From the NCBI RefSeq assembly GCF_000152965.1, contig NZ_CH902583.1:430302-494301 (forward strand): a stretch of 64,000 nt of DNA, given 5' to 3'. The notes under the pieces were generated by a model. The model had not been told where the DNA came from, did not search any database, and saw only the letters and a list, made by a program, of their open reading frames with translations. This DNA is from Roseobacter sp. MED193. Its GTDB lineage: Bacteria > Pseudomonadota > Alphaproteobacteria > Rhodobacterales > Rhodobacteraceae. Within the stretch, counting starts at the first letter, position 1. Every line of letters begins with the position of its first letter. Both the position numbers and the translations under genes were made by a program. Below, piece after piece: positions 1-64,000 of the stretch.

Positions 1-1191
1 TGGTTCCAGGATGACGAAGACCGCGAACAAGTCTGGATGAGCCACGGTGACCATGTGAGCAAGATCGCTCCGGGGTTTGAGGTCTACGGCACCTCCCCCA
101 ATGCCCCTTTTGCAATCACCGCTGATGTAGCGCGCAACTTCTATGCCGTGCAGTTCCACCCCGAAGTGCACCACACCCCCAATGGTGCCAAGCTCTATGA
201 GAACTTTGTGCGCCTAGCCGGGTTCAGTGGCGACTGGACCATGGGTCTGTACCGTGAGCAGGCGATCGAAGCCATCCGCGAACAGGTTGGCGACAAAAAG
301 GTCATCTGCGGTCTTTCCGGTGGTGTTGACAGCTCGGTTACTGCGGTTTTGCTGCACGAAGCCATTGGCGACCAGTTGACCTGTGTCTTTGTTGACCATG
401 GGCTGTTGCGCAAAGGTGAGGCCGAAGAGGTCGTCACGATGTTCCGCGACAACTACAATATGCAGTTCATTCACGCGGATGAGCAGGACCTGTTTCTGGG
501 CGAGCTGGAGGGGCAATCCGACCCCGAAACCAAACGCAAGATCATCGGCAAACTGTTCATTGATGTGTTCCAGAAACACGCCAATACGATTGACGGTGCC
601 GAATTCCTGGCACAGGGCACGCTTTACCCCGATGTGATTGAATCGGTGAGCTTCTCTGGTGGCCCATCGGTTACAATCAAAAGCCACCACAATGTGGGCG
701 GCCTGCCCGAAAAGATGGGCCTCAAGCTGGTTGAACCCCTGCGCGAGCTGTTCAAGGACGAAGTCCGCGCTCTGGGCCGTGAACTCGGCCTGCCTGCCAG
801 CTTCATTGGACGCCACCCCTTCCCTGGGCCCGGCTTGGCAATTCGCTGCCCTGGCGAGATCACCCGTGAAAAGCTGGATATCCTGCGGGAGGCCGATGCC
901 GTTTATATTGACCAGATTCGCAAGCATGGTCTCTATGACGAGATCTGGCAGGCCTTTGTTGCCATTCTTCCCGTGCGCACGGTCGGCGTGATGGGCGATG
1001 GGCGAACCTATGATTTTGCCTGCGCCCTGCGTGCGGTGACATCAGTGGATGGCATGACAGCGGATTACTACCCCTTCAGCCATGAATTCCTGGGGGAAAC
1101 GGCCACGCGGATCATAAACGAGGTAAAGGGCATCAACCGCTGCACCTATGACATCACTTCCAAACCTCCGGGAACGATTGAATGGGAATAA
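1..1191 (+). CDS. guaA: GMP synthase (glutamine-hydrolysing), 3' part; 5' end outside window
   Basis: GMP synthase converts XMP, glutamine and ATP to GMP, the last step of guanine nucleotide synthesis in the cytosol. The frame is open from base 1, so the first methionine inside the window (base 37, in WMSHGDHV) is internal; 396 of about 520 residues are present. The end of the class I amidotransferase domain is visible, with the catalytic His-Glu pair in QFHPE, followed by the ATP pyrophosphatase P-loop LSGGVDSS and the dimerisation domain ending in the typical GTIEWE. A strong terminator follows, so this is the last gene of its transcript. Identification is secure; only the amino end is missing. 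Confidence 0.97.
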
Positions 1192-1216
1192 CCCCCCAAT
1201 CCTGAAAGATTTTGCG

Positions 1217-1246
1217 AGCCCCGACCCAGCGTCGGGGCTTTCTTTT
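1217..1246 (+). terminator. Rho-independent terminator of guaA
   Basis: A perfect 9-bp stem AGCCCCGAC/GTCGGGGCT (1217-1225 and 1231-1239) with loop CCAGC is followed by TTTCTTTT. It lies 25 bases after the guaA stop. Confidence 0.9.
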
Positions 1247-1324
1247 GCGCCATCGCTTTCTCGCCCCATTGACCCCGCGGCCATTACCGGGTCCTGTGGC
1301 GGCGAACTCCAAAGGAAGCGATCA

Positions 1325-2218
1325 ATGACTGCTGAAACCAAAATCTTGCCAGCGGCCCTATGGATGTCCGGCGCTATCGCTTCTTTTTCCGCCATGGCAA
1401 TTGCAGGGCGGGAAGCAGGTCAGATGCTCGATACCTTTGAAATCATGGCCTACCGCAGCATGGTTGGCCTGCTCATCGTCACCCTGGTGATTACGATCGG
1501 TGGAAATTGGCGGAGTGTAAAAACGGACCGGATCAAAAGTCACTTCCTTCGAAACCTGGCCCATTTCACCGGACAAAACCTGTGGTTCTTTGCTGTTACC
1601 CTCATCCCCCTGGCCCAGGTCTTTGCGCTTGAATTCACCTCCCCGCTTTGGGTGATTGTTCTGTCCCCCCTTTTGCTTGGGGAGCGCCTGACACTGATCC
1701 GTGGCCTTTGCGTACTGCTTGGCTTTATTGGCATTTTGATTGTGGCCCGCCCAACATCCGCGCCTCTTAACGCCGGCGTGATCACCGCTGCCAGCTGCGC
1801 CATTTTCTTTGCCCTCACCGTGATCTTGACCAAGCGGCTGACACGCCACGAAGGGATTGCCTCAATCCTTTTCTGGCTTACCTCCATGCAGCTTGTTATG
1901 GGGCTGATCATGGCTGGGTGGGACGGGGATTTTGCCCTGCCCAGCCTGGCGATCCTGCCGTGGATTTTGCTCATCGGCTGCGCCGGCCTCGCGGCCCATT
2001 TCTGCTTCACCAATGCGCTCTCCATTGCCCCAGCGACCGTGGTTGTGCCATTTGATTTTGCCCGCCTGCCGGTGATCGCTCTTTTGGCTATGGTGATCTA
2101 CGGAGAAGAGGTGGTGATCTGGACTTTTGTCGGCGCAGGGCTGATCTTTGCTGCCAATTATCTCAACATCCTAGAAGCCGCCGGACGTATCGGTGCGGGC
2201 AAAGCACGCAGCTCCTGA
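1325..2218 (+). CDS. EamA/DMT-family transporter, 10-TM
   Basis: This is a 297-residue inner-membrane protein of the drug/metabolite transporter superfamily. It shows about ten hydrophobic spans arranged as two EamA halves (residues about 5-140 and 150-285), the usual length for the family. Such proteins export metabolites or drugs; the substrate cannot be read from sequence. The frame is open upstream to 1148, but that part overlaps guaA and its terminator. The ATG at 1325 follows an AAGGAAG ribosome-binding site and begins MTAETKILP, so it is chosen. It probably has its own promoter, because the guaA terminator lies between the two genes. Confidence 0.85.
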   Translation: MTAETKILPAALWMSGAIASFSAMAIAGREAGQMLDTFEIMAYRSMVGLLIVTLVITIGGNWRSVKTDRIKSHFLRNLAHFTGQNLWFFAVTLIPLAQVFALEFTSPLWVIVLSPLLLGERLTLIRGLCVLLGFIGILIVARPTSAPLNAGVITAASCAIFFALTVILTKRLTRHEGIASILFWLTSMQLVMGLIMAGWDGDFALPSLAILPWILLIGCAGLAAHFCFTNALSIAPATVVVPFDFARLPVIALLAMVIYGEEVVIWTFVGAGLIFAANYLNILEAAGRIGAGKARSS

Positions 2219-2285
2219 GAGGGCTGCGACGACACTGCAGAATTGACCATGTCGCATGAGCGCACTAGCAAGGCCAGACGACAAC

Positions 2286-3158
2286 ATGAAAGACCAGGCT
2301 ATGCTATACAAGACTGCACAAGACTGGCGCGATGCGCCGCAAAAACGGGTTCTGTTTTTTGGGATGTCCGGTCTTGGCAAGACCTATGTCAGCAACATAC
2401 TGCGCAGCGCTGGCAGCTGGTTTCACTACTCGATCGATTACCGCATCGGCACCCGCTACATGGGGGAGTATATCGCCGATAATGCCAAAGCCGAGGCCAT
2501 GAAAAACCCCTTTTTGCGGGATCTATTGCTCTCTGACTCGATCTACATCGGGTCCAATATCACCTTCGAGAACCTGACCCCCGTTTCTTCCTATCTGGGC
2601 AAGCCTGGCGACCCGGCCAAAGGGGGGCTTGAGATAAATGAATATCGCCGCCGGCAGGACCAGTTCCGCATGGCTGAGGTGCATGCCTTGTTGGACACCC
2701 AATATTTTGCTGACCGGGCCACCCGACTTTATGACTATCCCAATTTCATCTGCGACACTGGCGGGTCGATCTGCGAATGGGTAGATGCCGATGATCCGAA
2801 GGACCAGATCCTGACAGAGCTGTCAAAACAATGCCTCATGGTCTGGATCAAAGGCGATGACGCCCATACTGAGGAGCTGATCCGCCGCTTTGATCGCGCG
2901 CCCAAGCCGATGTCCTATCAACCTGAATTCCTGCAAACCTGCTGGGAAGACTATCTCAACCAAATGGGCCTATCAGAACGGGATGTCGACCCTGATGCCT
3001 TTATTCGCTGGACCTATTCCCAAGCTCTGGCCCACCGCCAACCACGCTATGCGGCCATGGCGAAGAACTGGGGCGTTACTGTGACTGCGGATCAAATCTA
3101 TGCGATCAAAAGCGAGCGTGATTTCAATGAGTTGATCGCTCGAACACTTGAGCCCTAA
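2286..3158 (+). CDS. P-loop ATPase of unknown role, upstream of metA
   Basis: This cytosolic protein of about 290 residues has a clear Walker A motif, GMSGLGKT, at residues 26-33, preceded by the hydrophobic strand VLFF. Its middle has an aromatic/acidic segment (DYRIGTRYMGEYI) and a later FICDTGGSICEW stretch that may carry the second nucleotide-binding aspartate. It looks like a single-domain nucleoside-kinase-like or small ATPase fold. I recognise it only as a protein often annotated ATPase in this group and know no function. The start is uncertain: ATG codons at 2256, 2286 and 2301 are in frame and none has a strong ribosome-binding site. It ends 59 bases before metA, so the two may be cotranscribed. 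Confidence 0.75.
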   Translation: MKDQAMLYKTAQDWRDAPQKRVLFFGMSGLGKTYVSNILRSAGSWFHYSIDYRIGTRYMGEYIADNAKAEAMKNPFLRDLLLSDSIYIGSNITFENLTPVSSYLGKPGDPAKGGLEINEYRRRQDQFRMAEVHALLDTQYFADRATRLYDYPNFICDTGGSICEWVDADDPKDQILTELSKQCLMVWIKGDDAHTEELIRRFDRAPKPMSYQPEFLQTCWEDYLNQMGLSERDVDPDAFIRWTYSQALAHRQPRYAAMAKNWGVTVTADQIYAIKSERDFNELIARTLEP

Positions 3159-3217
3159 CGTAAACCTGCCTATCTACCACAACTCTGCTGACTGTTTTTC
3201 AACATCGAGGACCTGAC

Positions 3218-4135
3218 ATGCCTATCAAGATCCCTTCTGACCTGCCCGCCTATGACGTTCTGACGAACGAAGGCGTCATGGTCATGTCGCCGGATCAAGC
3301 GGCCCGCCAGGATATTCGACCGCTGCGCATCGGATTGCTGAACCTGATGCCAAAAAAGATCCAGACAGAGAATCAATTTGCCCGCCTGATTGGCGCAACA
3401 CCTTTGCAAATTGACCTCACACTCATCCGCATGACCGAGCACCAGACCCGCAACACCGCCGCCGAACATATGGAGGAGTTCTATCACTCGTTCCAGGAAG
3501 TGAAGGACCAAAAATTCGACGGGCTGTTGATCACCGGCGCCCCCATCGAACACTTGCCCTTTGAGGAGGTCACCTATTGGGAGGAACTCTGCGAGGTGTT
3601 TGACTGGACCCAGACCAATGTACAGTCGACCTTTGGCGTCTGCTGGGGGGGGATGGCGATGATCAATTACTTTAATGGTGTGAAAAAGCATCTGCTGGAT
3701 CACAAGGCTTTTGGCTGTTTCCGGCACCAGAATCTTGCCGCCTCCTCCCCCTATCTGCGCGGGTTTTCCGATGACTGCGTGATCCCGGTTTCACGCTGGA
3801 CGGAAATCCGACAGGGAGAAATTGACGAATGTCCCGATCTGACCACCCTGCTTGGCAGTGATGAAGTCGGCCCCTGTTTGGTACAGGATCCAAAGCATCG
3901 GGCTCTCTATATCTTCAACCATTTTGAATATGACAGCGATACGCTGAAACAGGAATATGATCGCGACGTCGCCAGCGGCAATGCAATCAATGTCCCGCAG
4001 AACTACTATCCAAATGACGACCCCAGTCGCCCACCGCAAAACCGCTGGCGCAGCCATGCCCATCTGCTTTATGGCAACTGGATCAATGAGATCTATCAGT
4101 CGACCCCGTTTGATATGGCTGACATAGGAAAATAA
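3218..4135 (+). CDS. metA: Homoserine O-acyltransferase MetA, predicted acetyl-CoA-specific
   Basis: MetA acylates L-homoserine in the first committed step of methionine synthesis. The 305-residue length matches the family. The catalytic cysteine is Cys142 in FGVCWGG, and the HxE pair is His235/Glu237 in FNHFEY. Residue 111, which separates acetyl-CoA from succinyl-CoA users, is glutamate here (GAPIE). Glu111 enzymes use acetyl-CoA while Gly111 enzymes use succinyl-CoA, so homoserine O-acetyltransferase is the better name despite the usual succinyl label. It starts 59 bases after the P-loop ATPase. I saw no SAM-II riboswitch in the short upstream gap. Confidence 0.95.
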
Positions 4136-4137
4136 AC

Positions 4138-4185
4138 TGCGGTCCGCACCCGTGCGCCCCAAACAGGCCACATAGGCGGACCACA
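4138..4185. repeat. Inverted repeat downstream of metA
   Basis: Arms TGCGGTCCGC (4138-4147) and GCGGACCACA (4176-4185) can pair as a 10-bp stem with one mismatch around a 28-base loop. A second short GC stem follows at about 4187-4203. No U-run follows, so this may be a weak terminator or a structured leader of ppk2, which starts at 4274. Confidence 0.45.
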
Positions 4186-4273
4186 GGGCCCCTCTGCGGG
4201 GGCGTGAGTAAAAGCGATTCACATCTTTCGCCGTTTTGTCCTATAAGAGATTGACGAGAGAGGAGTTTTCCCA

Positions 4274-5143
4274 ATGAAACTGCCATTTGACGGGGCGATC
4301 AGCCGCTACTTTAAAGCCAAGGCTCCCAAAAGCGTAGCCAAGCGCATCACAGGCAGCGACAAGGATGACATTCTCGCAGATGATTTCCCCTATGCAGAGC
4401 GCATGGATCGAAAATCCTATGAAAAAGAAATCAAAGCCCTGCAGATCGAACTGGTCAAATTGCAGGCCTGGGTGAAGGACAGCGGCGCGCGGATCGCCAT
4501 TGTCTTTGAAGGTCGCGATGCGGCTGGCAAGGGGGGCACGATCAAACGGTTCCGCGAAAACCTGAACCCGCGCGGAGCCCGCGTGGTGGCCTTGTCAAAA
4601 CCAAGTGAGCCTGAGCAAAGCCAATGGTATTTTCAGCGCTATATTGACCACCTGCCATCGGGTGGTGAGATCACTTTCTTTGATCGCAGCTGGTACAACC
4701 GCGGGGTCGTCGAGCATGTTTTTGGTTTCTGCACCCCAGATCAGCGCAAACGGTTCTTTCGTCAGGTGAACGGCTTTGAGGAAGCCCTGGTCGATGACGG
4801 GATTATTCTGTTCAAATTCTGGCTAAACGTCAGCCGCCCTGAGCAACTGCGCCGATTTTTGGCCCGCGAAGGGGATCCGCTGAAGCAGTGGAAGCTAAGC
4901 CCCATCGATGTCAAAGGGCTGGAGAAATGGGAGGACTACACGAGTGCCATCGGTGAGACTCTCGATAAAAGCCACAGCGCCCATGCGCCCTGGTCTGTGA
5001 TCCGATCCGATGATAAACGGCGGGCCCGCCTCACTGCTATCCGAACTGTCCTGCATGCTATTGACTATAAAAACAAAGATGTGAAAGCCATTGGCCCTGT
5101 GAATAGTAAAATCTGCATTGGGCCGGAAAACTGGGATGCCTAA
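4274..5143 (+). CDS. ppk2: Polyphosphate kinase 2, class I
   Basis: PPK2 class I enzymes use inorganic polyphosphate to phosphorylate ADP or GDP, or run in reverse. The 289-residue single-domain protein has the PPK2 Walker A loop GRDAAGKGG at residues 80-88, Walker B FDRSWYNR at 136-143, and the lid region in between. The amino end (about 1-45) is the variable extension. A TetR regulator gene overlaps the last eight bases, so both are probably on one transcript and the regulator may control its own operon. It could support ATP or GTP regeneration under stress; nucleotide preference cannot be read from the sequence. Confidence 0.92.
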
Positions 5144-5750
5144 ACGCGGCTATCATCATGGCAACCTACGCCAGGCTCTGGTCGAGGCCGCGTTGAAGTT
5201 GATCGAAGCAAAAGGCCCCACCGGTTTCACCCTATCCGAGGCCGCCAAACAAGCCGGAGTTACCCCCGCAGCGGTCTATCGGCATTTTGAGGGCCGCGAA
5301 GACCTGATTGCCGAGGCTGCCCGCCAGGGGTTCATCATGTTTGCTGACCTGATGCAGCACGCCTATGATAAATACCAACCCTCAGCCTTGGCTGCTTTTG
5401 AGGCCACGGGCCGCGCCTATCTTGCCTTTGCCCGCAAGAACCCTGGCCATTACATCGCAATGTTCGAAAGTGGTATTTCCAGTAACCGCAGTCCAGAGTT
5501 GGCCAATGCAGCCCACCGCGCACGCGCCATTCTTGAACGCGCAGCAGAAGATCTGAGCCAGCACATACCCGCTGATAGACGCCCGCCTGCGTCGATGTTT
5601 TCCGCCCATATTCTCGCCATGAGCCACGGAGTGGTTGAGCTCTATGCCCGGAACACCCCTGGCGCCACTTCACCATTTCCACCAGAGGACCTGCTGGAAA
5701 CCGGTATCGGCATCTATCTGCGCGGTCTGGGTCTGATCGATCAGGACTAA
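5136..5750 (+). CDS. TetR/AcrR-family regulator, WHG-type C-terminal domain
   Basis: This is a 204-residue DNA-binding repressor. The helix-turn-helix lies at about residues 25-60 ([21 protein letters not shown]), preceded by a basic GYHHGNLR start typical of TetR proteins with the WHG ligand-binding domain. The chosen ATG at 5136 overlaps the ppk2 stop; the longer frame from 5118 would add six residues inside ppk2 with no benefit. The overlap implies translational coupling with ppk2. Its ligand and targets are unknown. Confidence 0.85.
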
Positions 5751-5794
5751 CCCGCCGCAGCTTTCCCGGAGGTTTCCCAAACCGCTAATCAGAA

Positions 5795-5826
5795 AAAGTA
5801 AAGGGCCCGCCACTGGCGAGCCCTTT
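5795..5826 (-). terminator. Terminator of rplM-rpsI
   Basis: Read on the minus strand, AAAGGGC (5826-5820) and GCCCTTT (5806-5800) pair around an inner CGCC-AGT-GGCG stem and are followed by ACTTTTTC. It lies 23 bases after the rpsI stop. Confidence 0.85.
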
Positions 5827-5848
5827 GATCCAAAAGGATCCTTGTAGT

Positions 5849-6334
5849 TTAGCGCTTGGAGAACTGGAAGGAACGACGCGCTTTACGGCGGCCAAACTTC
5901 TTACGTTCAACAACACGGCTGTCACGTGTCAGGAAGCCAGCGGCTTTCAGTGCACCGCGCAGGGCGGGATCGTAAAGCTGCAGAGCTTTGGAAACACCAT
6001 GCTTAACCGCACCGGCCTGACCGGACAGACCGCCACCTTTGACAGTCGCGTAGACGTCAAACTGGTCTTCGACGCCTGCAACCGTGAAAGGCTGACGCAG
6101 GATCATCTGCAGAACCGGACGGGCAAAGTAGGCTTTCATTTCTTTGCCGTTGACCACAACCTTGCCGGAGCCAGGTTTGATCCAGACGCGAGCAACCGCA
6201 TCTTTACGCTTGCCGGTTGCATAGGCACGGCCCAGCTCGTCACGGACGGGCTCACGGGAAATGGTTTCTTCGGCGATCACTTCAACGCCAGCAACGGCGC
6301 TCAGCTCTTCGAGAGTGTTGATCTGATCAGACAT
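5849..6334 (-). CDS. rpsI: 30S ribosomal protein S9
   Basis: S9 is a component of the small ribosomal subunit whose carboxy tail contacts the P-site tRNA. The 161-residue protein has the acidic amino extension common in Rhodobacterales, the conserved [13 protein letters not shown] and [10 protein letters not shown] segments, and the invariant C-terminal SKR. It is the second gene of the rplM-rpsI operon, five bases after rplM, and is followed by a terminator. Confidence 0.98.
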
Positions 6335-6339
6335 CGATA

Positions 6340-6798
6340 TCAGCTCCGCGTGTTTTTCTTGTTCATGGACTTCACGTCCAGAACTTCGGGCGCCTGGGCT
6401 TCATGCCCGTGCTCGGTGCCAGCATAGATGCGCAGGTTGGTCATCTGCTGACGCGACAGGCGGTTGCCTGGCAGCATGCGCTTGACGGCCTGATAGACAA
6501 CACGCTCGGGGTGCTTGCCTTCCAGGATTTCCTGCTTGGTGCGGGACTTGATGCCACCGGGGTGGCCAGTGTGCCAGTAGAAGTGCTCTTCGCGCTTCTT
6601 GCCGGTCATCTGGATCTTTTCAGCATTGATCACGATGACGTTGTCACCCATGTCCATATGCGGTGTGAATGTGGCTTTGTGCTTACCACGCAGGCGCATG
6701 GCAATAATCGATGCGAGACGGCCCAGCACCACGCCTTCGGCGTCGATGATGATCCATTTCTTATCGATATCTGCCGGTGTAGCAGAGAAGGTTTTCAT
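6340..6798 (-). CDS. rplM: 50S ribosomal protein L13
   Basis: L13 is an early-assembly protein of the large ribosomal subunit. The 152-residue protein shows the family core ([16 protein letters not shown] and [12 protein letters not shown]) and the MLPGNRLSR segment. It is the first gene of the rplM-rpsI operon; the promoter must lie in the 260-base gap upstream. Confidence 0.98.
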
Positions 6799-7058
6799 GG
6801 CAGGTCAATCCTGTTTGTCGTGACGACGCAAAACAAAGGTTCTGCGCCCGATTTGATGTGAGGGGTCTACGTTGTTGGCGCCACTGGGTCAACCGCAGAA
6901 ACAAAGTTTAAAATAAGCAAAACCAACGCGTTAGCAATTAGGTATCATATTACCCCATATTTCCCCGCCACAGATTTGGATTATACATCAACCTATGCGA
7001 TACTTCAGTATCTAGAAACACCCATTGAGAAAACCGGACATTCAAAAAACAGGAATAT
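6799..7058. promoter_or_regulatory. Divergent intergenic region, rplM / wall hydrolase
   Basis: This AT-rich 260-base gap must hold the rplM promoter (minus strand) and that of the plus-strand hydrolase. A perfect 6-bp inverted repeat, GATACT-TC-AGTATC, lies at 6999-7012, about 50 bases before the hydrolase start, and could be an operator. I see no other gene in the gap. Confidence 0.4.
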
Positions 7059-7808
7059 ATGATGCTGGACCTAAAGCCATTGGACAAAATTGATCCAGGA
7101 ACCCCGCTTTCTGAACTGAACAAGACCAAGCTGTCAGCGGTTCAACGTGGTCTTGCCATCTGCGGATACCCCATAGGTGACGTGGATGGGCTGCATGGAC
7201 CAAAGACACGAAATGCCTTTGCTGAATTGGTATCCGATACCGGGCATGGTCACCCCTCCATTGTTTCAGAGGATGTTCTGACATACCTAAAGTCCCGAAA
7301 TAAAAAACTGATCACGATCCTGGCCAGCCCAAGCTCCACTGAAGAAGATGTGAAAGATCAGATAGCCGCGATGTTCAAATTCATCGGGCTGCCGCTTACC
7401 ACGCAAATTTCCTATGGGCTTGCAACCACACAATGGGAAACGGCCCATACCTTCAAACCCGTCCGCGAGGCCTTTTGGCTCTCGGAGAGCTGGCGCAAAA
7501 AGAACCTGCGGTATTACCCTTACTATGGGCGTGGCTATGTCCAACTGACCTGGGAGAATAACTACCGGATGTATAGTGGTATTCTAGGGCTTGATCTGCT
7601 GGGCGATCCCGATCTTGCGATGCGCCCGGACGTCGCGCTTTTTGTCCTGGCACATGGGATGAAAACAGGCACATTCACCCAACGCACACTAGAGCAATAC
7701 GTCAATCGAACACAGACCGACTTTTTCCATGCACGCAAGGTCATCAATGGGCTCGACAAGGCGCAGGAGATCGCCGACATCGCCAATCAGTATCTGAGCG
7801 ACTCCTAG
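7059..7808 (+). CDS. Peptidoglycan hydrolase: PG-binding domain plus GH19 chitinase/lysozyme-like domain
   Basis: This 249-residue protein looks like an endolysin or autolysin. Residues about 22-58 (RGLAICGYPIGDVDGLHG) fit a PG_binding_1 repeat. From about 95 the chitinase-19/lysozyme fold follows, with the likely catalytic Glu127 in TQWETAH and the diagnostic YYGRGYVQLTW at 155-165. No signal peptide is visible, so export would need a holin, a non-classical route or lysis. No other phage genes are nearby, so it may be a domesticated lysin. ATGs at 7059 and 7062 are adjacent; AGGA at 7047-7055 is better spaced for the second. Confidence 0.75.
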   Translation: MMLDLKPLDKIDPGTPLSELNKTKLSAVQRGLAICGYPIGDVDGLHGPKTRNAFAELVSDTGHGHPSIVSEDVLTYLKSRNKKLITILASPSSTEEDVKDQIAAMFKFIGLPLTTQISYGLATTQWETAHTFKPVREAFWLSESWRKKNLRYYPYYGRGYVQLTWENNYRMYSGILGLDLLGDPDLAMRPDVALFVLAHGMKTGTFTQRTLEQYVNRTQTDFFHARKVINGLDKAQEIADIANQYLSDS

Positions 7809-7812
7809 CCGC

Positions 7813-9216
7813 TTACACGCTGATCTGCTCTGGTGGATTGTCAAGAAGGGCGCGCAATCTCAGCATGGCATCTTCGAACCGTTTGAGACTGACATGCCCG
7901 TTAACGCAGATGCGCACAGCATTTGGCGCGCGCCCATCTCGTAGGGCAAATTCATCCGCCGACCGGATCTGCACCCCTTTGGCCTCTGCCGCACGGGTAA
8001 AGGCAGCTGAACGCCAACCTGAGGGCAGCTTGAGCCACAAAAACGGCACCTCATCGTTCCAGACCAGTTCAAACCCACCCAGTGTATTCACCGCCACCCG
8101 AATGTATTTGGCCATCTCCCGGCGCACCTGCACAGCCAAGTCCTTGGTACGGGGATCTGACAACAAAATCCGGGTTATTTCTGCAAGGGGTTGGGCAAGT
8201 CCAAAATAGCTGTATTCCGCAGCGCGACGCAGCTCCTGCGAACGCCCCGTTGGAGCCAGGGCAAAGCCGACGCGCAGCGCCGGTGTCAGGTTTTTGGAGA
8301 TCGAGAACACATGCCAGGTCATGTCTGGCGCCAAGGCACGGTAGCTCGGCGCTTTGGCCTCCCCCATACGATAGCAGTCATCTTCGACGATCTGCACCCC
8401 ATGGCGCTGCGCAACTCTGACGATTTCCCGCCGACGTTCTAAAGGGGTGAACAGGCCTGTCGGATTGTGCACTTCTGGACTGGTACAAAGGACCTGGGCG
8501 CCAGATTTCCGAATAGCGAGTTCTAGCGAATCTGGTACAATCCCATATTCATCCATGGCAACGCCGACAACTTTGGCCCGCAAGAGCTCTGCCGCCCGGC
8601 GGAATCCTGCGTATGAGAGGTCTTCAACCAAAATAACTGGCTGCGGATCACGTAAAACAGTCTGCAACACGGTAAGAATGCCGTTTTGCCCCCCATGGGT
8701 CAGGACAACATCCGCCTCCCCCAAGGGCCCCAACGCCTGCCCCTCCAACCACTGCACCACCGCCTGTCGCACAGGTAGATAGGCATCGCGTGTGGGGTAG
8801 TTCAAGAACAACAGCGGGTCCCCCCTAGCCACACGTTCCATCGCCTCACGCAGGGCAGCCACCTGACCTACATCGACAATTCGGGGACTAAACAGACTGA
8901 CGTGGTGGGGGTCCTTCGCCTCTTGCAGGTGCAACTCCCGCGACCAGACATCATCCATCACCCGGCTTTGCTGCTCTGCCACAAAGGTGCCTCGCCCCAC
9001 CTCAGCCTGCAGGAGCCCTTCGTCTGTCAACAGTGTATAGGCCCGCGCCACAGTGCCGGGGGTAATCTTGAGCTGATAGGCCAATTCGCGAACCGGAGGC
9101 AACTTGGTGCCGCATTGTAAAACACCGTCACCAACCGCCGCGCGGATGGTATCTGCCACCCGTTGATATTTTGGCCCCGACTTTCCGTCGAGATCCGGCT
9201 CCCAAATTGTACCCAT
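7813..9216 (-). CDS. MocR-type regulator (GntR HTH fused to class I aminotransferase domain)
   Basis: MocR proteins are PLP-dependent transcription regulators. Residues about 15-80 form a winged GntR helix-turn-helix (GTKLPPVRELAYQLKITPGTVARAY). The remaining ~380 residues are a fold-type I aminotransferase domain with the PLP lysine in SISKNLTPALRVGF. The start at 9216 (MGTIWEPDL) is spaced nine bases from an AAGGA; the ATG at 9225 directly abuts it. The gene is divergent from the DUF1127 gene, and repeated ATTGTATCAA boxes lie between them. It probably controls that gene, itself, or an amino-acid or vitamin B6 function elsewhere; the effector is unknown. Confidence 0.88.
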   Translation of the reverse strand: MGTIWEPDLDGKSGPKYQRVADTIRAAVGDGVLQCGTKLPPVRELAYQLKITPGTVARAYTLLTDEGLLQAEVGRGTFVAEQQSRVMDDVWSRELHLQEAKDPHHVSLFSPRIVDVGQVAALREAMERVARGDPLLFLNYPTRDAYLPVRQAVVQWLEGQALGPLGEADVVLTHGGQNGILTVLQTVLRDPQPVILVEDLSYAGFRRAAELLRAKVVGVAMDEYGIVPDSLELAIRKSGAQVLCTSPEVHNPTGLFTPLERRREIVRVAQRHGVQIVEDDCYRMGEAKAPSYRALAPDMTWHVFSISKNLTPALRVGFALAPTGRSQELRRAAEYSYFGLAQPLAEITRILLSDPRTKDLAVQVRREMAKYIRVAVNTLGGFELVWNDEVPFLWLKLPSGWRSAAFTRAAEAKGVQIRSADEFALRDGRAPNAVRICVNGHVSLKRFEDAMLRLRALLDNPPEQISV

Positions 9217-9290
9217 TACAATCATTCCTTAGACAGACAGACACGAGCATTGTATCAAAACTCTGTAACAGAACATCGGGATTGTATCAA
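9206..9290. promoter_or_regulatory. Direct-repeat operators, probable MocR binding sites
   Basis: ATTGTATCAA occurs exactly twice, at 9249-9258 and 9281-9290, 32 bases apart (three helical turns). A partial copy ATTGTA lies at 9206-9211 over the regulator start. MocR/GabR-type proteins are known to bind direct repeats on one face of DNA next to their own gene. Confidence 0.6.
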
Positions 9291-9310
9291 CACAATAAAG
9301 GACCATCACA

Positions 9311-9544
9311 ATGACTTCTTCTGCAACCCACAGCCCCTCACACGCCTCCTACTTGAACAGCCGCCCTGCCCTGCCGGTGCTGGCACAAGCGGCCGTTGCC
9401 TTTGCAGTCCTCGTCACCAAATGGTCCATCCGTCACAATACGCGAAAAGAGCTGCGCCATCTTAGCGCAGAGCAACTAAAAGACATTGGGATCACTCGCC
9501 AAGAGGCTCATTATCAAGGAACTCTTCCGTTCTGGCGCCCTTGA
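9311..9544 (+). CDS. DUF1127 (YjiS-like) small protein
   Basis: This 77-residue protein ends in the DUF1127 motif LRHLSAEQLKDIGITRQEA (about residues 46-66), an arginine-rich helix with the invariant L-D-I-G core. Residues 20-40 are hydrophobic (LPVLAQAAVAFAVLV) and may form a membrane or amphipathic helix. DUF1127 proteins in alphaproteobacteria have been linked to RNA metabolism, phosphate and carbon homeostasis, and stress; the role here is unknown. It is divergent from the MocR gene, shares the repeat operators, and is closed by a strong terminator. Confidence 0.85.
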   Translation: MTSSATHSPSHASYLNSRPALPVLAQAAVAFAVLVTKWSIRHNTRKELRHLSAEQLKDIGITRQEAHYQGTLPFWRP

Positions 9545-9570
9545 TCCCCTGGGCAAAGGAACCAACTTTC

Positions 9571-9597
9571 GGCCGGGGCTTGTCCCCGGCCTTTTTT
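9571..9597 (+). terminator. Terminator of the DUF1127 gene
   Basis: Perfect 8-bp stem GGCCGGGG/CCCCGGCC (9571-9578, 9584-9591) followed by six T residues. Confidence 0.93.
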
Positions 9598-9935
9598 ACG
9601 TCTTCCCAGCTGAGCCCCTGACCCGTGGCCCTGCCCGCAGAACAAAGCCCCTCGCTTGCAGTCCCCTGATTGCTCATGTTAGGCAGAACGCAGGAATTTT
9701 CATGACGCCCCTCTCGCCCGGTTTCGTAAATTAGCCATTCTGCTTGGCAATAAGACCACCGAAAGACTACCGCCAAACCCAAAGGTGCCCGTTGGATCAA
9801 CCAGATTGCTCTGCCAGGAAAGCTGCGGGGAAAGACCTGAGTGACGTTGCGATTGACCCAAACGAGCTGCCCGCGACATCCAGCAGTGTGCCGCCAAGTC
9901 TGCCCCGCAAAGCCACCTCCACCACTCTGGCCGCT
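9598..9935. other. 338-base gap upstream of speD, no firm gene
   Basis: The speD frame is open through much of this stretch (from 9744), so an amino-terminally longer SpeD cannot be excluded. A ten-codon frame (ATG at 9702 to TAG at 9732, MTPLSPGFVN), preceded by AGGA, could be a leader peptide. I saw no known riboswitch. Confidence 0.3.
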
Positions 9936-10349
9936 ATGGCACAGGCCGATCGCACTGATCACTTTATCCGCCGCGATGACAGGATTTTTGCCGGGACGCA
10001 TTTGATCGTTGAGGTAATGGAGGCCAGCGGGCTGGACTGCGAGATCCAGATACAGCAGGCCTTTCGCCAGGCCGCAGAGCGTTGCGGCGCAACCCTGCTT
10101 CATATCCATACCCATAAGTTCTCGCCGCAAGGGATCTCTGGCGTTGCAGTGCTTGGCGAGAGTCATATCACGGTCCACACTTGGCCAGAAATTGGCTATG
10201 GTGCCTTTGACGTGTTTATGTGCGGCGACGCGGACCCCTGGCAGGCAGTTGAGGTGTTCAAAGACGCCTTTGCCACAACGCAGGTTGCGGTGCGGGAATT
10301 GTTGCGCGGCGCTGAGCTGCTCGGCAGCGAAAGTCGCAGCAACGGCTAA
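9936..10349 (+). CDS. speD: S-adenosylmethionine decarboxylase proenzyme
   Basis: SpeD makes decarboxylated SAM, the aminopropyl donor for spermidine. It is a pyruvoyl enzyme that cleaves itself. The short prokaryotic form is seen: the self-cleavage site LGES-HITVHTWPE gives Ser76 as the pyruvoyl precursor, with His81 and Cys96 (FMCGDAD) as processing and catalytic residues. The ATG at 9936 gives 137 residues, the normal length. The frame is open back to 9744 without recognisable extra domain, and no strong ribosome-binding site marks either start. Its 3' end overlaps the convergent racemase gene by four bases. Confidence 0.9.
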   Translation: MAQADRTDHFIRRDDRIFAGTHLIVEVMEASGLDCEIQIQQAFRQAAERCGATLLHIHTHKFSPQGISGVAVLGESHITVHTWPEIGYGAFDVFMCGDADPWQAVEVFKDAFATTQVAVRELLRGAELLGSESRSNG

Positions 10350-11494
10350 ACGATCTGCCCGCAAACCAGATCTTTTGGATCCTTTGTAAGGCGAGGATTT
10401 CGCTGCCCCCAATCAGAGAAGAGGTCAGCCAAGATCGTTCCGCTGCCCCCTTCTATGGCCGCCGCCCCGATCTCGCACCCACCCTGTGAGCCAAAAGCAA
10501 CCACCTCATCACCGATTGCAACACCGGGAACTTCTGTCACATCAACCACAAGCGTATTCATTGAAATCGCTCCCATAACCGGACAGATCTGTCCCCGGAT
10601 CAGCACCTGCGCGCCCTTGGACATCTGGCGGCTATAGCCATTGGCATAGCCCATAGCGACACTGGCCAGCAGCCTGTCATCAGGCAAAACACAGGTGCGA
10701 TCATAGCCAACCGTGCTGCCTTTGGGATAGGTGCCGAGGCTAATCACCCGAGATTTCAGCTGCATTGCCGGTCGGAACTCTGGCCCAGCTCCTGCGATTC
10801 CAAACAAAATAGCCCCACAACGCATCATATCCACCTTTGGATCCTGCCCTGCAGCAAGGGTGAGCGTGCTACCTGCATGGGTCAAAATATCCTCGCGCCG
10901 CAGGGAACTATTGGCAAAAACCCAAGCCAAGTCCTGTTGAAACCGCGCTATGTTATCGGCCAGTTCGTCGAAACTGTTGCTGGGGAAATGAGTGCAAAGC
11001 CCAACAATCCGCTCGGCGCCCAGCTCCAGAATTCTGCCGCAATCAGTCCGTCCCTGTTGCGTGGAAAGCTCCACCCCATCACGCGACATCCCACCAGCAT
11101 TCAACGACAGGTGCACCGGGGGCAGTCCCCGCGCGCCCAACTGGTTCAAAATCGCCTGCATCCCGCCCACCGAGCCGATCAGCTCTTGGACGTTGTAACT
11201 CAGAGCGTCCTCTACTTCCTCTGGGGTGGCCGTGCGCAGGCGCAGGATTGCCCCGGTAAAACCTGCCGCCCGCACCGCGCGGGCCTCGCTGTTGGCGGAA
11301 ATCCCGATATGGCGCACCCCCTGGGCCAGCAGCGCGGGTACAACATTCTCAATGCCATGCCCATAGGCATCTGCCTTGATCACCGCACAAAGCCGAGTCT
11401 GCGCAGGCAACCGGTCCAATGTATGGCGGAGGTTCTGCGAGATCTGCGCTGGGGAGATCTCGCACCAGGCGCTTTCGTTAGGGGGATCCATCAT
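10346..11494 (-). CDS. Alanine racemase-family enzyme, broad-spectrum (Bsr-like) type
   Basis: This PLP fold-type III racemase has 382 residues. The cofactor lysine is Lys40 in AVIKADAYGHG and the second catalytic base is Tyr264 in VGYDRT. The segment LSLNAGGMSRDGVE (129-142) matches broad-spectrum racemases such as BsrV (LNsGGMSRNGLE) rather than housekeeping Alr (K-DTGM-RLG). Bsr enzymes are usually periplasmic, but no signal peptide is present, so it probably acts in the cytosol. It is the last gene of the minus-strand catabolic operon, five bases after the M20 amidohydrolase, and may convert a D-amino acid released by that enzyme. Substrate is inferred only. Confidence 0.85.
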   Translation of the reverse strand: MMDPPNESAWCEISPAQISQNLRHTLDRLPAQTRLCAVIKADAYGHGIENVVPALLAQGVRHIGISANSEARAVRAAGFTGAILRLRTATPEEVEDALSYNVQELIGSVGGMQAILNQLGARGLPPVHLSLNAGGMSRDGVELSTQQGRTDCGRILELGAERIVGLCTHFPSNSFDELADNIARFQQDLAWVFANSSLRREDILTHAGSTLTLAAGQDPKVDMMRCGAILFGIAGAGPEFRPAMQLKSRVISLGTYPKGSTVGYDRTCVLPDDRLLASVAMGYANGYSRQMSKGAQVLIRGQICPVMGAISMNTLVVDVTEVPGVAIGDEVVAFGSQGGCEIGAAAIEGGSGTILADLFSDWGQRNPRLTKDPKDLVCGQIV

Positions 11495-11499
11495 GAGGT

Positions 11500-12723
11500 T
11501 CAGTTGCCAGGGAGGTTTGGCTCTGCAGATGTGCCTCCCGGCGCGCCCAACAGTTGGTTGAGAATCTCGACCAACAAAGTGACGCCGATGCGGGTCAGGT
11601 CATCCGGGTAGTCATAGTTGGGGTTGTGCAACTGCGGCTGGGTTTCTCCGGATCCGATGAACAGCATCGCCGCCTTGGCACCATCCAGACCAAAACGGCC
11701 AAAGTCTTCCGACCAACGCATCGGCTGGCCCATGGATATTGTTGACAGGCCAAGGGTGGAGGCTGCTTGGCTGGCGATTGCGACAGCACTAACATCATTT
11801 ACCGTTGCCAAAAACACGTCGTGCCAGGTTACACTGGCGGACAGATGCTCGGCCTGCCCCCCAGATCGCCCAGCAGCCTCTGCCAGAGCGCGCGCCAGCT
11901 GGGCCTTGACCTCCTGTACCAAATGCTCCATTCGCGCATCTGTCTGGCTGCGCAGGGTCATGCGCAGCTCTCCGGCCCCTGGCGCAATGCCAAAACTGGC
12001 CGCGCCAAGCTGCGCATGGGTCAATGTCGCCAGGGCAAAGTCAGCCCCCATATCGCCACCAGGGCCCAACTCCGGAAGGCTCTGCATCAAATCCGCCATA
12101 ACCCGCGCTGGCGAAACCCCGTCTTCAGGCGCTGCCGCATGGGAGGTCTTGCCGCCAAAGCGAATTTTCATCCCCCTGGAGGCGCAGTTGCTTACCCCCG
12201 AACACAGCCCTATCTCACCCAATGGGCGACCCGGAACATTATGATAGGCAAAGGCAAAGTCAGGTCGCAACTCAGACCAGCGTGAATCGTCGATCACGGC
12301 CGCAGCCCCGGTGCCGGTTTCTTCTGCGGGCTGGAACAACAGAATGACCCGGCCACAGTCAGGCCGCTTTCTGAGCGCCAGTGCAACGCCAAGCACCATC
12401 ACCATATGGCCATCGTGGCCGCACAGATGCCCCTTGCCCTCCACCTGCGAACGATAAGGGAGCTGCGAAATTTCAAGGATCGGCAAAGCGTCCAACTCGC
12501 AGCGGATCAGGACTGTCGGCCCCTCCTGCTGCCCGCGAAATTCAGCCGCGACGCCATGACCGCCAAGCCCGGTCCAGATCTGGTCGGCCCCGGCGCGCGT
12601 CAGCTCCTGTGTGATACGCGCCGCGGTTTCCACCTCCTCGCCTGAAATCTCGGGGCTTTGATGCAGTTCCCGGCGCAGAGATTGCAGATAGGTCAACTGG
12701 GTGTTGGTGAGTACGGCTGTCAT
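11500..12723 (-). CDS. M20D-family amidohydrolase / N-acyl-amino acid deacylase
   Basis: This 407-residue metallopeptidase-like hydrolase cleaves amide bonds of N-acyl amino acids or similar compounds. It shows the family start LQSLRRELHQSPEISGEE, the metal-binding CGHDGHM at 101-107, the acidic pair QPAEETG at 131-137, and the C-terminal DFGRF metal-ligand region. It belongs to the group with hippurate hydrolase and IAA-amino acid hydrolase. It lies between the deacetylase and the racemase in a tight operon, so it likely removes an acyl group from an imported compound or an intermediate. Exact substrate unknown. Confidence 0.88.
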   Translation of the reverse strand: MTAVLTNTQLTYLQSLRRELHQSPEISGEEVETAARITQELTRAGADQIWTGLGGHGVAAEFRGQQEGPTVLIRCELDALPILEISQLPYRSQVEGKGHLCGHDGHMVMVLGVALALRKRPDCGRVILLFQPAEETGTGAAAVIDDSRWSELRPDFAFAYHNVPGRPLGEIGLCSGVSNCASRGMKIRFGGKTSHAAAPEDGVSPARVMADLMQSLPELGPGGDMGADFALATLTHAQLGAASFGIAPGAGELRMTLRSQTDARMEHLVQEVKAQLARALAEAAGRSGGQAEHLSASVTWHDVFLATVNDVSAVAIASQAASTLGLSTISMGQPMRWSEDFGRFGLDGAKAAMLFIGSGETQPQLHNPNYDYPDDLTRIGVTLLVEILNQLLGAPGGTSAEPNLPGN

Positions 12724-12769
12724 ATCGGCTTCTTTCCTTTTCGCCCCCCCCGTGGGGGAGGCGTTTTCG

Positions 12770-13795
12770 TCAGGTGGCGGTTTGATAGCCTGTCAGGCAG
12801 CGGGTCAGGTTTTCCCCCAGACTATCGCTCAGATAGCCGCCCTCCTGGACAAACAGCACCGGCAGGCCAAGATGTGCAAAGGCCGCGCCAATACGAGAGA
12901 ACCCTTCTTTGGTCACCGCAAGCCCCTGAAACGGATCATCAATCGAGGCATCCAGCCCCAAAGCCACCACCACAACGTCAGCGCCAAACAGGGTCACCCG
13001 TTGCAGTGCCACATCAAGCGCCTTGAGAAAGCCCTCGTCATCGGTGCCGCGCGCCAAGGGCAGGTTGAGGTTATAGCCCAGCCCAGCCCCCTCACCACGT
13101 TCCTGGGCATGGCCCCAGAAAAACGGGTAAAACCGCTCAGGATCCGCATGAAGGGAGACAGTCAAAACATCATCGCGATTGTAGAATATTCCCTGGGTGC
13201 CATTGCCGTGATGCACATCCACATCGACAATCGCCGGCCGCAGACCTGCAGCAGCCAGCCGTTGGGCGGCGATGCCCGAGTTGTTCAGAAAACAAAAGCC
13301 GCCGGCCATATCGGCAAAGGCGTGATGCCCAGGGGGGCGCGCCAGCACATAGGCGGACTGGCCGCCCTCAAGCAGGTAATCAGCGCCTGAAATCGCCGAC
13401 TGCGCCGACCAATAGGAGGCCTCCCAGGTGCCCGCAGCGATTGGGCAAGCGGTATCTGCCTGGTGGTAGCCTGACTGACCAGTGGCCGATTTGGGGTAGC
13501 TGTCGCTGCGGTTGGCTGGGTGAATATTGGGGATCACCTCTTCGCCTGCATCTTTGATATATTGCCAACGGCGATAGATATTCTTGAGAAAAGTCAGATA
13601 TTCGGCCGTATGTACCGCAGCGATCGGGCCAAGACCCGCATCCTGAGGTTCTGAGAATGTGCAACCCGCCGCCAAAGCGCCGTTTTGCAGAACCTCAATG
13701 CGTTTGGGCTGTTCCGGGTTTGGCTGCGCCTTGCCGTTGGCCATAAAATGTTTGGGGTCGTGATGCCATTGGCGTGCGTCAAAGATCGCTTTCAT
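12770..13795 (-). CDS. Histone deacetylase-family / acetylpolyamine amidohydrolase-like deacetylase
   Basis: At 341 residues this equals in length the Mycoplana acetylpolyamine amidohydrolase. The class II deacetylase residues are in place: the His157-His158 relay in RPPGHHA, zinc ligands Asp193, His195 (DVDVHHGNG) and Asp282 (GLDAS), and the late GGY tyrosine loop. The enzyme removes acetyl groups from primary amines of small molecules such as acetylpolyamines, acetyl-lysine or 4-acetamidobutyrate derivatives. It sits between the BKACE and M20 genes, which suggests an N-acetylated amine in the pathway rather than histones, which bacteria lack. Confidence 0.9.
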   Translation of the reverse strand: MKAIFDARQWHHDPKHFMANGKAQPNPEQPKRIEVLQNGALAAGCTFSEPQDAGLGPIAAVHTAEYLTFLKNIYRRWQYIKDAGEEVIPNIHPANRSDSYPKSATGQSGYHQADTACPIAAGTWEASYWSAQSAISGADYLLEGGQSAYVLARPPGHHAFADMAGGFCFLNNSGIAAQRLAAAGLRPAIVDVDVHHGNGTQGIFYNRDDVLTVSLHADPERFYPFFWGHAQERGEGAGLGYNLNLPLARGTDDEGFLKALDVALQRVTLFGADVVVVALGLDASIDDPFQGLAVTKEGFSRIGAAFAHLGLPVLFVQEGGYLSDSLGENLTRCLTGYQTAT

Positions 13796-13822
13796 CTGCC
13801 TGTCCTGCCTTTATGTGTCATG

Positions 13823-14749
13823 TTAGATCGCGGTGCGGTCAGCGCCTTTGAGACCCAGCATGTCACGGGCCTCATCCGGGCTTGCCACCTCACGGCCGAG
13901 GTCTTCGACAATGCGCCGGATTTTGCGCACCTGTTCTGCGTTATCTTTTGCCAAAACCCCGCGTGAAATCATCAGGCTGTCCTCCAGCCCCACCCGCACA
14001 TGTCCGCCCATCGCGGCTGCCATGGTGATCAGTGGCATCTGCTGACGTCCAGCGGCCAAAACGGAAAACATATAGTCGTCGCCAAACAGCTTGTCTGCGA
14101 TCACCTTCATATGCATCAGGTTTTCCGGATCCGCTCCCATGCCGCCCAAGACCCCGAAAACAAACTGGATAAACAGGGGCTTTTTCACCAATCCACGATC
14201 GACAAAATGTTTGAGCATATAAAGATGACCAATGTCGTAGCATTCAAACTCGAACCGGGCGCCCCGTTCCACTCCCAGCTCGGTCAGGATACGGGCAATG
14301 TCACGTGGGGTGTTTTTGAACACCAGATCATCCGAGTTCTCCAGGAAGGGCTGTTCCCAGTCATGCCTCCATTCAGAAATCCGCGCCGCCGCTGGATAAA
14401 GCGCAAAGTTCATACTGCCCATATTCAGGCTGCACATCTCTGGCTCCACCCGTCTTGGGGCGGCCAGACGGTCATCCAGGGTCATCACCGCGCTGCCGCC
14501 AGTTGACAGATTGAGCACCGCATCACTGGCCTGTTTCAACTGAGGCAGGAAGCTCATAAAATCCTCTTCACGAGCCGAGGGCTGGCCGGTCACAGGGTTG
14601 CGCGCGTGCAGATGCAGGATCGCGGCACCTGCCGCGGCCGCGCCCTGGGCCTGATCCGAGATTTCCGCGGGGGTCACTGGCAGATAGGGCGACATCGACG
14701 GGGTATGGATAGAGCCGGTGACGGCACAGGTAATCAGAATTTTGCTCAT
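13823..14749 (-). CDS. Beta-keto acid cleavage enzyme (BKACE, DUF849; Kce-like)
   Basis: BKACE enzymes are zinc TIM barrels that react a beta-keto acid with acetyl-CoA to give acetoacetate and a new acyl-CoA. The 308-residue protein starts with the strand ILITCAVTGSIH and carries the zinc pair His46 and His48 in LHLHAR, the LNLSTGG phosphate-side loop, and GHVRVGLEDSL with Glu256 as the third ligand. The founding member, Kce, cleaves 3-keto-5-aminohexanoate in lysine fermentation. Here the gene starts three bases after the class III aminotransferase, which could make the beta-keto acid by transaminating a beta-amino acid. Substrate side chain is not known. Confidence 0.9.
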   Translation of the reverse strand: MSKILITCAVTGSIHTPSMSPYLPVTPAEISDQAQGAAAAGAAILHLHARNPVTGQPSAREEDFMSFLPQLKQASDAVLNLSTGGSAVMTLDDRLAAPRRVEPEMCSLNMGSMNFALYPAAARISEWRHDWEQPFLENSDDLVFKNTPRDIARILTELGVERGARFEFECYDIGHLYMLKHFVDRGLVKKPLFIQFVFGVLGGMGADPENLMHMKVIADKLFGDDYMFSVLAAGRQQMPLITMAAAMGGHVRVGLEDSLMISRGVLAKDNAEQVRKIRRIVEDLGREVASPDEARDMLGLKGADRTAI

Positions 14750-14752
14750 GGG

Positions 14753-16090
14753 TCAGCCTGCCTTGAGTTCAGAGTGGATGTCCTGGCTGAACTGAACCAG
14801 GCTGGCATCAAGGCCCTCGATGATCTCGTCGATATGGTCTTGGGTAACAATCAGCGGCGGACAAACCAGGATATGATCGCCCTCGATACCGTCTCGCGTG
14901 CGGCGAGAATAAACGATCAACCCCTTTGCATAGGCCAGATCGACAAAGCGCTGGTGAGCATTCAACCGCGCCGGAAGCGGCGCCTTGCTGTCCCGGTCTT
15001 CCATGAATTCAAAGGCCGTAAGCAGCCCCTTGCCGCGCACATCGCCAATCAGTTCATGCTTTTGCATCAATCCGTTCAGCCGCGCCAAAAGGGTCTCTCC
15101 CATTCTGGCAGCATTGTCACACAAGCCATTCATTTCAAGCGTATTTACCACAGCCAGCCCGGCGGCACAGGCCAATGGATTGCCTGCATAGGTAAACCCA
15201 TGGGCAAAGCCGCCCTGTTCAAGGATCGGTGCCACCAGACGCTCATCGGCGACCACCGCCCCCAGGGGCATGTATCCCGCACCCAACCCTTTGGACATGA
15301 CGACAATATCCGGCTGTGCCGACCAGTGATCCGAGCCAAGAAAACTGCCGGTGCGCCCGGCCCCGGTCATCACTTCATCCATGATCAAAAGAACACCATA
15401 GCGTGTGCAAATCTCCCGGATCCGCTCCATATAGCCCGTCGGTGGCACCAATGCACCGGTGGAGGCCCCGCCGACGGGCTCAACGATAAATGCAAGCACA
15501 CTCTCAGGCCCCTCAGCGAGGATCTGGGCCTCAAGCAAATCGGCATAGTGATGGCCTGTGGCCGGGTCATTGGGGTCCAGCCCATCCAGATAGGCGCGTG
15601 GTGCTGGGATCTTTGGCATGTCCTGCATCATCGGCGCAAAGGGCGCGGTTAGCGGGGTGTAGCCGGTCACTGCGAGAGCACCGAGGGTGCAGCCATGATA
15701 GCTGGGCGCGCGGGAAATGACTTTCCAACGGCTGCCCTGATCACTGACCAAAGCATATTGCCGGGCCAGTTTGATGGCACTTTCCACCGCTTCGGAACCG
15801 CCAGAGACAAAAAACACCCGGTTCAAATCCCCCGGCATCAGCCCGGCGAGTTTCTGCGCCAATTGCTCGGAGGCCTCTGTTTCAAAATGCAGCCGGTAGC
15901 CAAATGTGGATTTTTCCATCTGGCGGCGCATCGCGGTCAGCACCTCCTGATTGGAATGGCCAATATTGCAAACCATCGCTCCAGACGAACCATCCAGATA
16001 GCGTTTGCCATCTTTGTCCCACATGTAAACGCCGCGTGCCTGATCCAGAACCGGCCTGCGCCCCTGCGCCTGATAAAAAAGATTGCTCAT
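14753..16090 (-). CDS. Class III aminotransferase, probably omega- or beta-amino acid specific
   Basis: This 445-residue PLP enzyme of the omega-transaminase group has SGGSEAVESAIKLAR at 96-110, YHG at 131-133, the cofactor-anchoring Asp238 in IMDEV and Schiff-base Lys267 in VMSKGLGAGY. Such enzymes transaminate amino groups away from the alpha position. The start MSNLFYQ at 16090 follows a GGAGTTGGAAAG site; the open frame to 16222 overlaps the promoter and is discarded. It is the first gene of the five-gene minus-strand operon ending at the racemase, and is divergent from the LysR gene that likely controls it. Confidence 0.9.
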   Translation of the reverse strand: MSNLFYQAQGRRPVLDQARGVYMWDKDGKRYLDGSSGAMVCNIGHSNQEVLTAMRRQMEKSTFGYRLHFETEASEQLAQKLAGLMPGDLNRVFFVSGGSEAVESAIKLARQYALVSDQGSRWKVISRAPSYHGCTLGALAVTGYTPLTAPFAPMMQDMPKIPAPRAYLDGLDPNDPATGHHYADLLEAQILAEGPESVLAFIVEPVGGASTGALVPPTGYMERIREICTRYGVLLIMDEVMTGAGRTGSFLGSDHWSAQPDIVVMSKGLGAGYMPLGAVVADERLVAPILEQGGFAHGFTYAGNPLACAAGLAVVNTLEMNGLCDNAARMGETLLARLNGLMQKHELIGDVRGKGLLTAFEFMEDRDSKAPLPARLNAHQRFVDLAYAKGLIVYSRRTRDGIEGDHILVCPPLIVTQDHIDEIIEGLDASLVQFSQDIHSELKAG

Positions 16091-16212
16091 TCTTCGCTTT
16101 CCAACTCCCTCCCGCCTTGTTGTTCGGTGCAAATACCCAGGCGCAACAGGAGTGCGTCGCAAGGACAAATGGCCGGAATGCGGGCTTGAAGGAACCATGC
16201 GAGAGCCGCTAC

Positions 16213-16259
16213 TATAGTTCAAATAGATAATTGGAATTCTTGATATAGAGATGAACTAT
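16213..16259. promoter_or_regulatory. Probable LysR operator and divergent promoter
   Basis: A perfect 8-bp inverted repeat, ATAGTTCA (16214-16221) and TGAACTAT (16252-16259), flanks an AT-rich core between the aminotransferase operon and the LysR gene; its right arm covers the LysR start codon. The motif TATAGTT (16213-16219) recurs on the minus strand upstream of the ABC importer at 20398-20404. LysR proteins usually bind such sites beside their divergent target. Confidence 0.6.
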
Positions 16260-17226
16260 GCGCAGAGATGACCCTCACTACGCACCAGAACGCATCGCCC
16301 GCGAACTGGACTGGAACCTGTTGCGTACCTTTGTGGTGTTGGCCGAAAGCCACTCTGTCACCGATGCTGCTAATCAGCTAAGGCTCAAGCAACCCTCTGT
16401 TTCTACGGCCTTAAAGCGGCTAGAGGATCGGGTCGGACGCAAATTGATCAATCGCTCCCCCGGCCATTACGACCTGACCGAAGCTGGGCGATTGCTGTAC
16501 CGCGAAGCCGTGGAGATCAATGGATCGGTCCTGCGGTTGTCGACCCTGATGCGGGAGATGACTGATGATGTACGAGGCCATGTTCACATTACCATGGCCA
16601 GCCATGTGGTGAGCCCCTTGATCAATCAGGCCCTCACCGGGTTTCACCGTGATCATCCGCTCGCCACCCTTAAAATTGAGGTTTTATCCAGCTCCAAGGC
16701 CATCGCAGAAGTGGCCGCCAAACGCGCCTCCTTTGCCATTTGCCTCGTGGGGGATCATCATCCAAACTTGGAATACCGCCGGGTGTTTCGCGAATACTTT
16801 GGGCTCTTCTGCGGCCCGCCGCACCCACTGTTTGGCCGTGACGATCTGACCACCGCCGATTTGGAAGGGCATTCCTCAGTGAGTTTTGAGACGGATCGGC
16901 TGCAGGATGTTTTGAAACCCATCACCGTGATGCGGGCACAGGCCGCCTTGGGTCAGAAAATCACCGGTGTTTCCAGCCACCTAGAAGAGGTGCGGCGGAT
17001 GATCGTCTCTGGACTGGGCGTCGGCCCCCTCCCCATCCACGTCGCCGCTCGGGATGTGCGCGATGGCCAACTCTGGCAGGTACCCCCCTTCGAGGATCTC
17101 CCCCCAATCGATGTTTACTTAGTCTGGAGCGAAGGCGCGACCAAGAACAGGGCCGAGCAGATCCTGCTGGATCGCTTGATCGCGGCAATCGACGAGACCC
17201 CTATCGAAGACCGCAGCTACAGCTAG
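16258..17226 (+). CDS. LysR-family transcription regulator
   Basis: This 322-residue regulator has the LysR winged helix at about residues 18-77 (LRTFVVLAESHSVTDAANQL, then PSVSTALKRLE) and a periplasmic-binding-protein-like effector domain from about 100. It lies between two minus-strand operons: divergent from the aminotransferase-BKACE operon and convergent with the amino-acid importer, ending five bases from it. By position it is the likely activator of both, responding to the imported compound or an intermediate. The inverted repeat over its start suggests autoregulation. Confidence 0.9.
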   Translation: MRRDDPHYAPERIARELDWNLLRTFVVLAESHSVTDAANQLRLKQPSVSTALKRLEDRVGRKLINRSPGHYDLTEAGRLLYREAVEINGSVLRLSTLMREMTDDVRGHVHITMASHVVSPLINQALTGFHRDHPLATLKIEVLSSSKAIAEVAAKRASFAICLVGDHHPNLEYRRVFREYFGLFCGPPHPLFGRDDLTTADLEGHSSVSFETDRLQDVLKPITVMRAQAALGQKITGVSSHLEEVRRMIVSGLGVGPLPIHVAARDVRDGQLWQVPPFEDLPPIDVYLVWSEGATKNRAEQILLDRLIAAIDETPIEDRSYS

Positions 17227-17231
17227 GCCTG

Positions 17232-18005
17232 TTAGGCCTTTTGGCCGGCCAGATGCTTGCGCAGAAAATTCTGCGTCCTCTCGCTCTTGGGATTGCGAAA
17301 GATCACCTCTGGCGGGCCCTCTTCGACCACCACGCCCTGGTCCATGAACAACACCCGATCACAGACACTTTCGGCGAAGCCCATTTCATGGGTGACGATA
17401 ATCATGGTCATATGTTCTTCGGCCAGTTGTTTCATTACCAGATTGACCTCTTCAACCAGCTCAGGATCCAGTGCCGAGGTGGCCTCGTCAAACAGCATGA
17501 CCTTCGGCTTCATCGCCAGGGCCCGGGCAATGGCAACCCGCTGTTTTTGCCCGCCCGACAGCTGCGAGGGGTAGTAATCAATCCGCTCGATCATGCCGAC
17601 CTTTGTCAGCTGCTCCTCTGCCAGGGCGTTGGCCTCAGCATCAGTCAAGCCTTTGAGCATCTTGGGCGCCAGCGTCACATTTTCGCGCACTTTCAGATGA
17701 GGAAACAGGTTAAAATGCTGGAAAACCATCCCAATTTCCTGGCGCACCTCATTGATATGGCGCTCATACTGGCGGTGGGGCAGATCCATATTGATCTGCT
17801 TATCCTCGAGCCAGATCTCCCCCCCCGTCAGCGGATCCAGATCATTGATAGCTCGCAAAAGGGTGCTCTTGCCGGACCCGGATGGCCCGATGATTGCGAC
17901 GATCTGGCCGCGGTCCACCTGTAGGCTGATGTCTTTCAACACTTCCAAGGTGCCAAAGCTTTTTTTGGCGTGGCGAATATCGATGAAAGGTTTCTGGGCG
18001 CTCAT
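17232..18005 (-). CDS. Amino-acid ABC transporter, ATP-binding subunit
   Basis: This is the 257-residue ATPase of a polar amino-acid importer. Walker A is GPSGSGKST, the signature is LSGGQKQR, Walker [12 protein letters not shown], and the switch histidine is in VTHEMGF, all as in GlnQ/HisP/ArtP proteins. The start MSAQKPF at 18005 follows GGAGAG with six-base spacing; the longer frame would overlap the permease stop. It is the last gene of the SBP-permease-permease-ATPase operon and works at the inner face of the membrane. Confidence 0.93.
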
Positions 18006-18022
18006 GTTTCTCTCCTGCCCGG

Positions 18023-18679
18023 TCATTTCGAGGCCTGAATGCGGCGTTCCACGCGGCGCAGTACCGCCTCCATGCCGAGGTTGATAATGTAATAGATAGC
18101 TGCCACCAGAACGTAGAATTCAAAGGGGCGATAGGTGCTGCCAATGGCACGTTGCGCCGACAGGGTCAGTTCAGAGACACCGATAACCGAGACCAGCGCA
18201 GAATCTTTCAGCAACGCGATCATATTGTTGCCAATAGGCGGGATGACATCGCGCACCGCCTGCGGCACCACCACCTTGCGCAGCGCCTGCATCCGCGACA
18301 AGCCCAGGGTGCGGGCAGCCTCGATCTGGCCCTTGTCGACGGCCAGAATGCTGGTCTGAAACAATTCGGAGTTATAGACGGCAAAATGCAAACCCAACCC
18401 GATCACACCGGCGACAAAGGCCGGCACATCAATACCGATCTGTACCAGGCCAAAATAGATCAGAAACAGCTGCAGTAGCAGCGGCGTGCCCAGAAACAGA
18501 AAGGAAAAGATCCGAAACGGCCAGCGCACTACTGCGGGTGCATAAAGCGCAATCACCGCCAGAAAAATGCCCCCAAAGAAGCTGACAAGGGCCGCCCCAA
18601 CAGTAATGCCGATCGTCCAGAGCGCGCCCAGAAGCACGATATCGAGGTATTTTGGAATAACGCTAAAATCGAGTCCCAT
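18023..18679 (-). CDS. Amino-acid ABC transporter, permease 2 (HisM/GlnP type)
   Basis: This 218-residue inner-membrane subunit has about five spans and the EAA loop ([24 protein letters not shown], about residues 120-145) that contacts the ATPase. It pairs with the preceding permease gene to form a heteromeric channel. The gap to the first permease is 18 bases, and the ATPase follows 17 bases later. Confidence 0.92.
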
Positions 18680-18697
18680 GGCGTGTCCTTTCCCCGA

Positions 18698-19345
18698 TCA
18701 GTTCAGGCGGGCTTTGCGGTCGGCCCAGGTGACGGCCAATCCAACAACATAGATGATGATCATGTACAAAAGCCCTGCAATCAGGAACATCTCGAAGGGT
18801 TTATAGGTGGAACCAATGTAGCGCTGCGCGGTGTAGGTCAGCTCCACCACCGAAATGGCCGCAACAAGCGCGGTGCTCTTGATAAGGGTATTGAGGTTCA
18901 CCCCCAGTGGACGGATCATCAGGCGCATTGCCTGCGGCAGTATGACATTGCGCATCGCTTGCCACTTGCTCATCCCCAGGGTTCGGGCTGCCTCGCCCTG
19001 CCCCTTGTCTACTGAAATAATGGCGCCACGCATGGTTTCGGTCATATAGGCGCCGACATTGACGCCGAGACCAATCACCCCGGCCTCAAAGGCGTCCAGC
19101 TGGATGCCAATCTGCGGTCCACCAAAGTATAGAATAAACAGCTGAATCAACGCCGGGGTGCCTCGGAACACACTGACATAGGCAGCCCCGAGGAAACGTA
19201 GAACCCGGAAACGCGACAAACGCGCTGCGGTTCCCAACATGGCGCAGATCAGGCCCAGAATGGCGGTGAGCACCGACAGCAAAATGGTTATCCAGGCCGC
19301 CTCCAAAAAGAAGGGAAAGACCCGTTGCATCAGGGCATAGTCCAC
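18698..19345 (-). CDS. Amino-acid ABC transporter, permease 1 (HisQ/GlnP type), GTG start
   Basis: This is an inner-membrane subunit of 215 residues, with the EAA motif (EAARTLGMSKWQAMRNVILPQAMR) near residue 125 and about five spans. The start is taken at GTG 19345 (reading MDYALMQRVF), ten bases after GAGGAG; the longer frame to 19411 would run into the stem-loop that follows the binding-protein gene. It is homologous to permease 2, as expected for a paralogous pair in one transporter. Confidence 0.9.
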   Translation of the reverse strand: MDYALMQRVFPFFLEAAWITILLSVLTAILGLICAMLGTAARLSRFRVLRFLGAAYVSVFRGTPALIQLFILYFGGPQIGIQLDAFEAGVIGLGVNVGAYMTETMRGAIISVDKGQGEAARTLGMSKWQAMRNVILPQAMRLMIRPLGVNLNTLIKSTALVAAISVVELTYTAQRYIGSTYKPFEMFLIAGLLYMIIIYVVGLAVTWADRKARLN

Positions 19346-19417
19346 TGTCGTCAGTCTCCTCGAACCGCACTTGTTTTGCCGCCCCGCTGATAGGGCCAGG
19401 CAGCCGCGCATGTAACT

Positions 19418-19456
19418 GCCCCGCCCCGGCGTCTCGCAGAGAAACCTGGGCGGGGC
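19418..19456 (-). terminator. Attenuating stem-loop between binding protein and permease genes
   Basis: Arms GCCCCGCC (19418-19425) and GGCGGGGC (19449-19456) form a perfect 8-bp stem with a smaller TCTC/GAGA stem inside. No U-run follows on the minus strand. Such stems after the binding-protein gene commonly stabilise its mRNA or limit read-through so that the binding protein is made in excess. Confidence 0.65.
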
Positions 19457-19471
19457 CGCGTCTTGAACGGT

Positions 19472-20254
19472 TTAGCGAATGTCGCCGCCAACCCATTCAT
19501 TGGCAATCTCAAGATAGGTGCCGTCTTCCATCATCGCGTCCAGCGCGCCTTGCATGGCGGCAGCCAGCTCAGGGTTGCCCTTGCGGATGGCGATACCGGC
19601 ACCGAATTCTTCGGTCTCGAAATCGGTGATCATCACATAGTCCTGACCGGTTTCTTTCATCGCCAGGATCGCCGCAATCGAGTCATTGACGATGACGTCA
19701 ACACGGCCATGTTCCAGTTCCAGCAGCAGTTCGGGCAGCCCCTTATAGGTGCGCACGTCATAGCCCATTTCACGGGCCCAGGCCTCATGCGTCTCGCCCA
19801 GGGTCAGGCCAACCTTGGCATCACCAAGAGCCGCAGCTGAGGTAATGCCGCCAGGCTTGGCAAAGATCGCACGTTTGGTCGTGTAATAAGGCCCAACAAA
19901 ATCAACCACCTGTTGGCGTTCCTCAGTGATCGACATGGAACCAACGATGGCGTCATATTTATTGGCCAACAAACCGCCAATAATGCCATCCCAGGCAGTG
20001 GTAACGATTTCAACCTCAACGCCCATGCGCTTGGCAATCTCGGCGCCAACGGCCGGATCAAAGCCCACAACCTCATTGCTGTCATTGACAAAGTTGAAGG
20101 GAGGGTAAGCGCCGCTCATGGCGATCCGGATCACGCCGTCTTCTTTGATCTGATCCAGCTCTTCTGCCGCAGCAAAATTGGCGGTGGTAAAGGTCGCGGC
20201 CAGCGCAAGGCCAGCGGCGAATGTGGTTTTCAAAAGCGTTCTACGCGTTGTCAT
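19472..20254 (-). CDS. Amino-acid ABC transporter, periplasmic binding protein
   Basis: This 260-residue exported protein belongs to SBP family 3. Residues 1-29 form a Sec signal peptide with a basic start (TTRRTLLKT) and AAA cleavage site. The mature part has GVIRIAMSGAYPPFNF and WDGIIGGLLANKYDAIVGSMSITEER-type segments typical of polar amino-acid binders, with the YPPF and SMSITEER ligand loops. The start at 20254 follows AAGGAGAG; the longer frame is rejected. It is the first gene of the importer operon. Ligand cannot be read; the neighbouring catabolic genes suggest a modified or beta-amino acid. Confidence 0.92.
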   Translation of the reverse strand: MTTRRTLLKTTFAAGLALAATFTTANFAAAEELDQIKEDGVIRIAMSGAYPPFNFVNDSNEVVGFDPAVGAEIAKRMGVEVEIVTTAWDGIIGGLLANKYDAIVGSMSITEERQQVVDFVGPYYTTKRAIFAKPGGITSAAALGDAKVGLTLGETHEAWAREMGYDVRTYKGLPELLLELEHGRVDVIVNDSIAAILAMKETGQDYVMITDFETEEFGAGIAIRKGNPELAAAMQGALDAMMEDGTYLEIANEWVGGDIR

Positions 20255-20370
20255 GGGTATCTCTCCTTTGTCGGTTCGGGTCAGCTCTCTCGGGGGCTTT
20301 CGGCATCCAAGCCACCCCCCTGGCATCTCTGGAAAGACGCTTGCACAGCTCGCACCCATTGGACAAACAG

Positions 20371-20404
20371 ATAACGGGAATGATTGATATTGATAAAAAC
20401 TATA
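20371..20404 (-). promoter_or_regulatory. Candidate regulator site upstream of the amino-acid importer
   Basis: The AT-rich block includes a tandem ATTGAT-ATTGAT (20383-20394) and, on the minus strand, TATAGTT (20404-20398), the same heptamer found in the LysR-aminotransferase operator at 16213-16219. It lies about 120 bases before the binding-protein start. This is a weak but shared signal. Confidence 0.4.
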
Positions 20405-20515
20405 CCAAGGGATCACTTCGCCATTCAAGGAGGCTTACCCCGCCAAAATGCCACTTGAGCCCCCGCACCTGCCTCTGCTAGGCGGCAAGAGTTGAGGCAA
20501 AGCAAGGCGGATCAC

Positions 20516-21409
20516 ATGCGTAATACTCCCATTCAGGTGGTCAACCGGGACACAGGCCAGATTTTTGACGAGGTCATTCTCGGCGAAAAATGGATCCGCT
20601 GGGCCTATCAGGATGCCAGCTCCAACCTGATCGAGCGGCTGCTGTTTCGCTCCTCTGTGATGAGCCGCCTGTTCGGGCTCTGGTATGACAGCCCAATGTC
20701 TCGGAGCAAGATCAGTTCCGTCATTGATGCGCTTTCGATTGACATGTCCGAGGCCGTGAGGCCAGCGGCGGACTATCGTTCCTTCAATGATTTCTTTGCC
20801 CGCCATCTAAAACCCGAAGCCCGCCCCTATTCAGATGATCCGGACGAGGTTGTCGCCCCCGCAGATGGCCGTGTTTTGGTCTTTCCCAAGCTGGACAGAG
20901 ACGTCTTTGTGCCAGTCAAGGGCCATCCGATGTCGATCACCTCGATGCTGCCCGGACGGGCGAAACAGTTCCTGGGCGGGACGCTGGCGATCGTGCGGCT
21001 CTGCCCGGCAGATTATCACCGCTACCATTTCCCCGCAGGTGGTCAGATTCTGTCCAGCCAGCACATCCCCGGCGCACTGCATTCGGTCAACCCGATTGCC
21101 CTGGGCGCTGGGCCAGATGTTTTTGGGGAAAACAAACGGTGCAACACATTGATTAAAAACGATAGGGTCGGAACTTACTGCTTTAGCGAAGTCGGTGCCT
21201 TTGGGGTTGGATCTATCATCAACACCACCGCATCAGGCGCGGTCAGCAAGATGCAGGAAAAGGGCTACTTCAAATTTGGCGGCTCCACCGTCGTAGTGGT
21301 TTTTCAGCCAGGTCAAATTACCTTCAGCGAGGATCTTGTGGCCAATAGCGCTCAGGGCCGCGAGACACTGGTCAAGGTCGGCCAGCCTCTGGCGCGCGCA
21401 ATCGCTTAA
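20516..21409 (+). CDS. psd: Phosphatidylserine decarboxylase proenzyme
   Basis: Psd converts phosphatidylserine to phosphatidylethanolamine at the membrane and is a self-cleaving pyruvoyl enzyme. The 297-residue protein has the PADGRV aspartate, the DYHRYHFPAGG histidine region and, near the C-terminus, the cleavage motif FGGST whose serine becomes the pyruvoyl group. The ATG at 20516 follows AAGGCGG; the frame is also open from a TTG at 20492. The GGST form is the variant seen in the type II/eukaryote-like group. Confidence 0.93.
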   Translation: MRNTPIQVVNRDTGQIFDEVILGEKWIRWAYQDASSNLIERLLFRSSVMSRLFGLWYDSPMSRSKISSVIDALSIDMSEAVRPAADYRSFNDFFARHLKPEARPYSDDPDEVVAPADGRVLVFPKLDRDVFVPVKGHPMSITSMLPGRAKQFLGGTLAIVRLCPADYHRYHFPAGGQILSSQHIPGALHSVNPIALGAGPDVFGENKRCNTLIKNDRVGTYCFSEVGAFGVGSIINTTASGAVSKMQEKGYFKFGGSTVVVVFQPGQITFSEDLVANSAQGRETLVKVGQPLARAIA

Positions 21410-21424
21410 CCTTCTATCGGATCC

Positions 21425-21847
21425 CTAACGTTCTGGCGGAATTGAATAAGTCATAGTGGAGCGCGCCACCAACTTGTCTGATCCTGCCGAAAACATATGA
21501 ACATCCCCCACCGCAAGGCTGCGCCCCAGTTTCAGCAACTGTCCCTTGGCGATAATGTCACGCCCGGCCTCGGGTTTACGCATGAAATCAAGCGAACAAT
21601 TGGTGGTCACTGCCAGCGCCTTGGGCCCCAGCCGCGACAGCACCAGCGCATAGACGGTGACATCCGCCAGCGAAAACATCGATGGCCCAGAAACTGTCCC
21701 GCCAGGCCGCAGATGACGCTCTGCCACTTTTAGGCGCATGGTGATGCCCTCCATCGACAGGGCATCAATAGCGAAGTCATTTGCGACCTGTGGAAAGATT
21801 GCCTCCATATAGGCCTCTAGCCCTGCGACATCAAATGCCAAACCCAT
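21425..21847 (-). CDS. PaaI-like hotdog thioesterase
   Basis: This 140-residue protein has the hotdog core: the LRPGGTVSGPSMFSLADVTVYA segment (about 46-67) holds the long helix with the catalytic-site Asp63, followed by the beta sheet (ALAVTTNCSLDFMRKP). Such proteins hydrolyse acyl-CoA thioesters, often of phenylacetyl or medium-chain type. It is divergent from the crotonase-fold gene 58 bases away. Substrate unknown. Confidence 0.85.
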   Translation of the reverse strand: MGLAFDVAGLEAYMEAIFPQVANDFAIDALSMEGITMRLKVAERHLRPGGTVSGPSMFSLADVTVYALVLSRLGPKALAVTTNCSLDFMRKPEAGRDIIAKGQLLKLGRSLAVGDVHMFSAGSDKLVARSTMTYSIPPER

Positions 21848-21905
21848 GCTTTTCCTCTCCCTCGTTGCGCCCTAGTGTTCACCCGGAACATCAAGGGAGA
21901 GCAAG

Positions 21906-22688
21906 ATGTCAATTCTGGAACGTCACGACAAAAATGCGGTGGCCCATCTCAAGATGAACGCCCCGGAACGGCTTAACGCCCTCTCGGATGAGATGCTGGC
22001 GGCCCTGCAGGCGCAGATTGATGCCCTGAAAGATGACAGCAGCATCAAGGCGGTAATCTTGTCCGGCAATGGTAAGGCCTTCTGCGCCGGCCATGATATT
22101 CGCCAGATGACGGCCGGGCGCGATAGCGAGGACAAGGGGCGCGCCTATTTCGAGGGGCTGTTTGCCCGCTGCACCTCTGTGATGCTGGGATTGCAACACC
22201 TGCCGCAGCCGGTCATTGCCCAGGTTCATGGGATCGCCACTGCGGCGGGCTGCCAGCTGGTGGCTTCCTGCGACCTGGCCATTGCCACTGACGACTGCCG
22301 TTTTGGGGTGAATGGGGTCAATATTGGCCTGTTTTGTTCCACCCCAATGGTGGCCCTGTCGCGCAACATCCCGCGCAAACACGCCTTTGAGCTGCTCACC
22401 ACCGGTGAATTCATGTCCGCGCCACGCGCCGCGGATCTGGGGCTGATCAACCGTGCTGTTCCAGCCGATCAGCTCGAGTCCGAGACCCGCGCCATGGCCG
22501 ACACGATTGCCTCAAAACTCGGCGCCGCCGTGAAGGTCGGCAAAGAGGCCTATTACCAGCAGCTGGAGATGCCAATTGAAGAGGCCTATGCCTATACCAG
22601 TGAGGTGATTGTTACCAACCTGATGCAGCCCGACACAGTCGAAGGCATGCAGGCCTTTATCGAAAAAAGGCGCCCTGACTGGGAATAA
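21906..22688 (+). CDS. Enoyl-CoA hydratase/isomerase-fold protein without the usual catalytic glutamates
   Basis: This is a 260-residue crotonase-fold protein, like ECHDC3. The oxyanion-hole segments AFCAGHDIRQM (about 58-68) and HGIATAAGCQLVASCDLA are intact. In enoyl-CoA hydratases two glutamates act, one in GGGCE and one in the FGxPE segment. Here they read AAGCQ and FGVNGVNIGL, so both are replaced and ordinary hydration is doubtful. It may be an isomerase, a hydrolase or a CoA-binding protein with other chemistry. It is divergent from the thioesterase gene. Confidence 0.88.
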   Translation: MSILERHDKNAVAHLKMNAPERLNALSDEMLAALQAQIDALKDDSSIKAVILSGNGKAFCAGHDIRQMTAGRDSEDKGRAYFEGLFARCTSVMLGLQHLPQPVIAQVHGIATAAGCQLVASCDLAIATDDCRFGVNGVNIGLFCSTPMVALSRNIPRKHAFELLTTGEFMSAPRAADLGLINRAVPADQLESETRAMADTIASKLGAAVKVGKEAYYQQLEMPIEEAYAYTSEVIVTNLMQPDTVEGMQAFIEKRRPDWE

Positions 22689-22821
22689 TGACAATTTGTC
22701 AGAAAAATTTAGGCTTTGTTTACCGTTCAGGAATTATTGTTTCTATATCAGGCCTTTTAATCTGGGCAAGATAATGGCAAAGATTGGGCACGGGTTAAGA
22801 CACAGATTCTGACCCCGTCAC

Positions 22822-22903
22822 AATTTGGGCCGCTGAAGCGGAAGGTCCCTCCAACCGGGAATCTCTCTCCCCGGGCGACATTCCCGCTCAGCGGCCCCAA
22901 ATT
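22822..22903. repeat. Long interrupted inverted repeat, candidate structured RNA
   Basis: Arms 22822-22843 (AATTTGGGCCGCTGAAGCGG onward) and 22881-22903 pair over about 22 bases with only three mismatches or bulges. Inside is a second stem CCGGG/CCCGG with a CU-rich loop. Neither strand is followed by a U-run. The rest of the 477-base gap to trmFO (22689-23165) holds nothing I recognise. Orientation and function are unknown. Confidence 0.5.
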
Positions 22904-23165
22904 CCCCTCTCCTTTAGATCATAGACCCACACTTTGGGATATACGGCCCCTGTTTCTGCCCGATTGTACGCAGGACAGAAACGATACCCCGGTATTGATG
23001 CAACTGTGTCCCACCCTGCGATTTCCGATCATTGACCATCAGCCTCCGCACCGATGAGGGTCCGGCAAATTGCCTCTGACATCCCTGCCCCATTTCGCCC
23101 CTTTGCTGCCACATTTGCGCCTGCACAATATTGCTTAACGGCCCAGTCTGCCCTATTTGCCCCCT

Positions 23166-24509
23166 ATGACAGAGACATTGCATATTGTGGGCGGCGGCAT
23201 GGCCGGCTCCGAAGCGGCCTGGCAGGCTGCGAACATGGGCGTCAACGTGGTGATCCACGAGATGCGGCCCAAAGTGGAAACCTTTGCCCATCAGACCGGC
23301 AATCTGGGCGAGATGGTCTGCTCCAACTCCTTCCGGTCGGACGATGACGAGCAAAACGCCGTCGGCCTACTGCATTGGGAAATGCGCGCCGCCAATGGCG
23401 TGATCATGGCCACCGCCGAGGAACACCGTCTGCCCGCCGGCGGCGCCCTGGCCGTCGATCGCGATCCCTTTGCTGAGACGGTAACAGCCAAGCTGAAGGC
23501 CCATCCCAATATCACAGTCTCCTATGAGGAAATTACCGCCCTGCCCGAAGACGGGCACTGGATCTTTGCCACCGGCCCCTTGACCTCTGGCACCCTTGGC
23601 CAGGCCATTCAGGCAGAGACCGGAGCTGAGGCTCTGGCCTTCTTTGATGCCATCGCGCCGATCATCTATACTGACAGCATCGATATGTCGCAGGCCTGGA
23701 TGCAGTCGCGCTATGACAAGGGCGAGACCGAGGAAGAACGGACAGCCTACCTTAACTGCCCTATGACTGAGGCCCAATACGAGGCCTTCATCGACGCGCT
23801 CTTGGCGGCTGACAAGACCGAGTTCCACGAGGGCGAAACCGCCGGCTATTTTGACGGCTGCCTGCCGATCGAGGTCATGGCCGAGCGCGGCCGTGAGACT
23901 CTGCGGTTTGGTCCAATGAAACCCGTTGGCCTCACCAACCCCCACCAGCCGGATGTTAAACCCTATGCCGTGGTACAGCTGCGCCGCGACAACGCGCTTG
24001 GCACCCTGTTCAACATCGTCGGCTTCCAGACCAAGATGAAATACGGCGCCCAAACCGAGGTCCTGCGGATGATCCCAGGGCTGGAACAGGCCAGCTTTGC
24101 CCGGCTGGGCGGCATCCACCGCAATACCTTCCTCAACTCCCCCACACTGCTGGACGATCAGATGCGTCTGAAATCCAAGCCACATCTGCGTTTTGCCGGC
24201 CAGATCACCGGGGTTGAAGGCTATGTGGAAAGTGCTGCCATGGGACTGCTGGCAGGCCGCATGGCAGCGGCTGAAATCCTCGGGCTTGAGCTACCCCAAG
24301 TGCCCCAGGACAGTGCCATGGGGGCGCTGATCCATCACATCACCGGCGGTGCCGAGGCCAAGACCTTTCAGCCCATGAATGTGAACTTTGGCCTGTTCCA
24401 ACCGGTTGAGGGCCTCAAAGGGGGGCGTCGCGGCCGCAAGGACCGCTACAAAGCCTATACCGACCGCGCCAAGGCAGCCTGGACCAAGTGGCTGGAAACC
24501 TTCGCCTGA
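23166..24509 (+). CDS. trmFO: tRNA (uracil-54-C5)-methyltransferase, folate/FAD-dependent
   Basis: TrmFO methylates U54 in the tRNA T-loop using methylenetetrahydrofolate and FADH2. The 447-residue protein begins with the dinucleotide fold [13 protein letters not shown]. The two catalytic-site cysteines are visible, in [10 protein letters not shown] (near residue 51) and [10 protein letters not shown] (near 223). The family segment KPVGLTNP and the C-terminal NFGLF segment are also present. ATG 23166 is preferred to an upstream in-frame TTG at 23157. gluQ follows 24 bases later, so two tRNA-modifying enzymes are probably cotranscribed. Confidence 0.96.
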
Positions 24510-24533
24510 ACCGCTGAAGAGAGGGCAGATCCT

Positions 24534-25457
24534 GTGACCTTCATCACCCGTTTCGCCCCCTCGCCCACCGGCCCCTTGCACCTAGGCCACGCCTATTCCG
24601 CCCTGCTGGCCCATGACATGGCAATGGAGCAGGGAGGCACATTCTTGCTCCGTATTGATGATCTGGATCAGTCCAGGTCGCGCTGTTCCTGGGAAGCTCA
24701 GATCTATGAGGATCTGCACTGGCTCGGACTCTCCTGGCCGACGCCAGTGCGCAAACAATCCGCCTGTCAGGCAGATTATGATGAAGCCCTGGACGTGCTC
24801 TGGCGCAAAGGCTTGCTCTATCAATGCTCTTGCTCGCGCCGTGACATCAAAGAGGCTCAATCCGCGCCACAGGAGGGGGGGCTACAATTTGGGCCGGACG
24901 GGTTGATCTACCCGGGCACCTGCCGCCCCCAGAATCGCCCCTCAGGACAACGCCCTAAAAACGTCACGCTCCGCCTGGATGTCGCCAAAGCACTTGCAGG
25001 TCACGACCTACGCCCTCATTTCACCCCGCGCGCCGGAGAACACTTGGACGTCTCATCCTTCGTGGAAACCGGGCCGCACGCGAACACGGCGATAGGACAA
25101 TATGAATTCACCTCAGAGTTCATTCTCAACCAAATCGGAGATTTTGTGGTCTCGCGCCAGAATATGGGCGCATCCTATCATCTGGCTGTGGTGGTCGACG
25201 ATCAGGAACAGGCGGTCACACATGTCATCCGCGGCGCGGATCTTTTGGAAGCAACCATCATCCAGCTGCTCATCGGCTGGCTCCTTGACGATGAACTCTA
25301 CCAATACTGGTCCCAGCCAGTGTACCACCACCACCGCCTGATCCGCGACGATCAGGGCAAACGCCTGGCCAAACGCGATGACGCGCGGGCTATCGCCAAA
25401 TACCGCGCCGAGGGCGCGAGCCCAGCAGACATCCGCCAGCTTGTCGGCCTGGGCTAA
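24534..25457 (+). CDS. gluQ: Glutamyl-Q tRNA(Asp) synthetase, GTG start
   Basis: GluQRS attaches glutamate to the queuosine base in tRNA-Asp; it is a truncated GluRS without the anticodon domain. The 307-residue length fits. It has the HIGH-type motif HLGHA at about 17-21, a Cys-X-Cys...Cys zinc site (CSCSRRD and GTC), and the KRLAKRD form of KMSKS near residue 280. GTG at 24534 gives the family start MTFITRFAPSPTGPLHLG. The gene is convergent with hisI across a palindromic repeat. Confidence 0.94.
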   Translation: MTFITRFAPSPTGPLHLGHAYSALLAHDMAMEQGGTFLLRIDDLDQSRSRCSWEAQIYEDLHWLGLSWPTPVRKQSACQADYDEALDVLWRKGLLYQCSCSRRDIKEAQSAPQEGGLQFGPDGLIYPGTCRPQNRPSGQRPKNVTLRLDVAKALAGHDLRPHFTPRAGEHLDVSSFVETGPHANTAIGQYEFTSEFILNQIGDFVVSRQNMGASYHLAVVVDDQEQAVTHVIRGADLLEATIIQLLIGWLLDDELYQYWSQPVYHHHRLIRDDQGKRLAKRDDARAIAKYRAEGASPADIRQLVGLG

Positions 25458-25483
25458 CAGACAGTTCCCATCATCATCTTTCT

Positions 25484-25525
25484 AAAAAATATTCCCGCCG
25501 GAGGCAGCGGCGCCTTGGCGCCGCC
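25484..25525 (-). repeat. Roseobacter-type palindromic repeat (REP-like), copy 1
   Basis: On the minus strand the sequence reads a perfect stem GCGGCGCC-AA-GGCGCCGC, then TGCCTCCGGCGGGAATATT and a T-run. It follows hisI and can act as its terminator. A related element (GGCGGCGCC palindrome, then CCCCGGGATATTT) lies at 57121-57160. I recall similar gene-end elements in many Roseobacter genomes. Confidence 0.65.
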
Positions 25526-25548
25526 CCTTTCGCTTTGGGAACCCCGTC

Positions 25549-25908
25549 TTAAGCCATGGGTGCCATCAACTCCTGCTCTTCGCCCTCGCGCACCGCCGTA
25601 TAAAAACAGCTACGGCGATTGGTATGACAGGCAGGGCCGACCTGCCGTACCAGAGCCAGCAGACAATCCCTGTCACAATCAAGCCGCAGGTCGACAAGGC
25701 TTTGCACATGGCCGGAGCTTTCGCCCTTTACCCAAAATGCCTGGCGTGACCGGGACCAATAGGTCACCTTGCCGCTCTCCAGGGTCTTTGCAACACTTTC
25801 CGCATTCATCCAGGCCATCATTAAGACCTCGCCGCTCACCTCATCCTGGGCAATGCAGGGGATTAGTCCCGCTGCGTCATACTTCAAACTATTGGGATCA
25901 AAGGACAT
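25549..25908 (-). CDS. hisI: Phosphoribosyl-AMP cyclohydrolase
   Basis: HisI opens the adenine ring of phosphoribosyl-AMP in the third step of histidine synthesis. The 119-residue stand-alone form (not fused to HisE) has the VLMMAWMNAES start motif, the metal-binding DCDRDC, and CHTNRRSCF at the C-terminal side. ATG 25908 is used because AAGG lies eight bases upstream; the frame extends six residues further. Separate hisI and hisE is usual in alphaproteobacteria. Confidence 0.95.
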   Translation of the reverse strand: MSFDPNSLKYDAAGLIPCIAQDEVSGEVLMMAWMNAESVAKTLESGKVTYWSRSRQAFWVKGESSGHVQSLVDLRLDCDRDCLLALVRQVGPACHTNRRSCFYTAVREGEEQELMAPMA

Positions 25909-25985
25909 CGTAAAAACCTTTTGCATCTGGCATTTGTCTGCCTATGTATGTGGAAGAAACCCCAAGGGAAAGCCCAAGGCAGCCA

Positions 25986-26438
25986 ATGTCCAGCGAAACC
26001 GATCTCATCAAGCTCTATTCCTCCCGCATCCTTGCCCTGGCTGCAGATATTCCCTTTCTGGAGAGATTGGAGAATCCAGACGCCAGCGCGAAGAAACGTG
26101 CGCCCCTTTGTGGGTCGACGGTCACTGTTGATCTCAATATTGATGAGGGGCGCATTGTGGAGTTTGGCCAGGATGTCAAAGCCTGCGCTCTGGGCCAGGC
26201 CTCGGCCTCGGTGGTCGGACAAAACATAATAGGGCGCACCCTTGCAGAAGTGGAAACCGCACGTGATGAGCTGAAGGCCATGCTCACAGATGGCCAGCCT
26301 GCCCCTAAAGCCCCCTTTGCGGATCTGGAAGTTCTCATCCCGGCACGGGAGTTCAAAAACCGCCACGCATCAATCCTGCTTTGCCTGGAGGCCAGCCTGG
26401 AAGCCTTCAAGGCCGCCTTGCAGAAAAACTGCGCTTAA
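25986..26438 (+). CDS. IscU/SufU-like iron-sulfur scaffold-family protein
   Basis: This 150-residue cytosolic protein has the IscU/NifU-N fold pattern with three conserved cysteines: APLCGSTV (about residue 42), KACALGQAS (about 68) and ILLCLEA near 130. These match the positions of scaffold ligands. The characteristic GxGC and PVK motifs of classical IscU are not obvious, so it may be a degenerate member in cluster trafficking. It is divergent from hisI with 77 bases between starts. ATG 25986 follows AAGG; the frame extends 14 codons further. Confidence 0.8.
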   Translation: MSSETDLIKLYSSRILALAADIPFLERLENPDASAKKRAPLCGSTVTVDLNIDEGRIVEFGQDVKACALGQASASVVGQNIIGRTLAEVETARDELKAMLTDGQPAPKAPFADLEVLIPAREFKNRHASILLCLEASLEAFKAALQKNCA

Positions 26439-26495
26439 CCTTGCCTTTATTTTAATCAAATAGTGTGGGTCCGTTAGTAAAAATGGGCCCCACAC

Positions 26496-27959
26496 ATGCA
26501 GTCAGTTCCCCCACAATTGGCGACTTCAGCCAACACAGCAGAATCTGGCGCAAGCGATTGGCCCGACGATACAGAGCGATCTGACGCACGCAATCTGCAG
26601 CTCAACCATCTGACACAAATCTCATCTCAGTTGGGCTATGAAATCGTCGATATTGCCGGTTTCCTGGATCAGATCGACCAAAAATCACAGAGCCAACTCT
26701 CTGCACTACAGGAACTCACCAGAGAGGCGGATCAGGTCATCAGCTCAAATGGCCAAGTTCTTGACACCATTGAAACGGTCTCGACCACCACGGAGCAAAC
26801 GCTCCAGTCCGTCCAGACCTCGGTAAAGTTTGTCCGCGATAACAGCGGCCGCAGCCAGGAAGTTGCCGAATGGGTCAACGATCTGGAAGAACGCACAGAT
26901 CAAATTGGCGACACTGTAGATGCTGTGCGCAAAAACAACGAAATGATCACCAATATTGCTGCCCAGGTGAACATCCTCGCCATCAACGCCAAGATTGAAG
27001 CCAGCCGTGCGGGGGATGCGGGGCGTGGATTCGCTGTGGTGGCCGAAGCGATCAATGACCTGTCCAAACGCACCCAAACAGCGGCGCGTGAGATTGGCAG
27101 CAATATTGAGAACCTATCAAACTGGGTCACCCTGTTGCACGACGAAACAGTTGAAATCTCTCGCTCGGCTGAAAAGATCCTAGGCCAGGCACGGGAAACC
27201 GACAGCTCTCTTCTCAGTATCGAAGAAAAAGCCACAGAGGTGAACGCACAGACCGCCAAAATTCTTAGCCAAGCCTCCGTGGTCAAAAACGCCATGAACA
27301 GCTTTGCCCCAAACATCAATGGAATCGGCAAATCGGTTGAGGAAACCACAACCGGCATCCATGACACCCATACCCGGGTCGAAAACCTGATTTCTTCCTC
27401 TGAACAACTTGTTCAAGGCACTGTCGCCCTGGGGGGCAAGTCCACGGACAAACGGTTTATCTCTTATGTGACCGAGCTCAGCCAGAAGGTCGCCGCCATA
27501 TTTGAAGCGGCCCTCGACGCCGGAAAAATCTCTGCCGATGCCCTGTTCGACAAAAAATATCAACTGATCCCTGGCACCAACCCCGCGCAATATACCACTG
27601 GCTTTCTGCCTCTTACGGATGCGGCCCTGCCGCCGCTGCTGGAGGCTGCCTTGGAATTTGATCCACGCGTGGTCTTTTGCGCGGCTATTGATATCAATGG
27701 CTACCTGCCAACCCACAACAAGATCTTTTCTCACCCACAGGGTCCAGATCCCGACTGGAACACCGCCAACTGCCGCAATCGTCGGATTTTTGATGACCGG
27801 GTGGGGCTCAAGGCCGGACGAAATTCTGAACCCTTTTTGATGCAGGTCTATCGTCGCGATATGGGGGCCGGAAACTTTGTGATGATGAAAGATCTGTCGG
27901 TGCCCGTCTTTGTCGGTGGCCGACATTGGGGCGGTATTCGTATGGGGTTCAAGACCTAA
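26496..27959 (+). CDS. Soluble methyl-accepting chemotaxis protein with C-terminal sensor domain
   Basis: This 487-residue protein has no transmembrane span. Residues about 60-300 are a long coiled coil with the MCP hairpin tip ([20 protein letters not shown], then [17 protein letters not shown], about 153-193). The C-terminal 150 residues form a globular domain with [17 protein letters not shown] and [18 protein letters not shown], resembling Cache/PAS-like receptors whose usual place is amino-terminal. It probably senses an internal signal and acts on CheA/CheW. It stands alone; no che genes are nearby. Confidence 0.88.
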
Positions 27960-27980
27960 TCCCCATCGGCCCCTGCCCCC

Positions 27981-28018
27981 AAAAAAAGCCGCCACACATC
28001 CGGGCAGATGGTGGCGGC
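27981..28018 (-). terminator. Strong terminator of the SOS-linked small gene / structured RNA
   Basis: On the minus strand GCCGCCAC (28018-28011) pairs perfectly with GTGGCGGC (27995-27988) and is followed by seven T residues (27987-27981). It is oriented against the chemoreceptor gene and so ends a transcript from the right. Confidence 0.9.
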
Positions 28019-28027
28019 AGGAAATGC

Positions 28028-28140
28028 GTCTTTATGCGGGGTTCAGATGAGCGTTCCGGCTGTTAGGCGCAACCGGCTGGAAAGGTTAGGCGGGGATCCA
28101 ATGACATCGGGATGGATGTCAACGCATCTGACATAAAGAC
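28028..28140 (-). ncRNA. Structured RNA, 3' UTR or small RNA
   Basis: The ends pair over long range: GTCTTTATG (28028-28036) with CATAAAGAC (28132-28140), continued by TCAGATG (28043-28049) with CATCTGA (28125-28131) across a small bulge. Inside is a perfect hairpin TGACATC...GATGTCA at about 28102-28121. Read on the minus strand, the structure is followed 10 bases later by a strong terminator. It could be the 3' UTR of the small membrane gene or a separate small RNA. I could not assign it to a known family. Confidence 0.5.
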
Positions 28141-28209
28141 AGCAGGCAGAAACTAGAAATAGGGTTTCATAAGGCAGGAAAAAGAGGCCGCAGCTTCACG
28201 ACCGCGCGA

Positions 28210-28332
28210 TTACATAAACCCCGGCAGGTGAAGGGCAACAACAAGCATAACAATCAGAGCAGCTGCACCAAGCGCATCCTGTAGCAAAGTGGATTGGGCA
28301 TTGTGCAGGGTTGTCTTCAACTGGGTCATCAT
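28210..28332 (-). CDS. Small single-span membrane protein, predicted SOS-regulated
   Basis: This 40-residue protein starts MMTQLKTTLHNAQSTLLQ, then has one hydrophobic span (ALGAAALIVMLVVALHL, about 20-36) and ends PGFM. A GGAG site lies nine bases before the first ATG. It lies between recG (same strand) and the chemoreceptor (opposite). Five LexA half-sites lie 105-150 bases upstream, and a strong terminator lies downstream. I know no function. Its size, topology and SOS control recall SidA, the 29-residue SOS-induced division inhibitor of Caulobacter, but there is no clear sequence match to rely on. The basic/polar amino end is probably cytosolic. Confidence 0.75.
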   Translation of the reverse strand: MMTQLKTTLHNAQSTLLQDALGAAALIVMLVVALHLPGFM

Positions 28333-28349
28333 CAGGATTGTCTCCACTA

Positions 28350-28393
28350 CTCTCTGTCGGGGTTCAGCATTTCGCTACGCCGCTCTCTGTCGG
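28350..28393 (-). repeat. Duplicated 11-bp element in the leader of the small gene
   Basis: CTCTCTGTCGG occurs exactly at 28350-28360 and 28383-28393 (CCGACAGAGAG on the transcript). Both copies lie between the LexA sites and the start codon, so they would be in the 5' UTR. They may bind a protein or a small RNA. Confidence 0.5.
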
Positions 28394-28437
28394 CCTCTTG
28401 TTGCTTATTTGTTCTCATTTTACGCCGCTGCTGTAAA

Positions 28438-28484
28438 GAACTTTTTAAGAACATTTGCGAACTTTTTAGAACATCAGCAAGAAC
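28438..28484 (-). promoter_or_regulatory. LexA (SOS) box cluster
   Basis: Five GAAC half-sites (GTTC on the minus strand) lie at 28438, 28449, 28459, 28469 and 28481. The first pair is an exact GAAC-N7-GAAC (28438-28452), the alphaproteobacterial LexA consensus; other spacings are 6, 6 and 8. The cluster sits between the recG stop (28503) and the small membrane gene. Confidence 0.75.
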
Positions 28485-28502
28485 ACGGGTCTGCGAAACA
28501 GT

Positions 28503-33002
<4,500 letters not shown>

Positions 33003-33135
33003 CATCGCAGCATGGGAGTGCAGCGTTAACCAGAATTGCAATATCGCAACATCGCAAGAGTTTATGCGGACCCTAACCCAGGTCCGCCACTTTGGTCTGA
33101 TAGGCAGTTCACCTAACCGGCCACAAACTGTCGAC

Positions 33136-33855
33136 TTAGGCGCCTACGGCCATGCGGTGGCCACCAGACATCTGATCCTCCTGAGGGTCGCGCAGGACAT
33201 ATCCGCGCCCCCAAACGGTTTCGATATAATTGTCGCCACCTGTCGCCGTGCTGAGCTTTTTGCGCAGTTTGCAGATGAAAACATCGATGATTTTCAGTTC
33301 GGGTTCGTCCATGCCGCCATAAAGATGGTTAAGGAACATCTCCTTGGTCAGGGTGGTTCCCTTCCGCAGGCTGAGCAGTTCCAGCATCTGATACTCTTTG
33401 CCCGTCAGGTGAACAGTCTTGCTGTCTACCTCAACAGTTTTGGCATCCAGATTTACGGCAATCTTGCCAGTTTTGATGATCGACTGGGAATGACCTTTGG
33501 AGCGGCGAATGATGGCATGGATCCGCGCCACCAGCTCTTCGCGGTGGAATGGTTTGGTCAGGTAGTCATCTGCACCAAAGCCGAAGCCTTTGATCTTATT
33601 ATCAGTATCATCCGCACCAGACAGGATCAGGATTGGCGTTTCAATGCGGGCCATACGCAGCTGGCGCAAAACTTCGTGGCCATTCATATCCGGTAGACCA
33701 AGATCCAGCAGGATCAAATCGTAATCATAGAGTTTTGCTAGATCGATCCCTTCCTCACCCAGGTCCGTAGAATAGACGTTGAGGTTGGCATGGGTCAGCA
33801 TCAGCTCAATGCTTTTTGCTGTGGTTGGATCGTCTTCGACCAGTAGAATGCGCAT
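33136..33855 (-). CDS. ctrA: Cell-cycle response regulator CtrA
   Basis: CtrA is the OmpR-type master regulator of alphaproteobacteria; in the Roseobacter group it controls motility, gene transfer agents and cyclic-di-GMP genes rather than being essential. The 239-residue protein has the receiver domain with phosphorylation site Asp51 ([13 protein letters not shown]) and Lys in LTKPF, then the winged helix with the near-invariant [28 protein letters not shown] region. It lies 125 bases from sciP, whose product binds CtrA. A half-matching CtrA box and a GANTC methylation site are upstream. Confidence 0.97.
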
Positions 33856-33894
33856 GTTGAAAGTCTCCGCCTGTAACTGTTTCCCTTAGGTTGC

Positions 33895-33958
33895 GTTAAC
33901 CCTGATCGAAAAAGGTTAATGGCCCGTTACCATAATCGTTAATAATCAACTTTGACTC
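33895..33958 (-). promoter_or_regulatory. ctrA promoter region: near-consensus CtrA box and CcrM GANTC site
   Basis: TTAA-N7-TTAC lies at 33916-33930, one base from the CtrA consensus TTAA-N7-TTAA; GTTAAC lies at 33895-33900. GACTC (a GANTC site for the CcrM methylase) is at 33954-33958. Both features mark the ctrA promoter in Caulobacter, where CtrA and methylation control it. Confidence 0.5.
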
Positions 33959-33980
33959 AAGTCTTCACTTGAAAAAGGCC

Positions 33981-34259
33981 TCAATGTTTACGGTACTGTT
34001 TTAGACGGGTGGTCTTGAGCGCCTCTTCACCATGGTCGGCGACGGCGGAAATCCAGCTGCGGAACTCCTCTTCGCTTAGCCCGTAACGGCGCAGAGCTTC
34101 AGTTTGCGGAATCAACCCATAAAGCACCCCGCGCACCACAGCGGCCTTGCGCGAGGCCACCCAGCGTCTGGTGTTTTCTGGTGGCAAATCCGCGCGTGTC
34201 ATCGTAGTGCCATCCGGCAATGTCACGGCGCGCGGGCCCTCAACTTTCTTCAGGAACAT
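33981..34259 (-). CDS. sciP: CtrA inhibitor SciP (DUF1153)
   Basis: SciP is a small helical protein that binds CtrA on DNA and blocks transcription of CtrA targets in Caulobacter. The 92-residue protein is of family size, with the core EALRRYGLSEEEFRSWISAVADHGEEALKTTRL (split here as EALRRYGLSEEEF then RSWISAV) forming a helix-turn-helix-like unit, and a basic C-terminus. It lies directly upstream of ctrA in the same orientation, separated by 125 bases that hold a promoter. Start MFLKKVEG is natural. Confidence 0.92.
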   Translation of the reverse strand: MFLKKVEGPRAVTLPDGTTMTRADLPPENTRRWVASRKAAVVRGVLYGLIPQTEALRRYGLSEEEFRSWISAVADHGEEALKTTRLKQYRKH

Positions 34260-34408
34260 GCCTTTACCCTTGTTCGATGCATCATAAATCCGGTCAGAGA
34301 CAGTTTTTGCCTAGTCTACTTAATGAGCCATGAACCTGCCCCCTTGAGAGTCTGTAGGATTTTCATATATTCTGCGATGCTTGCCCCCTTGATCTAAGGA
34401 ATTGCCTG

Positions 34409-35554
34409 ATGGCACTGGATACTGACACTCCGCTGAACTCCCTTGGCTTTGCCAAACCGCCCGCTGAAACCCGCGTGGTGGTGGCGATGTCCGGGGGCGT
34501 CGACAGTTCCGTGGTCGCCGCCTATCTTGCGGATCAAGGCTATGATGTGATTGGGGTCACTCTGCAGCTCTATGATCACGGGGCAGCTTTGGCGAAAAAA
34601 GGCGCTTGCTGTGCGGGGATTGATATTCACGATGCCCGCCGCGTCGCTGAAGAGCGCGGCTTTCCGCACTATGTACTTGATTATGAAAATATTTTCAAAG
34701 ACGCCGTGATTGATGAATTTGCCGACAGCTATCTTGCAGGGGCCACGCCTGTGCCCTGTATTCGCTGCAATGAGCGGGTGAAATTCAAGGATCTTCTGGA
34801 AACGGCCCGCGACCTGGAGGCCGACTGTATGGCAACAGGCCACTACATTCAGCGCAAGATGGGCGACAATGGAGCAGAATTGCATAGCGCGGAAGATGCG
34901 AATCGCGACCAAAGCTACTTCCTATTCTCCACCACCCCAGAGCAGCTGGATTATCTACGTTTCCCTCTGGGGCATCTGCCCTCCAAGGACGCGACCCGCG
35001 AAATGGCGGCGCAATATGGCCTCGCGGTCGCGGATAAACCGGATAGTCAGGACATCTGCTTTGTCCCGGATGGAAACTATACCTCCGTTATCGAGAAATT
35101 GCGTCCTGGCGCGGCAGAGCCCGGTGAAATCGTCCATGCGGATGGCCGCGTGTTGGGAACCCATACCGGTGTCATTCATTACACGATCGGCCAACGTCGC
35201 GGTCTGGGCATCGGCGGTTTGACAGAGCCGCTCTATGTGGTGCGTTTGGACGTGGACAAAAAACAGGTGATTGTCGGCCCCAAAGAACTGCTGGCCACGC
35301 GCACCATTCCGGTACGCGAAATAAACTGGCTGGGGGATGCGCCATTTGACAGCCGCCAGGAGTGGAATGTCATGGTCAAGGTGCGCTCCACCCGCCCGCC
35401 GCGCGAAGCAATCATTCGCCCGCTCAGCGCCACGACGGCCGAAGTGGAGCTACTGACCCCAGAAGAAGGTGTGTCCCCCGGACAGGCTTGCGTGTTCTAT
35501 GACAGCGACAGCAGCCGTATCTTTGGCGGTGGTTGGATCTGGCGCGGCTACTAA
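34409..35554 (+). CDS. mnmA: tRNA-specific 2-thiouridylase MnmA
   Basis: MnmA adds sulfur to C2 of U34 in tRNAs for Lys, Glu and Gln. The 381-residue protein has the PP-loop MSGGVDSSV near residue 30, the catalytic cysteine in [11 protein letters not shown] and the acceptor cysteine in [13 protein letters not shown], followed by the beta-barrel domain. It is divergent from sciP across 149 bases, which include a GAGTC (GANTC) site and the two promoters. A start MALDTDTPL with weak GGAATT spacing is accepted. Confidence 0.96.
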
Positions 35555-35633
35555 ACAATCAGCATTTAGGTGCTAGGCATCCCCCCTCTACATGCTACAG
35601 TTGCTCAATTTTAGCACTGTAGAGAATAGAACG

Positions 35634-37685
35634 ATGCCATCAGATCCACCTGAGACCAAAGGTGACGCGGACCCCAAGCCCTCCAGCCAGGTCACCCGCT
35701 CTGTCATTCGCAGCATGGCAGAGGAATGCAATGACACCGCCCAGCATAACCACCGTCTGGCGCAAAATCAGTTCCAGACCATTTGGTTACTGTTGATGGG
35801 AGGATTGGCTCTGGTGCTGGTCCTTCCGTTCATCATTCAGAAATTGGACGACTTCTTATCCGAAGGTCGCAAACTTGATCCCGCCATTATCGAAGACGCC
35901 AAAACCGTGGACGAGTCCTTAAAGGACATCCAGACCAACCAGAACGCTGACAGAGAAACCGTGACCAGCAGACTTAGTGAGCTGACCACCCAGCGTAATC
36001 AGGCTGTTTCGACTGTAGAAGAACTCGAAGCAGACCTGAGACGCACCCTGGCTCCGCCACTCTCGACATGGGAGGAAGTAGGGCCCTATGGATACGACAA
36101 GATCGAGGTCCAGCTCCACCGCCGCCTTGCGGACGACACATTGGCCGGCATGGCATGGGATATGAATAGCTCCCCAGGGCAGGCGGTATTTGTGGAATGG
36201 TCAAATGGCATTTTCGAAACCTCTCCCTTCCCCAATACGTTCTCCGATGATGTAACATTCGCCGCGATGACCCAGCTGCCCTCGGGCGCGCTATTGGTCG
36301 GGAGCAACTCTGGCTTCAAGAGTGGAAACCCCAAGTTTCACATTACCCGCAGAGACAGGGATGGCTGGCAGGAGATCTACACAGCGCCAGGTACTCTTGT
36401 AGACATTAAAACTACAGAAACCGGAGAGGTTTTTGCCTTTGGATCTAGCAAGGTATCAGAAACACAAACGGAACCGGTTTTGATCCAAGTTGTCGGACTG
36501 GGCCAACCTAAACCGGTGCAGGACGCCTTGAACCTTATCCCCACAGACAGCATGATTACCTCCGTTTTGGATCGCGCAGATGGAACATTGATTGTCTATG
36601 GGCTCACGATGACCCCTGCGGGAACCGGCAATACCCGCTTTACCCTGTCGCGCAGCCCCACAGCTGTTTGGGCTTCGGTAGATATAGTGCCAGGTTTTGA
36701 AAACCGCGCCCAACTTTCGGATCAGAGCCCAAAAGAACTGGTCATTGGCCAGCCTCTTGATGCGCCTGAATCGCCCCCTCGTATCCTGGCCATCACCTCT
36801 AATTTCCAAAGCCCAAACCGCCTGTTGTCCTCCGTGGACGGCCTGACGTGGCAACGGCCTCAAGGGGAAACCCCAACTGAGGTCAGCGCACTGACCTATA
36901 GTGAACGATACGGATTTGTCGCAGCTGGCATGGTGGGTACAAGAGAGCAAAAATCCCCCAGAATCTGGCTTTCGAGAAGTGGTACGAGTTGGACAGCTCT
37001 GAGTTTTGAACAATACGGATCCGGTCTGGACTCCCCCTTTACGCAATTCACCTCTCTCCCCTCTGGTGAGATCTTCACAAGTGGCAGACAGGGGAACTTC
37101 CTCAGTTTTCAATTAGAGGACCAAGGGGACAAAAGTCTTTCCGCTCAATTGGAGCAGAACCGCTTTAATAGCCCGGACCTGTCACCACCAGGAACCGCTG
37201 ACACATTACGTGAATTGGAAAACCAGCTTAGAGATATCGAAACTGTTAGTCCGCTTATTGACGATCAGCAGAAAATTGTCGCACGCGCCAGTGCCTATTC
37301 AAAGACGCTGGAAGACTCGATCAATAAATATGACGAGGTCCGTGCAGCTTTGGATCAATCTCTGCGAAGCAATGAATTGACGCGCCAGATCACCCAAACC
37401 GCAACGCGGGTCGCCGTTATTGGCATGCTGATCTATCTCGTACAGATCGTGGTTAACCGATACCGCTATCTCCAACGGCTGGCGAGTTTCCATCAGGCCC
37501 GCGGGCAAGCTCTGCAGATCCTGGCAGATCAGGAAGATCAGTCCCTACTCAAAGGTATTACGATCTCCGATCTCGCGGCATTGTTGTCTCCAGACAGTAT
37601 CGGTTTTGATTCCGCACCAGAAGCGCCAACCCAGCAGATGGTCGCCCTGCTGCAAGCCGGAATTCGCGCGGGCAACAAATCATAG
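35634..37685 (+). CDS. Unrecognised membrane-anchored protein with propeller-like central domain and coiled coils
   Basis: I do not recognise this 683-residue protein. Residues about 43-63 form a transmembrane span (TIWLLLMGGLALVLVLPFII), then a coiled coil (about 75-140). Residues 150-530 are all-beta with recurring W/G-rich strands such as RDGWQEIYTAPG, SVDGLTWQRPQ and SRSGTSWTAL, like BNR/WD beta-propeller blades. A second coiled coil (about 535-600) leads to a second span (VAVIGMLIYLVQIVV) and a short cytosolic tail. This topology puts the propeller in the periplasm between two anchors. ATG 35634 is chosen; the frame opens at 35592. Base composition is a little more AT-rich than its neighbours. 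Confidence 0.8.
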   Translation: MPSDPPETKGDADPKPSSQVTRSVIRSMAEECNDTAQHNHRLAQNQFQTIWLLLMGGLALVLVLPFIIQKLDDFLSEGRKLDPAIIEDAKTVDESLKDIQTNQNADRETVTSRLSELTTQRNQAVSTVEELEADLRRTLAPPLSTWEEVGPYGYDKIEVQLHRRLADDTLAGMAWDMNSSPGQAVFVEWSNGIFETSPFPNTFSDDVTFAAMTQLPSGALLVGSNSGFKSGNPKFHITRRDRDGWQEIYTAPGTLVDIKTTETGEVFAFGSSKVSETQTEPVLIQVVGLGQPKPVQDALNLIPTDSMITSVLDRADGTLIVYGLTMTPAGTGNTRFTLSRSPTAVWASVDIVPGFENRAQLSDQSPKELVIGQPLDAPESPPRILAITSNFQSPNRLLSSVDGLTWQRPQGETPTEVSALTYSERYGFVAAGMVGTREQKSPRIWLSRSGTSWTALSFEQYGSGLDSPFTQFTSLPSGEIFTSGRQGNFLSFQLEDQGDKSLSAQLEQNRFNSPDLSPPGTADTLRELENQLRDIETVSPLIDDQQKIVARASAYSKTLEDSINKYDEVRAALDQSLRSNELTRQITQTATRVAVIGMLIYLVQIVVNRYRYLQRLASFHQARGQALQILADQEDQSLLKGITISDLAALLSPDSIGFDSAPEAPTQQMVALLQAGIRAGNKS

Positions 37686-37694
37686 GGCCCGCGC

Positions 37695-38858
37695 CTAGTG
37701 GGCCAACCCTCGCAGCACGGCCTTCGCAGCACGCAAACCAGGTGCCTCTCCCCCCTGCCCCAGCCGCTGCATGGTGACTGCCATCGCCGCCTTTTGCAGC
37801 TGCGGCGCCTTCGCCAGCGTGTCCAGTTGCGCAGCGATGTTTTCCGAAGTGCACTCTGGCCCCAGACACTCCGGCACCACACGGGTCTCGCTCACCAGAT
37901 TGACCAACGTTACGGTATCCACCAGCGCCATGCGCTTCATCACCTGCCAGGTTAACCACTGAAAGCGATAGGCGATGACCATCGGCGTTGCGGCAGCTGC
38001 CAGCTCCAATGAGACCGTGCCTGAAGCAGCAAGCGCCAGATCAGGCGCGGCAAAGGCGGCACGTTTTATCGCGCCATAGGTCGCGCCCTCATAGGCATTG
38101 GGGTCCAGAAACAGCGTGTTTTCGGGCCAGTTCGCGGCCTGGGCCCGCACGAGATCAGCCACGGGGGCAGCACAGGGAACAACGACCCGGTAGCCAGGGT
38201 GGAAATGCGCAAAAGCTTGCAGAGCCTCCCCAAAAACCGGCCCCAACCGTGTGACCTCGGATCGTCGGGAGCCGGGCAAAGCCAGGACCAGCGGCGCATC
38301 GCCAAGATCAAACTGGATGCGAAAATCGCTTATCTCCGCCTCTGTGGCCAAGGGTTCTGCCACCACCGGATGGCCAACAAAGTCACATTCCATCCCCGCC
38401 GCTTCCATCAGTGGGGGCTCGAAAGGCAGCAATGCCAGAACCTGATCAATGCTCTTTGCCATCTTCACGGCCCGCTTGGGCCGCCAGGCCCAGACCGAAG
38501 GCGCCACATAATGGACCGTGCGAATGTTGCTGCCCGCCTTGACCAGGCTAGCCACCCGCAGAGAAAAATCTGGGCTGTCGATTGTGATCAAAACGTCAGG
38601 CTTTTGGGCGATCACCGCCTCTGCTGTCTCACGAATGCGACGTTTCAGATGGCGGTACTTTGGCAGGACCTCAGCCAGTCCCATTACCGACAGTTCTTCC
38701 ATAGGGAAGCGAGAGCGCAGCCCCTGCTCTGCCATCAGGGCGCCGCCAATGCCCTCAAAGCACAGGTCGGGGCGCAGGGCCCTCAGCCCAGCCATCAAGG
38801 CTCCCCCCAGCCTGTCTCCCGAGGGTTCACCCGCCAGGATAAAGACCTTGAGGCTCAC
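37695..38858 (-). CDS. lpxB: Lipid-A-disaccharide synthase
   Basis: LpxB is a membrane-associated GT19 glycosyltransferase that joins lipid X to UDP-diacylglucosamine. The 387-residue protein begins with the typical ILAGEPSGDRLGG and has the VHYVAPSVWAWRPKRA and LALPGSRRSEV segments, then ALAASGTVSLELA in the nucleotide-binding half. The start overlaps the lpxI stop by four bases. It is the last gene of the bamA-lpx operon. Confidence 0.97.
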   Translation of the reverse strand: MSLKVFILAGEPSGDRLGGALMAGLRALRPDLCFEGIGGALMAEQGLRSRFPMEELSVMGLAEVLPKYRHLKRRIRETAEAVIAQKPDVLITIDSPDFSLRVASLVKAGSNIRTVHYVAPSVWAWRPKRAVKMAKSIDQVLALLPFEPPLMEAAGMECDFVGHPVVAEPLATEAEISDFRIQFDLGDAPLVLALPGSRRSEVTRLGPVFGEALQAFAHFHPGYRVVVPCAAPVADLVRAQAANWPENTLFLDPNAYEGATYGAIKRAAFAAPDLALAASGTVSLELAAAATPMVIAYRFQWLTWQVMKRMALVDTVTLVNLVSETRVVPECLGPECTSENIAAQLDTLAKAPQLQKAAMAVTMQRLGQGGEAPGLRAAKAVLRGLAH

Positions 38859-39643
38859 GAGGCGCGCAACCAGAGGAACAGACCAAGGCGGTCACAGGCA
38901 GCAACCACTTCTTCTTGTTCCAGCACGATGACGCTCCCAGCCTCAAGCACGATCCCGGACAATCCAGCCTGCGCTGCCAGTTCAACGGTCTGCGGCCCCA
39001 CAGCAGGCAGGTCCGCCCGCCGATCCTGACCGGGCTTTGGCGCTTTGAACAAAATGCCCCCCTGCCCATCGGGACGCTGCCGGAGGCTCTGTAGCATCCA
39101 ATTGGTGCCAAATGTGTTCTCAACCGCAATGGCCTGCCGGGCGCGAATGGCGCAACACTGACCAATATCCGCTGCGCTCATGGCGGCAACCACCTCAGCG
39201 CCCCGATCCGCATCCGCCTTGTCCAAGGCCCCGGGCTGAAACTTGCTGGCCACGCCCTCTGCCATCAACAGCTCTGGAGCGACCTCATGGGCTGCCCGCA
39301 GGGTAAAACCCGCCTGCTCAATAAGCCCCATGACAGCCCGCAATGCGCCATCATCCCCGGCCCCCAAAGCAGCCTGGATCACTGGCACCATGGGCAAGGT
39401 AGCGGCGTCTATGGCCGTTGGATCAATAGGTGGGCGATTGACCGCCCCGGCGAGGCAGACCTCAGTAACACCGGCTGATTTCAGCCGCGCCAAAAAACTA
39501 CCCAGATGTTCGATGCGAAAAGAAATCTCCGCATCAACACAGTCCGGCTCAGAGCCCTCCATGGCACAGATCAAAGGTCGCTTGAGCTGACGATCACAGA
39601 CTTCCTTGGGCAAGAGGCCGGTTCCGGCAATGACTGCGAGCAT
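38855..39643 (-). CDS. lpxI: UDP-2,3-diacylglucosamine pyrophosphatase LpxI
   Basis: LpxI (DUF1009) hydrolyses UDP-2,3-diacylglucosamine to lipid X by attack on the alpha phosphate. It replaces the unrelated LpxH in most alphaproteobacteria. The 262-residue protein begins LAVIAGTGLLP and has the family segments GAGDDGALRAV and the C-terminal QAGLSGIVLEAGSVIVL. It lies between lpxA and lpxB, with a 4-base overlap with lpxB, which supports the call. Confidence 0.95.
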   Translation of the reverse strand: MLAVIAGTGLLPKEVCDRQLKRPLICAMEGSEPDCVDAEISFRIEHLGSFLARLKSAGVTEVCLAGAVNRPPIDPTAIDAATLPMVPVIQAALGAGDDGALRAVMGLIEQAGFTLRAAHEVAPELLMAEGVASKFQPGALDKADADRGAEVVAAMSAADIGQCCAIRARQAIAVENTFGTNWMLQSLRQRPDGQGGILFKAPKPGQDRRADLPAVGPQTVELAAQAGLSGIVLEAGSVIVLEQEEVVAACDRLGLFLWLRAS

Positions 39644-39647
39644 GGGT

Positions 39648-40433
39648 TTAGCCTCCGGGCGTCAGGAAAGAGCGATCAGTCTCACCAGTGATAAAGGTAA
39701 CGATTTCTTCGACATAAGCGCTCTCGGTCTCCTCCCCCAAACGGCGGGCCCGTTCCTGGAAAGTCCCTTCGCCCTGGGCCAGCATCTGAAAGGCCGCCCG
39801 CAAGGCAGTAATATCTGAGCGCGTGACTCCGCGGCGCTTGAGGCCCACAAGATTGAGACCATCCAAACCGCCACGCGGTGCCTGCACCAGGCCGTAAGGG
39901 ATCACATCATTGGTCACCATAGTGACAGCGCCAATAATGGCACCACGGCCGATGCGCACCCATTGATGAATGCCGGACAAGCCGCCAATAATCACATCGT
40001 CTTCCAGCACACAATGCCCGGCCACAGCAGCGGAGTTCACCACAATGACCCGATCGCCGATGATGGCATCATGGGCAATATGACAGCCCGCCATAAACAG
40101 CCCATCATCGCCAATTCGGGTGATACCGCCGCCCCCTTCGGTCCCGGCATTCACCGTGACATGTTCACGAATGCGGTTACGCTTGCCGATAACGGTACGG
40201 CTTTTTTCGCCCTGGAACTTCAAATCCTGTGGAATCTCGCCAAGAACAGCAAAAGAAAACACAACAGTGTCATCGCCAATTTCACAGTCGCCAGCCACGA
40301 CCACATGAGACTTCAGCGTGACCCGCTCCCCCAGTACCACTTCAGGGCCAATATGGCAGAAGGGGCCGATCTCGCAGCCCGCGCCGATTGTGGCGCCCTC
40401 TTCGATTACGGCACTGGGATGAATTTGGCTCAT
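39648..40433 (-). CDS. lpxA: Acyl-ACP--UDP-N-acetylglucosamine O-acyltransferase
   Basis: LpxA is the first enzyme of lipid A synthesis. The 261-residue protein has a left-handed parallel beta-helix of hexapeptide repeats (IHPSAVIEEGATIGAGC, VVLGERVTLKSHVVV), the catalytic histidine in GCHIAHDAIIGD, and a helical C-terminal domain. ATG 40433 follows AAGGA at nine bases; an upstream TTG start would overlap fabZ. It starts five bases after fabZ. Confidence 0.96.
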   Translation of the reverse strand: MSQIHPSAVIEEGATIGAGCEIGPFCHIGPEVVLGERVTLKSHVVVAGDCEIGDDTVVFSFAVLGEIPQDLKFQGEKSRTVIGKRNRIREHVTVNAGTEGGGGITRIGDDGLFMAGCHIAHDAIIGDRVIVVNSAAVAGHCVLEDDVIIGGLSGIHQWVRIGRGAIIGAVTMVTNDVIPYGLVQAPRGGLDGLNLVGLKRRGVTRSDITALRAAFQMLAQGEGTFQERARRLGEETESAYVEEIVTFITGETDRSFLTPGG

Positions 40434-40438
40434 CTTAT

Positions 40439-40903
40439 TCAATCCTTTTGCACATCCACCATGGCGGTGAACTCTGCTTCCGCCGCGGTTTCCCCCTCAA
40501 CCGTGGCAAGCCCTTTGAATTTGAAGACTTTGCCGCCAGGCTTGCCGCGCAGAATTTCAACCTTCATCTCCAGGACATCGCCAGGAATAACCTTGCGGCG
40601 GAATTTGCACTTGTCGATATTCATGAAGTAGATCAACAGGTCGCGGTCGACCATATCCAACGCAACCCCCAACATCACACCAGCGGTCTGAGCCATGGCC
40701 TCAACGATGGTAACCCCCGGCATGATTGGCGTGCCAGGAAAATGACCCTGAAAATGGGGCTCGTTCATGGTCACATTCTTGATGCCACGTGCTGAGTTGA
40801 TGCCATCAATGTCCACAACCTTATCAACCAAGAGAAACGGGTAGCGATGCGGCAGGATCCGCTGGATCAGGTGAATATCGGCGCTTTGCAGATCAGCGGT
40901 CAT
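40439..40903 (-). CDS. fabZ: 3-hydroxyacyl-ACP dehydratase FabZ
   Basis: FabZ dehydrates 3-hydroxyacyl-ACP in fatty acid elongation. The 154-residue hotdog protein has the catalytic histidine in [11 protein letters not shown] and glutamate in [15 protein letters not shown], with [10 protein letters not shown] before it. Its place between skp and lpxA links fatty acid supply with lipid A synthesis. Confidence 0.96.
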
Positions 40904-40977
40904 GGCAAGTATCCTGTCTTTGATGTGTTTGAAACGTCCCTATCAACTAGGGCAATTTTGAGCAAGCTCGCGGCGCT

Positions 40978-41607
40978 CTATTGGTCCTCAGCCACCTCTG
41001 GCTGGCCAAGCCCATCTCCAAGAACCTTATCGATCCGGGAAATGGCAAGATCGGTAATATCCACAACATCGGCGCTTAAAAAAACGGTGGAATGGTCTAG
41101 GATCGCACCAGCGCCGGTTTCACGCATGATCCCCTCCAGCACTGGCAGCGAGGCGACAAAGAACTCATGGCGCGCGGTCTCTCCCATCTGGTTGATCTCG
41201 CGGAGCTTGTGATCCTGTGTACTGCGGGTTTCTTGCACCTTCCGGTCAAAGGCATCCGCGAGGGTACGAAAGGCCTCTGCCTCCATGGTGCTACGCCGCT
41301 GGGTCAGGTCTTGCTCCTCAGCGCGCAAATCGGCTTCGATATTGCGGTTCTCTGCTGTCAAAACAGCACCTTCTGCTTCGATTTCTCGGGCGACCCTCTT
41401 GCCAAACAGGCTTTCTGAGAACAGCCGGTCAGGCTGAATGGTCAGCAAACCGCTTTGGGGCGTTCCAAGCTGAACTTCGCGCCCCAGCTCGAACCCGCCA
41501 AGCGGCAGAGCCTGCTGCGCATGGGATGGCATCCCCCCTGACATCAGCGCAGTAAGCGCCAGCCCGAAGGCCAGCGCTTGGTATTTTCGAACAGGCAGAT
41601 ATGTCAT
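40978..41607 (-). CDS. OmpH/Skp-family periplasmic chaperone
   Basis: Skp-like chaperones hold unfolded outer-membrane proteins on their way to BamA. The protein has a Sec signal peptide (ALAFGLALTALMSGGMPSHAQ) then the OmpH core: an initial beta strand with the LLTIQPDRLFSES segment, long alpha-helical arms (ENRNIEADLRAEEQDLTQRR), and a closing strand GAILDHSTVFLSADVVDIT. ATG 41607 is used; TTG at 41622 is possible. It lies 19 bases after bamA, a conserved order. Confidence 0.9.
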   Translation of the reverse strand: MTYLPVRKYQALAFGLALTALMSGGMPSHAQQALPLGGFELGREVQLGTPQSGLLTIQPDRLFSESLFGKRVAREIEAEGAVLTAENRNIEADLRAEEQDLTQRRSTMEAEAFRTLADAFDRKVQETRSTQDHKLREINQMGETARHEFFVASLPVLEGIMRETGAGAILDHSTVFLSADVVDITDLAISRIDKVLGDGLGQPEVAEDQ

Positions 41608-41626
41608 CACATGCCCATTCAAGGCG

Positions 41627-44029
41627 TTAGAACCGCGCCTGCAGAGTTAGGTCGAAGCTCTGTTCTTGGTCAAAGTCTTCTTTCTTGAGCGCTTTGGAGA
41701 AGTTGAACCGCAGCGGACCCAGTCCGGTTGTCCACAAGATAGAAAACCCAACGACATGCCGGAAAGACCCATCGCGCCCAACAATGTTGGTACTGCCGGA
41801 GGTATCAACATCGTTGAGCCCCCAAAGATTGCCAACATCATAGAAAAGCGCCCCGCGCAGCCCCAGTTCTTCTGGAAGTCCCAGCGGGAACTCGGCATCA
41901 AACCGGGCTACGGCAAAAACGTTGCCGCCCAGGAAGTCATTATACGTCCCGCCATCAGCGCGCGCCGAAACGTCCCGAGGGCCAATCCCGCCCGGTTCAA
42001 AACCGCGCATAATAGCAGGAGACAGAACATATCGGTCCAACGACCGGCTGCTGTTATTGCCCATCCAGTGCAGAGCCCCGGTTTCCAAGGTGGCCCGTAG
42101 GGTCACCTCTTCGTTCAGGATCATTTTCTGAGCCACAAACTTTGTGCTGGTTTTCAGATACTCGTTATCACCACCAAGTCCGGCATAGTCTGCGCCGACT
42201 TCAAAAAGAAATCCTGCGTTGGGATCCAGTCCCGTCAACCGGCTATCATAGGTATACTTGAGCCCCACAATACTGCTGGACCGCTCCCCTTGTGCGATTT
42301 CGTTGACAACTGTGGGTGCCGCAGCTGGGTAAGTGCCCCCAGTAAAGGTCCCATCTGCCCGAGCAATCATCTCTGAGGTTTCCCAACGATAGCTCATCCG
42401 TAATGACGAACTCTCGCTCAGCTTGAACGAAAGCGCAGGGGAAAAGAACGCCCGCTTGGTATCATATTCAGAAAAACTAGAATCCGATTCCGCAAGCCCA
42501 AGGTCAAAACTGAAACGAAGATCCCGGCCTAAGAGATGCGGCTCCACAAAGCCCAGGATATATTCATCTGATTCAGTTGCGGTCGCGATGGAGAAGGACA
42601 GACGTTGCCCACGGCCCAAAAAGTTGTTCTCTGTCAGGCCAACTGCAATGCCTAAACCATCGTTCACAGAATAAGACCCGCCAAGGCTCAAAGAGCCCGT
42701 TGGCTGCTCGGCGACATCAACATCAACAACGACCTGCTCCGGAGAGCTGCCTTCGCGCACATCGACGTCGGATTCAGAGAAGAACCCAAGCGCCCGAATG
42801 CGTTCCGCGGTGCGCCGAATTTCACGCGGATTGAACGGATCACCCTCTACGGTGCGGAACTGCTGACGAATGACCCGATCCAAAGTCGTGGTATTGCCTT
42901 CGATATCGATACGCTCAACAAAGACCCGCGGCCCGCGGGTAAGGGTATATTCCACATCAAGGGTCAGATCGCGGTCATTGCGCGTCACCCGAGGTTCGAT
43001 ACGCAGGAAATCAATCCCCAGACGCAGCGCCAGATTTTCAAGCCGCTCAATCTCTCTCTCGACGATCGTTGGCGAATAGATGATGCCCGGTTTGGATTTA
43101 AGCGCGGCCCGGAATTCATCCGCATCGGCCTCAGGCACATCACTGGTCACCGTGATATCGCCAAAGGAGAACTGCTGCCCCTCAGAGACATCAACAACCA
43201 GGAACACGGCATCGCGCTCACGGGTGACTTCTGCATTGGCACTATTGACCCGGAAATCGACATAGCCGCGCGACAGGTAGAAATCACGCAGGACTTGTTT
43301 GTCAAAATCGATCCGATCTTCGATCAACGTGTCCTTGTTGATAAAGGCGCGCAGGAAACCGGCCTGTTTGGTTTCCAGAACCCGCCGCAGCCTGCGATCA
43401 GAATAGACCTGGTTGCCAAGGAAGGAAACGCGTTCAACCTCTGTAGTGTCGCCTTCGGAGATCTCGAACACCAGATCCACCCGGTTATCGCTGCGGCGAA
43501 TGATCCGTGGGGTCACACGCGAGGCAAGCCGCCCCTGCACACCGTAGGCTTCTGCAATTGCGGCAGCGTCCTGTTCTGCGACGGCAGGATCGAACACACG
43601 GCGCGGGGATGATTCGATGATCTCAGAGAGATTCTCATCCTTGATCCGGCGGTTGCCTTCGAAATTGATCTTATTGATAGTCGGGAACTCGGTCACTTTG
43701 ATGACCAGAGTATTCCCCTTGGGAACCAGCTCGACGCTTTCGAAAACGCCACTGTCGAGAATATTCTGATAGGCGTCGTTCAGCTTACCGGCAGAGACGG
43801 TCTTGCCGCGCTCGATACCAGTATAGGCAACAATAGTAGAGCTTTGGATACGCTGGTTACCCTCGACCTGAACATTGTTGAACCGGTAGTTTTGCGCTTC
43901 GGCAAAGTTGGGTGACAGCCCAAGCCCGAAGGTAACGGTTAGGGCGATAACAGATACACCCCGATACAAAATATTGGTACGCTTCACGCGCTTACCGCAG
44001 GATATGCCCACGTTCTTGCCCCAGACCAT
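41627..44029 (-). CDS. bamA: Outer-membrane assembly factor BamA
   Basis: BamA inserts beta-barrel proteins into the outer membrane. The 800-residue protein has an uncleaved-looking basic start, a signal region ending AEAQ, five POTRA domains (about 45-440, beginning YRFNNVQVEGNQRI), and a 16-strand Omp85 barrel with the conserved VRGF-equivalent MRGFEPGGIGPRD and a C-terminal phenylalanine (LTLQARF). It is followed closely by skp. A small gene with its own terminator separates it from rseP, so it likely has a separate promoter. Confidence 0.96.
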   Translation of the reverse strand: MVWGKNVGISCGKRVKRTNILYRGVSVIALTVTFGLGLSPNFAEAQNYRFNNVQVEGNQRIQSSTIVAYTGIERGKTVSAGKLNDAYQNILDSGVFESVELVPKGNTLVIKVTEFPTINKINFEGNRRIKDENLSEIIESSPRRVFDPAVAEQDAAAIAEAYGVQGRLASRVTPRIIRRSDNRVDLVFEISEGDTTEVERVSFLGNQVYSDRRLRRVLETKQAGFLRAFINKDTLIEDRIDFDKQVLRDFYLSRGYVDFRVNSANAEVTRERDAVFLVVDVSEGQQFSFGDITVTSDVPEADADEFRAALKSKPGIIYSPTIVEREIERLENLALRLGIDFLRIEPRVTRNDRDLTLDVEYTLTRGPRVFVERIDIEGNTTTLDRVIRQQFRTVEGDPFNPREIRRTAERIRALGFFSESDVDVREGSSPEQVVVDVDVAEQPTGSLSLGGSYSVNDGLGIAVGLTENNFLGRGQRLSFSIATATESDEYILGFVEPHLLGRDLRFSFDLGLAESDSSFSEYDTKRAFFSPALSFKLSESSSLRMSYRWETSEMIARADGTFTGGTYPAAAPTVVNEIAQGERSSSIVGLKYTYDSRLTGLDPNAGFLFEVGADYAGLGGDNEYLKTSTKFVAQKMILNEEVTLRATLETGALHWMGNNSSRSLDRYVLSPAIMRGFEPGGIGPRDVSARADGGTYNDFLGGNVFAVARFDAEFPLGLPEELGLRGALFYDVGNLWGLNDVDTSGSTNIVGRDGSFRHVVGFSILWTTGLGPLRFNFSKALKKEDFDQEQSFDLTLQARF

Positions 44030-44101
44030 CAGTATTTACCCGAAATTAATAGCAGCTTAACACTGTGCGTACCGGGTTTGGGAGCGGTTGTCAAAACCAA
44101 G

Positions 44102-44131
44102 AAAAAAACACGCGAGCAGGAACCCGCGCGT
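44102..44131 (-). terminator. Terminator of the 45-residue membrane protein gene
   Basis: On the minus strand ACGCG...CGCGT arms (44131-44127 and 44114-44110, with an inner GG/CC pair) are followed by GTTTTTTTC (44109-44102). It lies 35 bases after the small gene stop and before bamA. Confidence 0.7.
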
Positions 44132-44165
44132 TGACTGGCTGAGAAAATTCAAACTTATGATGATA

Positions 44166-44303
44166 TTACAAAGCGGCCAGCCAACTGCCAGCGCAGAGGG
44201 ACAACAGGATGAAGGTTGCAGAGAGCGCCCGATCCCAATTCAGACGCAATAATAGAGCAAGTCCATTTTCAGTTTCAGCCGGTTTTAACATCTGGCTTTG
44301 CAT
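44166..44303 (-). CDS. Small membrane protein, 45 residues
   Basis: This short frame starts MQSQMLKPAETENGLALLL and ends with a hydrophobic segment LSATFILLSLCAGSWLAAL (about 27-45) that looks like a C-terminal membrane anchor. A GGGGGAA site lies seven bases before the ATG, and a terminator lies just downstream. It occupies the conserved gap between rseP and bamA. I do not know a function; the neighbours suggest an envelope role. The rest of the 487-base gap (44304-44516) holds GC palindromes near 44345-44365 and 44463-44476 and nothing else seen. Confidence 0.65.
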   Translation of the reverse strand: MQSQMLKPAETENGLALLLRLNWDRALSATFILLSLCAGSWLAAL

Positions 44304-44516
44304 GACAAGTTCCCCCAAGGACAGGCTCAGGTTCTGACGTGCTCCCTGGGGCCCCTATAGGGCCTTTCACCAGGTCTGGTCGGTCAAACCCTGCGCGTTA
44401 ATGCAGATTACCAAATCACTAATCCAAGAATGTGGCATGAGTTTGGCACGGCCCGAATGAGGAAGGGGCGCCCCTCTTTGATCTCACCGCATCATTAGGA
44501 GGGACTGAGCCCCCTG

Positions 44517-45866
44517 TCAGCAGAAGATGTCGTTGCTCAGCGCAAAGACCATCAATGACAGGATCATCGCAATGCCCACGGTCATCAAGATCTGCATGGC
44601 ACGGTCACTGGGCGGGCGCCCCACCACGGCCTCATAGGCGTAAAAAACCAGATGGCCCCCATCCAGGGCTGGGATTGGAAACAGGTTGAGCAGTCCAACA
44701 GCCGTCGACAGAACCGCAATAAACCGGATGAAACTGGCCGCACCCTGGCTTGCTGTATCACTAGAGGCTTTGGCGATACCAATAGGACCAGACAGGTTAC
44801 AGGTGCTGATCGCGCCAGTAATGATATGACCAAGCCCCGAAATAGAAGAGTGGACGACAGTCCAGACCTGGCCGACGCCTGTCGAAAGCGCCCGGCCAAT
44901 GGAGGTTGGTACGGTCTCATATTCAATAAGGTTGCCGCCGCCAATGCCGATCAGCCAACGACTGGTGAACCCTCCATCCGCTGTGGGCAGGTCCATTTGG
45001 CGCGGCGACAGCGACATTTCCAGCGTTGCTCCCTCGCGCGAGATCTCTAGAGACAGCTCCGACCCTTTTGTTTCTGCGACCTTATCGACCAGTTGACCGA
45101 AGGCAAAGACCGGCTCGCCGTCCACCGCAGTGATGAAATCTCCCGCTTGCAGCCCCGCATCCGCAGCAGCACTGCGTGGCGTCACAGACGCGACATAGGC
45201 TGGAGCAAAATGGGTGTCCGTGAGGCTAAGTTCCATCCCATCGCGGCGGACCAGATAGTCCAGACTTGGAGTGAGCGGCAATGCATCACGAAATTCAGTC
45301 CAAGCCACTGTGTCGCTCAGCGCAGGAACAGGTTTGCCACCAACCTCCAACAACTCATCTCCTGAGCGCAGCGTGTTTTCAACGCCCGGAACAGGTACCA
45401 AAGCCCCAACAGTCAAAGGGTCGCGCACCATTCCAAAATAGAGTGACAGGGAGGCAAAAACGGCGATCGACATGACAAAGTTGAACACAGGCCCCGCGAC
45501 AACGGTAGCGGCACGCGCCCAAAGCGGCGCCCCATGCATCGTACGCCGCAGCTGCACCGGATCGGCCGCTGCTGCCTTGATCACGTCTGAATCCTTGCCA
45601 GAGGCCGCATCCGCATCCCCCAGAAACTTCACATACCCCCCAAACGGCAAGGCTGCGATTTGCCATTTAGTGCCGCGCTTGTCTTGGCGGCTCCACAGCA
45701 CTGGACCAAAGCCGAGCGAAAAAACTTCGGCATGAATGCCGGACCATCGCCCGACGATATAGTGGCCATATTCATGCACCGCCACAATCACCGAAAGCGC
45801 TACAACAAAACTGACAACAGTATAAAAAAGCCCGCTCAGCTGCGGGAGAAGTGCGATTAGGTCCAA
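44517..45866 (-). CDS. rseP: RIP metalloprotease RseP
   Basis: RseP is an intramembrane zinc protease that cleaves anti-sigma factors and signal-peptide remnants. The 449-residue protein has HEYGH near residue 31 in the first span, a PDZ-like region (GLQAGDFITAVDGEPV, about 235-255) and the second metal-ligand site in FPIPALDGGHLVF. It starts four bases after dxr's stop, in the usual order dxr-rseP-bamA. Confidence 0.95.
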   Translation of the reverse strand: MDLIALLPQLSGLFYTVVSFVVALSVIVAVHEYGHYIVGRWSGIHAEVFSLGFGPVLWSRQDKRGTKWQIAALPFGGYVKFLGDADAASGKDSDVIKAAAADPVQLRRTMHGAPLWARAATVVAGPVFNFVMSIAVFASLSLYFGMVRDPLTVGALVPVPGVENTLRSGDELLEVGGKPVPALSDTVAWTEFRDALPLTPSLDYLVRRDGMELSLTDTHFAPAYVASVTPRSAAADAGLQAGDFITAVDGEPVFAFGQLVDKVAETKGSELSLEISREGATLEMSLSPRQMDLPTADGGFTSRWLIGIGGGNLIEYETVPTSIGRALSTGVGQVWTVVHSSISGLGHIITGAISTCNLSGPIGIAKASSDTASQGAASFIRFIAVLSTAVGLLNLFPIPALDGGHLVFYAYEAVVGRPPSDRAMQILMTVGIAMILSLMVFALSNDIFC

Positions 45867-45870
45867 AACT

Positions 45871-47043
45871 TTACCCTATGCTTTGAGCTGCAGCCACATC
45901 AGCCGCCTTGCGGGCGATGTGGTCAATCTGAGTGACACTATCAAGGGTCATTGCGGAATCAATGAGGCTGCTTTGCGTCTCAATTTGTTCCAAAACCCGG
46001 GCGGTGATCTCCGCCATGTCAGTAAACCGGATGCTTCCGGCAATGAAATGGTCCAATGCGCGTTCCTTTGCAGCATTGAACACGGCGCCCATCAGGCCGC
46101 GGCGCTGCATGACGTCGCGGGCCTGCGCCAGTGCCGGGTAGCGTGCCAGATCGGGCTGGCGAAAGTTCAGCTGGCCGATGGCCGCCAGATCCAGCCGTGC
46201 AACTGGCAGGTCGCGGCGCTCGGGCCAGTGTAGCGCATAGCCAATGGCATGGCGCATATCCGGGGCCCCGAGATGGGCCATCAAGGCGCCATCGCGAAAG
46301 CCCACCAGTGCATGCACCAGAGATTCAGGATGAACCAACACTTCGATCTGCTCCGGTTCCACGCCAAAGTATTCCCGTGTTTCAATGACTTCCAGCGCTT
46401 TGTTGAACATAGACGCGCTATCAATGGTGATCCGTTGCCCCATGTCCCAATTGGGATGCGATGAGGCCTGCGCCAGCGTGGCCTGCTTCAGGTCTTCCAA
46501 AGGCCAGTCCCGAAATGCCCCACCAGAGGCGGTTATGACAATGCGCTCCACCGCCGAGATGTCTTCGCCCACAAGCCCCTGAAACACAGCCGAATGCTCG
46601 CTGTCCACGGGCAGCAGGCGCGCACCATATTGTTTGGCCGTTTCCAGCAACAGCTCACCCGCGCAGACCAGGGATTCCTTATTAGCCAGCGCCAGCGTAG
46701 TGCCATGCTCCAGCGCCTTGAGCCCCGGTGCCAGGCCCGCAACCCCGACAATAGCTGACATAATCCAGTCCGCAGGGCGCGTTGCAGCCTCGATCAAGGC
46801 CGCCTGCCCGGCCGCCGCCTCAACCCCGCTGCCGGCAAGAGCCTCCTGCAAAGCAGGGAGCTGATCCTCATAGGCGGTAACTGCCAGCTCTGCACCCAGG
46901 GTAATGGCATCTGCGGACAGTTGGGCAATGTTGCGCCCCCCTGTCAGTGCCACCACTTCATAGGCTGAAGGCGCGCGTTTGATGAGGTCAATAGTGCTTT
47001 GACCAATTGAGCCCGTGGCCCCAAATATAGAAATTTTCCGCAT
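45871..47043 (-). CDS. dxr: 1-deoxy-D-xylulose 5-phosphate reductoisomerase
   Basis: Dxr makes MEP in the non-mevalonate isoprenoid pathway. The 390-residue protein begins with the NADPH loop ISIFGATGSIGQST, has ALANKESLV, the metal/substrate residues in PVDSEHSAVFQ, the flexible loop TASGGAFRDWP and the SHPNWDMGQRITIDSASMFNKALE segment (partly quoted). It lies 15 bases after cdsA. It works with uppS, which uses the resulting isoprenoids. Confidence 0.97.
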   Translation of the reverse strand: MRKISIFGATGSIGQSTIDLIKRAPSAYEVVALTGGRNIAQLSADAITLGAELAVTAYEDQLPALQEALAGSGVEAAAGQAALIEAATRPADWIMSAIVGVAGLAPGLKALEHGTTLALANKESLVCAGELLLETAKQYGARLLPVDSEHSAVFQGLVGEDISAVERIVITASGGAFRDWPLEDLKQATLAQASSHPNWDMGQRITIDSASMFNKALEVIETREYFGVEPEQIEVLVHPESLVHALVGFRDGALMAHLGAPDMRHAIGYALHWPERRDLPVARLDLAAIGQLNFRQPDLARYPALAQARDVMQRRGLMGAVFNAAKERALDHFIAGSIRFTDMAEITARVLEQIETQSSLIDSAMTLDSVTQIDHIARKAADVAAAQSIG

Positions 47044-47058
47044 CTGCTGGCTCTCAGA

Positions 47059-47859
47059 CTATCCCAGGAAGGTGTAGAGAAACAGGAACATCGCAGCAGC
47101 GCCCAACATCCCGTCAAAGCGATCCAACAAGCCACCATGCCCAGGAATAAGCCCGCTGGAATCCTTAACCCCAGTCTGGCGCTTCAAAGCGCTTTCCGCC
47201 ACATCCCCCGCCTGACTGGCCATCGAAACCAGTACCGAGGCCAAGACCATAGCAAATCCCATATCGAATAGGGGTGCCGCCCCAGCGCCAACCAGCGCAG
47301 CGGCAATCCAGCCCGCAGAGGTGCCGGACCAAGTCTTTTTCGGGCTGATGCGCGGCCAGAGCTTTGGCCCTCCGATGGTTTTTCCTGCGAAATATCCGGC
47401 CACATCGGTCGCAACCACAACAACGGCCAACCAGATCAGCCAATCCGCCCCCAAGGAAAGCCGCATCCAGACGAAACTATAACCAGCAAGTCCAACCCAA
47501 AGCGCAAAGAAAGCAAACCGCAGCTTGGCGGGTTTGGAAACAAAAACCCACCCTTGTACAACCGGCACCAGCAGCAGGATTACACCCAGCCAAGTCGGCA
47601 GAAAAGTGGCAACAAAAACGGCGCCAGCTGTCGCGAACCCCAGTTGGAGCGCTGTGTCAGGTCGACGGGGTGCCAACATCTGGCTCAACTCCCAGACCAT
47701 GCCGCCACAGCACAGAGCAATCACCAGAGTAAAGACCAGCCCTCCGGCCCAGATCGCCCCAAGTCCCACTGCAACCATAACCAAAGCCGATATGATGCGG
47801 GGCATCAGATCTCCCCAGCGGCCCTTGGTGCCTGGCTCATTTGCATGTGGTGACGTCAT
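47059..47859 (-). CDS. cdsA: Phosphatidate cytidylyltransferase
   Basis: CdsA makes CDP-diacylglycerol, the precursor of all phospholipids. The 266-residue integral membrane protein has about seven spans and the C-terminal signature KDSSGLIPGHGGLLDRFD. Its ATG overlaps the uppS stop by four bases. The product supplies phosphatidylserine for Psd elsewhere in the window. Confidence 0.95.
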   Translation of the reverse strand: MTSPHANEPGTKGRWGDLMPRIISALVMVAVGLGAIWAGGLVFTLVIALCCGGMVWELSQMLAPRRPDTALQLGFATAGAVFVATFLPTWLGVILLLVPVVQGWVFVSKPAKLRFAFFALWVGLAGYSFVWMRLSLGADWLIWLAVVVVATDVAGYFAGKTIGGPKLWPRISPKKTWSGTSAGWIAAALVGAGAAPLFDMGFAMVLASVLVSMASQAGDVAESALKRQTGVKDSSGLIPGHGGLLDRFDGMLGAAAMFLFLYTFLG

Positions 47860-48614
47860 GGCGAAACCGCGCCAAAGCGGCGCTCTCGAGCACCAAATTT
47901 AAGACACAGGCGGCCCAGTTCCTCAGCGGTAAAATCAGGCCAGAGCGTATCGATAAACTCATATTCCGCATAGGCCGACTGCCAGAGCAGAAAATTGGAA
48001 ATCCGTGCTTCACCGCTGGTGCGGATCACCAGATCAGGGTCAGGCAACACATGTGTGTCCAGATAGCGCGGCAAAGTCTCTTCGTTGACATCTTCGGGAC
48101 GCAGCTGTCCAGAGGCGACATCCTGAGCCAGTCGTTTGGTGGCACGGGCAACCTCATCACGACCGCCATAGTTAAGAGCAATGGTCAAGTGGATGCCGTC
48201 GTTGCCCTTGGTTTCATGCTCCAGCTCATCCATCAGTTGGACCAGCTTTGCATCCAGACGCAGACGATCGCCAATAAAGCGCACCCGCACATTCTGCGCC
48301 GCTAGGGCCTTCATTTCTTTGGAAATGTAGCGGCGAAACAGGCTCATCAACCCAGAAATCTCAACCTGGGTCCGCTTCCAATTCTCGGTAGAGAAGGCAA
48401 AGATGGTCAGATACTTGACCCCAAAACGTGGGCAGCATTCAACCACTTCGCGCACGCGGCGCGCACCGGCATGATGGCCAAACAGGCGAGGCCTGCCCCG
48501 CGCCTGAGCCCAACGGCCATTGCCATCCATGATTATAGCAACGTGCCGCGGGCCTGAAGAGACCTGCTCTTCTGGGGCGCCACAGTCAGTATTGGTATTG
48601 GGATCAGAAGGCAT
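47856..48614 (-). CDS. uppS: Undecaprenyl diphosphate synthase (isoprenyl transferase)
   Basis: UppS extends farnesyl diphosphate to undecaprenyl diphosphate, the carrier for cell-wall and O-antigen units. The 252-residue protein has the catalytic IIMDGNGRWA, the FAFSTENW segment and the C-terminal DLVIRTSGEARISNFLLWQ (partly). It starts eight bases after frr. Confidence 0.96.
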   Translation of the reverse strand: MPSDPNTNTDCGAPEEQVSSGPRHVAIIMDGNGRWAQARGRPRLFGHHAGARRVREVVECCPRFGVKYLTIFAFSTENWKRTQVEISGLMSLFRRYISKEMKALAAQNVRVRFIGDRLRLDAKLVQLMDELEHETKGNDGIHLTIALNYGGRDEVARATKRLAQDVASGQLRPEDVNEETLPRYLDTHVLPDPDLVIRTSGEARISNFLLWQSAYAEYEFIDTLWPDFTAEELGRLCLKFGARERRFGAVSP

Positions 48615-48622
48615 ATAGCGGA

Positions 48623-49186
48623 TCAGACCTGCATGATTTCTGCCTGCTTGTGCTCAAGCGCATCATCAACAGACTTGATCATCGCATCCGTTAGATCCTG
48701 CACTTCAGACTCCCAGAACTTCTGGTCGTCTTCGGACATACCGTCGGACTTAGCCTTTTTGATCTGATCCATACCGTCGCGGCGCACATTGCGGATTGAG
48801 ACCCGGCAATGTTCAGCATATTGGCCCGCAACCTTACCCAGCTCGCGACGGCGCTCTTCGTTAAGTTCGGGAATAGGCAGCATGATGATGGTACCGTTGA
48901 GCTGCGGGTTAATACCCAGGCCAGAATTACGGATAGCCTTTTCCACCGGCCCCACCAGGCCCTTATCCCAGACATTGATGGTCACCATACGTGGTTCTGG
49001 CACGTTCACTGTGCCAACCTGGTTGATCGGCGTCATCGAGCCATAGGCCTCAACCATCACCGGTTCCAGCATGGCGCCCGATGCGCGACCGGTGCGCAAA
49101 GAGGCAAATTCAGTTTTTAGATTCGCCATCGCGCCATCCATGCGGCGTTTCAGATCGTCGGTATCCAGTTCGAAATCGTCAGACAT
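48623..49186 (-). CDS. frr: Ribosome-recycling factor
   Basis: RRF splits post-termination ribosomes with EF-G. The 187-residue protein has the three-helix bundle core with [20 protein letters not shown] at about 16-35 and [13 protein letters not shown] near 110. It heads the frr-uppS-cdsA-dxr-rseP run and probably has its promoter in the 350-base gap upstream. Confidence 0.97.
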
Positions 49187-49536
49187 TCTACTCTCTCCCC
49201 TGACTTGAGGCAGTGTTTTATCTGCTCATAAGCCATTGGTCCGTCATTGTATAGCGATCATAAGAGGGATTTCGCCCTTCATGGCTGGGCACAGGAGGTC
49301 GGTGCAGCTGCCGATTGCGCCGAGCACTGAAACGAAATTGCGCGCGATGGCGGGCCATCACGCGCAGATATGATATTGGGGTCCAGGGGGGACCATGGCA
49401 CCCCCGAGGTAGAAAAATTCTCCCGGTTTTCACATCCTGTGAACGATGCCTAGCCCGTCTTTAAGCCATCAAGGTATCAGCAATATGACAGCGCAAAACT
49501 CGTTTTTAGAGCGGAAAACCTGCAAGCCCTCAGGGT
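49187..49536. other. 350-base gap between pyrH and frr
   Basis: I see no gene. A frame of 71 codons (49218-49433, minus) has no recognisable features. The region should hold the frr promoter. A CAGGG-CTAAA-CCCTG stem overlaps the pyrH stop but lacks a proper U-run. Confidence 0.4.
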
Positions 49537-50283
49537 TTAGCCCTGCACCTTGGTATAGGTTCCTTCGCCTGCCAGAATACCACGGAACCCACCTGGTTCA
49601 TCCAGAGAGAACACGATGATCGGGAGGTTGTTGTCCCGCGCCAGAGCAATCGCCGAGGCATCCATCACCCCAAGCCGCTTTGCCAGAACATCATCAAAGC
49701 TGACACTGTCATAGCGCTTGGCATCAGCATGTTTTTCAGGGTCTTTATCATAAACCCCATCAACTTTGGTGCCCTTAAAGATCACCTGACAGCCCATTTC
49801 ATTGGCGCGCAGCGTGGCCGCGGTATCGGTGGTAAAATAGGGGTTCCCAGTGCCTGCGGCAAAAATGCAGACCCGCTTTTTTTCAAGGTGGCGCACCGCA
49901 CGACGACGGATATAGGGCTCACAGACTTGATCCATTGGGATGGCAGATATCACCCGACAGAAAACGCCCAGATCTTCCAAGGCGCTTTGCATGGCCAAGG
50001 CGTTCATGACCGTAGCCAGCATCCCCATGTAATCGGCGGTGGTACGCTCCATCCCCTGGGCTGCTCCGGACAGCCCCCGGAAGATATTGCCGCCGCCGAT
50101 CACCATGCAGATCTCAACGCCCATATCATGCACGGACTTCACTTCGCGTGCGATGCGCTGAACAGTGGGAGGATTGAGACCAAACCCCTGGTCGCCCATC
50201 AATGCCTCACCAGAGATTTTCAGCATGACACGGTTATAGGTAGCGTCTGGGATAGTCTCCAGCGTTTCAAGATCAAGGGGCAT
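49537..50283 (-). CDS. pyrH: Uridylate kinase
   Basis: UMP kinase makes UDP for nucleotide pools. The 248-residue protein has the amino-acid-kinase fold: [15 protein letters not shown] near residue 22, [10 protein letters not shown] around 62, and [15 protein letters not shown] with the UMP-binding loop. It is separated by 350 bases from frr, the usual neighbour. Confidence 0.97.
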
Positions 50284-50436
50284 GTTGCGCTCCGGCAGAT
50301 GAGGGGGTTAGTTTGCGCGGCAAAATGAAGCAAAATGCGACGGGTTTCAATGCGGCTCAGCCGCTTTCCTCGTTGTTTCTGATCTGCTTCTCACCTGCCT
50401 CTGGCCCAAATGCGCTAACCTCTGGACGGAACCTTC

Positions 50437-51303
50437 ATGCAACTGCCTGATCTTGACCCTGACAAGCCTGTCCTTCTGGCAGGTCCAACGGCTTCCGGTA
50501 AGTCGGCTTTGGCCATGGAAATCGCACAAAAACAAGGTGGTGTGATCGTCAATGCAGATGCCAGTCAGATCTATGACTGCTGGCGAGTGGTCACCGCTCG
50601 CCCTTCAACGGCAGAAGAGAACAGCCTGCCCCATCATCTCTATGGCCATGTTAAATATGATGCACAGTATTCAGCCGGTCACTGGCTGCGCGAGGTCAAA
50701 CCGCTGCTCGATGGTCCTGAACGCCCCATTATCGTTGGTGGCACCGGGCTCTATTTCTCAACCCTAACGGAAGGTCTGGCAGAAATCCCCCCGCCCCCCG
50801 CAGAGATTCGCACCCAAGGTGATTCCCTTTCGCTTGCAGTTCTTCTCGCCCAACTCGACCCGCAGACCGCCGGGCGTATAGATTTGAACAACCGCGCCAG
50901 AGTCCAGCGCGCATGGGAGGTTTTGCAGTCAACAGGGCAGTCACTGGCTGAATGGCAAGATGATACCCCTGCCCCCATTTTGCCCATTGAAACCTGCAAC
51001 TCATTGGTGATGCACAGTCCAAAAGACTGGTTGGAGCCGCGGATACGCCGCCGCTTTGATCAAATGATAGAACAGGGTGCCCTCGAGGAGGTTGAGGCGA
51101 TGCGAGACCGCTACGATCCAGCCCTTCCCGCCTGCAAGGCCATCGGTGTTCCCGAACTGATGGGCTATATCACAGGAAGTCTCACGCTTGAGGAAGCACG
51201 CGAACAAGCCGCAATCGCCACGCGCCGCTATGCCAAACGACAACGCAGTTGGTTTCGCTCCAGAATGAAACACTGGGTGAGAATTGAATCCAGCACCCTG
51301 TAA
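50437..51303 (+). CDS. miaA: tRNA dimethylallyltransferase
   Basis: MiaA adds the isopentenyl group to A37 in tRNAs that read UNN codons. The 288-residue protein has the P-loop [11 protein letters not shown] (about 16-26), [11 protein letters not shown], the VGGTGLYF segment and a C-terminal [11 protein letters not shown]. It is divergent from pyrH. It uses DMAPP made by the Dxr pathway. Confidence 0.96.
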
Positions 51304-51537
51304 GATTCATAAACTGTAAGCCGCAACAATTTGTAATTGATAGACTGGGTCAGCGGAGAACTCCAAGAAAGGCCATTCACGCTCCTATCCGATGGGAACA
51401 GAGTGCGAGCCTGAACCTCTGACCACAAACAAAAAAGATCCGTAAGATAGATACAATTTTCGCAATACTTGCCCGAATCAAAAATTCATGCGCTGTTTGT
51501 ATTTAATTGAACCAGTTGATGAAGTTATTTCCTCTGC

Positions 51538-52350
51538 ATGCCCTTTGATCCTAATCCCAACGAAGAAATCCAGGTAATCCCTCTTTCTCAGTTGGTATCA
51601 TATGGCGCTTGGCAAACCGAACTTCCTCACGACCGCGGCGAGCATATGTTGATCTGGATCACCCGTGGCCAGGGGCGTATGCTCATGGATGGCAATCAAC
51701 GTGGGTTTAGCACCCATAGTGCATTGTTCTTCCCCGCAAGATCGCTGTGGTCCGTTGAATTTGGCCGCCAATGCATAGGCCAGGCCCTTAGAATCCCCGT
51801 CTCAGCCCCGGTTGCGACCCCGGATAAGCCGCTGCATCTGAAAATCTCTGACGCCCGCGAGCAAGCACGGCTGAACACGCTGCTGGAAGCTATGGTTCAG
51901 GAACAATCCGGCCACCCCGCACTATGGCGCCGGGCATTGCAATCCTACAGTGAGCTGATCAGCATCCAGCTGCGGCGCCTCCCGCCATCGGGCCCGCTCC
52001 CTCCCGAACGACCCTCTGCAGCTCGGCGTCTCTCGCAGTCCTATTGCCAGCGTGTCAGTGAGTTTTATAACGCGCGCACCACCATGGCGGATCATGCCGC
52101 AGCGCTGAATGTTACGCCAACCCATTTGACGCGTGTCTGCAAATCAGAAACCGGCAAAACCGCAGCCGCCTTACTCACAGAACGTCAGCTCTATGCAGCG
52201 CGTTGCCTTCTGGCCTTTTCGGATATGCCGATGCGGGATATCGCGGACCAGATTGGCTTTGGCAGCCCAGCCTATTTCACCCGTTTTATCACCCAGCACA
52301 CCGGCCAAACCCCCAGCACCCTGCGAAGATCCTCTCGCAAGCGACAATGA
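51538..52350 (+). CDS. AraC-family transcription regulator
   Basis: This 270-residue regulator has an amino-terminal cupin-type domain (about 20-100, HDRGEHMLIWITRGQG) and a C-terminal double helix-turn-helix (about 165-262, MADHAAALNVTPTHLTRVCK and MRDIADQIGFGSPAYFTRF). The 234-base AT-rich gap before it holds no gene seen. It precedes the oligopeptide-type importer by 424 bases in the same direction and may control it, or act elsewhere. Confidence 0.88.
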   Translation: MPFDPNPNEEIQVIPLSQLVSYGAWQTELPHDRGEHMLIWITRGQGRMLMDGNQRGFSTHSALFFPARSLWSVEFGRQCIGQALRIPVSAPVATPDKPLHLKISDAREQARLNTLLEAMVQEQSGHPALWRRALQSYSELISIQLRRLPPSGPLPPERPSAARRLSQSYCQRVSEFYNARTTMADHAAALNVTPTHLTRVCKSETGKTAAALLTERQLYAARCLLAFSDMPMRDIADQIGFGSPAYFTRFITQHTGQTPSTLRRSSRKRQ

Positions 52351-52506
52351 GGAGCGCCAGCTGCTCTCAATACTGTTTCGCCGAGATCTGCGTCTTTAAG
52401 TCTGCGAATGTGAAGGCGTTTCCAACGAATCCCCTTTGGCCCGGCAGACTGCGTTCGGTGTTTTCCACCGATCCAACAGGCCTTTGAACTCAGAATACCA
52501 GCTCGA

Positions 52507-52547
52507 TTCGCCCTAGGGGCGAACAGCACTAGGCACAAGTGCCTAGT
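52507..52547. promoter_or_regulatory. Two adjacent palindromes upstream of the peptide-type ABC operon
   Basis: TTCGCCC-TAG-GGGCGAA (52507-52523) and the perfect 20-base palindrome ACTAGGCAC-AA-GTGCCTAGT centred at 52537/52538 (52528-52547) lie 21 bases apart edge to centre. No U-run follows, so they look like operators or RNA hairpins rather than terminators. The rest of the gap 52351-52774 holds no gene I can support. Confidence 0.55.
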
Positions 52548-52774
52548 TATCCGCGAACCTCAGGCAGATAATTCAAACCCGACACCAAAAATGTCGCTTT
52601 TAATACCATTATCGCCGATTCTATGCATTGACCTACCCTCAGAACTAGGGCGGAATGAAGGCATCACAAGGCAGCAAGCCACAACAGCACCCTTTCTGGC
52701 GGTGAGCTCAGAAAGAAACTGGCAATGTCCAGATGGGGTATACATCCCCAGCGGTGCGCCAAAGGGAGACTCGA

Positions 52775-54445
52775 ATGACCCAAGATTCCACTACAGATGT
52801 GACCACACACTGGGCTGCAAAAATGCATGCCCGCGAAGTGATTGAAGGCAAACTGGACCGACGCGAGTTTCTCACCCGCGCCACTGGCCTGGGTGTCAGC
52901 GCAGCCGCAGCCTATGGGCTGATCGGTTTGTCCGCACCAGCGCAAGCGGCAGGACATGCTCAAAAGGGCGGCACCCTGCGCATGCAGATGGAAGTACGCG
53001 CGCTCAAAGATCCCCGCACCTATGACTGGACCCAGATCGCCACATTCACCGCCGGTTGGCTGGAATACCTGGTTGAATACAACAGCGACGGCTCTTTTGG
53101 TCCCATGCTGCTGGAAAGCTGGAGCGCCAATGACGATGCTACCGAGTACACTCTGAATGTCCGCAAGGGCGTCAAATGGAATAACGGTGACGACTTCACC
53201 GCCGAAGACGTGGCGCGCAATATCGCCGGTTGGTGCGACAAGAGCGTCGAAGGCAACTCGATGGCCGGCCGCATGGCTTCCCTGATTGATGAGGCAACTG
53301 GTAAGGCTGCTGAGGGTGCGATTACCGTTATCGATAGCCACACTGTTTTGCTGAAAACCCAGACGCCTGATATCACCATCATTCCCGGCATGGCCGACTA
53401 CCCGGCAGCGATCACCCATGCCAGCCATGATGCGGCGACCATGCTCGATAATCCTATTGGCACTGGCTACATGCTGCCCGAAAGCATGGAAGTGGGCGTC
53501 AAAGGCGTCTTGGTGCGCAACGAAGGCCATGACTGGTGGGGCTACGGCGCAGGCATGGGCGGTCACCTGGACCGGATCGAATTCATCGATTACGGCACCG
53601 ACCCGGCTGCTTTCCTGGCCGCGTTTGAAGCCGAAGAGATCGACATGAATTGGGAATCTGTCGGTGAATATGTGGATATCTTCTCCGCAATCGGCCTGAC
53701 CCAGTCGGAAATCCCATCGGGCTTTACCATCGTCATCCGGCCCAACCAGCTGGCCGAAGTGGACGGCATGAAACCCTATGGCGACAAGCGGGTCCGTCAG
53801 GCCCTGGCTATGGCAGTGGATAATAACGTTTGCCTGGAACTGGGCATGTCTGGCTATGGTATTCCCGCCGACAACAGCCATGTCGGCCCGATGCACCCAG
53901 AGCATGACCCAAGCGTCACCCGGATGCCCTTTGATCCTGCCAAAGCCAAGGCGTTGATGGACGAAGCGGGCATGGGCGACTACGAGCACGAGCTGCTGTC
54001 GATCGACGACGACTGGCGTCGCAACACCACAGATGCGGTGGCTGCCCAGTTGCGCGACGCCGGTATCAACGTCAAGCGGACCATTCTGCCCGGCTCGACC
54101 TTCTGGAACGACTGGGCGAAATATCCGTTCTCCTCGACCAACTGGAACCACCGCCCACTGGGTACGCAGGTTCTGGCCCTGGCCTATCGCTCCGGCGAAG
54201 CCTGGAACGAAAGCGGATTTGCCAACGCTGAGTTCGACGCACTGCTTGCCGAGGCAAACTCGATCGCTGATGCGGACAAACGCCGCGAAGTAATGGGCAA
54301 ACTGCAGGCCATCATGATTGACGAAGGCGTCACCATCCAGCCCTATTGGCGCACCGCAATGCGCCATCACCGGGATACTCTGGTCGGTGTTGACAAACAT
54401 ATCGCGGACCTGCCGCAGATCTACAAATGGGCCCTAAAAGCCTAA
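52775..54445 (+). CDS. Oligopeptide-type ABC transporter, Tat-exported binding protein
   Basis: This 556-residue SBP family 5 protein has a twin-arginine signal ([20 protein letters not shown], about 29-48) and a mature start [10 protein letters not shown]. Segments such as [20 protein letters not shown] and [14 protein letters not shown] are typical of dipeptide/oligopeptide/nickel-class binders. The amino part before the twin arginines is unusually long (28 residues). ATG 52775 follows AAAGGGAG. Ligand unknown. It is followed by an attenuating hairpin and two permeases. Confidence 0.93.
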
Positions 54446-54457
54446 GTTAATCTATTT

Positions 54458-54488
54458 GGGCCGTGCGGCACTCGCGCGGCCCATTTTT
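54458..54488 (+). terminator. Attenuator after the binding-protein gene
   Basis: GGGCCG (54458-54463) pairs with CGGCCC (54477-54482), extended by GCG/CGC, and ATTTTT follows. Position after the SBP stop (54445) and before the permease (54608) fits partial termination that keeps the binding protein in excess. Confidence 0.75.
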
Positions 54489-54607
54489 GCTGGACCCGAA
54501 AACCACAGCCAAAGACAGGGCGCAACCGCGCCCAGCAAAAGCGCACCGGCAACCTAGGCACAAGCACAGGTAAAGAACCGAGCGCATAGCCACCAACGGG
54601 GGCATCC

Positions 54608-55654
54608 ATGGGACTGTTTATCCTCAGACGCGTCGGGATCATGATTCTGACCGCTCTGTGTCTGACATTTGTCGTGTTCTTCATGACAAATCTCTATCCG
54701 AACCTAGAAAAACTAGCCAAAACCCAAGGCAATTTCCGCATGTCGGACGAAGCCGTTGCCAGTTGGCTGGAAAAGGGCGGCTACTTGCAGTCCACACCAA
54801 AGAAATACCTCGAATGGGTTGGCTTGGCGCCCTCCTACCAGCATCAGGCCGAGGATGGCACCATCACGGGCCGCTGCATCACGCCGGGCATGGATCCAAA
54901 GGATGCCCCCCGGTTCTGTGGTATTCTGCAAGGCTACTGGGGCTACTCCTCTGTCTTTAAGGACGAAGTCAGCTCTATTGTTGCGACCCGCCTGTCGCTC
55001 ACGGCGATACTGATGTTTTGGGTGATGCTTGTCATGGTGCCCTCGGCGCTCATCCTCGGCGTTTTGGCGGGGATGAAGGAAGGATCCGCCACCGACCGAA
55101 CACTATCCACCGTTGCCATCACCACGACGGCGACCCCGGAATATGTCTCGGGTGTCTTGTTCATCGCCATTTTTTCCTCCTCCGCCGTTGGGCTGAAGTG
55201 GTTCAAAGGCACCGCGACCAGCGCGATGGACAGCCCCAATCTGGAGAACTTCCTGCTGCCGGTACTGACCATCGCCCTTTATGGTATGGGTTATATCGCG
55301 CGGATGACGCGGGCCTCGATGACCGAGGTGATGACGGCGCAGTATATCCGCACCGCGCGGCTCAAAGGCGTGAGCTTTCCCAAAATCGTATTGAAACATG
55401 CCCTGCGTAATGCGCTGATCGCGCCCTTCACGGTGATCATGCTGCAGTTCCCGTGGCTCCTGAACGGCGTGGTGATCGTCGAGACCCTGTTCAACTACAA
55501 GGGCTTTGGCTGGACGCTGGTGCAGGCGGCGGGCAACAACGACATCGAGCTTTTGCTGGGCGTTTCTGTTGTATCTGTCCTTGTCGTTCTGATCACGCAG
55601 CTGATTTCTGACATCGGCTATGTCTTCTTGAACCCACGCATTCGCATCACATAA
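54608..55654 (+). CDS. Oligopeptide-type ABC transporter, permease 1 (DppB type)
   Basis: This 348-residue membrane subunit begins GLFILRRVGIMILTALCLTF, the usual DppB start, then has a large periplasmic loop (about 35-125) and five further spans. The EAA-like loop (TARLKGVSFPKIVLKHALRN) lies near 240. The periplasmic loop is longer than in E. coli DppB. It forms the pore with permease 2, 15 bases downstream. Confidence 0.92.
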   Translation: MGLFILRRVGIMILTALCLTFVVFFMTNLYPNLEKLAKTQGNFRMSDEAVASWLEKGGYLQSTPKKYLEWVGLAPSYQHQAEDGTITGRCITPGMDPKDAPRFCGILQGYWGYSSVFKDEVSSIVATRLSLTAILMFWVMLVMVPSALILGVLAGMKEGSATDRTLSTVAITTTATPEYVSGVLFIAIFSSSAVGLKWFKGTATSAMDSPNLENFLLPVLTIALYGMGYIARMTRASMTEVMTAQYIRTARLKGVSFPKIVLKHALRNALIAPFTVIMLQFPWLLNGVVIVETLFNYKGFGWTLVQAAGNNDIELLLGVSVVSVLVVLITQLISDIGYVFLNPRIRIT

Positions 55655-55669
55655 CGGAAGGAGACAGAC

Positions 55670-57112
55670 ATGGATCCCCTCAGCTGGACCGGCAACATCG
55701 CCTTCCTCGACCCTCTTCTATTCTTCGCGCTGGGGCTTCTCGCCCTCTCGGTTCTGGTTTGGATCGTACTAAGCGCTGTGCTGCCGGAAAACCGCGCAAT
55801 TAATGTCACCGGCGGTAGCGCCAGCCTCAGTTCCGGCCCCCTAGTGCTGGCGGCATTGGCGGTCAAGGCTGCCTTTCTTGCAACATCCGCCCTAGTCGCG
55901 GTTTATTTGTTGCTTGGCATTGTGATGGGCACAGGCGCTGGCATCATCGGGGCTATGGCCCAGCGGTTATTGCCAGTCTGGATCGCCCTGGTGCTGCTTT
56001 TCACCCTGTCGATCCTCTTCAAACGCAAGCTGGGCCTTTATGGCAAGCTGTTTGACAGCCCCATCGGCATGATCGGGTTTGCGCTGGTGATGTTCTGGGT
56101 TTTCACTGGTTTCTTTGGCGCAGTTGACATGATCATAACCCATGATCCACTGGCGCAGCTGTCAGGCCTGAAAAACAAAGTCCCCGGCACGCCGCTGCGC
56201 AGCCCAGAGGATGGTGATTTCCTTTGGTATCTACTGGGTGGCGACAACCTGGCCCGCGACGTTTTCAGCCGTATGGTCAAAGGCGCCTGGGAAGTGGTCA
56301 AAATTGCCCCCTTGGCAACAGTTTTTGCCTTTATGGTTGGCATCACCCTTGGTCTACCTGCCGGGTATTTCGGCGGAAAGCTCGACACGTTCTTGTCCTT
56401 CTTGGCAAACCTGATTCTGGCTTTTCCGGTAATCCTGCTGTTTTATCTTTTGGTCACACCCGAGATCGTACAGACTGGCCTGCCCCAGTTTATGGCTGTT
56501 GTGCTGTTTGCCTTCCCGCTGATCTTTTTCTTTGTGCTGATCAATGCGCGTTACCGCACCCAGCCTCAGAAGAACTATCTCTGGCTTGCAGTGGTCTTGC
56601 TGCCGATGCTGGCGCTCTATCTGATGGTGGTAAATGCTCCTGGCTCCAAAGTGGATATCTTACCCACAGCTTTGGACCGGATTGATATTCCAGGCGGTAT
56701 CCTGGTGGTCTTTGTTTCGGTGGTTTTTGTGAACTCTCCCACGGTATTTCGTATCGTGCGCGGGCTGACCATGGATATCAAAACCCGCGACTATGTGGCG
56801 GCGGCCCAAACCCGGGGGGAGCGTCCCTGGTACATTATGCTCTGGGAAGTGCTGCCAAATGCACGCGGGCCGCTGATCGTCGACTTCTGCCTGCGCATCG
56901 GTTACACCACCATCCTTTTGGGAACGCTGGGATTTTTTGGTCTAGGCCTGCCGCCGGAAAGCCCGGATTGGGGCTCGACTATCAATGAAGGGCGCAAGCT
57001 ATTGGCGATCTATCTGCACCCTGCCCTCCCCCCTGCTTTCGCACTGCTGAGCATGGTTTTGGGTCTCAATCTACTAGCGGATGGGCTGCGTGAAGAGAGC
57101 CTGAAGGACTAA
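55670..57112 (+). CDS. Oligopeptide-type ABC transporter, permease 2 (DppC type, enlarged)
   Basis: At 480 residues this subunit is far longer than typical DppC (about 300). Residues 1-150 hold four to five extra hydrophobic spans before the canonical part (FDSPIGMIGFALVMFWVF onward), and another hydrophobic insert follows around 280-330. The EAA loop with TRGERPWYIMLWEVLPNARG lies near 390. It is homologous to DppC but belongs to the enlarged form. A palindromic repeat lies between it and the ATPase gene. Confidence 0.9.
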   Translation: MDPLSWTGNIAFLDPLLFFALGLLALSVLVWIVLSAVLPENRAINVTGGSASLSSGPLVLAALAVKAAFLATSALVAVYLLLGIVMGTGAGIIGAMAQRLLPVWIALVLLFTLSILFKRKLGLYGKLFDSPIGMIGFALVMFWVFTGFFGAVDMIITHDPLAQLSGLKNKVPGTPLRSPEDGDFLWYLLGGDNLARDVFSRMVKGAWEVVKIAPLATVFAFMVGITLGLPAGYFGGKLDTFLSFLANLILAFPVILLFYLLVTPEIVQTGLPQFMAVVLFAFPLIFFFVLINARYRTQPQKNYLWLAVVLLPMLALYLMVVNAPGSKVDILPTALDRIDIPGGILVVFVSVVFVNSPTVFRIVRGLTMDIKTRDYVAAAQTRGERPWYIMLWEVLPNARGPLIVDFCLRIGYTTILLGTLGFFGLGLPPESPDWGSTINEGRKLLAIYLHPALPPAFALLSMVLGLNLLADGLREESLKD

Positions 57113-57120
57113 TCCATACT

Positions 57121-57160
57121 GGCGGCGCCGGGGGCCAGCCCCCGGACCCCGGGATATTTG
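57121..57160 (+). repeat. Roseobacter-type palindromic repeat (REP-like), copy 2
   Basis: GGCGGCGCCGGGGGCC and CAGCCCCCGGACCCCGGG form a GGGGGC/GCCCCC hairpin, followed by ATATTTGAGG. It shares the GGCGGCGCC start and GGG(A)ATATTT end with the copy at 25484-25525. It lies inside the transporter operon, in a 95-base gap. Confidence 0.6.
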
Positions 57161-57207
57161 AGGCCAAACGAAAGGGAGACCTTTCTGGCTCTCAACAGGG
57201 AGATAAA

Positions 57208-59298
57208 ATGATGAACAAGCTGTCACAACATGATGGGCCAGTTCTGGAGATTGATAAGCTGTCGATCTCCTTCTTTACGCGGTTGCGGGAAATACCGGCG
57301 GTCATGGATTTTTCAGTCTCGGTTCAGCCCGGTGAGGCCGTGGGGCTGGTTGGGGAATCGGGCTGCGGGAAGTCCACCGTGGCGCTGGGGGTGATGCAAG
57401 ATCTTGGCAAGAACGGTCGCATCGTTGGCGGATCGATCAAGTTCAAGGGTCGCGATTTGGCGCAGATGAGCCCTGAGGAGCTTAGGGATGTTCGTGGCAA
57501 TGAGATTGCCATGATCTATCAAGAGCCAATGGCCAGCCTCAACCCCGCAATGAAAATCGGGCGCCAGTTGATGGAAGTGCCGATGATCCACGAGGGCGTC
57601 AGCGAGAAGGTGGCCTATGCGCGGGCTCTGGAAGTTGTTACGGATGTACGCTTGCCCGACCCTGAGCGGATGCTGAACAGCTATCCGCACCAGCTGTCTG
57701 GCGGGCAACAACAGCGTATTGTCATTGCCATGGCCTTGATGTCCAAGCCATCGCTGTTGATCCTGGACGAGCCGACAACGGCGCTGGATGTGACGGTCGA
57801 GGCCGCCGTGGTTGAGCTGGTCAGGGACCTGGGCAAGAAATACGGCACCTCAATGCTGTTTATCAGCCATAATCTTGGTCTGATCCTGGAGACCTGTGAC
57901 CGGCTTTGCGTAATGTATTCTGGCGAGGCGGTTGAACGAGGCTCGATTGCGGATGTGTTTGATGAAATGCAGCACCCCTATACCCAGGCGCTGTTTCGCT
58001 CTATCCCGCTGCCGGGCGCCGATAAAAACGCCCACCCATTGGTAGCTATTCCCGGAAATTTCCCGCTGCCACACGAACGCCCCACGGGCTGTAATTTTGG
58101 CCCGCGCTGCGACTATTTTCAATCAGGGCGCTGTGATCAGGGCCAAATTGACATGGAGGATGTGGCTGGGAATGACCGCCATGCCACCCGCTGCTTACGT
58201 TACAAGGAGATAGACTGGGCTGCGCCGATTGTCGTTGGCGAACAGAAAGAAAAAACCAAACCTGGTGAGGTGGTTCTTAAGATCGACAATCTGAAGAAGT
58301 ATTACGAGGTGGCTGCCAATGCGCTGTTTGGCGGTGGAACCAAGAAGGTGGTCAAGGCCAATGAGACCTTGAGTTTTGAAGCGCGAGAGTCCGAGACCCT
58401 GGCGATTGTCGGCGAGTCAGGCTGCGGCAAATCCACCTTTGCCAAGGTTCTGATGGGACTAGAGACCGCCACCGAGGGCGAAATTCTACTGGATGGCCAG
58501 AATATTGAACAGACGGCCATCGAGGCCCGAGACACCCGGACGGTTTCGGATGTGCAGATGGTATTCCAGAACCCCTTTGATACGCTGAACCCGTCAATGA
58601 CGGTGGGGCGCCAGATCATTCGGGCCCTGGAGATTTTTGACATAGGGGACTCTGATCAGGACCGCAAACAGCGCATGCTTGAACTGCTGGACTTGGTAAA
58701 ACTCCCAAGGGCTTTTGCCGATCGCATGCCGCGGCAGCTGTCGGGTGGACAAAAGCAACGGGTGGGCATCGCGCGGGCCTTTTCTGGCGGCGCGCGGATC
58801 GTGGTGGCGGATGAGCCCGTCTCTGCTCTAGATGTCTCGGTCCAGGCGGCTGTGACAGATCTGCTGATGGAGATCCAGCGCAGCGAGAAAACCACCCTGC
58901 TATTTATCAGCCATGATCTGTCCATCGTGCGCTACCTCAGCGATCGGGTGATGGTGATGTATCTGGGGCATGTTGTTGAACTGGGCGATACCGATCAGGT
59001 CTTCTCGCCCCCCTATCACCCCTATACCGAAGCCCTGCTCAGCGCGGTGCCCATCGCCGATACCTCGATTGAGAAGGAGCATATCGTTTTGGAGGGCGAT
59101 ATCCCCTCAGCAATGGATCCGCCTTCTGGCTGTCCTTTCCAGACGCGCTGCCGCTGGAAGAGTGAAGTACCAGGCGGGCTGTGTGATCGGGAGGTGCCGC
59201 CGACACGCAGTCTGGAACCTGGGCATCAGATCAAGTGCCATCTCAGCGATGAAACCCTGCAACGTATGCAACCGGTAATCAAGGTCGCGGCGGAATAG
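57208..59298 (+). CDS. Oligopeptide-type ABC transporter, fused double ATPase
   Basis: This 696-residue protein is DppD and DppF fused. The amino half has GESGCGKST (about 52-60), LSGGQQQR and ILDEPTTALD; the carboxy half has GESGCGKST (about 405-413), LSGGQKQR and VADEPVSALD. Each half ends in the oligopeptide/dipeptide C-terminal domain with a Cys-rich segment (GCNFGPRCDYFQSGRC and GCPFQTRCRWKSEVPG) that may hold an Fe-S cluster or zinc. It is the last gene of the importer operon. Confidence 0.95.
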   Translation: MMNKLSQHDGPVLEIDKLSISFFTRLREIPAVMDFSVSVQPGEAVGLVGESGCGKSTVALGVMQDLGKNGRIVGGSIKFKGRDLAQMSPEELRDVRGNEIAMIYQEPMASLNPAMKIGRQLMEVPMIHEGVSEKVAYARALEVVTDVRLPDPERMLNSYPHQLSGGQQQRIVIAMALMSKPSLLILDEPTTALDVTVEAAVVELVRDLGKKYGTSMLFISHNLGLILETCDRLCVMYSGEAVERGSIADVFDEMQHPYTQALFRSIPLPGADKNAHPLVAIPGNFPLPHERPTGCNFGPRCDYFQSGRCDQGQIDMEDVAGNDRHATRCLRYKEIDWAAPIVVGEQKEKTKPGEVVLKIDNLKKYYEVAANALFGGGTKKVVKANETLSFEARESETLAIVGESGCGKSTFAKVLMGLETATEGEILLDGQNIEQTAIEARDTRTVSDVQMVFQNPFDTLNPSMTVGRQIIRALEIFDIGDSDQDRKQRMLELLDLVKLPRAFADRMPRQLSGGQKQRVGIARAFSGGARIVVADEPVSALDVSVQAAVTDLLMEIQRSEKTTLLFISHDLSIVRYLSDRVMVMYLGHVVELGDTDQVFSPPYHPYTEALLSAVPIADTSIEKEHIVLEGDIPSAMDPPSGCPFQTRCRWKSEVPGGLCDREVPPTRSLEPGHQIKCHLSDETLQRMQPVIKVAAE

Positions 59299-59338
59299 GT
59301 CTGCAAAGCGCCTCCCTACGCGCAGGACACCTATGGTT

Positions 59339-60502
59339 TCACTCCTCTTCCAAGAGAGGTTCGTAGCGTGCGTCCGTTAGGGTCTTGAGGAAAGCCACCA
59401 AGGCGTCCACGCGCCGTGCATCTAACGCGGGTCCATGGGTAAGTTCCGGAACTGAGAGAGTTTCAGGCACTGGAGCTGCCCCCCAGGGCTTGCCAGTTTC
59501 AGGGTTGATCTGCGCAGCCTCGGTCTTGCTGTTGTAGCGATTGTAAAACAGCACCACGGTGCGCAGGTCCTGAAACACACCGTTGTGCATATAGGGACCA
59601 GTGACAGCGACATTGCGTAGAGTTGGGGTGCGGAACTTGCCGCGCTGGGCAGGATCGCTCACCTGTGGATTGGCCAGCAGCCCCTCATCAATAAAATCCG
59701 CTGGCATTCCAGCCTCAAGGCTGATCGCCGGATTTCTGGGCACCCCTATATTGTGGTAGCTGTAATCGCTAAAGGTCTCTTGTGTCCCCATGGGGCTACT
59801 GCGGAGTTGGTGGCACAGGTTGCAATTGGTAAATTGTTCGGAAAAGAACAGGGTCCGCCCCAGCTCCTCTTCTTTGGAAAGGTCTTCTTTGCCAGCAAGG
59901 TAGCGATCATACTTGCTGCTAAAAGGCGCGAGTTCCTCGCTGCGTTCAAAGGCGGCAATAGCCTGGGTCATCGCCTCAAAGCCGCGCTCATCATCCTGCA
60001 GAACATCTGGTGCAAAGAGAGATGCGAAACGCTCGACATAGGCCGGATTGTCACGCAGGCGTTGAACCAAGGCCGCCTTATCTGGCATTCCCATTTCAAC
60101 GGGATTGAGCGGTGGGCCACCGGCTTGCTCTTCCAGACTGTTTGCACGCCCGTCCCAAAACAAGCCCCCGATCCACATAGCTCCTGAATTCTGGTGAAAA
60201 GGCGGGATAAAGGCTGCATAAGAGGCAGTTGGTGCATTCCGGTTACCCAGTGAATCGCCATCATCTCCGAGGGAAAAGGCCCCCTCTGCAGACCGACGAG
60301 GGTCACTGAAACCCTGCGCAGGGCTATGGCAGCTGGCACAGGATTGTGTACGGTTCATCGACAGGTTTTCGTCGTGAAACAGGGCTTCACCCAGTTTCTC
60401 CAACCCCAAAGGCTCAGCCTGAACCGGGCAGGCTGCAGTGAGAACGGCCCAAGCACAGAGGCTAGAGAGGGTCAATTGGGACGGGCTGGGAAACTGCATC
60501 AT
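59339..60502 (-). CDS. Di-heme cytochrome c peroxidase (MauG/CcpA family)
   Basis: This 387-residue periplasmic protein has a signal peptide (LSSLCAWAVLTAACPVQA) and two c-type heme sites, CASCH (about 55-59) and CNLCH (about 226-230). It follows the bacterial CCP/MauG pattern, with a FWDGRANSLEEQAGGPP segment and the late PYMHNGVFQDLRTVV region. It detoxifies hydrogen peroxide or oxidises protein substrates. It is a single gene convergent with the importer operon. Confidence 0.92.
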   Translation of the reverse strand: MMQFPSPSQLTLSSLCAWAVLTAACPVQAEPLGLEKLGEALFHDENLSMNRTQSCASCHSPAQGFSDPRRSAEGAFSLGDDGDSLGNRNAPTASYAAFIPPFHQNSGAMWIGGLFWDGRANSLEEQAGGPPLNPVEMGMPDKAALVQRLRDNPAYVERFASLFAPDVLQDDERGFEAMTQAIAAFERSEELAPFSSKYDRYLAGKEDLSKEEELGRTLFFSEQFTNCNLCHQLRSSPMGTQETFSDYSYHNIGVPRNPAISLEAGMPADFIDEGLLANPQVSDPAQRGKFRTPTLRNVAVTGPYMHNGVFQDLRTVVLFYNRYNSKTEAAQINPETGKPWGAAPVPETLSVPELTHGPALDARRVDALVAFLKTLTDARYEPLLEEE

Positions 60503-60650
60503 GGGCTCCGGGAAAACGGCTGTGCCTGTAAGTCCCGGAAACCCATAATGCGAACCTTGATTTAGCGCAATTCCCGATGAAAAAAATCAGGAATACCCCC
60601 CCCACTCCCACAGCGGATGCGATGTCAGCGCCAAACCAAGAGATTTGTGG

Positions 60651-61061
60651 TCAACTCAGCAGCAAGACCACGATCATCAGAAGATTCATCGAGGCAAATT
60701 GCATCAGCCAGGGATGCCTACGGCTGCGCAGCGCAGCATAGATCGCCAGGATCACTGATACAGACAGGCCAAACAGAGACAGGCTGCCCCCGACAATGCC
60801 CACCATGCCGGTATCTGGCCCCCAAGGAGACCCAACGAGTGTCATCCCCTTGATTCCAAAGCCGATGCAAATTCCCGAAATAGCTCCCATCAGTGTCGCC
60901 CCGACGCTGCGGGCCTTTGCCAGGCCACGCCGTCCCCCCAGGACGCTATCAATCACTTCTTGTGATGGCACCGCTCCGGGTACCCATTGAATGCGTTCGA
61001 GCCGGTCGTCAAAGCTTCTGCTGGTCACTTGAATTCCTCCTGAAATCGCAGGCACCTTCAT
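60651..61061 (-). CDS. Hypothetical membrane protein, about four hydrophobic segments
   Basis: I do not recognise this 136-residue protein. The first ~50 residues are soluble (SFDDRLERIQWVPGAVPSQEVIDSVLGG) with many charges. The rest is hydrophobic: ATLMGAISGICIGFGIKG, then GMVGIVGGSLSLFGLSVSVILAIY and a C-terminal FASMNLLMIVVLLLS. The start MKVPAISGG fits. It lies between the peroxidase and the transglycosylase, both in the same direction, with gaps of about 150 bases each way. Confidence 0.65.
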   Translation of the reverse strand: MKVPAISGGIQVTSRSFDDRLERIQWVPGAVPSQEVIDSVLGGRRGLAKARSVGATLMGAISGICIGFGIKGMTLVGSPWGPDTGMVGIVGGSLSLFGLSVSVILAIYAALRSRRHPWLMQFASMNLLMIVVLLLS

Positions 61062-61218
61062 AAAATATTAAGGCTGATTAATGGCAAACTCAGGAAGTTA
61101 ACAAGGCATTAAGGGAGATTACCAAACATTTAACGCCCCAGCCGGCCGTGACCTTTTGGTTCCCGATCCGGCGCAAAAAGGGCCTGGAGTACATCATCAG
61201 GAGAGAAACACTCGCAGA

Positions 61219-61812
61219 TCAGCTGCCCCAGATTTTGGCAACGTAGTTTTGTGTCTCTTCATAGGGAGGCACGCCACCATATTTGCGCACCGCCTGTGGC
61301 CCAGCATTATAGGCGGCCAATGCCAGACGCCAGGATCCAAACTTTCTAAACTGCTTGGATAGATAGCGCGCGCCACCTTCGAGGTTTTGCTTTGGAACAG
61401 TGGGATCAACCCCAAGCCGACGGGCTGTGGCAGGCATCAACTGTGCCAATCCCAATGCGCCTTTGTGCGACTCTGCATTTGGGTCCCAGTTGCTTTCTTG
61501 CTGGACCAGTCGCAGGAACAAATCCTCTGGGACCCCATGTTTTCGCGCGGCCTCACGGGCCATGACCAGGTATTCGCCCCGATATTTTCCTGTGTATCGC
61601 GGACTGATCGAAGAGGCACTGGGCACCGCATCCGGGCGCAGACGCGCGGAGTCTTCATATTGCTGCGCTGCGCGTGTATCCAATACCCGCGTATGCGAAG
61701 AAAACAGGTCACGCCTGCTTTTGGTGCTGAACATATCGGCCTGTGCCACGGTCGCCCAGGTGCAACCAAGACCAACGCAGCCGCTAAAAAAACCTATTGT
61801 CAGTAACCGCAT
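61219..61812 (-). CDS. Lytic transglycosylase (SLT domain)
   Basis: This 197-residue exported enzyme cleaves peptidoglycan glycan strands. A signal peptide ([18 protein letters not shown], residues 3-25) precedes a linker of about 45 residues and the goose-lysozyme-like SLT domain. The catalytic glutamate is Glu106 in [10 protein letters not shown], followed by [13 protein letters not shown] and the closing [17 protein letters not shown] 61812 follows GAGGTGAGG; the frame runs open to 61884. It is divergent from ssb across about 325 bases that hold no gene I could find. Confidence 0.9.
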
Positions 61813-62138
61813 CGCGCCCCTCACCTCGTCGCCCTTGCTGAGTTCAGAGCGGACTATAGCTGGATTTACATCAAATGAAAGCAAACAGCTTCACACGAGG
61901 CCTGACGCCACACGGCCAAGTGGCAATTTAACGCTGATACCGCAGTGCCGCCCGCAGCCGCAAAGCCCCGCCCCCAATAGGCAAGACCACAGCGACCCCA
62001 TCACATTCTGACCAGAGGAGAGCTTTCCACGCCGTGCCCAGGTCTATACTGTGGCCGCAACCTCGCGGCTGGGATTCGGCTCACCTCCGGTCTGAACCGC
62101 GCAACACAACCAAAGATAAGAAATAAGGACGGACCCCA

Positions 62139-62654
62139 ATGGCCGGCTCAGTCAACAAAGTCATTCTCATCGGCAACCTGGGGCGCGACCCTGAAGTACG
62201 GTCGTTTCAAAACGGTGGCAAAGTCTGCAATCTGCGCATAGCAACCTCGGAGAACTGGAAAGACCGCAACACGGGCGAGCGCCGTGAGCGTACCGAATGG
62301 CATTCAGTTGCAATCTTCAACGAAGGTCTTGTGCGTGTCGCAGAACAGTATCTGCGCAAAGGCTCCAAAGTATATATCGAAGGCCAGCTACAGACCCGCA
62401 AATGGCAGGATCAAAGCGGCAATGATCGCTATTCCACCGAGGTGGTCCTGCAAGGGTTCGGCTCCACTTTGACCATGCTCGACGGACGCGGCGAAGGCGG
62501 CGGTTCCGGTGGTGGCTTTGGCGGTGGGCAAGACAGCGGCTATGGCGGCGGTGGCGGCGGTGGCTACGATAGTGGCTCGCAACAGGGTGGCGGCTTTGGC
62601 GGCGGCAACAGCGGCCCCTCGCACAATATCGATGACGATGAGATCCCGTTCTGA
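62139..62654 (+). CDS. ssb: Single-stranded DNA-binding protein
   Basis: SSB coats single-stranded DNA in replication and repair. The 171-residue protein has the OB fold (about 1-110, [17 protein letters not shown]), a glycine-rich linker (about 115-160) and the acidic tip DDDEIPF, which binds partner proteins such as RecG. A terminator follows. No LexA box was found in the ~325-base gap upstream. Confidence 0.97.
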
Positions 62655-62692
62655 GGGCATCAAACTTCAGAACTATTGATTTTCAACACTCG

Positions 62693-62721
62693 AAAGGGTT
62701 GGCGATTTGCCAGCCCTTTTT
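62693..62721 (+). terminator. Terminator of ssb
   Basis: AAAGGGTTGGC (62693-62703) pairs with GCCAGCCCTTT (62709-62719) with one wobble, followed by TT. It lies 38 bases after the stop. Confidence 0.88.
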
Positions 62722-62851
62722 CATTGCGTAATCGGTGTTAGAAAGATGACCTCTGCCGGACAGTGACGCCGGTCGTCTTGACAACCGTTTCACCCAAAGA
62801 GCCCCAATATGCGCAGCCTCCTCGAACATAGGCGGCGCAAAGGACAGGACA

Positions 62852-63798
62852 TCACCCTGTTGGCAATAACTCCGGGCAGACTATTTCTATATCCAGGTCA
62901 AACAGCAAAGAGAGTTCTCGCAAAAATCCAGCTGATTGAGAAATGATTATTTTTGAGGACAAAGCAGCAAAGACGGTTTCATAAAAAGATGCATTATTCT
63001 CTCCAATGATACATTTTCTTGCGCCACACATTAAAGGGCGCAGGTCCTCTTCCAGCTCTTTTTCAAGCGCATCAGCCGAAACAGACCTATCAACAAGAAA
63101 ATCAGGTTTTTTGGAGACTAGAACACGAGACATCTTCGCGAACCCGTCGGATACGAGAATATGGCTCTCGACGCCTTCCCGCTTTTTCACCATGTACAAT
63201 GCATCCAGGTAGGAACGCGTGGTCGCAAACCTACGCCGGTTGCCCAAAGGTAGCGCCTTTTTCAAACCATCTTCGTCAAAGACACCATTGCAGTGTATGA
63301 TTTTCCCGGCAACTGTCAGTGGGTCAAAAACTCCTGGAAAATCATCAGCTAAGACCTGTGCAACATCTCCTCTCCTGACATGTAAAACAATATGATTTTG
63401 GGCAATTTTGCGTTTGGAAACCTCAGAATACATTTTGCTCTGAGAAGCGAGCCCCCGCAGCCTGGGTGTATCTGGTCCTCTCTCTCCGCCAGAACCTCCT
63501 CTAGTTTTGGGTTATTGTAACACCGCGCATCAAATCGATAGGCCGGCTCTACTGTTGTGGAAATTTGAGCAAGACTGTCTGCGCGCTCCCGGCTTATTTC
63601 GGGCTTTGGGTCGAAAAGGCTTGTATATCCGATATCATCAAAAAATGTGTACCCATTCAGACTGTTTCGTCTCTGTGGTCGCGACAAAAACACTCGCGGA
63701 CTAAACGAAAACACGTCAGAGAGATGGAAAAATATATTGATCTGCTGCAACATATCTCCGAAGCCAGCATTTCGAATATAGAGTGTCGAGCGATGCAT
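62852..63798 (-). pseudogene. Glycosyltransferase-like gene split by a frameshift
   Basis: Two overlapping minus-strand frames look like one protein of about 310 residues. The first (63798 to about 63475) begins MHRSTLYIRNAGFGDMLQQIN, typical of fucosyltransferase-like Rossmann starts. The second carries HIVLHVRRGD, the HxRRxD motif of GT11/GT23-type fucosyltransferases, and ends at 62852. In the second frame the sequence continues upstream as PRLRGLASQSKMYSEV, so the crossover is near 63470-63490. A (GA)4 tract (63479-63486) lies exactly there; loss of one unit would join the frames. Low GC and lysine-rich content differ from the neighbours. It could be a true break, a sequencing error, or phase-variable. 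Confidence 0.6.
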
Positions 63799-64000
63799 CT
63801 TCAGCCCCTTGGTCTAAACCGCCAATTTTTGACGTCAAAGTGCCATTGGAAAAGGCAGAAGGCAACGTCCGGGCCGCCCCGCACAGGTAAGCGGCCCCTG
63901 CCCCCAAGGCACGCCCAACATAAGACCCCTCCGGTCGACAGCCTTCCCCGGCGGCTTACACTCTCGCCCCCCCCCCGGCCCTCCGCTGAGTTACCTGTTC
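63799..64000. other. Right-end region, no gene seen
   Basis: The last 200 bases are GC-rich with a ten-C run (63966-63975) and show no supported coding frame. A frame from 63907 only extends through the glycosyltransferase's wrong frame. Confidence 0.3.

Follow-up and report, generated by a model that had tools for sequence, protein, structure and literature searches.

The stretch of DNA analysed here (the window, 64,000 nucleotides of Roseobacter sp. MED193) carries a 40-codon frame next to recG, which an initial annotation proposed to encode a small membrane protein that LexA controls in the Roseobacter group, possibly a division inhibitor resembling SidA of Caulobacter. Is this frame a gene, is it under LexA control, and what might it do? 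Our analysis indicates that it probably belongs to the DNA-damage response and that the gene has two parts. The second, a structured RNA that lies on the protein gene's own strand, was missed in the initial annotation. The features of the locus, in the order in which the small gene is read, are:

30593-28503, minus strand: recG, named from its sequence, the neighbour immediately upstream and outside the unit
28484-28438, no strand assigned: putative operator array of five GAAC half-sites, identified by position, by conservation in relatives and by first rank with a lexA-promoter matrix
28437-28432, minus strand: TTTACA, a likely -35 element abutting the LexA-type box, part of the consensus drawn from 92 of 99 loci
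28416-28410, minus strand: GAGAACA, a conserved element downstream of TTTACA that contains a further GAAC half-site, identified by position and fixed spacing
28345-28342, minus strand: GGAG, ribosome-binding site, identified by sequence and position
28332-28210, minus strand: gene for the 40-residue single-span membrane protein, stop codon included, identified by its frame, homologs, purifying selection and predicted helix
28153-27985, minus strand: conserved structured RNA with a long closing stem, three inner hairpins and the terminator, identified with model R1, pair counts and fold
28018-27981, minus strand: intrinsic terminator hairpin and U run, forming the 3′ end of the RNA, identified by sequence and fold

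A predicted membrane microprotein under purifying selection

The 40-codon frame is intact, running on the minus strand from an ATG at 28332 to a stop at 28210-28212 (product MMTQLKTTLHNAQSTLLQDALGAAALIVMLVVALHLPGFM), and the GGAG at 28342-28345 ends 9 nt 5′ of the ATG. The sequence bears out the complete frame, ribosome-binding site and single hydrophobic span originally described. We identified homologs in 138 of 198 Rhodobacteraceae genomes, each representing a different genus, with a single match in each (that in G161 contains an internal stop codon). The best match bearing a genus name, from Pseudophaeobacter sp. EL27, is 98% identical. A profile scan of 289 alphaproteobacterial genomes returned 18 matches; four are from Rhodobacteraceae with E values of 5e-12 or better, and the remaining 14 (E 0.006-0.04) were treated as noise. 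No Pfam or NCBIfam model matches the protein.

The synonymous-substitution signal, whose absence the initial annotation had set against its own proposal, is present: pS is 0.27-0.49 and pN 0.01-0.03 in comparisons with the three nearest named relatives (L072, L071 and L131). The median pN/pS is 0.36 over 844 pairs of named relatives, counting only pairs with pS of 0.1 to 0.6. The frame is a real gene under purifying selection, and we rejected a non-coding reading because of the synonymous bias and the conservation of the frame.

The N-terminus of the protein is mostly positive, the Asp at the edge of the membrane never varies, the single span carries no charge, and a Leu-Pro close to the C-terminal end is conserved. 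Residues were counted in 128 distinct homologs, collected by similarity or by position and 37-42 amino acids long. The Asp (D19) is kept in all 128, G22 in 124, L34 in 126 and P37 in 123, and the 18 positions after D19 are free of charged residues in 127. A hydrophobic 17-residue window is predicted in every one, and the N-terminus is net positive in 109, a charge distribution that suggests an N-in topology. The predicted structure of the window's protein is one helix (residues 2-39, mean pLDDT 84.3). In four relatives (G018, G022, G077 and G034; loci L190, L191, L192 and L299) the Leu-Pro is replaced by Leu-Ser-Gly or Leu-Thr-Gly.

A nearly invariant predicted operator and promoter

Between the frame and recG lie five GAAC half-sites, starting on the plus strand at 28438, 28449, 28459, 28469 and 28481 (gaps N7, N6, N6 and N8), as the initial annotation had reported. 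The first two form an exact LexA-type box at 28438-28452, GAACTTTTTAAGAAC; the reading on the gene strand is GTTCGCAAATGTTCTTAAAAAGTTC. The exact GAAC-N7-GAAC pair noted in that annotation is present, but by itself it is within chance: the window holds three such sites against 1.33 expected (18 of 100 shuffles reach three), and the genome holds 114 GTTC-N7-GTTC sites against 135 for a reversed control pattern. Thus, the half-site argument alone is insufficient. In the whole genome of 4.67 Mb the small gene is the one place with the triple GTTC-N6-GTTC-N7-GTTC, a count that is not decisive because the reversed control is likewise found once.

What led us to reject chance clustering of GAAC is that relatives have kept the array. 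Of 80 named loci, 79 were counted (one was dropped, as its contig ends inside the gene); GTTC-N7-GTTC-TTTAC stands upstream of the small gene in 73, and any GTTC-N7-GTTC in 77. The longer motif is also present in 28 of the first 30 family loci, and 92 of 99 loci yield the operator-promoter consensus GTTCnCaAATGTTCTcAaAAAGTTCTTTACa-N10-aAnATGAGAACAAA. GAGAACA follows TTAC at a fixed 16 nt in 86 of the 92, and it is uncertain whether it represents the -10 region or a second operator half-site. In these comparisons the predicted operator-promoter is nearly frozen in evolution.

Three genomes (G015, G125 and G048; loci L196, L186 and L198) have lost GTTC-N7-GTTC and have GAAC-N7-GAAC closer to the start codon of the small gene. 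This looks like operator turnover. In G015 and G125 the replacement ends in TAGAAC, as at lexA.

Evidence for LexA control

To score the array we used a matrix built only from the lexA promoters of relatives, in which the start was located at 27 of 30 loci and GAAC-N7-GAAC at 26 of the 27 (26 boxes). With this matrix the small-gene box ranks first among all window positions on both strands, at 12.4 bits (next 11.7), although it falls below the lexA training boxes, of which the lowest scores 19.3. The best upstream site in the 79 relatives has a median score of 10.7, compared with about 0 downstream, and none of the 79 reaches the second-lowest training score (21.6).

The lexA genes of three genomes (G003, G057 and G048; loci L302, L303 and L304) carry a GAAC-N7-GAAC-N6-GAAC triple, with the layout seen at the small gene. 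This suggests that LexA operators of the Rhodobacteraceae may typically have half-sites in tandem, spaced 10-11 bp. At the lexA of the window genome itself a box lies about 45 nt 5′ of the start, and the box was found in 22 of the 24 relatives' recA promoters in which the start was located (of 30). No exact GAAC-N7-GAAC was found in the stretch examined at the window genome's recA (L040), which instead has GTTTGCTTTGTTC and GAACAAAAGGCAAAC, facing each other. LexA itself was found in 184 of the 198 genomes; the 14 genomes lacking a match include incomplete genomes and some carriers of the small gene.

Putative LexA control of the small gene is well supported by comparison, and LexA would repress it and DNA damage induce it. 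The original proposal of a LexA-controlled small membrane protein draws its support from the conserved frame, the conserved operator, the first rank with the lexA-promoter matrix and the triples at lexA in three relatives; the lower score of the box relative to lexA boxes counts against it.

A conserved structured RNA downstream of the small gene

The strong terminator claimed downstream is real, but it lies at 27981-28018, outside the interval 28210-28484 that the initial annotation covered. It is about 190 nt beyond the stop codon, and a conserved folded RNA fills the stretch between. The closing stem of this RNA pairs 28132-28140 with 28028-28036. The window copy scores 90.6 bits with model R1, which was built from 20 aligned sequences, and its single-sequence fold has a z score of -5.83. 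The model finds 95 of 98 loci at E < 0.001 (20 of these are the training loci), missing L034 (a weak match), L035 (no match) and L077 (a contig end).

Base pairs were counted in 65 of the 78 non-training sources, leaving out the three misses, four low scorers (L017, L102, L129 and L130) and six others that are mostly close copies. In an alignment fitted to the structure, and with omissions that favour it, 91.9% of cells pair, compared with 72.8% in shuffles and 36-43% in slid versions. Both sides have changed in 35 of 41 pairs (27.8 in shuffles), none of 500 shuffles reaches any observed pair value, and even the weakest helix pairs in 78.5%. The predicted fold is evolutionarily maintained, as a separate domain. 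Searches of Rfam gave four matches in the window region 27900-28520, all below gathering scores (best E 1.3), and none in 12 relatives.

The motif CUGYC occurs 3.08 times per RNA, compared with 0.84 in shuffles, and is often unpaired; in the window copy's own loops it has drifted. Several specific pairings of the RNA were considered and rejected. Pairing with the start of recA, hinted at by leaders of the window genome, was dropped because just 1 of 24 relatives has the loop complement close to the recA start. Pairing with the start of lexA had a similar hint, and the relatives' leaders showed no common complement when read by eye, uncounted. Across 30 genomes GGGACAGGCAG, the complement of the full 11-nt loop, shows no visible excess over a control. 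Masking of the message's own start codon was set aside, as the RNA pairs with the start region in 6 of 76 predicted transcripts; in 70 of the 76 the start region is mostly paired locally. The convergent gene at 26496-27959 (plus strand), recognised by eye, is presumably for a protein like soluble methyl-accepting chemotaxis-type signalling proteins; an antisense action on it was rejected because the RNA ends at 27985, outside that gene.

Protein, operator and RNA travel together

We detected the RNA in 130 of the 198 family genomes, in 110 of them together with the protein. Where both were detected, the RNA lies directly behind the protein on the same strand in 109 of the 110. All 20 genomes with an RNA match only were fetched. 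In 19 of them the RNA is accompanied by a diverged protein built to the same plan (17 identified by script, and two by eye and then confirmed). The RNA match in G023 looks like a chance hit. GTTC-N7-GTTC is present in 14 of these 20 genomes and GAAC-N7-GAAC in three more (G125, G015 and G048); neither type of box was found in G037, G085 or G023.

From the 28 genomes with a protein match only, 20 were fetched; all 20 have the exact box, and a local search recovered an RNA match at E < 0.001 in 14. There was no RNA match in L206 and L212 in the local search, nor in L300 and L035. In some carriers the RNA is, as judged by these searches, missing or too diverged to detect. Three further genomes (G034, G045 and G047) gave neither a protein nor an RNA match in the family scan, but carry an AT-rich triple array. 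All three encode a diverged protein (two identified by script, one by eye and confirmed) and two also the RNA. Counting the diverged forms as genuine, the protein is present in at least 160 of the 198 genomes.

By co-occurrence, the operator, protein and RNA travel together, and their layout suggests a single transcript for protein and RNA. The end RLISVG typical of the recG neighbour is present at 74 of the 79 named loci; we found no other conserved neighbour in the loci examined.

Possible functions

We consider it about evenly balanced whether SOS induction yields one transcript that joins a structured 3′ RNA to the frame of a membrane microprotein braking division in the manner of SidA. 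LexA bound to the GAAC array, which overlaps the promoter, would keep the gene silent, as motif and conservation suggest; DNA damage would remove LexA and release one transcript from the array to the terminator. This transcript would encode the 40-residue membrane protein with its one uncharged span, along which the fixed residues D19, G22, L26, L34 and P37 are consistent with binding to one particular partner in the membrane. If SidA and DidA are a guide, the most likely partner would be the FtsW/I/N division complex, and division would pause during repair. The 3′ RNA domain would most likely be a regulatory or protein-binding RNA derived from the 3′ UTR, or would protect and control the mRNA. 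It is possible, as a more tentative proposal, that the transcript has dual function, with the division-braking microprotein and a new class of trans-acting structured RNA under one LexA operator, evolved as one unit.

The division-brake role would follow two proteins of Caulobacter, SidA and DidA, which act on FtsW/I/N (PMC4211646). SidA of Caulobacter crescentus is SOS-induced, has 29 amino acids and acts on FtsW (PMC4211646). Our protein resembles it, by prediction, in LexA-type control, very short length, one membrane span and alphaproteobacterial origin (PMC4211646), but has 40 amino acids. DidA is likewise a small DNA-damage membrane protein acting on the division complex (PMC4211646). 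Unlike our gene with its LexA-type operator, didA is SOS-independent and induced by DriD. The comparison with SidA as a division inhibitor is an analogy; the profile scan of the 289 alphaproteobacterial genomes gave no sequence link to it. To our knowledge no structured RNA attached to sidA has been described, whereas the small gene here has one.

Other readings fit parts of the same evidence. An SOS-released peptide that depolarises the membrane, as TisB and DinQ of Escherichia coli, would lower the proton-motive force and favour dormancy, with the RNA domain helping to restrain it. TisB and DinQ are single-span peptides under LexA control, and both RNA structure and RNA regulators take part in their expression (PMC8309996). 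A LexA-type operator, one short span and a conserved RNA structure on the same predicted message recall them, as does a start region that in 70 of 76 predicted transcripts pairs mostly with its immediate surroundings. However, peptides of this type have charged or polar residues along the membrane helix, and in TisB four charged ones line a single face (PMC8309996), while 127 of 128 homologs of our protein lack any charge in the 18 positions after D19. The separate 3′ RNA domain is unpaired with the start region in 70 of 76 transcripts and pairs with it in only six. Since the span has no charged face, a TisB-like pore is less likely, and we regard this reading as improbable. We similarly doubt that the RNA is the main effector, released from the 3′ end by cleavage to act in trans as an SOS small RNA or to sponge a protein, and accompanied by the small frame. 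Its strong covariation, the abundant and often unpaired CUGYC (3.08 per RNA versus 0.84) and a terminator with a U run would suit such an RNA, but purifying selection on the protein is clear and the protein persists where the RNA is undetected, the complement of the 11-nt loop is not enriched over the control, and CUGYC has drifted in the window's own loops.

The membrane protein could instead be an SOS adaptor beyond division, acting on a protease, DNA uptake, release of phage or gene-transfer agents, or envelope protection. The same gene and operator facts fit, and the conserved span face names no partner; however, in the loci examined there is no conserved neighbour besides recG (its tail at 74 of 79 loci) and nothing that indicates such a partner, and we consider this reading unlikely. 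Finally, it is very improbable that a regulator other than LexA binds the array. The N6 half-sites 10 bp apart, conserved beside the N7 pair, and a score under that of lexA boxes could point that way, but a matrix derived from lexA alone ranks the box first, the same triple occurs at three lexA genes, and the three genomes with a changed operator (G015, G125 and G048) swap to GAAC-N7-GAAC, ending in TAGAAC as at lexA in G015 and G125.

Novelty and significance

The new element at this locus is the structured 3′ RNA attached to the gene of a predicted SOS membrane microprotein. We found no paper on the small gene or its RNA among open-licence papers. The small gene is absent from the passages covered of a study that predicts LexA sites of Dinoroseobacter shibae (PMC6473078). 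A survey of structured RNAs that includes Rhodobacterales motifs mentions neither recG nor LexA in its main text, and an earlier listing of this RNA in its supplement is possible (PMC8632094). The HRC-28-1 motif of Polynucleobacter in that survey is similar in being a conserved multi-stem RNA with an intrinsic terminator behind a gene, suggested to be located within a 3′ UTR, but it belongs to other organisms and another gene (PMC8632094).

Rhodobacteraceae are common in the sea, yet the literature searched gave no description of how they hold back growth or division under DNA damage. The small gene, with its exceptionally conserved operator, is a concrete candidate for such restraint. If the dual-function reading is true, the RNA would have mRNAs or an RNA-binding protein as its trans targets when this major marine family responds to DNA damage. 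At this locus a folded RNA is passed on together with a presumed SOS effector, and the two lend themselves to simultaneous testing.
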